From the NCBI GenBank assembly GCA_009699605.1, contig WLNW01000008.1, positions 1-44,202 of the forward strand: a stretch of DNA of 44,202 nucleotides, in the 5' to 3' direction. The notes beneath the pieces are model-generated. The model saw only the letters and a list, made by a program, of their open reading frames with translations. It did not search any database and had not been told where the DNA came from. The position numbers and the translations under genes were made by a program. Below, in pieces: positions 1 through 44,202 of the stretch. Position 1 is the stretch's first letter. Each line of letters starts with the position of its first letter. The stretch comes from Actinomycetota bacterium. GTDB lineage: Bacteria > Actinomycetota > Acidimicrobiia > Acidimicrobiales > WLNW01.

Positions 1-321
1 AACAACAACGGTCTCGCGTCGCTCTCGTTCGTCGTACCCAATGTTCCGATCGGCGACTATGTGATCAAAGTCTCCGGCACCGGCCAGGACGGCGTCGCGA
101 TGGTCATGTCGGTGACACTCGCCGTGGTGGCCCCGACCCCAACCGACCGAACCATCGTGCCTCCGGTCTCCGTCGCGCCGGCAAGCCGCGGCGGCATCTT
201 GGCTTTCACGGGCACCGACGTGGGATCGCTCATTCGCACCGCGCTCGTGATCGTGGCGGTGGGCGTCGCCCTGCTCCTGTCCACTCGGTCTGGATGGCGA
301 CTGCTCCGCGTCGCACGCTGA
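1..321 (+). CDS. C-terminal fragment of a cell-wall-anchored/secreted protein with LAXTG-like sorting signal (5' end outside window)
   Basis: Frame 1 is open from base 1 (NNNGLASLSFVVPNVPIGDYVIKVSG...) to TGA at 319-321; C-terminus ...ILAFTGTDVGSLIRTALVIVAVGVALLLSTRSGWRLLRVAR = LAFTG motif + hydrophobic helix + basic tail. Confidence 0.75.
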   Translation, partial: NNNGLASLSFVVPNVPIGDYVIKVSGTGQDGVAMVMSVTLAVVAPTPTDRTIVPPVSVAPASRGGILAFTGTDVGSLIRTALVIVAVGVALLLSTRSGWRLLRVAR

Positions 322-400
322 TCACCGCGTCGCATCCCAATTGGCTCCATAGTGGGCCAGCGCGAAGCTAGGGGCTTCGCGTCGAACGGGGAGCAGTGCC

Positions 401-1303
401 ATGGGGATGCCCACGAACATCGGGATCATCGACACGATGATGGGGACGCGCGCCGGCGCCACCGCCAAGGAGCAGAACTACGCGTTCCTGCGCCAGGGCC
501 AGCTCAAAGACGCCGACTCGAAGAACATGAACTTCCCGGCGCAGTACATGTTCAAGGATGTCCCGTTCTCCGACCAGTCCCGCGCCGCGAGCGGCCCGGT
601 CGACGAGCCCGCACAGGGTGCTGATCTACTCCTGCCGCAGATGGACAAGTGGGGCGTCGAACGCGCGATGGTCGGCGTGTCCCCCGCCAACGTCATCGCC
701 CAGAAGACCCTGGCCGATCACCCCGATCGCTTCTTCGGCGCCTACGAGTTCGACCCCAACAAGGGCATGGAAGAGATCCGGGCGCTCGTGCACATGTATG
801 AGGTGTACGGAATCAAAGCCGCCACCGCGTTCCCCGCTGGCTACCTGCCCCAGGTGCCCATCAACGACAAAAAGATGTACCCCTTCTACGCGAAGTGCGT
901 GGAACTCGACATCCCCGTGTTCGTGTGCTCGGGCATCCCCGGCCCGCGCGTGCCGTTCGCGCCGCAGCACGTCGAGCGCATCGACGAGGTCTGCTACGAC
1001 TTCCCCGAACTCCGCTTCGTCACCCGGCACGGCTGCGAGCCGTGGACCGCGCTCGCAGTGAAGCTCATGCTGAAGTGGCCGAACCTCTACTACTCGACGT
1101 CCGCGTTCGCGCCGAAGCACTACCCCGCTGACATCATCAACTACGCGAACACTCGCGGCGCCGACAAGATCATTTACGCCGGCTACTTCCCGATGGGCCT
1201 GTCGCTCGACCGCATCATGGACGACATGCCCAACGTCGGGTTCAAGGACGAGGTGTGGCCCAAGTTCCTGCGCGAGAACGCCGTGCGGGTGCTCAAGCTG
1301 TGA
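401..1303 (+). CDS. amidohydrolase-2 (PF04909-like) fold protein, apparently lacking canonical metal ligands
   Basis: 300 aa ORF; ...LRFVTRHGCEPWTALAVKLMLKWPNLYYSTSAFAPKHYP... family pattern; close paralog of 24910-25782. Confidence 0.85.
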   Translation: MGMPTNIGIIDTMMGTRAGATAKEQNYAFLRQGQLKDADSKNMNFPAQYMFKDVPFSDQSRAASGPVDEPAQGADLLLPQMDKWGVERAMVGVSPANVIAQKTLADHPDRFFGAYEFDPNKGMEEIRALVHMYEVYGIKAATAFPAGYLPQVPINDKKMYPFYAKCVELDIPVFVCSGIPGPRVPFAPQHVERIDEVCYDFPELRFVTRHGCEPWTALAVKLMLKWPNLYYSTSAFAPKHYPADIINYANTRGADKIIYAGYFPMGLSLDRIMDDMPNVGFKDEVWPKFLRENAVRVLKL

Positions 1304-1344
1304 CGTGAGCGCGAAGCAACGGTGCCGGTAGCATCGCGCTCACG
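1304..1344. other. intercistronic inverted repeat (11-bp perfect arms, 19-nt loop)
   Basis: CGTGAGCGCGA (1304-1314) / TCGCGCTCACG (1334-1344), immediately after the stop codon of 401-1303 and before the cupin gene. Confidence 0.6.
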
Positions 1345-1370
1345 CACGTTTCTCGAGACCTGGGGGCACC

Positions 1371-1832
1371 ATGACGATCACGAGCGCCGAAGGCACCGAA
1401 GCCATTCACAAGGCTGCCAACGATCTGCCCTGGGCGGAGATGGGCGGCGGCAACAAGCTGCGCCTGCTCCAGGTGAACGAGCGCGAAGGCCTCTGGATCA
1501 TCGAGAACATCTTCATGGCCGGATTCGCCGTGCAGCAGCACCGCCACACTGGGCCCGTGTGGGGCTACACCGTGTCGGGCGCGTGGAAGTACAAGGAGTA
1601 CGACTACGTCAACCGTGCCGGGTCGTTCCTCTATGAACCCGCGGGTTCCATCCACACGCTCACGTGTATCGAGGACAACACGCAGGTCTGGTTCCACATG
1701 TACGGCTGCAACCTCAACCTCGACGACAGCGGCAACATCACCTCGGTCAGCGACGGCGCCGGCACCCTCCAGGCGTACCTCGCCATGTGCGAGGCCCAAG
1801 GCCTCGGCGTCCCCAACGTCATCATCAACTGA
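1371..1832 (+). CDS. cupin-domain protein, 2,4'-dihydroxyacetophenone dioxygenase-like
   Basis: 153 aa; FAVQQHRHTGPVWGYTVSGAWKYKEYDYVNRAGSFLYEPAGSIHTL cupin motifs. Confidence 0.8.
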   Translation: MTITSAEGTEAIHKAANDLPWAEMGGGNKLRLLQVNEREGLWIIENIFMAGFAVQQHRHTGPVWGYTVSGAWKYKEYDYVNRAGSFLYEPAGSIHTLTCIEDNTQVWFHMYGCNLNLDDSGNITSVSDGAGTLQAYLAMCEAQGLGVPNVIIN

Positions 1833-1841
1833 CCACGCAGC

Positions 1842-2273
1842 TCAGAAAATGCGTCCCACCGGGGGCTCGTCGTAACAGATGAACTCGACGAGGTTTCCGT
1901 CGGGATCGCGCAGGTAGACGCTGACGCCGTTCGCCGTGCCCGCGGCGCGGCCGCCGACGCGATCGACAGGGCCTTTGATGGGCTCGATGCCCGCGCCGTC
2001 GAGCATCGTGGTCAACGCCGCGAACGTGCCCGACCACACGAAGCACAGATCGCCACAGCCCGGCACGGCCGATGGCCCGCGCAGGTTGGCCACGAACCCT
2101 TCGGGGTGCACGTTGATCTTGTTGTCGCCACAGGCGATCGAAAAGATCGGCGAACGCCCTTCGCGCCAATCGGTCTCGTCGGGGCTAGTGAACCCGACCG
2201 CCTTGTAGAACGCGAGAAACCGCTCGCCGTTCGCAGTGGGCAGCGCGATGTGGTCGATGCCCGAGACGCTCAC
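1842..2273 (-). CDS. VOC (glyoxalase/bleomycin resistance) family protein
   Basis: GTG start at 2273 giving VSVSGIDHIALPTANGERFLAFYKAVGF...YLRDPDGNLVEFICYD; GTGA overlap with the stop of 2270-3400. Confidence 0.85.
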   Translation of the reverse strand: MSVSGIDHIALPTANGERFLAFYKAVGFTSPDETDWREGRSPIFSIACGDNKINVHPEGFVANLRGPSAVPGCGDLCFVWSGTFAALTTMLDGAGIEPIKGPVDRVGGRAAGTANGVSVYLRDPDGNLVEFICYDEPPVGRIF

Positions 2274-3400
2274 GAGAACGCCGGGCCGAACCCGTAGAGC
2301 TCGCGGCAGTTGTCGGCCGTGATCTTGCGGCAGTCGGCCAGGGGAAGCGACGCGAACGACTCGGCGATCGAGGCTCGCGACTCGGGGAACGTGCTGTCGG
2401 CGTGCGGGAAGTCGCTGGCCCACATCACGTTGTCGGCACCGAGCAGATCGATAAAGGTCGCACCGTCCGCCTCTTCCTCGAAGGTGACGTGCACCTGTCG
2501 GCGGAAGATCTCGCTGGGCATGGCCTGCAGTTGATAGTCGCGGGCCACGCCCGGGCGCTTCAACGTCGACGCATCCATGCGGTTCAAGAAGTACGGCAGC
2601 CACCCGAGGCCTGCTTCGGCCATGACGAGTCGCATGCCCGGGTGGCGCTCGAGCGCCCCCGAGAAGATCATCGTGGCGAGCGGCTCGCATAGCTGCATGG
2701 CCACCACCGTCGAGAACGCGAGATGAGCCCAGCTGTCGGGCCGGATCGGAATGGTGCTCACGCCACCGCCGATGTGAAAGCTGATCGGCAAACGGGTCTC
2801 GGCCGCCGTGGCCCACAAGCGGTCCCACTTCGGGTCGCCGCAGTCGATCTCGAAGCAGTAGAGCAACGCGCCGCGATGCCCGGCGGCCGCGGCGCGTTCC
2901 AATTCGGCGGCGGCGGCTTCGGGCGAATGGTTCGGCAGCACGGGCAGCGCGGCGAGCCGGCGTGGCTCATACGCGTTGAAATCGGACGCGAAGTCGTTCC
3001 AGGCGCGCCAACACCGCTCTTTCAACGCAGCATCGGCAATGGGCAGACCGAGCACCGCAGGACCGTAGATGACCGACGCGAACAGGCCGTCGCGATTCAT
3101 ATCGACGAGCCGCTTGTCGGGCTGCGACGGACGCAGGCCATCGTGGAGCAGCCCGGCGCGACCGAGCGCACCGTGAGCGCCGCTCGTGGGCAGGCCGCTG
3201 ATACCGACGACGTTGCCGTCGACCACCCAACGGGCCTGCCCGTCGGTGGTCACCACCCGCGGTGCGCGCTCGTGGTCGGCGACCGGCAACCGCGAGGTCC
3301 ACAAGTCGATCGGCAGCGACCACATGTCGAGGTGGTCGTCGCACGAGTACAACGGCCAGTCGACGAACGACTCGGTGGTGGTAGTGGTGGTGGTGGTCAT
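2270..3400 (-). CDS. amidohydrolase family 2 protein
   Basis: MTTTTTTTTESFVDWPLYSCDDHLDMW...; PISFHIGGG; VMWASDFPHADSTFPESR: metal-ligand motifs present. Confidence 0.88.
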   Translation of the reverse strand: MTTTTTTTTESFVDWPLYSCDDHLDMWSLPIDLWTSRLPVADHERAPRVVTTDGQARWVVDGNVVGISGLPTSGAHGALGRAGLLHDGLRPSQPDKRLVDMNRDGLFASVIYGPAVLGLPIADAALKERCWRAWNDFASDFNAYEPRRLAALPVLPNHSPEAAAAELERAAAAGHRGALLYCFEIDCGDPKWDRLWATAAETRLPISFHIGGGVSTIPIRPDSWAHLAFSTVVAMQLCEPLATMIFSGALERHPGMRLVMAEAGLGWLPYFLNRMDASTLKRPGVARDYQLQAMPSEIFRRQVHVTFEEEADGATFIDLLGADNVMWASDFPHADSTFPESRASIAESFASLPLADCRKITADNCRELYGFGPAFS

Positions 3401-4659
3401 CGTTCGTCTCTCAGTGCGAAGCGTTCGCTGTAGAAGGCAAGTGCAGCGCGGCGTTCGGCGAGGTCGAACCCGAGATCCTCGAGCCGGTACTCGACGTTGC
3501 CCCACTTGCCCCGTGGGTGATCGTCCATGAACGCCTCCATCGCAGCACGCGTGTCGGCGGTAAAGGGTTGGCCCGCGAGGGCATAGATGCGTTCGACCAT
3601 CGCGATGTCGTCGGCCATGAACTCGTCGAAGGTGACGTCGATGGTCTGTGCGGCGGGCAACAACGCGTGGTCGTCGACCGCAGCACGAAGGAAGTCCTCG
3701 ACGATAGCCGACCAGTACCGCGCGATGGCTGGTGGATCGACGACCTCCTGCGAGGTGCGCGCCGTGTAGCTGATCATGGTCGCCAATGACACCGACACCG
3801 ACACCGGATCGCGATGGGTCACCACGAACGTCGCGTCGGGAAATGCCGTGACCAGCGGGCCGAACAGCTCAAGGTGCTGGGGCGATTTCAATACCCAGCG
3901 CGACGGTCCATGCTGGTGCTGCAGGACGCGCAACACCTTCTTGGTCCACTCGTAGTACGGGGTCTGGTCGTGCGCCTTATACCAGGCCCGCCACGTGGGC
4001 ATGGGGGCCATGGTGTCGAACAGCATCGTGGAACCGGCGATCGCGAGGAGCTGGATCTCCTCGTGCACATGATCGGGGTACATGTCGTGCATGCGTCGCA
4101 TGTGCGGCACGACGTGGTCCTGCATCGCCAGCATGGTGTCGCAACGGGTCCACCGCGGATCGACGTCGAACGACTCGCCCTGCTCGGCAAGCGGCGGCAC
4201 CGGCTCGAGGCTCTCCCAGTAGGGCAACGACCGCAGGTTCTTGTCGGCCGACATGAGGTTGTGCAAGTGGGTCGTGCCGGTGCGCGGCAGGCCGCAGATG
4301 ATGATCGGCCGCTCGATCACGATGTCGTTCGCTTCGGGGTGCCGCTTCAGGTAGTCGACGATGAGCAAGCGGTTCCGCAACAACTGCAGAAAGTTGTTGT
4401 AGGCACCGAGCCGGCCGAGCGGGCCAAGACCCGCTTCGGAGTCGAGCGCTCGCAGGCACACCTCGTACGGTTCGTGGTGCAGTTGGTCGCCGAAGTCATC
4501 GAGACCCGTCTCGGCAACCGCTTGCGCCTCGAGCACCGCGAGATCGAATGGCAGCGACGTCGCAAGGTCGCGCACGCTCTCGCGCATCGCGACGATGTCG
4601 TCGGGCAATTGCGGCGTGGCCAGATCGTCGATATGGACCGTGTCCGGTCGGCCGTTCAT
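3397..4659 (-). CDS. sulfotransferase family protein
   Basis: RPIIICGLPRTGTTHLHNLMSAD (5'-PSB loop) and TFVVTHRDPVSVSVSLATM (3'-PB); ATG at 4659; ATGA overlap with the next gene. Confidence 0.88.
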   Translation of the reverse strand: MNGRPDTVHIDDLATPQLPDDIVAMRESVRDLATSLPFDLAVLEAQAVAETGLDDFGDQLHHEPYEVCLRALDSEAGLGPLGRLGAYNNFLQLLRNRLLIVDYLKRHPEANDIVIERPIIICGLPRTGTTHLHNLMSADKNLRSLPYWESLEPVPPLAEQGESFDVDPRWTRCDTMLAMQDHVVPHMRRMHDMYPDHVHEEIQLLAIAGSTMLFDTMAPMPTWRAWYKAHDQTPYYEWTKKVLRVLQHQHGPSRWVLKSPQHLELFGPLVTAFPDATFVVTHRDPVSVSVSLATMISYTARTSQEVVDPPAIARYWSAIVEDFLRAAVDDHALLPAAQTIDVTFDEFMADDIAMVERIYALAGQPFTADTRAAMEAFMDDHPRGKWGNVEYRLEDLGFDLAERRAALAFYSERFALRDER

Positions 4660-4779
4660 GGAGCACCCCTTCCGAGAAGCCATGTGGGCACCTCCGATCG
4701 TCGCCGACCCCGCCTCGGTCCGACAGGTTGACACATCCGATGACAGACTGTTGGCGCTCACGGATGAGGGGGTTCCTCC

Positions 4780-5703
4780 ATGGAATATCGGTCGCTCGGA
4801 AATTCAGGGTTGCGGGTGTCGGTGGCCGGTCTCGGCTGCAACAACTTCGGCATGCGTATCGACTACGACCGCACCGTTGCCGTGCTCGACGCCGCGATCG
4901 AGGCGGGCGTCAACTTCTTCGACACCGCACGCATGTACGGCGGCGGCAAGTCCGAGGAGTTCATGGGCGACGCGCTGAAGGGCAAGCGGGATCAGGTCAT
5001 CCTCGCCACCAAGTTCGGCGGGCCGACCAAGCCGAACGATTCCACCGGTTCGCGCCAGCACCTGATGCGCTCCGTCGAGGTCAGCCTGCGGGCGCTGCAG
5101 ACCGACTACATCGATCTTTTCCAGCTGCACTACCCCGATCCACAGACCCCCATCGACGAGACGCTCGCCGCGATGGACACGCTCGTGAAGCAGGGCAAGG
5201 TTCGCTATATAGGTTGCTCGAACTTCACCGGTTGGATGATCGCCGACGCCGAGTGGACCGCCAAGACCCGTGGCTATGAGCGCTTCGTCACCGTGCAGAA
5301 CGAGTGGAGTCTGCTGTCGCGCGGCCTCGAACTCGAAGTGCGCGACGCGTGCGTGCACTTCGGGGCGAGCATCCTGCCGTTCTTCCCGCTGGCGTCGGGC
5401 TTTCTCACCGGCAAGGTCAAGCGCGGCGAGCAAGCACCCGAGGGCAGCCGCCTCGCCAACGCGTACTTCGCCGCGTCCATGACCGACAGCAACTTCGACA
5501 AGGTCGAAAAGCTCCAGGCATGGGCCGACGAGCACGACCGTTCGATGACCGAGGTCGCGCTGTCGTGGCTGGCCAGCCAGCCGGTCGTTGGCTCCGTCAT
5601 CGCCGGCGCCACGTCGCCCGAACAGGTCGTGGCCAACGCCGCAGCCACCAAGACCGATCTCACCACCGATGAGGTGGCCGAGATCGGCGCTCTCATGGCC
5701 TGA
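4780..5703 (+). CDS. aldo/keto reductase
   Basis: MEYRSLGNSGLRVSVAGLGCNNFG...FFDTARMYGGGKSEEFMG...QTDYIDLFQLHYPDP. Confidence 0.92.
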   Translation: MEYRSLGNSGLRVSVAGLGCNNFGMRIDYDRTVAVLDAAIEAGVNFFDTARMYGGGKSEEFMGDALKGKRDQVILATKFGGPTKPNDSTGSRQHLMRSVEVSLRALQTDYIDLFQLHYPDPQTPIDETLAAMDTLVKQGKVRYIGCSNFTGWMIADAEWTAKTRGYERFVTVQNEWSLLSRGLELEVRDACVHFGASILPFFPLASGFLTGKVKRGEQAPEGSRLANAYFAASMTDSNFDKVEKLQAWADEHDRSMTEVALSWLASQPVVGSVIAGATSPEQVVANAAATKTDLTTDEVAEIGALMA

Positions 5704-5976
5704 GCGCCCACCTGCCCGCGTTCGTCATCGCGCCCCGCCGGTCGTGCCGGGGACAAGGAAGAGCGCACCGAACTTGTTTAGGCCACCGCTGCGCGCCACG
5801 CCGCACGCCAAGGTGACCCGCATACCAAGGTGTTGATCGAGTTGCCCGGCGTGGAGCTCGCCGCGGACGCGGGCGAGCGTAAGAAGCGAACACGGACACG
5901 GACCGTCGTGAAAGCAAAGCCTGAGCAGGCTCTTCGTGTTCGCCCGCGGCCGGCGGCACCTGTCTCAGAAGACGTC

Positions 5977-6756
5977 TCAGAAAACGCCGAGCAACTTGAG
6001 GCCGCTGGCCACGAGCACCACCGGAATTGCTCGCCGCACGAGAGCGTTCGCGCCCGACGCCGAGAAGCGCGCACCGATGTACACACCGGGTATCGCGCCG
6101 ATGAGCAACGATGTCGTGACCCCGAAGCGCACATCGCCGGTGAGCAGGTGCCCGATGGCGGCGGCGCCCACGAGCGGGATGGCCTGGACCAGGTCGGTGC
6201 CGACAAGTTCATGGCGCGGAAGATTCGGATACAGCAGCGACAGCACGACGATCATCAGCGACCCCGATCCCACCGACGTGAGGCCGACGATCGCTCCACC
6301 GAACAGGCCCAGCAATACCGTCGGCACGCGACGGACTCCGCTGTGGGGCACGTCGTCGTCGAGCGGCGGCTCGTTGCGCCGCATGCGATCGCGCACGAGC
6401 ATCGTGGTGGCGGTCAGCAGCAGGGCCGCCCCGAGGAGCTTCTTGATGATGGTCTCGGTGTGGTCGGCGTCGATCACTTGCAACATCGCGACGCCCGCGA
6501 TTGCCCCGGGCACCGAACCCAGGCACAACCAGCGCACGATGTCGGTGCGCACGGTCTTGCTGCGCCAATGCACGGCGCCACCGATGGGCTTCATCACGAG
6601 CGACGCGACGAGGTCACTGCCGACTGCCGCGGCGGCGTCGACGTGAAAGAAGAACACCAGCATCGGCGTCAGCAGCGCGCCGCCACCCATGCCGGTGAGC
6701 CCGACGAGCAGACCTCCGAGGAGCCCCCCGAGGGAGAGTCCGAAATTGATCGACAT
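5977..6756 (-). CDS. sulfite exporter TauE/SafE family protein
   Basis: LGGLLGGLLVGLTGMGGGALLTPML...VGLTSVGSGSLMIVVL; multiple hydrophobic segments; last gene of the sulfur operon. Confidence 0.88.
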   Translation of the reverse strand: MSINFGLSLGGLLGGLLVGLTGMGGGALLTPMLVFFFHVDAAAAVGSDLVASLVMKPIGGAVHWRSKTVRTDIVRWLCLGSVPGAIAGVAMLQVIDADHTETIIKKLLGAALLLTATTMLVRDRMRRNEPPLDDDVPHSGVRRVPTVLLGLFGGAIVGLTSVGSGSLMIVVLSLLYPNLPRHELVGTDLVQAIPLVGAAAIGHLLTGDVRFGVTTSLLIGAIPGVYIGARFSASGANALVRRAIPVVLVASGLKLLGVF

Positions 6757-7361
6757 CAGCAGGGGTCAGCACCGGCCGGCGCAGCGGCGCGGCCGAGGAG
6801 CTCGCGACCACGAGGGTGCAGTTCGGCCGAACCGGCGAGCGCGACGGCGGCGGCGCTCATCTTCGGCAATGTCTTGCGCAACACGTCGATGGTCTTCTGC
6901 TCGTCGAGCCGGTCGATCAGCGCTTCGAACTGGGTATCGAGAAACACCAGGCACACGACGTCCTCGAAGGCCTGCGCCTCGGGCGCGCGCTGATCGCCGC
7001 GCTTGGCCACCAGTTGCTGCGCCCGCTCGACAACGTCGGCGCCGATACCGCACGCGGGCAAGAGCTCGCCGAGCGTCTCGGCGTGCACCGCCTTGAGATC
7101 ACGCCGCCACCGGAGGTAGCCGGCGCGGCCATCGGGATACGACGAACGAGCGCTGGTCCAGCGACGCACGTGATGGCCGCGCGCCGCGAGCACCAAGGCC
7201 TCGCTCGCCTGCGGATCGAGACGATCGAGCCACTGCGTCGCCCGTTCGCCCTGCACCAGAGCACGCGGGCGACCACCGATCAGGTTCGGATCAGCGGCAT
7301 TCGCATGATCGATAGCTTCGATAGCAGCATCAAGCGACGCGCGATCAGACCGCACACTCAC
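6756..7361 (-). CDS. DUF4202 family protein
   Basis: GTG start at 7361: VSVRSDRASLDAAIEAIDHANAADPNLIGGRPRALVQGERATQWLDRLDPQASEALVLAARGHHVRRW; overlaps the 3' end of the sulfite reductase gene; TGATG junction with the TauE gene. Confidence 0.8.
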   Translation of the reverse strand: MSVRSDRASLDAAIEAIDHANAADPNLIGGRPRALVQGERATQWLDRLDPQASEALVLAARGHHVRRWTSARSSYPDGRAGYLRWRRDLKAVHAETLGELLPACGIGADVVERAQQLVAKRGDQRAPEAQAFEDVVCLVFLDTQFEALIDRLDEQKTIDVLRKTLPKMSAAAVALAGSAELHPRGRELLGRAAAPAGADPC

Positions 7362-9141
7362 TCTCCCCGGTCTCGGCGCTGTACGGACCGGTCTCGCCGA
7401 AGTCGACATAGAACTCGGGGTGCTCGTCGGGCGAAGGGAACACGTCGAGGTGCTTGAGCTCGGCGGCAATGGCTTTGGCGCCGCCGACCCGCTCCATCCA
7501 CACCCGGAACGTCTCGCCGGCGTTGCGCTCGTTGGCGAACCGTCGCACCACGTGCAGCGTGGCTTCAGGCGCGTTCTTCGCGGGGAGGCGGAGTGCTTTT
7601 TCGCCGAAGTGCGCCTTCTCCTGGCCGACGTAACCGCCGAGCAACATCTGATAACCCGGCGCGGCCTGGCCGTGCGCCCGACGTTCGGCACCGAAGAAGC
7701 CGATGTCGGCGATGTGGTGCTGACCGCAGCTGTTCATGCAGCCCGAGATGTTGGTGCGCAATCCGCCGACCTCGGCCAGGCCTTCTTCTTCGAGGCGATC
7801 GCCGATGGCCTTGGCCAACCCGCGGGACTGCGTGACGGCGAGGTTGCAGGTATCGGCACCGGGGCACGACACGATGTCACGGGTGAGCTCGGCGCCGGGC
7901 TTGGCCATGCCGATCTCGGCCAGGCGGGCGTAGAGCGCCGGGAGGTGTTCCTCGCGAAGACCACGGAACACCAGGTTCTGGCGCGGGGTGAGGCGGATCT
8001 GCAGACCGTAATCGCGCTGTATGGCCGCGAGCGCCCGCAGTTGGAGCGACGTGGTGTCGCCGAGCTCGCTCCATGCGGTGGCCGAGACGGTGCCGTTGCG
8101 CACACCGCGCACGACGTTCGCATCGTGCCAACGTTCGTAGTCGCCGCGGCGGGTGAGCGTGACCGGTGTGCCCTGACCGATGGCCGTGGGCGTGATGCCG
8201 TCGGCGAGACCGGCGGGTTCGTCGCCTGCGGCGAGGACCTCGGCCGGGATGCCGCCCGGCCAGGTGGCCGACGCCGGGAGGAACTTGCGCGAGCGCAGGA
8301 TGCGGCGCTGCACCTCTTCCCAACCGAGCGTGTCGACGAGCCACTTCATGCGGGCCCGCAACTTGTTGTCGCGGTTGCCCTCCTGCTCGAAGGTGCGCAC
8401 GCACGCCTCGAGGGTGGCCATGAGCTCTTCCTTCGGAGTGAACTCCTCAAGGGCGAGCGCCGGGTGCGGGTTCGCGCCGAGACCACCGGCGACGTACACC
8501 CGGAAGCCCCGTTCGACGGTGCCGTCGTCGCGGGTGCGCGACGCGGCGATGACCCCAACGTCGTTGAACATGGCCTGGCCGCAGTCGGTGGCGCAGCCCG
8601 AGAAGTTGATCTTGAACTTGCGCGGCAACCGCTGCGAGATGGGGTTGCGCAGGAAATGCTTGAACGCCGCGTCAGCCCATGCGCTGATGTCGAGCACCTC
8701 GTACGGGCAGGCGCCGGCGAGGTGGCAGCCCATGACGTTGCGCACGGTGTCGCTGCACGCTTCGCGCGTGGTGAGCCCGACGGAACCGAGCAGGCGGATG
8801 ACCGTGGGGCAGTCGTCGAGTTGCACGAAGTGCATCTGATAGTTCTGGCGGGTGGTGATGTGCGCCCAGCCACGCGAGTACGTGTCGGAGATGAACGCGA
8901 TCATCTCGAGCTGCTCGGGGGTGGCCGAGCCGTACGGGAACTTCACCCGCACCATCTGCGCGGTGCCACCCTGGCGCTGACCGTAGATGCCGTTGGCCAG
9001 ACGGAACACGCGGAAGACGTCTTCGTCGAGTGTGCCGGCCTTGTAACGGGCGAGCATGGTGTCGAACTTCGCGGCGTCGGCTTCGATTGCCGGATCGACC
9101 GGAACCGCTCGCAGGATCGAATCGGCGATCACAGGATTCAT
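7345..9141 (-). CDS. ferredoxin-type nitrite/sulfite reductase (siroheme, 4Fe-4S)
   Basis: 598 aa from ATG at 9141; SCPGADTCNLAVTQSRGLA...NISGCMNSCGQHHIADIGFFG; N-terminal repeat NFSGCATDCGQAMFNDVG. Confidence 0.93.
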   Translation of the reverse strand: MNPVIADSILRAVPVDPAIEADAAKFDTMLARYKAGTLDEDVFRVFRLANGIYGQRQGGTAQMVRVKFPYGSATPEQLEMIAFISDTYSRGWAHITTRQNYQMHFVQLDDCPTVIRLLGSVGLTTREACSDTVRNVMGCHLAGACPYEVLDISAWADAAFKHFLRNPISQRLPRKFKINFSGCATDCGQAMFNDVGVIAASRTRDDGTVERGFRVYVAGGLGANPHPALALEEFTPKEELMATLEACVRTFEQEGNRDNKLRARMKWLVDTLGWEEVQRRILRSRKFLPASATWPGGIPAEVLAAGDEPAGLADGITPTAIGQGTPVTLTRRGDYERWHDANVVRGVRNGTVSATAWSELGDTTSLQLRALAAIQRDYGLQIRLTPRQNLVFRGLREEHLPALYARLAEIGMAKPGAELTRDIVSCPGADTCNLAVTQSRGLAKAIGDRLEEEGLAEVGGLRTNISGCMNSCGQHHIADIGFFGAERRAHGQAAPGYQMLLGGYVGQEKAHFGEKALRLPAKNAPEATLHVVRRFANERNAGETFRVWMERVGGAKAIAAELKHLDVFPSPDEHPEFYVDFGETGPYSAETGESECAV

Positions 9142-9152
9142 AGACTGATTCC

Positions 9153-9833
9153 TTACGGGAGGTCGGTGGCGGCGACTGCGCCGTCGAACGCGAGTTGGGC
9201 GACGAGCAGTGCACGAGCGTCGGCTATGCGGCCCTGCGCCACAAGCTCGGGGAGCCCGCTGTCGAGCGCGCGACGCCACGCCGGCACCTCGGTCGAAACG
9301 CCGGCCAGGCGCAGGTCGTCGCGCACCTCGGCCAGCAGGTCGAGCACATCGACGAGCGAATCGTCGAGCACCGCTTCGATGCGGGCCTTCAACCAACCGG
9401 CGAACGCGGGGCTGCGGCCGGCCGTGGACACCGTGACCTGGATATCTCCGAGGCGCGCCACGGCGGGCAGCGTAAACGTGCAGTTGTCGGGGTCGTCGGC
9501 CGAGTTGACCGGAACACCGGTGGCCCGGGCGTCGCGCGAGACCTGGGTATCGACGTCGACCACGCCGGTCGCGGTGACGACCATGCGATACGAGGCGGCC
9601 TCGCCCCGTTGGTATTCACGTTGGTGCCAGCGCACCGCGGGGTTGTCTCGCAGGGCGTCGACCGCGTCCGGGGCCACGACCGTGACCATTGCCCCGGCCT
9701 CGAGCAAGCCCGCAACCTTGCGGGCGGCGACCGGGCCGCCCCCCACGACGAGCACCGGTTGCTCGCGCAACTCAAGGTTCACCGGGTACTGCGGGGCGCG
9801 TGTGCGTCGATCGAGTGGCGTGCTCACACTCAC
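9153..9833 (-). CDS. precorrin-2 dehydrogenase/sirohydrochlorin ferrochelatase (siroheme synthase N-terminal domain)
   Basis: YPVNLELREQPVLVVGGGPVAARKVAGLLEAGAMVTVVAP...; GTG start at 9833 in GTGA overlap with cysH stop. Confidence 0.9.
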   Translation of the reverse strand: MSVSTPLDRRTRAPQYPVNLELREQPVLVVGGGPVAARKVAGLLEAGAMVTVVAPDAVDALRDNPAVRWHQREYQRGEAASYRMVVTATGVVDVDTQVSRDARATGVPVNSADDPDNCTFTLPAVARLGDIQVTVSTAGRSPAFAGWLKARIEAVLDDSLVDVLDLLAEVRDDLRLAGVSTEVPAWRRALDSGLPELVAQGRIADARALLVAQLAFDGAVAATDLP

Positions 9834-10528
9834 AGGTGCAAACCGCACTCGGTCTTGCCCGAGCCGGCCCAGCGACCGGAGCGGGGATCTTCGCCTTGGG
9901 CCACCTTGCTCGTGCAGGGCCAGCACCCGATCGAGGGGTAGCCCTGGTGCTGCAACGGGTTCACGATGACGTCGTTCTCGAGGATGTAGGCGTTGACTTC
10001 GTCGTCGGACCAGTTGGCGATGGGGCACACCTTGACCACACCGCGCTTATCACGGCTGACGATGGCGGAGTTGGCCCGGGATTCGGTCTCGGCCCGGCGC
10101 AGCCCGGTGAGCCAGGCGTCCTTCTCCGCCATGACGCGGTCGAGCACGGCCACCTTGCGGGCGGCACAGCAGCCCTCGGTGCCGAGAGTGAACAGATCGC
10201 CGACGGTGGGCTTGGCCCGCTCGACGCGGAGGTTGAGCTGGTAGCGCTGCTGGGCCTTGCGCACGGTGAGTAGCGTCTCGGGGAAGTGGAAGCCCGTGTC
10301 AAGGAAGACGATCTCGATGTCGGGATCGACCTTGGTGGCGATGTCGATCAGCACGGTGTCGGCCATGGAGGCGGCCACGCAGAGGCGGGAGCCGAACGTC
10401 TCGATGGTCCAGCCGACGATGTCGGTAGCGGACCACGTCTCGAAGCGCTCGCTGATCGCGTCGAGCTCGACGTCGGTGAGACGTGGAGCGCTCAGACTCG
10501 CGTCAACGGTGGCGGAAGTGGTCTGCAT
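9830..10528 (-). CDS. cysH: phosphoadenylyl-/adenylyl-sulfate reductase; Cys motifs favour the Fe-S (APS-type) enzyme
   Basis: CCAARKV ... GCWPCTSKV double-Cys pattern plus KTECGLHL C-terminus; FLDTGFHFPETL. Confidence 0.92.
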   Translation of the reverse strand: MQTTSATVDASLSAPRLTDVELDAISERFETWSATDIVGWTIETFGSRLCVAASMADTVLIDIATKVDPDIEIVFLDTGFHFPETLLTVRKAQQRYQLNLRVERAKPTVGDLFTLGTEGCCAARKVAVLDRVMAEKDAWLTGLRRAETESRANSAIVSRDKRGVVKVCPIANWSDDEVNAYILENDVIVNPLQHQGYPSIGCWPCTSKVAQGEDPRSGRWAGSGKTECGLHL

Positions 10529-10577
10529 CGGTTCGTCCTTGGCCGGAGATTGCTCTAACCGCATCGAATAGCGGGCA

Positions 10578-10591
10578 ATTCCGATCGGAAT
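10578..10591. promoter_or_regulatory. perfect 14-bp palindrome upstream of cysH (candidate operator)
   Basis: ATTCCGATCGGAAT is its own reverse complement; lies 50-63 bp upstream of the cysH ATG, in the cysH/CoA-transferase divergent region. Confidence 0.55.
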
Positions 10592-10770
10592 ACTCAGGTT
10601 TAGTCTGGACGCCCGAAAATCGCAACCTCACAACACCTCGAAGCGTGCCGACCCGACCATGGCCGGGCTCACCGGACCGCCCCTTCGACCCACCCTGACG
10701 CCGCATCAGACAACGTCGGGAGCGACCGATAGTCTTCCGCCCGGTTCAAGTTCGAGATGAGGGGTGGACG

Positions 10771-12018
10771 ATGTCCGACAAAGCACTGCTCGCTGGCGTA
10801 CGCGTAATCGAGAGCTCGATGCTCGGCCCGGCCGAGCTCGGCGGGTTGCTCGCTGATCTCGGCGCCGAGGTCATCAAGGTCGAACCGCCCCAGGGCGACT
10901 ACGGCCGCCAGATGACCTGGCCGATCATGAAGGCGAGCGACGGCAACGGCGAGAACTCGCTCCTGTCGCTGCACGTCAATCGGGGCAAGAAGTCGATCGC
11001 CCTCGACCTCCGCAAGCCCGAAGGCGTCGAGGTCTACCTCGACATGGTCAAGGGCGCCGACTGCGTCATCGAGGCCATGCGCCCCGGCGCACTCGCCAAG
11101 CGCGGCCTTTCGTTCGAGAAAATGCAGGAGGTAAACCCGGCCATCGTGTTCTGCAGCATCTCGGGTTACGGCGCCACCGGCCCCTACCGCGACATGCCCA
11201 GCCACGGCATCGCCTACGACACGTGGGCCGGCCAGGTCCCTATCGAGACCGATGACGACGGCTTCGCCTACTTCCCCGGCCACACCGGCGTCGGCATCCA
11301 CGCCGGCCCGGTCTACGGCGCGCTGGCGATCCTCGCCGCAGTCATCCGGGCCCGAGCGACAGGTGAGGGCTGCTACCTCGAGATCGCCCAGAGCGACGCC
11401 GCTGCGTTCTTCGACTGGTACCGCATCGAGAGCTACCAGGGCTACCGCCGCCCCATCGAAGAGGTGTACGGCAACAAGTCCGACAACTACGAGCGTCGCG
11501 AGCCAGGCACCGCCGGCATGCGTCCCGGTGTGCGGTACCAGGTGTACGCGACCAAGGACGATCGCCACGTGTTGTTCATGGCCAGCGAGCAGGCCTTCTG
11601 GAAGAACTTCTGTGCCGGCATCGACCGCATGGACCTGTTCGACAAGTGGCCGGGGTCGAAGTACGGCGATCACGCCCGCAACAACCTCGAACTACGGGCC
11701 ATCCTCACCGAGATCTACAAGTCGCGCACCGCGGTCGAGTGGATCGAGTTCGGCAACGCGAACAACACGCCGATCGCCCCGGTGAACACCCCCGAGAACA
11801 TCGTCGACGACCCGCAGTTCCAGCACCGCATGGGGTTCATCTCCCACGAGATCCTCGACGCCGACATGCTGCCGTACCCGGTCAAGGTCGAGGGGGCCGA
11901 GATCCCGGTGCCCACCAAGGCGCCGAACTGCGGGCAGGACACCGATGCCGTGCTCGCCGGCCTCGGCTACGACGCGGCCAAGATCGCCGCGCTGCGCGCC
12001 GGCGAGGTCGCGTACTGA
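10771..12018 (+). CDS. CaiB/BaiF-type CoA-transferase
   Basis: LLADLGAEVIKVEPPQGDYGRQ...LSLHVNRGKKSIALDLRKPEGVEVYLDMVKGADCVIEAMRPGALAKRGL. Confidence 0.93.
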   Translation: MSDKALLAGVRVIESSMLGPAELGGLLADLGAEVIKVEPPQGDYGRQMTWPIMKASDGNGENSLLSLHVNRGKKSIALDLRKPEGVEVYLDMVKGADCVIEAMRPGALAKRGLSFEKMQEVNPAIVFCSISGYGATGPYRDMPSHGIAYDTWAGQVPIETDDDGFAYFPGHTGVGIHAGPVYGALAILAAVIRARATGEGCYLEIAQSDAAAFFDWYRIESYQGYRRPIEEVYGNKSDNYERREPGTAGMRPGVRYQVYATKDDRHVLFMASEQAFWKNFCAGIDRMDLFDKWPGSKYGDHARNNLELRAILTEIYKSRTAVEWIEFGNANNTPIAPVNTPENIVDDPQFQHRMGFISHEILDADMLPYPVKVEGAEIPVPTKAPNCGQDTDAVLAGLGYDAAKIAALRAGEVAY

Positions 12019-12040
12019 TCTGACTCGTACGCCATGCCGC

Positions 12041-12087
12041 TCGAGTGTCGAGTTGTGCACCTCTGCGGTGCGTAACTCGACACTCGA
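12041..12087. repeat. long intergenic inverted repeat (hairpin A)
   Basis: TCGAGTGTCGAGTTGTGCACC - TCTGC - GGTGCGTAACTCGACACTCGA; 19 of 21 arm positions pair. Confidence 0.85.
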
Positions 12088-12173
12088 CGTCTGTTCGCGG
12101 CAGCGGGCCCGCAGATAACGTCAGGGGCGGTCGGCGCGCCTGCGCCGTTCTCGCTCGACTGCAGGAGCTCACC

Positions 12174-13352
12174 GTGGCCGGATCCGTCATCATCAGCGGC
12201 GCTCGCACGCCCATCGGCAAGCTGGCCGGGGGCCTGGCCTCTTTTCGCGCCACCGACCTCGGCGGGTTCGCGATCAAGGCCGCGCTCGAACGTGCGGGCA
12301 TCACCGGCGATCAGGTCGACTACGCGTTCCTCGGCCAGGTGATCATGGCGGGCAGCGGCCAGGCCTCGGCCCGCAAGGCCGCGTTCGACGGTGGCCTGCC
12401 GCTCACCGTTCCCTCCACTGGCGTCAACAAGGTCTGCCTCTCGGGCATCAACGCCATCTACCTGGCCGACAAGATGATCCAGGACGGCGAGGCCGACATC
12501 GTCGTCGCCGGCGGCATGGAGTCGATGACCAACGCGCCGTACCTGCTCGCCAACGCACGCTCCGGCTACCGCTACGGCGACGGCACCCTGCACGACTCGA
12601 TGTTGTTCGACGGCCTCACCTGCGGCCTCGAAGACATCCCCATGGGCCTCAGCACCGAGCGCTACGCGAAGGCTGCAGGCTTGGCCCGCGAGCCGCAGGA
12701 TGCGTTCGCCGCGCAGTCCCACGAGCGCGCCGCGCGTGCGCAGAAGGACGGCCTTTTCGACGCCGAAATCGCGCCGGTCAACGTTCCTCAGCGGCGCGGG
12801 GAGCCCCTGGTCTTCAGCATGGATGAAGGCATTCGCGTCGGTACCACCGCCGACTCGCTCGGCAAGCTGCCCGCCGCGTTCGAAAAGGGTGGCAACGTCA
12901 CGGCCGGCAACGCGTCGCAGATCTCCGACGGCGGCGCGGCGGTCATCGTCGCGTCGAAGGCCGCTGCCGAGCGACTCGGCATCACGCCCCTCGCCGAGAT
13001 CATCGGATACGGCCAGGTCGCTGGGCCCGACACCTCGCTGCTCACGCAACCCGCGAACGCGATTCGCAAGGCGCTCGCCCGCACCGGCGGTTCGGTCAGC
13101 GACATCGACCTGTTCGAGCTGAACGAGGCGTTCGCCGCGGTCGGCCTCGCGTCTATGGCCGACCTCGGCATCACCGACGACATCTGCAACGTGAACGGCG
13201 GCGCCATCGCGCTCGGCCACCCCATCGGCATGTCGGGCACCCGCATCGTGCTCACCCTCGCCCTCGAGCTCGCCCGTCGCGGCGGCGGCCTCGGTGCCGC
13301 AGCCCTGTGCGGCGGCGGCGGCCAGGGTGACGCCATGCTCATCAGAGTCTGA
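12174..13352 (+). CDS. acetyl-CoA acetyltransferase (thiolase)
   Basis: GTG at 12174 (VAGSVIISGARTPIGKLAGGLASFRATDLG); NKVCLSGINAIYLADKMI; GGAIALGHPIGMSGTRI; ALCGGGGQGDAMLI. Confidence 0.93.
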   Translation: MAGSVIISGARTPIGKLAGGLASFRATDLGGFAIKAALERAGITGDQVDYAFLGQVIMAGSGQASARKAAFDGGLPLTVPSTGVNKVCLSGINAIYLADKMIQDGEADIVVAGGMESMTNAPYLLANARSGYRYGDGTLHDSMLFDGLTCGLEDIPMGLSTERYAKAAGLAREPQDAFAAQSHERAARAQKDGLFDAEIAPVNVPQRRGEPLVFSMDEGIRVGTTADSLGKLPAAFEKGGNVTAGNASQISDGGAAVIVASKAAAERLGITPLAEIIGYGQVAGPDTSLLTQPANAIRKALARTGGSVSDIDLFELNEAFAAVGLASMADLGITDDICNVNGGAIALGHPIGMSGTRIVLTLALELARRGGGLGAAALCGGGGQGDAMLIRV

Positions 13353-13472
13353 GGGTCGTTCGGGGTCTGAGGGTCGTTCGGGGTCTGAGGGTCGTTCGGG
13401 GTCTGAGGGTCGTTCGGGGTCTGAGGGTCGTTCGGGGTCTGAGGGTCGTTCGGGGTCTGAGGGTCGTTCGCG
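13347..13472. repeat. 18-bp tandem repeat, seven copies
   Basis: GTCTGAGGGTCGTTCGGG units begin at 13347, 13365, 13383, 13401, 13419, 13437, 13455; the first unit contains the thiolase stop codon. Confidence 0.95.
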
Positions 13473-13523
13473 TCTGGGCGATCTACGCTGCATGCGTTCG
13501 TCTACGACGACTCAGGGGGACAT

Positions 13524-15248
<1,725 letters not shown>

Positions 15249-15321
15249 CTACCGGCGCGGCGCCGCGCTTCGCAGGAATCCCTGGCAAGCTCAACGAAGC
15301 CACCTCGACAGGAGCACCGCC

Positions 15322-16764
15322 ATGACGTTCGCCTTTGTGCCGAGCGACGAGGTCACCGGCATCCGCAATCGACTCGATCATCCGGTGATCGACAGCGATG
15401 GGCACCTGCTCGAGTTCCTCCCGTTGGTGCGCGACATCCTCGTCGACCTCGCGGGCGAAGACGTGGCCACGCGATTCGATCGCATGGTCAACGGCGGCCG
15501 CACGATCCATCAGTTCGAACCGGGCGTGGCCCGTCGCTCGCTCGGGCTTTCACGCACCGCGTTCTGGGGCGTACCCACCAAGAACACGCTCGATCGCGCC
15601 ACCGGCATCCTCCCCGAGCTGCTCTACGCGCGCCTCGATGAGCTCGGCATCGACTACGCGATGCTCTACCCCACCTTCGGGCTCACGGTCACGGCCTATG
15701 CCGACGACGAGCTCCGCCGGTCCATGGCCCGCGCTTTCAACACGTACTACGCCGAGGCGTACAGCGGTCTGCGTGATCGCCTCGAGCCGGTGGCCGCCAT
15801 CCCGATGTTCACGCCCGAAGAAGCCGTCGACGAACTCGAGTACGCAGTGCGCCACCTCGGGTTGAAAGCCGTGATGCTCTCCGGCGTCATCCCGCGGCCG
15901 ATGCCCGGCGCCGAGGAACATCGCGGCGCCCGCTGGATCGACACGCTCGGTCACGACTCGATCTATGACTACGACCCCGTGTGGGCCAAGTGCGACGAGC
16001 TCGGCGTTGCGCCCACGTTCCATTCCAGCGCGCAGGGCTGGGGCACACGGATGTCGACCACCAACTACGTGTACAACCACATCGGCAGCTTCGCGACCGC
16101 GGGCGAAGCCGCGGCACGATCGCTGGTCTTCGGCGGCGTGCCGATGCGCTTTCCGAACCTGCGCTTCGCGTTCCAAGAAGGTGGCGTCGCGTGGGCGTGC
16201 AACCTCTACAGCGACATCCTCGGGCACTGGGCCAAGCGCAATCGCCATGCCATCGGGCACTACGACCCTGCAGCCCTCGATCTGGAAGCCCTTGCCGGGC
16301 TGTTCGACCAGTTCGCGTCGGGGCGCATCAAGGACCGTCGCGAACGCATGACGTACGGACTCAACATGTTGTCGGAGCCCGAGACCGACCTCGCGGTCGT
16401 CGACGAGTTCGCATCGTCGCTCATAGAGCGGCCCGAGGACGTGCTCGACATCTTCACCCGTCAGTTCCACTTCGGTTGCGAGGCGGACGACCCGATGAAC
16501 GCGATGGCGTTCGACACCTCCGTCAACCCGCACGGCGCCCGCCTGCGCGGCGTGTTCGCATCCGACATCGGCCACTGGGATGTACCCGACTTCCGCGAGG
16601 TGCTGCCCGAGGCGTACGAGCTCGTCGAGCACGGCCACTACACCGAAGGCGACTTCGCCGACTTCGTGTTCGGCAACCCGGTGTCGCTGTGGGCCGGCAA
16701 CAAGCCCGACTTCTTCGACGGCACCGTCGTCGAGAGCGCTGTGCGCAAGCACCTCGCACGCTGA
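15322..16764 (+). CDS. amidohydrolase family 2 protein
   Basis: HPVIDSDGHLLEFLPLV; VAPTFHSSAQGWG; GVFASDIGHWDVPDFREVLPEAYELVE; paralog of 41594-43033. Confidence 0.87.
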   Translation: MTFAFVPSDEVTGIRNRLDHPVIDSDGHLLEFLPLVRDILVDLAGEDVATRFDRMVNGGRTIHQFEPGVARRSLGLSRTAFWGVPTKNTLDRATGILPELLYARLDELGIDYAMLYPTFGLTVTAYADDELRRSMARAFNTYYAEAYSGLRDRLEPVAAIPMFTPEEAVDELEYAVRHLGLKAVMLSGVIPRPMPGAEEHRGARWIDTLGHDSIYDYDPVWAKCDELGVAPTFHSSAQGWGTRMSTTNYVYNHIGSFATAGEAAARSLVFGGVPMRFPNLRFAFQEGGVAWACNLYSDILGHWAKRNRHAIGHYDPAALDLEALAGLFDQFASGRIKDRRERMTYGLNMLSEPETDLAVVDEFASSLIERPEDVLDIFTRQFHFGCEADDPMNAMAFDTSVNPHGARLRGVFASDIGHWDVPDFREVLPEAYELVEHGHYTEGDFADFVFGNPVSLWAGNKPDFFDGTVVESAVRKHLAR

Positions 16765-16766
16765 CC

Positions 16767-18029
16767 ATGGTCCTGCAGCACCCTGACGCAGTCAGGGCGG
16801 CACGCGCCATACCGGTCGATCAGATCGACTTCACCGACGATCGCGTCTGGCGACGCGAGCTCGACCGGTGGGAGCTTTTCCGTACGCTCCGCGAAGAACG
16901 CCCGGTGGGGTTCCAACGCGAGACAAAACTCGACCGGTTCCCGGACGGCCCAGGCTATTGGGGGCTCGTCCGCTACGACGACGTGCGTGCGGTGAGCCGC
17001 GATCACGAGACGTTCTGCAACGCCCAGGGCTACCTCATCCCCGACCTGCCCGGCGAGATCGGCGAGTTCTTCGGGTCGATGCTGCAGATGGACTCACCGC
17101 GCCACACACGGATGCGGCTCATCGTCAACCGCTCGTTCACCCCGCGTCACGTCGCGCGCATCGAGAACTACGTCGACGAGAAAGCCTCGAGCATCGTTGA
17201 CCGCGTGCTCACCCTCGGCGAGTTCGACTTCGTCGACGAGATCGCCGCGGCGCTCCCGCTCGAGATCATCTGCGAGATGATGGGCATTCCGCTATCGGCG
17301 TGGCCCGCGGTGCAGCGCTGTACCAACGTGGTCATGGGGGCCACCGACTCCGAGTACGCGAGCAGCTTCGACGACCTGCTCAACGCCGCGCTCGAGCTCA
17401 GCGCAATCGCCGAAGAGATCGCGAACGAACGCCTCGCCAACCCGCTCGACGACCTCACGTCCGCGTTGATGCACGCTGAGGTCGACGGCCATCGCTTGAC
17501 CGCCGCGGAGTACGCGTCGTTCTTCATCTTGTTGGTGGTCGCCGGAAACGAGACCACCCGCAACGCAGCGACCCACGCGTTCTGGCAGCTCGCGCTCGAC
17601 CCGTCACAACGGGCGCTGTGGAGTAGCGACATCGACCGCTACACCGCGGGCGCGGTCGAGGAGATCGTGCGGGGGTCATCGCCGGTGCAGCACTTTCGGC
17701 GCACCGCGACGCGCGATACCGAGATCAGCGGTCAACCAATCAAGAAGGGCGACAAGGTCGTGCTGTGGTTCGGCGCCGCGAACCGCGATCCGGCGGTCTT
17801 CGCCGACCCCGATCGTTTCGACATCGAGCGCACGCCCAACGATCACCTCGGCTTCGGCGCCGGCGGGCCGCACTTTTGTCTCGGCGCGAACCTGGCGCGG
17901 CGCGAACTGCGAGCGATCTACACGCAGATCCTCACGCGCCTCGGTGGGCTCGAGGTCACCGGTGAGCCCGACTACCTGCACAGCGCCTTTGTGGACGGCA
18001 TCAAGCACCTACCTTGCCGGGTGAGGTGA
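16767..18029 (+). CDS. cytochrome P450 (CYP125/142-like by motif)
   Basis: ATG at 16767; LLVVAGNETTRNA (I helix), HLGFGAGGPHFCLGANLARRELR (heme-Cys loop). Confidence 0.93.
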   Translation: MVLQHPDAVRAARAIPVDQIDFTDDRVWRRELDRWELFRTLREERPVGFQRETKLDRFPDGPGYWGLVRYDDVRAVSRDHETFCNAQGYLIPDLPGEIGEFFGSMLQMDSPRHTRMRLIVNRSFTPRHVARIENYVDEKASSIVDRVLTLGEFDFVDEIAAALPLEIICEMMGIPLSAWPAVQRCTNVVMGATDSEYASSFDDLLNAALELSAIAEEIANERLANPLDDLTSALMHAEVDGHRLTAAEYASFFILLVVAGNETTRNAATHAFWQLALDPSQRALWSSDIDRYTAGAVEEIVRGSSPVQHFRRTATRDTEISGQPIKKGDKVVLWFGAANRDPAVFADPDRFDIERTPNDHLGFGAGGPHFCLGANLARRELRAIYTQILTRLGGLEVTGEPDYLHSAFVDGIKHLPCRVR

Positions 18030-18035
18030 GGTGAG

Positions 18036-19451
18036 ATGAGGGTCTCGACCGACTCACGCAACAACCGCGCGCTCGCCCTCGTGTCGCTCGCCTCGGCGCT
18101 CGGCACCCTCGACCTGTCGCTGATGTTCGTCGCCTACCCGGCGATCAAGTCGCACTTCAACGGCGAGTCGCTCACGCTGGTGTCGTGGGTGCTCACGTCC
18201 TATTCGATCGTGGCCGCCGCATTGCTGATCCCCGCCGGTCGCATCGCCGATCGCCTCGGGCGGCGCAAGATCTTCGTTCTCAGCATCACGCTTTTCTCCT
18301 TCGGCTCGGGCCTGTGCGCTATCGCGCCCAGCGTGCAGTTCCTCATCGCGGCGCGCGTCGTCGCGGCTTGTGGTGGCGCCATGCTCACCCCATCGGCCTT
18401 GGCCATCATCATGGCGACGTTCCCGCTCGAACGACGCTCGTGGGCCATCGGCGTGTGGTCCACCGTTTCCGGGGTGGTCGGCACGATGGGCCCCACCATC
18501 GGGGGCGTGCTCATCACCTACGCGTCGTGGCGCTGGGCGTTCCTCATGAACGTGCCCATCGGCGTGGCGTGCGTAGTGCTCGCGCCGCGCCTGCTCGAGG
18601 AGTCGAAGGTTGAGAACCCGGGGCCACTGCCCGACCTGCTCGGCGTGTCGCTGATCATGGGGGGCATCGCCATGCTGTCGTTCGCGATCGTGCAGTCCAA
18701 CGTGTGGGGCTGGACCGACCGTGGCACGTTGCTCGCCTTCGCCGTCGCCGTCTCCGCACTCTCGATGTTCTTCCGGCGCTGCGCGACCCAGACCTCCCCC
18801 GTGCTCGACCTGAGCATCTTCCGCCCGTTCCTCTTCCGTGCGACCACGGTCGCCGCGTTGTGCGCCGGCATCACGTTCTGGGGCGGCTACTACCTGTTCG
18901 TCCAGTTCCTGACCGTCGGGTGGGGCTACACCTACCTGCAAGCGGGCCTGCTCCTCATCCCGATGACCCTCATGGCAAGCGTGGTCGGCGTGCCCGCAGG
19001 CCGGCTCATGGATCGCTACGGCAACCGTGTGGTGATGGTGCCGTCGATGATCGCGTTCGTCATGGCCATGACCTACCTGGGGCTCGTGCTCGGACCACGC
19101 CACGCGATCTGGATCGTGTGGCTACCGGCCGCAGTGCTCGTCGGCATCACGAACGCCGTCTACTTCCCCGGGGTCAATGCAGCCGGAGCGCGCACCGCGC
19201 AGCCCGACGCACTCGGCACCACGGCCGGTGTGGTGCAGACGCTCATCCGCGTGGGTGGCGCACTCGGCACCGCGCTCGGCATAGCGCTCGTGGGTGAGTT
19301 CCACCGAGGAGACAACCCGGCAAACCTGCGGCCCGCCTTCCTCGTGCTCGCCGCCGTCGGTGTGGTCGGCGCGCTCGCCGCCTTCCCGCTCGCCACGAAG
19401 CGCTTCACACCGGAGAGCGCCGAGCCCCCCGCTACCATCCCTGCTTCGTGA
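18036..19451 (+). CDS. MFS transporter (DHA2-like drug/export type)
   Basis: ALGTLDLSLMFVAYPAIKSHF...GRIADRLGRRKIFVLSITLFSFGSGLCAIAPS; many TM segments. Confidence 0.9.
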   Translation: MRVSTDSRNNRALALVSLASALGTLDLSLMFVAYPAIKSHFNGESLTLVSWVLTSYSIVAAALLIPAGRIADRLGRRKIFVLSITLFSFGSGLCAIAPSVQFLIAARVVAACGGAMLTPSALAIIMATFPLERRSWAIGVWSTVSGVVGTMGPTIGGVLITYASWRWAFLMNVPIGVACVVLAPRLLEESKVENPGPLPDLLGVSLIMGGIAMLSFAIVQSNVWGWTDRGTLLAFAVAVSALSMFFRRCATQTSPVLDLSIFRPFLFRATTVAALCAGITFWGGYYLFVQFLTVGWGYTYLQAGLLLIPMTLMASVVGVPAGRLMDRYGNRVVMVPSMIAFVMAMTYLGLVLGPRHAIWIVWLPAAVLVGITNAVYFPGVNAAGARTAQPDALGTTAGVVQTLIRVGGALGTALGIALVGEFHRGDNPANLRPAFLVLAAVGVVGALAAFPLATKRFTPESAEPPATIPAS

Positions 19452-20254
19452 CCAGTCAGCTCGACACCATCCACGCCCGCATCGGCATAGGCGGCGTCGT
19501 CGCCGACAACCGACTGCAGAGCGTCCACCTCGAGCCGTACCCGCAGCTGTGCGCGCACGGCGTTGTGCGCATCGCCGTTTGGGTGCTCATGGCTGACATC
19601 ATCGGCGGGTGGGAAGCCGAGCGCAGCTCCGGCACCGACTGGACCTTCACCACCGACTTGTCCGTGCGGGCGCCCGTCCTACGCGTACCAGCGCGGGTGG
19701 AAGGCACGTCGGTCGCGTTGCGCATCGGCAAGGGGAACGTGGCGGCCGAAGCGTTCATGCACGACGAGACCGGCGAGTTGTTCGCCTACTCCCAGGTGGG
19801 ATTCATCCGGATGCCCCGCCGTCCGAACGACCCGCCGAAGCCCGATATGGCGTCGAGCGCGAAGAACTGGGGCCAGCGCGAGCAGCTCGGTTCGTTGCTC
19901 GCCGAAGCCGCGGGCGCGCAGGTCATCGACCCGGTCATCGGTCATGTCGAGGTGGTGCTTGACGACGCGCTACGCAACCCCGCCGGGGCCATGCAGGGCG
20001 CGATGGTCGCGCTCGTCGGCGAGCTCGCCTCCGAGGAGTTGGCCACGCATCATCTGGGTCGCCAACACGTCGTCACAGACATCGACGTGCGCTACCTCGC
20101 GATGGGACGCGTCGGTCCGATCTATTCGCGGGCTGCGTTCATCGGTCCGCCGGCGCTCGGCAGCATCCGCGTCGAGCTACGCGACCGCGGCAACAACGAC
20201 CGGTTGATGTCGGCCATGCTCGCCCGCGTCGCGCCGGCGCCCGAGCCCTCCTGA
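19448..20254 (+). CDS. tandem hotdog (acyl-CoA thioesterase/PaaI-like) protein
   Basis: GTG start overlapping the MFS stop (GTGA); hotdog-like segments ADIIGGWEAE...TFTTDLSVRAP and GAMVALVGELASEE...VTDIDVRYLA. Confidence 0.65.
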   Translation: MTSQLDTIHARIGIGGVVADNRLQSVHLEPYPQLCAHGVVRIAVWVLMADIIGGWEAERSSGTDWTFTTDLSVRAPVLRVPARVEGTSVALRIGKGNVAAEAFMHDETGELFAYSQVGFIRMPRRPNDPPKPDMASSAKNWGQREQLGSLLAEAAGAQVIDPVIGHVEVVLDDALRNPAGAMQGAMVALVGELASEELATHHLGRQHVVTDIDVRYLAMGRVGPIYSRAAFIGPPALGSIRVELRDRGNNDRLMSAMLARVAPAPEPS

Positions 20255-20479
20255 CGGGCTGTAGATAGCCTTTTTGCTCGTTCTGGATGTTGCCCGACTG
20301 GAAAGAGACCACGGAGCTGCCGCGCGGCATCATCCGCTCGGGACACGACACCTCTACGGTGCCCCTCACCGCAACCAACTCGCACTGACCCATCAGTTCC
20401 GAGCGTCCCCCATTTGTTCATCGTGGGGTGACAAACGGGTGGGCCGCGAAGCAGTCCTGGTCGGGCACACTGGACAGCT

Positions 20480-22090
<1,611 letters not shown>

Positions 22091-22106
22091 GGCATCGGTC
22101 CGGGCG

Positions 22107-22730
22107 TCACGCCCAGGCGCCGAGGACCTCGTCTGTGGTGGTGACGGTCGACAGCAGGCCGATCGTGTTCTCGAGCACTGCGTCGCCATATGCCTTGGGA
22201 ACCCCCGCGACCGCATCGCGCGGCACGACCACCTGATAGCCGAGGTCGTGTGCGCTCAGCACCAGCGCCAGCACGCCCACGTTGATCGAATTACCGGTGG
22301 CCACAATGGTGGTGATACCCATATTGCGCAGGATCTGATCGAGCGATGTGCCGGTGAAGGGGCCCATGCCGTGGATGCGCTGCACCTCGACATCGCTCGG
22401 CTGCGGGTCGAGCTCGGGCATCACCTGCACGCCCTCCGCGCCGATGTTGAGGCGACCTTGGTTGAGCTTGCGGCTCGCCTTCGACAACCGGCTGGTGAAC
22501 GCGGAGCCCTGCTCGTCGGGACGGAACGCCGCGGTGCAGTGCACGACCGACGCGCCCACGGCGCGGGCCCCGGCGCAGAGGCGCGCTGCGTTGTCGACCA
22601 CACCGAGCGCACGCACCTCCTCGGCGAGTTGCTGCATCGCGGCGAGATCACCGGTGATGCCGCGTTGCAACTCCATGGTGAGCACTGCAGTGGTTTCTGG
22701 GTTCACGAGCGCGCGCAGATCAATGGGCAT
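22107..22730 (-). CDS. isochorismatase-family cysteine hydrolase
   Basis: TAVLTMELQRGITGD...IVATGNSINVGVLALVLSAHDLGYQVVVPRDAVAG. Confidence 0.85.
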   Translation of the reverse strand: MPIDLRALVNPETTAVLTMELQRGITGDLAAMQQLAEEVRALGVVDNAARLCAGARAVGASVVHCTAAFRPDEQGSAFTSRLSKASRKLNQGRLNIGAEGVQVMPELDPQPSDVEVQRIHGMGPFTGTSLDQILRNMGITTIVATGNSINVGVLALVLSAHDLGYQVVVPRDAVAGVPKAYGDAVLENTIGLLSTVTTTDEVLGAWA

Positions 22731-22781
22731 GCCGTCTTGCTACCACGCCACGAACGCCGCGCGCCGCGCCCGACATCTCGC

Positions 22782-22829
22782 AACTGGTAGTTCAGAAGCG
22801 CGGCGGGCCGCGCTTCTGAACTACCAGTT
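22782..22829. repeat. long perfect intergenic inverted repeat (hairpin B)
   Basis: AACTGGTAGTTCAGAAGCGCGGC (22782-22804) / GCCGCGCTTCTGAACTACCAGTT (22807-22829): 23-bp perfect arms separated by 2 nt. Confidence 0.93.
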
Positions 22830-22842
22830 CTGGGGAAGGGGG

Positions 22843-23565
22843 TTATGCGGCCCCAAAGAGGAGGTCGGCCAAGGCGTCGAGGTGAGGCACGCGGGCATGG
22901 GCGAACGACTCGTGCAGCCTGTACGGATCGATCTGCACCACGGGCATGCCGGCTGCCTCTGCGCCGCGCACGTCGGCGTGCACCATGTCGCCCACATACA
23001 GCGTGCGCGACGCGACAGTGCCGAGTGCCTCGAGCGCCGGGGTGAAGATCGCGGGGTCAGGTTTGGCGACGCCGACCGTGCCCGAGTCGACGATGGCCGC
23101 CACCGAGTGGAACGGCCCGTCGCCCACTTGGCACACCCCGAACGAACGCATCTGCTCGGGCGCAGTGCCGTCGTTGTTGCTGACGATTGCGATTGGCATC
23201 GATGCCACGACGAATCGCGCGAGCGCGTCGATGTTGTGCTGCTGAGGCCAACGCCACGTGACCTGCACCGGTTGGTTGTACAACGACGCCCACGCAACGA
23301 GGCACGACTCGGCCTGGTCGTCGCGCACGCCGATCTCGCGCAAGTACGCCAGCACGTAGTGGCGCCAGAACGCCGGATCGGTCTCGGGGATGTCGAGCGC
23401 CGAGACCGCGTGCACCCCGCCGTAGTGCGCGCGGTGAAAGGCGTCGTCATCGCCCAGTGCGACGTTGATCGAGGCGAGCGCCTCACGCACGGGATCGGGA
23501 TGCGGCACCAGGAAAACGCCACCGATGTCGAACACCACCGCATCGATCGCCACTGGATCAAACAT
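22843..23565 (-). CDS. HAD-superfamily hydrolase
   Basis: IDAVVFDIGGVFLVPHPD...IAIVSNNDG...GVAKPDPAIFTPALEALG...LYVGDMVHADVRGAEAAGM. Confidence 0.9.
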   Translation of the reverse strand: MFDPVAIDAVVFDIGGVFLVPHPDPVREALASINVALGDDDAFHRAHYGGVHAVSALDIPETDPAFWRHYVLAYLREIGVRDDQAESCLVAWASLYNQPVQVTWRWPQQHNIDALARFVVASMPIAIVSNNDGTAPEQMRSFGVCQVGDGPFHSVAAIVDSGTVGVAKPDPAIFTPALEALGTVASRTLYVGDMVHADVRGAEAAGMPVVQIDPYRLHESFAHARVPHLDALADLLFGAA

Positions 23566-23626
23566 GAGTAACCACCCGGGAGTCGATAGGGCACGCAAAC
23601 GAGAGGGGCGACTAGCGTCACACCCC

Positions 23627-24403
23627 ATGCTGCTCGAGAACAAGGTTGCCATCATCACCGGAATCGGCCCGGGCCTCGGCCAGGAACTGGCCTACACCTT
23701 CGCGCGCGAAGGGGCGAGCGTCGCTATCTGCTGTCGCCGCGAAGCCGAGCTCGCACGGGTCTCCGCCGAGGTCGAGGCCCAAGGCGGCAACGTGCTCGCG
23801 CTCTCCACCGACGTCACCGACCGCGCGGCATGCAAGCGCTTCGTCGATGCCACGGTCGAGCGATTCGGTCGCGTCGACGCGTTGGTCAACAGCGCGTACA
23901 ACCCCGGTTCGTTCGCGCTGTTCGAGGACGCGAACCTCGACGACTGGCGCGGCCCGCTCGAAGTGAACCTCTTCGGCGCACTCAACATGATCCAAGAAGT
24001 GGTTCCGCACCTCAAGACCGCTGGCGGCGGTGCCATCTGCAACATCAACTCGCAGATCCACAAGAAGCCCATGCCCTACCAAGGCAGCTATGGCACCTCG
24101 AAGGCCGCTCTCGAGGGCGCGACCAAGTTCCTCGCCAAGGAGCTCGGCGCACACAAGATCCGCGTCAACTCGGTGTTCATGGGATGGATGTGGGGCCCGC
24201 CCGTCGAGGGCTACGTCGAGGGCGCCGCGCAGGGCGGCGTCACCCGCGACCAGATCATCGCCAACATCACCAAGGACATTGCACTCGGCGAGATCCCCGA
24301 CGACTCCGACTGTGCGAACGCCGTCGCCTTCTTGTGCAGCGATTACGCCCGTGTGATCACCGGCGCCGGCCTCGACGTCAACGGCGGCGAGTTCATGCCA
24401 TAG
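23627..24403 (+). CDS. short-chain dehydrogenase/reductase
   Basis: MLLENKVAIITGIGPGLGQELAYTFAREGASVAICCR...YQGSYGTSKAALEGATKFLAKEL. Confidence 0.92.
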   Translation: MLLENKVAIITGIGPGLGQELAYTFAREGASVAICCRREAELARVSAEVEAQGGNVLALSTDVTDRAACKRFVDATVERFGRVDALVNSAYNPGSFALFEDANLDDWRGPLEVNLFGALNMIQEVVPHLKTAGGGAICNINSQIHKKPMPYQGSYGTSKAALEGATKFLAKELGAHKIRVNSVFMGWMWGPPVEGYVEGAAQGGVTRDQIIANITKDIALGEIPDDSDCANAVAFLCSDYARVITGAGLDVNGGEFMP

Positions 24404-24430
24404 CCGGCGAAGCCGGATCCGGCGAGGGAC

Positions 24431-24793
24431 CTAACCAGCGAACTGCGCCATGTCGAAGTAGTCACGCCAGGCCCGGATCTTGCCGTCGACGATCTCGAAC
24501 ACCCCGACCACCGGTAGTGCGATGGTCTTGCCGCCCATTTCGAGGTGGTCGGTGCGTTCGTTCATCACCACGCCGCCGTTCGCGACCTGGTGATGCACCT
24601 CGAACCGGATGCTCGAGATCATCGACTTCATGCCCACGAGCATCGCGTGCACCGCTTCGCGGCCCTCGGCGGCCGCCATGGGGATGTTGTGGTAAACGCC
24701 GTCCTCGGTGAAGTAGGCCGCGAGCTCGTCGGCGTCCATGCGGGTCCACGCCGCGCAGAACTCGGTCACGATCGCATCAGGTGAGCTGGTCAT
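24431..24793 (-). CDS. SnoaL/limonene-1,2-epoxide hydrolase-like (NTF2 fold) protein
   Basis: 120 aa; FCAAWTRMDADELAAYFTEDGVYHNIPMAAAEGREAV...GVFEIVDGKIRAWRDYFDMAQF. Confidence 0.85.
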   Translation of the reverse strand: MTSSPDAIVTEFCAAWTRMDADELAAYFTEDGVYHNIPMAAAEGREAVHAMLVGMKSMISSIRFEVHHQVANGGVVMNERTDHLEMGGKTIALPVVGVFEIVDGKIRAWRDYFDMAQFAG

Positions 24794-24909
24794 CGGTTCG
24801 GTCCCCTTGTCCGGGCGGCGCGTCGCCGTCGTGGCGCGATTCTGCCTGGCCGCGAGCCGTCCCGCTCGACGGAACGAGCCCGGCCCAGGTGGCCCGCAGC
24901 GCGTTGTCT

Positions 24910-25782
24910 ATGCTCACCACCATGCCGATGCCGGAAGATCCACGCGCCTTCGACACGATGTTGGGGGTTCCGTCAAACCGCGACTCGTGGCAGAAGGAAT
25001 TCACCCACGTCCACGACAAGGGCAGTGCCGATCTCAAGCATCCGGCCGGCTACATGTTCAAGGACCTGCCCGAGGTCGACGGTTCGATCGACTACGTCGA
25101 CTACCTCATCCACGAGATGGACAAGTGGGGTGTCGCGCAAGGGCTCGTGCCGGTGTACCAAGGCGACGAGTACGGCACCCGCGCGGTGAAGACCCACCCC
25201 GATCGGCTCTACGGGGTCTACCTCATCGACCCGAACAAGGGCATGGACGACGTGCGCGCCCTGCAACACGCCAATCGCGAGCTCGGCGCGATCGCCGCCG
25301 CGTGCTTCCCGTCGGGCACGAACCCGCAGGTGTCGATCAACGGCAAGCAGATGTACCCGTTCTACGCGAAGTGTGTCGAGCTCGACATCCCGATGTTCAT
25401 CAACGCCGGGGTGCCCGGCCCGCGCATGCGCATGGAAGCGCAGCACGTGATGCACCTCGACGAGGTTTGCTACGACTTCCCCGAGCTCAAGATCGTCACC
25501 CGCCACGGCGGCGAGCCATGGGAAGAGCTGCTCGTCAAGCTCATGCTGAAGTGGCCGGGGCTCTACTACTCCACGTCGGCGTTCGCACCCAAGCACTTCC
25601 CGAAGGCCATCATCAACTACGCGAACACGCGCGGCGCGAACAAGGTGATGTACGCCGGCTACTTCCCATCAGGATTGAGCCTCGAGCGCATCTTCACCGA
25701 GCTACGCAGCGTGCCGTTCAAGGACGACGTCTGGCCCAAGTTCCTCCGCGAGAACGCGCTGCGGGTACTGAACCTCACGTGA
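24910..25782 (+). CDS. amidohydrolase-2 fold protein, apparently lacking canonical metal ligands (paralog of 401-1303)
   Basis: Shared blocks with 401-1303 (MYPFYAKCVELDIP, VTRHG-EPW, VKLMLKWP-LYYSTSAFAPKH, IINYANTRGA, YAGYFP-GLSL, KFLRENA-RVL-L). ATG at 24910, alternative at 24922. Confidence 0.85.
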   Translation: MLTTMPMPEDPRAFDTMLGVPSNRDSWQKEFTHVHDKGSADLKHPAGYMFKDLPEVDGSIDYVDYLIHEMDKWGVAQGLVPVYQGDEYGTRAVKTHPDRLYGVYLIDPNKGMDDVRALQHANRELGAIAAACFPSGTNPQVSINGKQMYPFYAKCVELDIPMFINAGVPGPRMRMEAQHVMHLDEVCYDFPELKIVTRHGGEPWEELLVKLMLKWPGLYYSTSAFAPKHFPKAIINYANTRGANKVMYAGYFPSGLSLERIFTELRSVPFKDDVWPKFLRENALRVLNLT

Positions 25783-26067
25783 CGCCGCGTTCCAGGATCG
25801 CGCACGTCTCCACTCTCGACGGCCTGCGCGGCCTCTCGGTGCTCAGTCCGCTGATGTTCCACGCACGCGCCGGCGCGCCTGCTCGCCGCATTCAGCGCGG
25901 CGTTTGCGCACGGGCTCGCCTGGACCCACATCGGCAACGCTGAGGCCGACGGACACGATGCGTTCTTGGACGACGATGACGGGCGGCCCACCGAGTTGAC
26001 GTTCGACGCGGGGTTTGAACCCAAGGTTCTGCGCACCGCGCCGAACGTCGCCTCGTATCAGCGATAG
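25779..26067 (+). pseudogene. candidate degraded gene; N-terminus resembles acyltransferase-3 family, followed by an out-of-frame remnant
   Basis: VTPRSRIAHVSTLDGLRGLSVLSPLMFHARAGA in one frame, then LLAAFSAAFAHGLAWTHIGNAEADGHDAFLDDDDGRPTELTFDAGFEPKVLRTAPNVASYQR* in another frame to 26067. Confidence 0.5.
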
Positions 26068-26088
26068 TCGAACGCCGCCGCTCCGCGG

Positions 26089-26874
26089 TCAGGCGGGGCG
26101 AGCCGCAAACCACGCGTCGAGCCGGGCGAACAGCTCCTCGCGTGGCAGATCACCCTCGTCGCGCTTGATCGCGAGCAGGAAGGTGAGCGCCTGGCCGACC
26201 ACGCGGCCCGGCTCGACACCGAGGTGGTGCATCACCTCGGCGCCATCGATACCCGGGCGTTCCGCGGCTTCGCGATCCTCGGCGGCCAGGTCAGCGATGC
26301 GGGTCTCGAGATCGTCGATGTCGCGGTGGAGGTTGGCCAGCTTGATCTGGCTGCGGGTGGTGCAGTCGGATCGGACGAGCGCGTTGAGCCGGCCGAGGAG
26401 ATGGCCGGCATCGCGCGCATAGCGCCGCACCGCGGAGTCGCTCCAACCGTCGGCGTAGCCCTTGAACCGGCCGCTGAGCCGCACCAGCTCCGTCACGTCG
26501 TCGACCACATCCGCCGGGTAGCCCATGGCCGCAAGCCGCTTGCGGGTCATGCGCGCGCCCACTGCTTCGTGATGGCGGAAGGTGACCCCGCCGTGCTCGT
26601 AAGAACGGGTGCGGGGCTTGCCCACGTCGTGGAAGAGCGCGCCTAGACGCACCAGCAGGTCGGGCGGTGTCTTGGCCACCACGGCGATGGTGTGGGTGAG
26701 CACGTCCTTGTGCGTGTGGATCGGGTCCTGTTCCATCTGCATGGCCAGCAACTCGGGAACGAGCTCTTCGACGCGGCCTGTCTTGACGGCGGCCCACAGC
26801 GACGACGAGACGTCGGCGTCGAGAAGGATGTGGGACAGCTCGTCGGCCGGCGTGTGCGTGGTGGTGATGGTCAT
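26089..26874 (-). CDS. HD-domain protein resembling the C-terminal part of CCA tRNA nucleotidyltransferase, without a nucleotidyltransferase head
   Basis: ATG at 26874; LLVRLGALFHDVGKPRTRSYEHGGVTFRHHEAVGARMTRKRLAAMGYP...LGRLNALVRSDCTTR. Confidence 0.83.
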   Translation of the reverse strand: MTITTTHTPADELSHILLDADVSSSLWAAVKTGRVEELVPELLAMQMEQDPIHTHKDVLTHTIAVVAKTPPDLLVRLGALFHDVGKPRTRSYEHGGVTFRHHEAVGARMTRKRLAAMGYPADVVDDVTELVRLSGRFKGYADGWSDSAVRRYARDAGHLLGRLNALVRSDCTTRSQIKLANLHRDIDDLETRIADLAAEDREAAERPGIDGAEVMHHLGVEPGRVVGQALTFLLAIKRDEGDLPREELFARLDAWFAARPA

Positions 26875-27034
26875 CGTGAGGCTTCGTGCGGTGCTGCTGG
26901 GCCGGTACGCCGCGGGGCGCACCTCCAGTCGGGAAGACCTAGCAGTCTGGCAGCTTCGCGGATGGTTGCGACGCGACTTGTCGGATCGCCCTGATCGACC
27001 GGCACAGCCCCGCGGTTCGCGCGACGATGGCACC

Positions 27035-27805
27035 ATGACGACGGTTGCACTGTTGAACCAAAAGGGCGGGGTCGGCAAGACCACTGTCACGTTGGGCCTC
27101 GCCTCGGCGGCACAGGCCGCCGGTGAGCGGGTGCTCGTGGTTGACCTCGATCCACAGGCCAGCGCAACCTGGACGCTCGGCATCGTGCCCGACAACGCCA
27201 CGCTGGGCGTCGCAGATGCCATCGCCGCCGGCACCAAGGGGGCCGCCGCCGCCGCGATCGTCGAGTCGGCCTGGAGCCCGCTGGTGTGGGTGCTGCCGTC
27301 GAGCAGCGGACTCGCCGATCGCGAGCACGACTCAGGGCGCCTGCTCGAGAAACGCCTCGCCAAAGCGCTCGAGGGGGTCACCGACAGCTACGACCTCGTG
27401 CTCATCGACTGCCCACCATCGCTCGGCGGCAATGCCCGCGGCGCACTCACCGCGGCCGACCTGGCGCTCATCGTGGTCGAGCCGGCCAGCTACTCGCTGC
27501 GCGGCGTGGCCGCCGTGCTCGACCTCATCGACGACGTATGGGATCGCTCGAACCCCGACCTTGACCTCGCCGGGGTCATCGTAAACAAGATGCCCGCGGT
27601 CAGCAGCGAAGCCGACCGCCGCACGGACGAGCTCGTCGAGATGGTCGGCCGTAAGGCGGTGTGGAAGCCGGCGATCCCCAACCGGGTCATCGTCAACCAG
27701 GCCCACGGCGAGCAGCGGCCCATCCACAGCTACGGCTACCGGGCCCGCGAGGTGGTCGACGCGCTCGACGCGCTTTACGTCAAGCTTCGCCGGGCCGCGA
27801 AGTAG
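27035..27805 (+). CDS. ParA/MinD-family ATPase (orphan)
   Basis: MTTVALLNQKGGVGKTTVTLGLASAAQAAGERVLVVDLDPQASATW; YDLVLIDCPPSLG. Confidence 0.92.
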   Translation: MTTVALLNQKGGVGKTTVTLGLASAAQAAGERVLVVDLDPQASATWTLGIVPDNATLGVADAIAAGTKGAAAAAIVESAWSPLVWVLPSSSGLADREHDSGRLLEKRLAKALEGVTDSYDLVLIDCPPSLGGNARGALTAADLALIVVEPASYSLRGVAAVLDLIDDVWDRSNPDLDLAGVIVNKMPAVSSEADRRTDELVEMVGRKAVWKPAIPNRVIVNQAHGEQRPIHSYGYRAREVVDALDALYVKLRRAAK

Positions 27806-27856
27806 TCACCTGCACCTCCCCCAATTGGTCGCGGTGCTGCGCTAGACCTCGCGGCG

Positions 27857-28471
27857 ATGATCACCGAGCTCACTCCCACGCCCACCGCCCCGCAACCGAT
27901 TGCGCGCCGCCCCGCGACCATCGGGCTCGTGCTGGGTATCGCGAGCGCGGTGACATCGGTGTTCTGGGTGCTCGCCATCCCCCTCGGCATCCTCGCCGTG
28001 GTGCTGAGCTGGCGCGCCGCGCAACAGGCGCGCGGCCGCGACCTTCGTACCATCTCGCTGGCGGTCGGCGGGCTCGTCGTGGGCACCATCGGCGTGCTGC
28101 TCGGATTGGGCAGCGCCGTGCTCGGCGACGTTTCTTCCGGTGACCCCGTGCCCGTCGTGATCAACGGCATCCAGACGGCCACGCCCGACGCCGAACATCA
28201 ACCCCCACTCGACCTCGACCCCGGTGCGCGTTGCACGGTCGACCTTGGCGGCTTGCGCGCCGAGGGCAGCATCACGAACCGCACCGATAAGCCTTGGGGC
28301 TACCGGCTAAAGGTGCTGTGGGAGGACTCCGGAGTGATGCTCGCGGAGGGCACGGCGCTGCTCGGGCCGGTCGCGCCCGGCGGGACCACACCGTTCGCCG
28401 TGGTCAGCCCCACCGCGGGCAACGCGTCAACCACCTGTCGCGTGAGCGAGATCGACCGCACGAAACCCTGA
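27857..28471 (+). CDS. DUF4190-like membrane protein
   Basis: Two hydrophobic segments (IGLVLGIASAVTSVFWVLAIPLGILAVVLSW; ISLAVGGLVVGTIGVLLGLGSAVLG) then an extracytoplasmic-type domain. Confidence 0.75.
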   Translation: MITELTPTPTAPQPIARRPATIGLVLGIASAVTSVFWVLAIPLGILAVVLSWRAAQQARGRDLRTISLAVGGLVVGTIGVLLGLGSAVLGDVSSGDPVPVVINGIQTATPDAEHQPPLDLDPGARCTVDLGGLRAEGSITNRTDKPWGYRLKVLWEDSGVMLAEGTALLGPVAPGGTTPFAVVSPTAGNASTTCRVSEIDRTKP

Positions 28472-28482
28472 GCGGGCGCAGG

Positions 28483-29145
28483 TCAGTACGCGCGTCGAAT
28501 GAGCGTGAGGCCGTCGCTGATGGGCAACATGACGCTTTCGACGCGCTCGTCGGCCACCACCATCTCGTTGAACGAGCGGACAGCGACGGTCTCGGGGTCG
28601 TTCACCGAGGCGTCGATCACCTTGCCCGACCACAGCACGTTGTCGACGAGGATCACGCCATTCGGCGAAAGTCGCTCGACGATCTCGTGGTAGTAGGCCG
28701 CGTAGTTGACCTTGTCGGCGTCGATGAACGCCAGGTCTATGTGGGGCGTGTGCGGCAACGCACGCAGCGTCTCGACGGCTGGAGCGATACGGAGATCGAT
28801 GAGGTCGGCCACGCCGGCCTGTTCCCAGTGCGCACGGCCGACCGAGGTCCACTGCTCGCTCACGTCGCAACACAACAGCCGCCCGCCGGGGGTGAGACCC
28901 CGCGCGATGGCCAGTGCGCTGTAGCCGGTGAACGTACCCACCTCGACTGCGTACCGCACACCGAGCGCGCGGGTGAGAAAGGTCATGAACGCGCCCTGCT
29001 CGGGGGCAATCTGCATGCCAGCCACACCGCCGAGCGCCACAGTCGCGGCGATCAGCGACTGCTGCACGGGGTCGGGCGCCGACCCGTTCGCCAACAAGTA
29101 CTCGTGCAGGCCTGAGGTGAGGCCAATCCCCTTGGGATCGCTCAT
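28483..29145 (-). CDS. class I SAM-dependent O-methyltransferase (caffeoyl-CoA OMT-like)
   Basis: AVEVGTFTGYSALAIARGLTPGGRLLCCDVSEQW...IDLAFIDADKVNYAAYYHEIVERLSPNGVILVDNVLWSGKV. Confidence 0.93.
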   Translation of the reverse strand: MSDPKGIGLTSGLHEYLLANGSAPDPVQQSLIAATVALGGVAGMQIAPEQGAFMTFLTRALGVRYAVEVGTFTGYSALAIARGLTPGGRLLCCDVSEQWTSVGRAHWEQAGVADLIDLRIAPAVETLRALPHTPHIDLAFIDADKVNYAAYYHEIVERLSPNGVILVDNVLWSGKVIDASVNDPETVAVRSFNEMVVADERVESVMLPISDGLTLIRRAY

Positions 29146-29178
29146 GGCCGCACCCTAGGAGTAGGTGCGGCCATGAGC
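29140..29178 (-). promoter_or_regulatory. 15-bp perfect inverted repeat overlapping the O-methyltransferase start codon
   Basis: Minus strand: GCTCATGGCCGCACC-TACTCCTAG-GGTGCGGCCATGAGC; the gene's ATG lies in the 3' arm. Confidence 0.7.
29142..29174 (-). other. possible 10-codon upstream ORF (MAAPTPRVRP*) whose stop overlaps the O-methyltransferase ATG (ATGA)
   Basis: Minus strand ATGGCCGCACCTACTCCTAGGGTGCGGCCATGA; coding status not shown. Confidence 0.3.
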
Positions 29179-29201
29179 AACCAAGAACGTGGGGGAAACG
29201 C

Positions 29202-30446
29202 TCAGCGCTTGTCGACGGGGAGGGACAGCATGCGGATCGCGTTGCCCCGCACTGCCTTGTAGATCTGCTCGTCGGTGAGACCGGCGAACATTTTCTCGGC
29301 GATGGACAAGGTGTCGGGCCACGACGAGTCGGTGTGGGGGTAGTCGGTCTCGAAGGTGATGTTGTTCTCACCGATGATGTGCAGGTTCTCGAGGCCGTGA
29401 CGGTCGCGGAAGAAGCACGTGAACACGTGGTCGTAGTAGTAGGTCGACGGCGGGTTCGGGATGGTGTCCTTGACGCCGCCCCATGCCCGGTGCTGGAGCC
29501 ACACGTCGTCGGCGCGCTCGAGCAGGTACGGGACCCAACCGATCTGGCCTTCGCTGTAGGCCACCTTGAGCTCGGGGTAGCGAATGAACACGCCCGAGAA
29601 CAAGAAGTCGGTGAGCGACGCGAACGAGTTGTTGAACGACAGGGCCGCGTTGACCGCCGCCGGCGCGTCGGGTGACGCCGCAGGCATCTTCGAGGATGAG
29701 CCGATGTGCATGTTGATGGTGGTGTGCGTATCGGAGCACGCTTGGAAGAACGGATCCCAGAAGCCGCTGTGGATGGACGGCAGTCCGAGGTGCGTGGGGA
29801 TTTCGCTGAAGCACACGGCGTGCACACCACGGGCCGCGTTGCGACGCACCTCAGCGGCGGCGAGGTCGGCGTCCCACAGCGGGACGATGCACAGTGGGAT
29901 CAGGCGGCCGCCCGAGTCGCCGCACCACTCCTCGACCATCCAGTTGTTGTAGGCGTAGACGCACTCGAGCCCGACCTCACGGTCCTTCGCCTCGGTGAAG
30001 GTCTGGCCGCAGAAGCGGGGGAACGTGGGGAAGGCGAGCGACTTCTCGACATGGTCGATGTCCATGTCGAGCAGGCGGAACTTGGGGTCCCAGCACCCTT
30101 GACGCATCTCGTCGTAGCTGATGGGCGTGAGCGTCATGTCGTCGCGGGCAAAGCCCACCGCGGCCACGTGGCGCTTGTGGGGGTACATGTTGCCCTCGTA
30201 GAACCAGATGTCGCACACGTCGCCGGTCCCGTCTTCGGGGTCGACCTCGTACTCGTAGTTGAGGCCGCCCTTGTACAAGAGGCCGCCGATGCGATGACGC
30301 TCGATCTTGGGGCCTTTGTCGCGGTACTTCTCGGGGAGCCAGGTCTGCCAGAGGTGGGCCGGCTCGACCACATGATCATCGACGCTGATGATCAGCGGGA
30401 TGACCGGCGTTTCGGTGTTGACGGGATTGGGAGCGGTGATCGTCAT
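29202..30446 (-). CDS. amidohydrolase family 2 protein
   Basis: PLIISVDDHVVEPAHLWQTWLP; TTINMHIGSSSKMP; ITFETDYPHTDSSWPDT. Confidence 0.9.
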   Translation of the reverse strand: MTITAPNPVNTETPVIPLIISVDDHVVEPAHLWQTWLPEKYRDKGPKIERHRIGGLLYKGGLNYEYEVDPEDGTGDVCDIWFYEGNMYPHKRHVAAVGFARDDMTLTPISYDEMRQGCWDPKFRLLDMDIDHVEKSLAFPTFPRFCGQTFTEAKDREVGLECVYAYNNWMVEEWCGDSGGRLIPLCIVPLWDADLAAAEVRRNAARGVHAVCFSEIPTHLGLPSIHSGFWDPFFQACSDTHTTINMHIGSSSKMPAASPDAPAAVNAALSFNNSFASLTDFLFSGVFIRYPELKVAYSEGQIGWVPYLLERADDVWLQHRAWGGVKDTIPNPPSTYYYDHVFTCFFRDRHGLENLHIIGENNITFETDYPHTDSSWPDTLSIAEKMFAGLTDEQIYKAVRGNAIRMLSLPVDKR

Positions 30447-30484
30447 TGCTGTTCCCCTTCGCGGACGGTTTCGATTTCCTGAAC

Positions 30485-30499
30485 CTGACGGTGTGTCAG
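30485..30499. promoter_or_regulatory. candidate TetR-type operator
   Basis: CTGAC-GGTGT-GTCAG inverted repeat about 40 bp upstream of the 29202-30446 start codon. Confidence 0.35.
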
Positions 30500-30662
30500 A
30501 TTCTACGCGGGGTCGTGCTGCGTGGCAACCCGCGCGGCGCCCGGACGGACGCGAACACGCGAACCGTACGTCGCTCGTGTGTTCGGCGACGCGCTTCGTC
30601 GCCGGCATCGACAGGTGGGCCATGATGCGGGCGCACGACGTTCGCGAAACAAGGGGTAGGCA

Positions 30663-31421
30663 ATGACCGACCGGGATCTGTACCTGCACGAGTACATCGA
30701 CATCACGGCCCAGAACCAGTGGGACTACATGGAGCATGCCAAGGCGCAGGCCGGCCACGAGAAGGTCGACTTCGAGTTGCTTGGCACCTGGTACACGATG
30801 GGCATCACGGGTCGGTGGCCGCAGGTCATCAACATCTGGGAGATCCCCGGCGGCTGGGACGGCTGGCACGGCAAGGTCGATCGCCTCAACCTCAAGCGGC
30901 GCACGAACGCTCATCTCGACAAGTGGTGGGACAAGGCCTTCACCTACCGCACCGGTGGTTTCGACCGCCTGCTTGCCAACGCGGCCGGCGGCCCGAACAT
31001 GGCCAGCCTCGCGGCCAACGGCGTGAAGGGCACGCTGTTCGTACACGAGATGACCGAGGTGCAGCCGGGCACCGCGCTCGAGTACCTCGACGCGGTACGC
31101 GAGGTACGCCAGCCCATTCTCAACGACCACGGCCACCGCCTCGTGGGGTTGTGGGAGGTCATGATGAACGACTACGAGGTGTGCACCGTGTGGGCCACCG
31201 ACGTCGACGCGCACGTCGAGCTGGGCAAGGCCTACGACGTCGCGCGCGGGCTGCTCTCCGAAGATGCCGCCGGGGTGGCCGGCGACTCCCGCATCGTCGA
31301 CTGGAACCGCACCATGCGCCAGTGGACCACCCGCTTTCGCGAGGAGCTCATGACCCCCGCGCCGGGCACCCATTGCGGCCCTGCCGACTGGGGCCTCGAC
31401 GACAGCGTCACCGAGGCCTGA
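30663..31421 (+). CDS. NIPSNAP/EthD-like ferredoxin-like-fold protein
   Basis: LYLHEYIDITAQNQWDYMEHAKAQ...FELLGTWYTMGITGRWPQVINIWEIPGGWDGWHGKVDRL; two similar half-domains. Confidence 0.65.
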   Translation: MTDRDLYLHEYIDITAQNQWDYMEHAKAQAGHEKVDFELLGTWYTMGITGRWPQVINIWEIPGGWDGWHGKVDRLNLKRRTNAHLDKWWDKAFTYRTGGFDRLLANAAGGPNMASLAANGVKGTLFVHEMTEVQPGTALEYLDAVREVRQPILNDHGHRLVGLWEVMMNDYEVCTVWATDVDAHVELGKAYDVARGLLSEDAAGVAGDSRIVDWNRTMRQWTTRFREELMTPAPGTHCGPADWGLDDSVTEA

Positions 31422-31442
31422 GCCGGATCGCCGCGGCCTCAC

Positions 31443-32216
31443 GTGAGCACCGTCGAATATTCCCAGCGTGACCACGTAGTTACGATCGCGTACAACCGCC
31501 CGCACACGGCCAACGCGATCAACGGCGAGATGCGCGACGAGCTCAACGCGGCGTGGCACCGCTTCCGCGACGATCGCGACGCGTGGGTGGCCATTCTCAC
31601 GGGCAACGGCCCGATCTTCTGCGGTGGTGCCGATCTGCGCGACGGCACGGGTTCCACCGGCACCTTCGCCGGCACTTTCTGGGAGATCCCGACGATCAAC
31701 AGCTTCGAGAGCGGGCTCGAGCTGTACAAGCCCACCATTGCCGCGGTGAACGGCGCGTGCATCGGCTACGGGCTCACCGCTGCGCTGGCATGCGACTTCG
31801 TGTTGGCCAGCGATCGTGCCAGCTTTGCCTACCCCGAAGTATTGATGGGCATGGCCACCATCGTCGGCGCGCTACGGCTGCCGAGTCGGGTCGCGTGGGC
31901 CGATGCGATGGAGATGCTGCTCACTGGCGAGCGCATCGACGCGACCCGCGCGAAGGAGATCGGCCTCGCCTGGCGCGTCGTGCCCCACGAGCAACTCCTC
32001 GACGAGGCAAACGCGCTGGCCGATCGGTTGTGCGCCGGCGCACCTACCGCTTCGCGCGCGATCAAAGAAGTCGCGATGCGCGGCCGGAGCCTGCCGTGGA
32101 CCGACGCCGTGCGCTTCGGCGAAACCATGCGCAAGGTTGCCGCAGCCACCGACGACGCTGCCGAAGGACGCGCCGCTCGCGCCGAGGACCGCACTCCGGA
32201 GTGGCCCGGTTCGTGA
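31443..32216 (+). CDS. enoyl-CoA hydratase/isomerase family protein
   Basis: VTIAYNRPHTANAINGEM...AWVAILTGNGPIFCGGADLRDG...PTIAAVNGACIGYGLTAALACDFVLASDRASFAYPEVLMGM. Confidence 0.92.
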   Translation: MSTVEYSQRDHVVTIAYNRPHTANAINGEMRDELNAAWHRFRDDRDAWVAILTGNGPIFCGGADLRDGTGSTGTFAGTFWEIPTINSFESGLELYKPTIAAVNGACIGYGLTAALACDFVLASDRASFAYPEVLMGMATIVGALRLPSRVAWADAMEMLLTGERIDATRAKEIGLAWRVVPHEQLLDEANALADRLCAGAPTASRAIKEVAMRGRSLPWTDAVRFGETMRKVAAATDDAAEGRAARAEDRTPEWPGS

Positions 32217-32226
32217 GCCAGCGCGC

Positions 32227-33138
32227 TCAGGTAGCAGCGACGCGCAGGAGGGGTAGGACCTCGGCGCCGAAACGGGCGATCTGCTCGCGCACCGCCGACG
32301 GCGCGGTGCCGGGCAGGTTGAACCGCAGACTGAGGCAGTCGGCGCTGGTTGCATCGAGCGCCGCGGCGAGCAGCCCCGCGAGCTCGGCAGCGTCGTGGTC
32401 CGTGAGCATCGAATCGCCGGCGACCATGCGCTCGTGGTCGTTCGCTGGCGTGAACGCTGCATAGCGCTGCGCGTCGTCGGCCGCCGCTGATACCGGTGCG
32501 TCACCCAACCAGGCGCGCCGGCTCAACACGACGGGCCCCAGTCCACCAGCCTCGCGGTACGCAGCCGCAAGCTCGATCGACCACGCCAGTGGCGACAGGC
32601 CGTCGAGCATGACCCCCGCCCCCACCGCAGCAGCCACCCTCACCCCGAACTTCGTCGTGGTCGCACACACCACCGGCACCGGGTGCTCGCGACAGCGCTG
32701 CAACGCAGGGTCGCCCCCGAGCGGTGCCGCCGCGTGGCCCCTGAGCGCGCCGACGAGCTCGCCGAGCGCAGCCCGATAGCGCGACGAGCGCTCCTCGAAG
32801 GGGACACCCGCCACCTCGAAGTCAGCTGGCGCTGCGCCGACCGCGACACCGAGGCCGACCCGGCCGGGGAACCGAGCAGCGAGCCACGCAGTCTCTTCGG
32901 CCACCAGCCCGGATGGACGCAATGGCAACAGCAGCGGGCACGGCGCACCCCAGACACGAGCGGTCGCGCCCAGCGCCCAACCGACGAACTGCAACGGGTT
33001 CGGGAGATACCCCGCCAAACCGCCGTGGTGTTCGCTCAACAGCACACCGTCGAAGCCTGCGTCCTCGGCCAACCGTGCGTCGATGAGCATCTCGTCGACG
33101 ACCGCCACGGGTGGCAGGTCGTGCGGCGACAGCAGCAT
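32227..33138 (-). CDS. LLM-class (luciferase-like) flavin-dependent oxidoreductase
   Basis: DEMLIDARLAEDAGFDGVLLSEHHGGLAGYLPNPLQFVGWALGAT...AARFPGRVGLGVAVG. Confidence 0.88.
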   Translation of the reverse strand: MLLSPHDLPPVAVVDEMLIDARLAEDAGFDGVLLSEHHGGLAGYLPNPLQFVGWALGATARVWGAPCPLLLPLRPSGLVAEETAWLAARFPGRVGLGVAVGAAPADFEVAGVPFEERSSRYRAALGELVGALRGHAAAPLGGDPALQRCREHPVPVVCATTTKFGVRVAAAVGAGVMLDGLSPLAWSIELAAAYREAGGLGPVVLSRRAWLGDAPVSAAADDAQRYAAFTPANDHERMVAGDSMLTDHDAAELAGLLAAALDATSADCLSLRFNLPGTAPSAVREQIARFGAEVLPLLRVAAT

Positions 33139-33176
33139 TGCGACACTGCCGTGGCCGAAGGCATCACCGGCGTTGA

Positions 33177-33962
33177 TCAGCTGTCCTTGGCCAACTGCGA
33201 CCCGCGGGCCGCGGTGGTCTTGCCCGCCTCACCGAACGCCTTCGCATCGAACGCGCCACGTCGGCAGGTGTGCTCGGCCTCGAGCGCGAGCGCGTCCGCC
33301 AGCGACAAGCCGTCGCCCTTGGCGTACAGCCTCAGTACTTCGCTCACTGCTCCGGTCGCCGCGACATCGGCGGCCAACGAGCGGGCGAACACGGCGAGCT
33401 CGTCGTGGGGCACGAGGTGGTTGACGAGCCCGATTCGCAGCGCTTCGTCGGCAGCGACGAAGTTGCCGGTGATCGACATTTCGCGTGCCTTGCGCAACCC
33501 GACGGCGCGGGGCAGCAACGCGGTGAGGCCCCACGTGGCCACGACGCCGAGGCGCGCGTGCGTATCGGCGAAGCGCGCCCGTTCGGAGGCCACGATGAAC
33601 GATCCGGAGAGCGCGATCTCGAGCCCACCCGACACGCACGCCCCGTTGACCGCGACGACCACCGGCGTGGTCATGGCGCGCAACACCTTGCCCGGGTTGA
33701 CGTTGAACTGCGCGTCGAACGCGTTCCACGGTTTCGGCGAGTCGGTCGCCGCGACCTCTTTGAAGTCGACGCCGGCGCTGAACACCGGATCGACCGCTCC
33801 GATGACCACCACCCGCGTGGCAGGGTCCTGCTCGGCCTCGGACAACAGCTCGCAGAGTCGGAGCCGCATCGCGAGCGTCAGCGCGTTCTTCGCCTCGGGA
33901 CGATCGAGCGTGATGGTGCGAATACCGTCGGCGTCGTCGACGAGTAGGAGATCGTCGCTCAT
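33177..33962 (-). CDS. enoyl-CoA hydratase/isomerase family protein
   Basis: ATG at 33962; IRTITLDRPEAKNALTLAM...DPVFSAGVDFKEV...PVVVAVNGACVSGGLEIALSGSFIVASERARFADTHARLG. Confidence 0.92.
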   Translation of the reverse strand: MSDDLLLVDDADGIRTITLDRPEAKNALTLAMRLRLCELLSEAEQDPATRVVVIGAVDPVFSAGVDFKEVAATDSPKPWNAFDAQFNVNPGKVLRAMTTPVVVAVNGACVSGGLEIALSGSFIVASERARFADTHARLGVVATWGLTALLPRAVGLRKAREMSITGNFVAADEALRIGLVNHLVPHDELAVFARSLAADVAATGAVSEVLRLYAKGDGLSLADALALEAEHTCRRGAFDAKAFGEAGKTTAARGSQLAKDS

Positions 33963-34420
33963 GACGCGCCCTTCATCGGAATGCGCTGATTGTTCCACGA
34001 GATGATCCGCTCGTCGGGCACAAGGCGGAAGAAGGTGCGGCCCGCGTAGTGCGCCTGTGTCTTCTCCGGCATCGCGCCCCGCTCACCACGGAACGCGGCG
34101 TACTTCACGTCGAGCGCGTCGCTGATGCGCTCCATCGTCGGTTCGTCCTCGACGAACTCGACCTGTCCGGTGAGGTGCACGGCTTCGAGCTCGACCCACC
34201 TGTCGCCCGATTCCACGAGAAACGACGCCCGCGAGTCCTTGCGGAGCCGAGCCACCTTCTTGGTGCGCGACGGAGCCGCGAGGCAGACCGTGCGATCGAG
34301 CGTCACGAACCACACCGGCAACGCGATCGGCATCCCGTCGCGTCGCAACGTGGTGAAGATGCCCGTGTGTGCGTGCTCGAGCACCGCCCACGCCTCTTCA
34401 GCATCGAGCCGAACGCTCAT
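33959..34420 (-). CDS. pyridoxamine 5'-phosphate oxidase-like (F420/FMN split-barrel) protein
   Basis: MSVRLDAEEAWAVLEHAHTGIFTTLRRDGMPIALPVWFVTLDRTVCLAAPSRTKKVARLRKDSRASFLVESGD; ATGA overlap with 33177-33962. Confidence 0.88.
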   Translation of the reverse strand: MSVRLDAEEAWAVLEHAHTGIFTTLRRDGMPIALPVWFVTLDRTVCLAAPSRTKKVARLRKDSRASFLVESGDRWVELEAVHLTGQVEFVEDEPTMERISDALDVKYAAFRGERGAMPEKTQAHYAGRTFFRLVPDERIISWNNQRIPMKGAS

Positions 34421-34449
34421 GATCGCCCCCGTTCTGGTCCAAAACCCGC

Positions 34450-34497
34450 AACTGGTAGTTCGAGAGCGTGCCGGGGCGCGCCTTCGAACTACCAGTT
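34450..34497. repeat. long intergenic inverted repeat (hairpin C), same core as hairpin B
   Basis: AACTGGTAGTTCGA (34450-34463) / TCGAACTACCAGTT (34484-34497), plus an inner GCG/CGC pair after a 2-nt mismatch. Confidence 0.9.
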
Positions 34498-34520
34498 GGA
34501 CGGTAATCGGTCGGGAACGA

Positions 34521-35711
34521 TCAGACCGCGGTCCGCGGCAGGTAGTAGTCGCGTAGCGCGGGGAAACCGTTGAAGCCCACCGTGGAGTACGTGGTGGTGT
34601 AGGAGCCGGTCGACAAGATGGTGACGCGGTCTCCGGCTTCGAGCGCGAGCGGCATCTGGTAGTCGGCGTGCTCATACATGATGTCGGCGCTGTCGCAGGT
34701 GGGCCCGGCGAGACACACGCGACCGGTGGGGCCGCCGTCGTGCGGCGTGGTGATGCGGAACTTGATCGACTCGCCGAGCGACTCGGTGAGACCGGTGTAC
34801 ACGCCGGCGTCGAGGTACACCCAACGGCAGTCGTCCTCGAGGGAACGGCGCGACACCAGCACGACCTCGCTCTGCATGACACCGGCATCGGCGCACATGT
34901 AGCGGCCAGGCTCCGCGATGACCCGGGGCAGGTCGTCGCCGAGCCAGCGGTGCAGTGCGGTGTTGATGGCCCGGGCGTAGGTCTCGACTGCCGGGACCTC
35001 GTTGTTGTAGTGCCCGGGGAACCCGCCGCCGATGTTGACCAGGGCGGGCGTGACGTCGAGCGAACGCAGGTGATCGAACACCCGGCCGACGCGCTCGAGT
35101 GCTGCGTTCCAGGCCTCGGGGTCGCGCTGTTGCGATCCGACGTGGAACGAGACGCCGACCGGATGCTCTTTCTCGGTCGCACGCGTGAGCAGGTGCATAG
35201 CCATCTCCGGACCGCAGCCGAACTTGCGCGACAGCGGCCAGTCGGCCCCGCCACCATCGGTCATCACGCGACAAAAGAGGGTGGCACCGGGCGCCGACTG
35301 GACGAGCTTGTCGAGCTCGGAATCACAGTCGAATGCGAACAGGCGAACGCCCTTGTCGTACGCGTACTCGATGTCGACGCGCTTCTTCACCGTGTTGCCG
35401 TAGGAGATCCGCGTGGGATCGGCGCCGGCCGCGAGGACCATGTCGATCTCGGCCGGACTGGCCACGTCGAAGCTGGAACCGAGCTCAACGAGGAGCTCGA
35501 GGATCTGCGGAGCCGGGTTGGCCTTGATCGCATAGAAGATGTCGGCACACGCGAGTGCGTCGGCAAGCTTGCGGTAGCGATCCGCGACAATGTCGAGGTC
35601 GACGACCACGAACGGTGTGGGAAGCGTGTTCTCGGCGAGGAAGTCGTCGAGACGTGTGGTGGAACGGGTCCGGATGGCGTTTTGCGGAACCTGCCGCAGG
35701 CGTACGGTCAA
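34521..35711 (-). CDS. type III PLP-dependent decarboxylase (ornithine/lysine decarboxylase-like)
   Basis: TPFVVVDLDIVADRYRKL...DIFYAIKANPAPQILELLVELGSSFDVASPAEI...LVNIGGGFPGHY...VYLDAGVYTGL...GPTCDSADIM; probable TTG start after GGAG. Confidence 0.9.
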   Translation of the reverse strand: MTVRLRQVPQNAIRTRSTTRLDDFLAENTLPTPFVVVDLDIVADRYRKLADALACADIFYAIKANPAPQILELLVELGSSFDVASPAEIDMVLAAGADPTRISYGNTVKKRVDIEYAYDKGVRLFAFDCDSELDKLVQSAPGATLFCRVMTDGGGADWPLSRKFGCGPEMAMHLLTRATEKEHPVGVSFHVGSQQRDPEAWNAALERVGRVFDHLRSLDVTPALVNIGGGFPGHYNNEVPAVETYARAINTALHRWLGDDLPRVIAEPGRYMCADAGVMQSEVVLVSRRSLEDDCRWVYLDAGVYTGLTESLGESIKFRITTPHDGGPTGRVCLAGPTCDSADIMYEHADYQMPLALEAGDRVTILSTGSYTTTYSTVGFNGFPALRDYYLPRTAV

Positions 35712-35811
35712 CGAGACTCCTTCAAGGGGTCGGGGTAGAGCCGGATCATTATTGCGGTTTCGCAGCAATGCGCAAGAGGCCACCAAGTATCGATGAGAAA
35801 AAGAAATCTTG

Positions 35812-35916
35812 ACTGATGCATCCGTCAGTTTGACAACGCAGATCAGCTCTCTGACCAGGGGTTTTGTCGCATTCTGACTGACGCATCAGTCGAGTTTGAC
35901 TGACGCATCAGTCGAG
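35812..35916. promoter_or_regulatory. cluster of three operator-like repeats upstream of the PLP decarboxylase
   Basis: ACTGATGCATCCGTCAGT at 35812-35829; GACTGACGCATCAGTCGAG at 35876-35894 and again, identical, at 35898-35916 (22-bp period). Confidence 0.65.
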
Positions 35917-36187
35917 TCGCGATGCTTTGCGGCAAACCAACGCATGCGAGGCCGCGCCGCAGGGCATCGAACTCTGCGACGCGCGCAACTCGCTCACCGC
36001 GAGCGGCAAGACCCTCGACGCCGAGGTGTTGAACCGCCTCGCGAAAACCATCGCCGACGCGAAACGGACCGTGTTCTCCATGGCGACCCCACCTTGCCCG
36101 CCACGCACGCGTTCCAACTGCGGCCGAATGGGTCGAGCCACCCGCCGGTGTTCGTCGACGCGGCCGCCACGCCAGGCGCGCGCCGGT

Positions 36188-36982
36188 TCAGCTGAGGTCG
36201 GGGATGCGCAGGTCGAGCGTGGCGGCCTCGGTGCCGCCGTCGCACTCGATCACCTTGCCGGTCACGTAGCGACCCGCATCGGACGCGAGGTACAGCGCGC
36301 ACAGACCGATGTCCTCGGGCACGCCAATGAAGCCGAGCGGCGTCTTGGCCACCATCTCGTCGCGCAGCACCGGCATGGTCAGCACACCTTCGAGCGCCGA
36401 CGTGGCGATGGAACCGACGGCGATCGCGTTGATGCGGATCCTGGGCGCGCAGTCGAACGCCATCAGCCGAGTCATGTGCGCGAGCGCAGCCTTCGCGGTG
36501 CCGTAGGCGACGAAGCCGCGGTCGGCCATGCGGCCCATGAACGACGAGATGTTCACCACACTGCCACCCCCGGCCTCGAGCATGTGCGGGATGGCCAGCT
36601 TGGTCAGTTCGAACGCCGTGGTCACATTGAAGTGGAACTGCGACTCGAGTTCGGCGGCCGACACGCCGAGCAGCGCGCCGATACCGCCGCCACCTGCATT
36701 GTTCACCACCAGGTCGATTCGGCCGAGGTCGGCTCTGGCCCGCCCGACGAACTCCGCCAGGAACGCCAGGTCGGTGACATCGCCCGGCACAACGAGTGCG
36801 CGACACCCGAACGCGCGCACCTCGTCGGCCACCGCATCGAGTTGGTCGAGCGTGCGAGCGGTGATCGCCACGTCGGCGCCCGCTTCGGCGAACACCCGCG
36901 CACACCCCGCTCCGATACCACGTCCTGCGCCGGTGATGAGGACGACCTTGCCGTCGAGCCGGAAGCGATCGAGTGCAGCCAT
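36188..36982 (-). CDS. short-chain dehydrogenase/reductase
   Basis: FRLDGKVVLITGAGRGIGAGCARVFAEAGADVAITAR...LVVNNAGGGG...YGTAKAALAHMTRLM. Confidence 0.94.
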   Translation of the reverse strand: MAALDRFRLDGKVVLITGAGRGIGAGCARVFAEAGADVAITARTLDQLDAVADEVRAFGCRALVVPGDVTDLAFLAEFVGRARADLGRIDLVVNNAGGGGIGALLGVSAAELESQFHFNVTTAFELTKLAIPHMLEAGGGSVVNISSFMGRMADRGFVAYGTAKAALAHMTRLMAFDCAPRIRINAIAVGSIATSALEGVLTMPVLRDEMVAKTPLGFIGVPEDIGLCALYLASDAGRYVTGKVIECDGGTEAATLDLRIPDLS

Positions 36983-37009
36983 GGGTGCTTCTTTCGTTGG
37001 TCGCGCCGC

Positions 37010-37798
37010 TCAGGAGCGCCGGTCGCGCAGGAACGGGAACGAGGATCGGACGTCGGCCACCTGCTGTGGGTCGACCACGGCGGTGACGACCTGTTCGACG
37101 CCGGCATCGGCTGCCGCCAGAATCTCGCCCAACGGATCGATGACAAGCGAGTCGCCCAGGTACTCGATGGTCGCGCCCGATCGATCGACGCCTTGGCCGA
37201 CACGGTTGGTCCCGAGCACGTACGCCTGGTTCTCGATCGCGCGTGCCCGAAGCAGCGTCTGCCAATGCATGCGCCGCGCCGCAGGCCAGTTGGCGACGCA
37301 AACGTACAGATCGGTCGAGGCAGCCTTGGCCCACCACGCGTCCGCGAAGCGGAGGTCGTAGCAGACGAACGGCGTGACCCGGACGCCTTCGACATCGAAG
37401 GTGAACGTGAGCTCGCCTGCGCCGTAGTGCTCGTCCTCGCCGGCGTAGCTGAAGGGATGCAGCTTGTCGTAGCGCTGCACCACACCGTCGGGGGACGCGA
37501 GAACGAATGAGTTGGTCGGCCGCGACGACGGTGCGAGTGGTCGTGCCTTGGTGGGAACCGAACCGCACACCCATACCTGATGAAGCTGCGCCTGCTCGGC
37601 GAGGAACTGGGTGCTGGGGCCCGCCGCATCTTCCGCGATGCGCTCGGCGGCCATGGAGAAGCCGGTCGCGTACATCTCGGTGAGGGCCACGAGACGAGCA
37701 CCGGCGTAGGCGGCCTCGGCGACGAGCGGCGCGAGCAGTTCGAAGTTGCGCTGGGGGTTCTCCCACACGATGTCGTGCTGTATCGCGGCGACTCTCAC
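37010..37798 (-). CDS. carbon-nitrogen hydrolase (nitrilase superfamily, omega-amidase-like)
   Basis: ALTEMYATGFS (Glu), RYDKLHPFSY (Lys), FVCYDLRFADAWW (Cys) catalytic motifs. Confidence 0.93.
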   Translation of the reverse strand: MRVAAIQHDIVWENPQRNFELLAPLVAEAAYAGARLVALTEMYATGFSMAAERIAEDAAGPSTQFLAEQAQLHQVWVCGSVPTKARPLAPSSRPTNSFVLASPDGVVQRYDKLHPFSYAGEDEHYGAGELTFTFDVEGVRVTPFVCYDLRFADAWWAKAASTDLYVCVANWPAARRMHWQTLLRARAIENQAYVLGTNRVGQGVDRSGATIEYLGDSLVIDPLGEILAAADAGVEQVVTAVVDPQQVADVRSSFPFLRDRRS

Positions 37799-37805
37799 GA
37801 GGTCC

Positions 37806-39008
37806 TCACAGCTTTCCCAGTCGGGCGATCGCTTCGTCGAGCACTTCTCGTCGCTTGCAGAACGCGAATCGTACGAGAGGGGCGCCTTCGACTACGTCGT
37901 CGTAGAGCACCACAGCGGGGATGGCCACCACGCCGACGCGTTCGGGGAGCGCGCGACAAAAGGCCATGCCATCGGCTTCGCCCAGGGAGCGGATGTCGGT
38001 GGTGATGAAGTACGTGCCCTGTGGGTGATGCACCGTGAAGCCCGCGGCGCTCAGCCCAGCCGCGAGCAGGTCGCGCTTGTATCGGAGGTCGTCGACGAAA
38101 GCGGTGAAGTACGAATCGGGCAACCGTAGCGCAGTGGCGACCGCGGGCTGGAACGGTGCTCCGCTCACGTAGGTAAGGAACTGCTTGACGGTACGCACCG
38201 CGGTGACCAGCCCGGGTGACGCGCACAGCCAGCCGACCTTCCAGCCGGTGAACGAGAACGTCTTACCGGCCGACGACACGGTGATGGTGCGGTCGCGCAT
38301 GCCGGGCAGCGACGCGATGGGCAGGTGCACCGCTTCGTACACGAGGTGCTCGTACACCTCGTCGGCGAGCACGATGAGGTCGTGCTCGATGCACACCTCG
38401 GCCAAGGCGCTGAGCTCCGCGCGGGTGAACACCTTGCCCGTGGGGTTGTGCGGGGTGTTGAGCAGCACCAGACGCGTAGCCGGGGTGATGGCCGCCCGAA
38501 ACGCATCGACGTCGAACGCGAAGTCAGGCGCGCGGAGCGTCACCGGTACGCGGCGAGCGCCCGCCATGGCGATACTCGCCGGATAGCTGTCGTAATAGGG
38601 CTCGAGGGATACGACCTCGTCGCCCGGGCCGCACAACGCAAGGATGGTCGCGGCGATCGCCTCAGTGGCCCCGGTGGTGACGAGAACCTCGGTGTCGGGG
38701 TCGTAGGTGAGTCCGTAGAACCGTTGCTGGTGCTCGCTGATCGCAAGCCGCAGGTCGGGGATGCCCAACGCTGGCGGGTACTGATTCTGGCCGTCGCGCA
38801 TGGCGGCGACAGCCGCCTCGAGCACCTCGGCCGGGCCGTCCGTGTCGGGAAAGCCCTGACCGAGGTTGATCGAACCGGTGCGCGCGGCCAAGGCCGACAT
38901 CTCGCCGAAGATGGTGGCCCCGAAACCCGCAAGGCGCGGGTGGAGGCGCTCACGAGCCACGGGGCGCGCGGGCGGATGCTCAGACAGAGCGGCGCTCGGT
39001 GAGCTCAA
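37806..39008 (-). CDS. class I/II PLP-dependent aminotransferase (methionine/glutamine-type)
   Basis: RLAGFGATIFGEMSALAARTGSINLGQGFPDTDGP...LLNTPHNPTGKVFT...VSSAGKTFSFTGWKVGW. Alternative GTG start at 38960 would avoid overlap with the upstream gene. Confidence 0.92.
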   Translation of the reverse strand: MSSPSAALSEHPPARPVARERLHPRLAGFGATIFGEMSALAARTGSINLGQGFPDTDGPAEVLEAAVAAMRDGQNQYPPALGIPDLRLAISEHQQRFYGLTYDPDTEVLVTTGATEAIAATILALCGPGDEVVSLEPYYDSYPASIAMAGARRVPVTLRAPDFAFDVDAFRAAITPATRLVLLNTPHNPTGKVFTRAELSALAEVCIEHDLIVLADEVYEHLVYEAVHLPIASLPGMRDRTITVSSAGKTFSFTGWKVGWLCASPGLVTAVRTVKQFLTYVSGAPFQPAVATALRLPDSYFTAFVDDLRYKRDLLAAGLSAAGFTVHHPQGTYFITTDIRSLGEADGMAFCRALPERVGVVAIPAVVLYDDVVEGAPLVRFAFCKRREVLDEAIARLGKL

Positions 39009-40164
39009 TCGCGTTGTCGCGCAGCACGCGCTTCAGGCTCGCCGGGTCGAGCTCCTTCAGCTCGGTCGCGTAGTCGAGCGGCTGCGGCATGCCCTCGATG
39101 TGCGGCCAGTCGGACCCGAAGATCACGCGGTCGGCACCCATGTACTCGATGACCTCGTACGGGTCGTCTTCCCAGAACGGGTTGATCCACACGTGCTCAC
39201 GGAAGGTGTCGGCCGGGTCTTCCTCGCGGAAGTAGCCAGGCATCTTCTTGACCGTGGACGCCAGCTTCTTGAAGAGGTCGCCGAGATATTCGGAGCCGTT
39301 CTCGACCGAGCACAGGCGGATGTTCGGGAAGCGGATGAAGAGCTTCTCGAACACGGCGGTGATGAGGAAGTCGTAGGCGGCGCGCTCGATCGAGAACGTG
39401 CGGACCGAGGGCGCCCAGCCGCCACCAAAGGAGGCGCCGAACTTGTCGTCGGCGTAGCCCTGCGAGGAGTACCCGCTATCGCCGGCGTGCACGACGACGG
39501 CGATGCCCGACTCGTTCACGCGTGCCCAGAAGGGATCGAAGTACGTGCTGAACGGCGACATCTGCCCGTGGGCCGTGGTGGGGGCCGCCGGCCGCATGCA
39601 TACGACACGGGCATCGCGCGACAGCGCCCATTCGAGCTCGGCCACCGCATGGTCGACGTCGGCCATGGCGATGTACGGCGCGGCGAAGATGCGGTTCTCG
39701 TAGTTACAGCCCCAGTCCTCGTCGAGCCAGCGGTTGAACGCGGTGAACGCGACACCGACCGCTTCGGGATCGTTCTTCAGCAGCTCCTCGTAGAGCACAC
39801 CGAGCGTGGGGAACAACCAGATCTTCTCGAGCCCCTGCTTGTCCATGATCTTCACGCGGGCATCCGAGTGGCGGTAGTACGCCGGAATCGGCTCGCGGTC
39901 GGCCAGGAACTCGATCGGCGACTTCCCGTTGGGGTTGCCCCGGAAGTACTCGTACATCGCGCCGGCCTTGGCGATGGGATCGAAGGTGGGGTTCACCACG
40001 GCCTTGCTCAGCTTGCCGCCCACGATCTGGTACTTGCGGCCGTTGATCTCGCACCACTGCACGGTGCGGTCGGCCCACTTGGCGGGCAGGTGTCGGGTGA
40101 AGGCGTCGACCGCCTCGTAGTAGTGGTTGTCGGCGTCGAAGGCTAAGAAGTCGATGTCCGTCAT
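38980..40164 (-). CDS. amidohydrolase family 2 protein
   Basis: ATG at 40164; FLAFDADNHYYEAVDAFTRHLP; IAVVVHAGDSGY; VIFGSDWPHIEGMPQP. Confidence 0.9.
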   Translation of the reverse strand: MTDIDFLAFDADNHYYEAVDAFTRHLPAKWADRTVQWCEINGRKYQIVGGKLSKAVVNPTFDPIAKAGAMYEYFRGNPNGKSPIEFLADREPIPAYYRHSDARVKIMDKQGLEKIWLFPTLGVLYEELLKNDPEAVGVAFTAFNRWLDEDWGCNYENRIFAAPYIAMADVDHAVAELEWALSRDARVVCMRPAAPTTAHGQMSPFSTYFDPFWARVNESGIAVVVHAGDSGYSSQGYADDKFGASFGGGWAPSVRTFSIERAAYDFLITAVFEKLFIRFPNIRLCSVENGSEYLGDLFKKLASTVKKMPGYFREEDPADTFREHVWINPFWEDDPYEVIEYMGADRVIFGSDWPHIEGMPQPLDYATELKELDPASLKRVLRDNAIELTERRSV

Positions 40165-40194
40165 CACGCAACGATACCGGCCGCGAACCACCCA

Positions 40195-41400
40195 TTACCA
40201 GGCAAGTGGGAGGGTCGCCCGACCCCAGAGGTTGAAAGCTTCGATTCGGGTGGTCGCACCGTCGAGGTGCAGGTCGGGGAAGCGATCGAGCAGCAGTCCC
40301 AGTGCGATTCGGCCCTCGACCCGGGCGAGGGTCGCGCCCGGGCAGAAGTGATGTCCGAACCCGAAGCTGAGGTGCTTTCGCACGTCTTCGAGCGGGCGGT
40401 CGAGCAGGAACTCGTCGGCCCTCGGCCAGTACGTCGAGTCGCGGTTGGCGGACGCGTAGCAGACCATCATCTTCGCCTTCTCGGGCACGGTCACCCCGTG
40501 CACCTCGACTTCGCGGGTCGCCGTGCGGAACAACCCGAGCACCGGCGGGTCGTGGCGGAGAGACTCCTCGATGGCGACGTCGACGAGTGACCGATCGGCA
40601 CGCACCGCGGCCCACCGAACCGGGTCCTCGAGGAGGCGCCACACCACGTTCGTGAGCAGCGCCGTGCTGGTCTCGTTGCCCCCGAGCATCAACAGCAACA
40701 GCACCCACTGCATCTCGTGGTCGGTCAGGCGGCGGCCCTGGTACTCGGCCACGACGAACCCGGAGATCATGTCGTTCGGTACCACGTCGCCGAGGTGCTC
40801 CTCCCCCGGCTCGTCGATGCCAGCCGCCGCAAGCAGCCTGCGGCGCCGGTCGATCTCGCCCTGGAAGTACGCGTCGAGGCGAGCGCGCGCCGGGCCTGAT
40901 GCATGTGGATCGGGAAGGTTGTAGGTGCGCGTGAGGTCGTCCGACATCTCGGCGAACAACGCGAGGTCGACCTCGGGGATGCCGAGCAGCCGCGCGATCA
41001 CGGTCATGGGGAACGGATACGCGAACGCCGCGTGGAAGTCGGCGCGCCCAAGCGGTGCCATCTGATCGAGAAGGTCGCCGGCGATCTGTTCGAGTTCGGT
41101 CTCGAGCGCGCCCACCGTGCGCGGCGTGAATCCACGGATGAACAGACGCCGAAACTCGGTGTGCTCCGGCGGGTCGCTCACCAGCCCGCTGCCGCGCGTG
41201 TACTGCGGGCTCGGCCCGTATTTCATCGACCACGTGCCGACGTCGCGCAGCACCTCGGTGACGTCGTCATGGCGGGTGACGGTGAAGAACGGCGGCGTGA
41301 ACGAAGCGTGGTGGTGCACCGGGCATTCGGTCCGCAACGTGGCGTAAGCCGGGAACGGGTCGGCCAGCACCTCAGGGCTCATCGGGTCATAGGACGCCAT
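40195..41400 (-). CDS. cytochrome P450
   Basis: LLMLGGNETSTALLTN; LSFGFGHHFCPGATLARVEGRIAL. Confidence 0.94.
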   Translation of the reverse strand: MASYDPMSPEVLADPFPAYATLRTECPVHHHASFTPPFFTVTRHDDVTEVLRDVGTWSMKYGPSPQYTRGSGLVSDPPEHTEFRRLFIRGFTPRTVGALETELEQIAGDLLDQMAPLGRADFHAAFAYPFPMTVIARLLGIPEVDLALFAEMSDDLTRTYNLPDPHASGPARARLDAYFQGEIDRRRRLLAAAGIDEPGEEHLGDVVPNDMISGFVVAEYQGRRLTDHEMQWVLLLLMLGGNETSTALLTNVVWRLLEDPVRWAAVRADRSLVDVAIEESLRHDPPVLGLFRTATREVEVHGVTVPEKAKMMVCYASANRDSTYWPRADEFLLDRPLEDVRKHLSFGFGHHFCPGATLARVEGRIALGLLLDRFPDLHLDGATTRIEAFNLWGRATLPLAW

Positions 41401-41461
41401 AGCCCGGTTGTACTCGCTTGCGCACCCCCGCGCCTCACGCGATCCCCGCGCGCCTCGAATC

Positions 41462-41510
41462 GTTCTTCGGACATCTGACTACGGCCGGCGTAGTGAGATG
41501 TCCGAAGAAC
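41462..41510. repeat. long intergenic inverted repeat (hairpin D) in a divergent intergenic region
   Basis: GTTCTTCGGACATCTGACTACG / CGTAGTGAGATGTCCGAAGAAC; one mismatch in 22-bp arms. Confidence 0.88.
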
Positions 41511-41593
41511 CGATCACCGCGCCGCACGTGGCCGCTCCGCGCTGAGGGAGGCGTTCGCTCTACGATCGCCGACATACGGAAGGGGTTCCGAAG

Positions 41594-43033
41594 ATGCCAA
41601 CGGCTGCGGAGATCCGCGAACAACTCGATCATCCGATCATCGACTGTGACGGGCACATCCGCGAGTTCATGCCCGCGGTGTTGCCCTACCTGCGCGAGTC
41701 GCTCGGGCAGCGATTGTTCGATCGGTTCACCTCCGAAGGCTCGGCGTTGACCCGGAGCTACCAAGGCGGGGGCACCGCCGAGCGGGCGCGCACGCGCGCG
41801 CCGCAAGGAGCATGGTGGGCGTCGCCCACGAAGAACACGCTCGACCGCACCACCGCGCAGACGCCGCGTCTGATGTACGACCGCCTCGACGAGCTGGGGC
41901 TCGACTACGCAGTGCTGTACCCCACGCTCGCGTTCGGCACCACAGGCATCGATGACGCCGAGCTTCGGCTCGGCCTGGTGCGCGGGTACAACGAGTTCTT
42001 CGCCGATGTGTACGGCCCGTACCGCGACCGCATGACCGTGGCCGGACTCATCCCGATGCACACCGTCGACGAAGCCCTCGCCGAGCTCGACTTCTGCCAC
42101 GCCGCCGGGCTCAAGGTGGTGTCAATCCCGCACGGCGTGACGCGTCCAATTCCGTCGCCGCTGGTGACCGACGAGTCGCCGTACCTGTGGCCGGGCCAGC
42201 GTCACTGGGTCGACACGTTCGGCCTCGACAGCAACCTCGACTACGACCCGGTGTGGCAGCGCCACCGCGACCTCGGGTTCGCGATCACCGCGCACGGCGG
42301 CATGACGCTGCCAGTCGGCGTGTACAGCTCGATCAGCAGCTTCACGTACAACCACATGGGTTCCTTCGTGGCGATGATGTACCCGCTCGCGAAGTCGATG
42401 TTCCTCGGCGGGGTCACGGCGCGCTTTCCCGACCTGCCCATCGCCTACCTCGAGTGCGGAGTCGCGTGGGCCTGCTTCATGTTGCATGACCTCGTCGAGC
42501 ACTGGGAGAAGCGCAGCCGCGACGCTATCGAGTGGACCAACCCTGCGAACCTCGACCTCGTCGAGATGGAACGGCTCATGCGCGCGCATGCTGGCGATTT
42601 CGCGTCGCTCGAAGATCGGCTAGCCGAGTACATCGCACCGTTGGCCAACCCGGTGATGACCCCGGACTGCCTCGACGAGTGGGTGCACGTCGCGATCGAA
42701 CAGGCCGAGGACATCCGCACGCGATTCGTCGACTCGTTCTACTTCGGGTGCGAGGCCGATGATCGCACCACCGCGTTCGCATTCTCGCCGGCCAACGAGT
42801 TCGGCGCGTCGTTGCGCGCCGTGCTCAGCTCCGACATCAGCCACTGGGACGTGCGCGACATGAACCGCGTGCTGCCCCACGCGTACTCATTGGTCGAGTC
42901 GGGCATCCTCACGCCCGAGCAGTTCGAGGCGTTCACGTTCCGCAACCCGTACGAGTTGCACACCGCGGTGAACCCCGACTTCTTCGAAGGCACCGTGGTC
43001 GCCGACGCGGTGCGCTCGGCACGCAATAGCTGA
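41594..43033 (+). CDS. amidohydrolase family 2 protein
   Basis: HPIIDCDGHIREFMPAVLPYL; FAITAHGGM; AVLSSDISHWDVRDMNRVLPHAYSLVE; paralog of 15322-16764. Confidence 0.88.
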   Translation: MPTAAEIREQLDHPIIDCDGHIREFMPAVLPYLRESLGQRLFDRFTSEGSALTRSYQGGGTAERARTRAPQGAWWASPTKNTLDRTTAQTPRLMYDRLDELGLDYAVLYPTLAFGTTGIDDAELRLGLVRGYNEFFADVYGPYRDRMTVAGLIPMHTVDEALAELDFCHAAGLKVVSIPHGVTRPIPSPLVTDESPYLWPGQRHWVDTFGLDSNLDYDPVWQRHRDLGFAITAHGGMTLPVGVYSSISSFTYNHMGSFVAMMYPLAKSMFLGGVTARFPDLPIAYLECGVAWACFMLHDLVEHWEKRSRDAIEWTNPANLDLVEMERLMRAHAGDFASLEDRLAEYIAPLANPVMTPDCLDEWVHVAIEQAEDIRTRFVDSFYFGCEADDRTTAFAFSPANEFGASLRAVLSSDISHWDVRDMNRVLPHAYSLVESGILTPEQFEAFTFRNPYELHTAVNPDFFEGTVVADAVRSARNS

Positions 43034-43112
43034 GCACCATTGCCGCTGACGAGTTTTCAACGCAACGTGGCCGGGCGCGGCGCGTTTGCCCTCGACCGAG
43101 GAAAGACTGACG

Positions 43113-43220
43113 ATGCGCCCCCAACCGCGCGGTGCCCGCGCCCCTGGTGACGGCGGCCCCGCGATCGTGCAGGAGCTCACTGCTCCAGCGATCATCGTGG
43201 CCCGGTGGATACATCGGTGA
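43113..43220 (+). CDS. possible small ORF (35 aa) with a good Shine-Dalgarno
   Basis: GAGGAAAG then ATG at 43113: MRPQPRGARAPGDGGPAIVQELTAPAIIVARWIHR*; not in the supplied ORF track (below its size limit). Confidence 0.25.
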   Translation: MRPQPRGARAPGDGGPAIVQELTAPAIIVARWIHR

Positions 43221-43301
43221 ACTGCGGTCATCCACGATGGGCCTCCCCCAGCTCAGGGCACGTCTTCCCGAGTGTCAGACCCCCTACGTAAAGTCGGCTC
43301 C

Positions 43302-43556
43302 ATGAGCTCCTACGTTGGTCCTGCGCAGTTGGTCCTCCCCGATCACACGTGTGAAGTCGAGGTCAACCTCCACGAGTTCGTCGATCTCACCGACGCGCTG
43401 CAGTCGCACTGGCGCGGCGTGGTCATGAACGCCTCCTTCGAGCCGGCCGAGGTGGTCGAAGTGCACATCCGCATCCCGGGCCGTGGCGAAGCACCAGCCT
43501 CTTTGGCGGCGCGGCGGCTGGTCGGCAACGGGCTCCCACCGTTCCGGGCGAGCTGA
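43302..43556 (+). CDS. small hypothetical protein (84 aa)
   Basis: MSSYVGPAQLVLPDHTCEVEVNLHEFVDLTDALQSHWRGVVMNASFEPAEVVEVHIRIPGRGEAPASLAARRLVGNGLPPFRAS; compact globular-like composition. Confidence 0.6.
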   Translation: MSSYVGPAQLVLPDHTCEVEVNLHEFVDLTDALQSHWRGVVMNASFEPAEVVEVHIRIPGRGEAPASLAARRLVGNGLPPFRAS

Positions 43557-43565
43557 CGCCGGCCC

Positions 43566-44202
43566 TCAGTCAATGGGCCGGATGCACATCGCCGGGAACA
43601 GGCGCACCACCGGTGCATACAGCTCCTCGGTGCGCACCGCTCGCCGGTAGAGGTACCGCAGCACGGCGAGCTCGCTCACCTCGCTTACCTCGCTCTCGTT
43701 GCGAAGCAGCGCGTCGAGCGTCCGCAGGCCAGCCGGCATGTCGGTCACCGACATCCCCAACAGCTCGGTCAGCTCGGCGCACTCGATCGCCGCCACAGCC
43801 GGACCGATTCGGTGCAACCGCTCCAGCGTCTCGGTGAGCACGGCGGCCATTTCCGCTCGGTTGCGGGCGAAGTCACCGGTCACGGCGGGCAACACTTCCG
43901 TGCGGAGGTTCGCCGCGACCACGTCGTAGAGCGACGTCGGGCCCGCGGCCACATCGGGGAACGCCGGTCGCTCGAGCGTGACCCCCATGGCATCGGCGAT
44001 CGCCTCGCAGGTGAGGCGATCGTTCAGGATGCGATACGCGAGGTTCAGCGCGACTGGGTTGTGCGGATCGAGATGCTCGGTGATTGCGGCAAGTGCGATC
44101 ACCGAGCGGATGTAGAGGTGCGCGCAGTAGTACTTCACCTTGGTGACATCGACCGCAATGCCGCTCACCTGCTCGTAGTGGGCGAGCAGCTCCGAGATGT
44201 TG
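43566..44202 (-). CDS. C-terminal part of an aminoglycoside phosphotransferase (APH)-like protein (5' end outside window)
   Basis: Frame stays open to the window edge (...NISELLAHYEQVSGIAVDVTKVKYYCAHLYIRSVIAL...); pattern resembles the C-terminal part of the phosphotransferase family. Confidence 0.55.
   Translation of the reverse strand, partial: NISELLAHYEQVSGIAVDVTKVKYYCAHLYIRSVIALAAITEHLDPHNPVALNLAYRILNDRLTCEAIADAMGVTLERPAFPDVAAGPTSLYDVVAANLRTEVLPAVTGDFARNRAEMAAVLTETLERLHRIGPAVAAIECAELTELLGMSVTDMPAGLRTLDALLRNESEVSEVSELAVLRYLYRRAVRTEELYAPVVRLFPAMCIRPID

Follow-up and report, generated by a model that had tools for sequence, protein, structure and literature searches.

A conserved PF04909 subfamily, apparently metal-free, with several branches in operons with dinuclear oxygenases

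The protein encoded by the first PF04909 gene (copy 1) of a window of 44,202 nucleotides from an Actinomycetota bacterium (contig WLNW01000008.1) is, as judged from residue alignments, a member of a widespread and conserved PF04909 subfamily that appears to be metal-free. In every member examined the standard metal-ligand positions are replaced, the strand-6 His excepted, and the loops at the barrel mouth are near-invariant. Two aspects are new here: several branches of this subfamily lie in tight co-directional operons with a PF04909 protein of the dinuclear-oxygenase type (ARO) that keeps all five metal ligands, and the genomes bearing the family usually contain a matching ARO. From the fixed replacements, the kept pocket and the presence of ARO operons in several branches it follows that the gene is probably not dead but encodes a functional metal-free partner. 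PF04909 comprises more than 100,000 proteins, most of them uncharacterised (PMC10811679). Its members are called metal-dependent by default, and a large metal-free branch linked to AROs would correct many annotations.

Residues at the metal positions of copy 1

Copy 1 is an intact open reading frame of 300 amino acids, with an ATG at position 401 and a purine-rich stretch 5' of it. Comparison with the PF04909 (Amidohydro_2) HMM, a check proposed with the original prediction, places the protein within the family at 88.1 bits (E 1.1e-24; Pfam curated cut-off 26.4) and reads M-x-G / C / H / Y at the ligand positions. From the canonical set of the metal-dependent amidohydrolase-2 proteins (N-terminal HxH or DxH, strand-5 His, strand-6 His, strand-8 Asp) only H210, in the strand-6 motif VTRHG, is left (Table 1). 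The D-x-H / H / E / D set of the AROs is absent as well. Because these defining ligands were looked for and are missing, to label copy 1 as an ARO or as a canonical amidohydrolase would be wrong. The loss of most metal ligands had been predicted originally from this gene, with no N-terminal His, Cys-Ser at strand 5, a His only at strand 6 and Tyr at strand 8; the residues of the open reading frame and the PF04909 alignment agree with each of these calls, and the loss extends to the whole subfamily. A search of NCBIfam with the copy 1 protein returned no family name.

Table 1. Positions in the window of the PF04909 genes, of the residues discussed in copy 1 and of the gene that follows it
Feature	Position	Strand	Basis or remarks
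Metal-less PF04909 protein, copy 1	401..1303	+	300 aa; Pfam match; alignment of relatives
M13-M14-G15 (Met-Met-Gly, within IIDTMMG) replacing N-terminal HxH / DxH metal motif	437..445	+	codons 13-15
Cys (VFVCSG) replacing strand-5 His ligand; C/N/T/Y among relatives	926..928	+	codon 176
Strand-5 loop I-P-G-P-R; R183 invariant in A1	935..949	+	codons 179-183
Strand-6 loop RHGCEPW; H210, E213, W215 (near-)invariant	1025..1045	+	codons 209-215
Tyr (IYAGYFPMG) replacing strand-8 Asp ligand; Tyr in 109/110 relatives	1184..1186	+	codon 262
ChrR-like cupin gene, 68 bp downstream of copy 1	1371..1832	+	Pfam
PF04909 ARO-type, D/H/H/E/D ligand set	2270..3397	-	nearest PDB PtmU3 6omp, DitZ 8uyr
PF04909 member with D/H/H/E/D kept	15322..16764	+	alignment
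Metal-less PF04909 protein, copy 2	24922..25782	+	57% identical to copy 1; Asn at 176, H210 and Y262 kept
785-aa ORF; PF04909 member (D/H/H/E/D kept) in C-terminal part only	29202..31559	-	alignment
PF04909 ARO-type, DADNHYYE motif (subtype adjoining metal-less protein elsewhere)	38980..40191	-	nearest PDB 4dzi, PtmU3
PF04909 member with D/H/H/E/D kept	41594..43033	+	alignment

Conservation across the subfamily

A scan of 84,980 species genomes yielded 532 encoding stretches, and the best 80 of these 532 loci were analysed. They belong to Acidimicrobiia, other Actinomycetota, metagenome-assembled genomes labelled Deltaproteobacteria, Myxococcales, Gammaproteobacteria and Acidobacteria, and copy 1 is 60-71% identical to its relatives in other genomes. 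In an alignment of 110 members H210 is present in all of them, Y262 in 109 (the remaining one being X) and R209 in 108; position 13 is Met in 97 and position 15 is Gly in 100. Position 176 is the more variable, with Cys in 84, Asn in 12, Thr in 9 and Tyr in 3. R183, Q189, E213, W215 and K225 barely vary over these relatives from several phyla. Invariant in the alignment A1 (83 rows) are D37, Y49, F51, N120, R183, Q189, D195, H210, E213, W215, K221, K225, T233, N250, R252, Y262 and W286, and the loops of the subfamily can be written as the signature GxPGPR, RHGxEPW, TSAFxPK and GYFPxG. Since the same replacements are fixed across 110 relatives, the ligand loss in copy 1 is due neither to chance nor to error.

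Identity reaches at least 97% at 66 positions over the 110 proteins. Near-invariant positions make up 28 of the 80 on pocket-face loops vs 32 of the 166 elsewhere outside the insert (Fisher p 0.011), which is modest evidence for a kept pocket because the face was drawn from secondary structure and not from coordinates. These figures bear on the possibility that copy 1 is a functionless, decaying paralog. The source genome holds about 90 PF04909 places in 3.45 Mb, so that redundancy would be conceivable, but the intact reading frame, the identity to relatives, a signature uniform across phyla and the near-invariant loops make this explanation extremely improbable. Of the three options originally put forward (a pseudo-enzyme, a metal-independent lyase or hydrolase, and a partner subunit), the first is, in the sense of a decaying gene, unlikely for the same reason: 66 positions hardly vary, and they are over-represented on the face of the pocket. 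The partner subunit gains from the ARO operons described below, though copy 1 itself stands outside any of them.

Predicted structure and nearest solved structures

An AlphaFold2 model of copy 1, built with 83 sequences from the window and the loci, is a confident TIM barrel (mean pLDDT 90.2, pTM 0.90), weakest in an insertion at residues ~20-70. The (beta/alpha)8 amidohydrolase fold is recovered with Z from 19 to 27 against 50 listed entries, nearly all of the PF04909 family. The best match is 3irs (Z 27.0, 2.8 A over 264 residues, 22% identity), followed by 3cjp (Z 23.8) and by metal-dependent decarboxylases, hydratases and COG3618 proteins at Z ~19-21. The entry 3irs, with 3k4w, corresponds to the uncharacterised BB4693 of Bordetella bronchiseptica, which is the top match by sequence also (E 1e-19). 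Like copy 1, BB4693 has by sequence neither the strand-5 nor the strand-8 ligand and retains the His of strand 6 as well as HGxxPW; unlike the metal-free subfamily, it has GPD instead of GPGPR and Ala at the position of the Tyr. A limited literature search found no fitting paper for 3irs, for metal-less members of PF04909 or for ARO operons of mycobacteria.

A metal could still be bound through other residues, for example H210, E213, D37 or D195, and the invariance of these four in A1 would suit such a site. However, the three usual ligand strands offer Met/Gly, a residue that is not fixed (Cys, Asn, Thr or Tyr) and Tyr, and in the model D37 would fall within the insertion of low confidence, and D195 where a helix begins. 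An alternative metal site is hence regarded as improbable.

The remaining PF04909 genes of the window

The window contains seven PF04909 members, two metal-less and five that keep metal residues. Five family members besides copy 1 had been counted originally; copy 2 is a seventh member and lacks the ligands too. That the five others retain metal residues, as originally stated, holds for all of them, but the set retained is of the ARO type and not the canonical one: they carry Glu instead of His after strand 6, and therefore a D-x-H/H/E/D set, characteristic of dinuclear oxygenases and not of canonical hydrolases or decarboxylases. This is the set reported for AROs of the AibH2/PtmU3 type (PMC7782822, PMC10811679). 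A direct match to PtmU3, DitZ or 4dzi was established for two of the five, and by homology all five look like oxygenases rather than hydrolases. In the 785-residue reading frame the N-terminal extension is probably non-coding and the called start too far upstream.

Copy 1 has no co-directional ARO neighbour, an unrelated reading frame ending upstream of it and the cupin gene following downstream. The cupin was considered as a functional partner and discarded, as it is not a conserved neighbour at other loci. An ARO truncated at the contig edge was likewise rejected, positions 1-321 being the end of an unrelated membrane-anchored reading frame.

Operons with AROs

AROs were searched at all loci with an HMM built from the members of the source genome with the His/Glu/Asp pattern. 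Within ~6 kb of the metal-less gene, 13 of the 80 genome loci carry an ARO reading frame; in ten of them it directly adjoins that gene in the same direction (L085, L098, L107, L113, L124, L132, L134, L139, L140 and L146). Where the ARO lies upstream, the distance from its stop to the aligned start of the metal-less gene lies between -4 and +55 bp, the two genes overlapping by 4 bp in L085, L107 and L134; the ARO of L132 is split into three reading frames. All paired AROs inspected by sequence keep the five ligands (D/H/H/E/D), and at least three subtypes are represented among them (DADNHYYE, TADTHAGG and DVDAHITE). A gene adjoining an ARO, as is the case for AibH1, is thus seen in several branches of the subfamily and not at copy 1.

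Among 298 genomes of the order, 14 ARO/metal-less pairs were found with 23-132 bp between match ends, half of them (7/14) from one genus. Among 396 Actinomycetota genomes the family appears outside the class in three, all with ARO-containing operons; these three (L203, L204 and L205) are probably mycobacterial, by their Cutinase, PE-PPE and MMPL neighbours. The order in L203 is metal-less gene, fused double acyl-CoA dehydrogenase (740 aa) and NHYYE-type ARO, and L204 has the same ARO spacing. In L205 an ARO of another subtype precedes the metal-less gene and the fused double acyl-CoA dehydrogenase. The Pfam scan of the fused gene covered L203 and L205. At the cut-off, the seven further genomes listed for the same bacterial family gave no metal-less gene, only more distant relatives of the NHYYE type.

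Co-occurrence was examined in the 298 genomes with a family cut-off of E <= 1e-30, at which 123 contain the metal-less family; 111 contain the NHYYE-type ARO. With 16 weak family matches excluded, both occur in 89 genomes, the family without the ARO in 18, the ARO without the family in 22 and neither in 169 (OR 38, ancestry uncorrected); that is, the ARO is present in 89/107 family-bearing genomes vs 22/191 family-free ones, as raw counts with no phylogenetic correction. The PtmU3-like ARO, used as a control in the same genomes, gave an OR of 10, equally uncorrected for ancestry. The co-occurrence is confounded by shared ancestry and catabolic lifestyle.

This arrangement raises the possibility of a two-component, hetero-oligomeric ARO in the manner of AibH2 and AibH1, with the dinuclear site in the ARO and the metal-less protein as a non-catalytic or substrate-binding subunit. 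Closely spaced or overlapping gene pairs in diverse taxa, the complementary ligand sets of both proteins and the occurrence of one or both of the searched ARO types in 104/107 family-bearing genomes vs 66/191 family-free ones speak for it, as does the precedent of AibH1H2, a heterotetramer of two PF04909 proteins of which AibH2 is catalytic (PMC7782822). It is the main alternative, yet on balance a doubtful one: AibH1 keeps a Zn site, an obligate interface shared with at least three ARO subtypes would be unusual, only one type of molecule is given for 3irs as the nearest structure, and many members have no ARO neighbour.

Gene contexts without an ARO

In the tree, a single clade of 21 (support 100/99) gathers 11 of the 13 ARO-linked rows. 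The two others are L085, sister to the clade of copy 1, and the C34 copy of the source genome, near the base. The clade of copy 1, with 38 members, is mostly without ARO link, and ten of its genes lie upstream of a luciferase-type oxygenase gene; in two small groups the metal-less gene precedes a Rieske/KshA-type oxygenase. In another clade the metal-less gene forms tandem pairs or triplets, several of them followed by a CoA-transferase III. That whole clades adjoin luciferase-type or Rieske oxygenases, or consist of metal-less triplets, also weighs against a subunit restricted to AROs. Considered together, the neighbours (fused acyl-CoA dehydrogenase, CoA-transferase III, luciferase-type and Rieske oxygenases) indicate CoA-linked catabolism. 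Because oxygenases and CoA-linked catabolism are common to all contexts, an independent metal-free enzyme was set slightly above a pure ARO subunit.

The triplets are those of L086, L090, L091, L111, L121 and L206 and the pairs those of L094 and L116, with H210 and Y262 kept throughout.

Discussion

The explanation preferred here, tentatively and with a probability somewhat short of even, is that of a metal-independent TIM-barrel enzyme that works beside AROs. It would take either what a partner oxygenase consumes or what it releases, perhaps while bound to that oxygenase, in a catabolic pathway for compounds that are probably CoA-activated. H210 would act as acid/base in the metal-free pocket, R183 (and K239/K225) might hold an acidic or CoA-thioester substrate, and E213 and Y262 would stand where the metal was; candidate reactions are hydration, hydrolysis or C-C cleavage. 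A pocket so strictly conserved would suit a ligand-binding subunit no less than an enzyme.

Some known systems resemble this arrangement in part. The metal-free subfamily is without the His/Asp residues that LigI retains despite using no metal. ACMSD, LigW and gamma-resorcylate decarboxylase share with copy 1 the fold and the strand-6 His, but they are Zn/Mn enzymes with a full ligand set. The AROs of the PtmU3, SfbO and DitZ type (6omp, 8sm6-8sm9, 8uyr) have the fold of copy 1 and are the partner genes in the operons; they are, however, metal-binding oxygenases whose whole ligand set is missing in copy 1. LigI and the metal-independent PF04909/COG3618 hydrolases (4d8l) have the same fold (Z 19-21), and they give the metal-free enzyme a precedent, as characterised cofactor-less members of PF04909 exist, LigI being cited as catalysing without a metal (PMC10811679). 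The AibH1H2 pair, an alpha-aminoisobutyrate monooxygenase, resembles the paired loci in that neighbouring genes encode two PF04909 proteins, of which one has a dinuclear site; AibH1 nevertheless keeps D/H/H/E/D and Zn (PMC7782822), whereas copy 1 has one His, and a stable complex here is putative.

A bolder proposal would be a novel two-component oxygenase, in which a PF04909 dinuclear oxygenase is joined by an obligate metal-free PF04909 second subunit, its barrel remade into a cofactor-free active site or a substrate-docking site, in Actinomycetota, Pseudomonadota and perhaps Myxococcota; this is rather unlikely, if still to be reckoned with. The gene pairs listed above constitute a concrete set for asking whether AROs need a second component, a question raised by AibH1H2.

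PF04909 expansion in the source genome

The PF04909 set of the source genome is a very large expansion, mostly with the dinuclear-oxygenase pattern: by hand count, 77 of the 91 distinct aligned rows have His/Glu/Asp at strands 5/6/8. Five close metal-less copies are present, the two of the window (401 and 24922) and those named C226, C34 and C21; an ARO lies 22 bp upstream of the C226 copy and another downstream of the C34 copy. Partial ligand loss is observed in further paralogs, with N/H/D in C113 (L036/L014) and Q/H/N in C90 (L037/L173), and from their residues these are possible intermediates in ligand loss.
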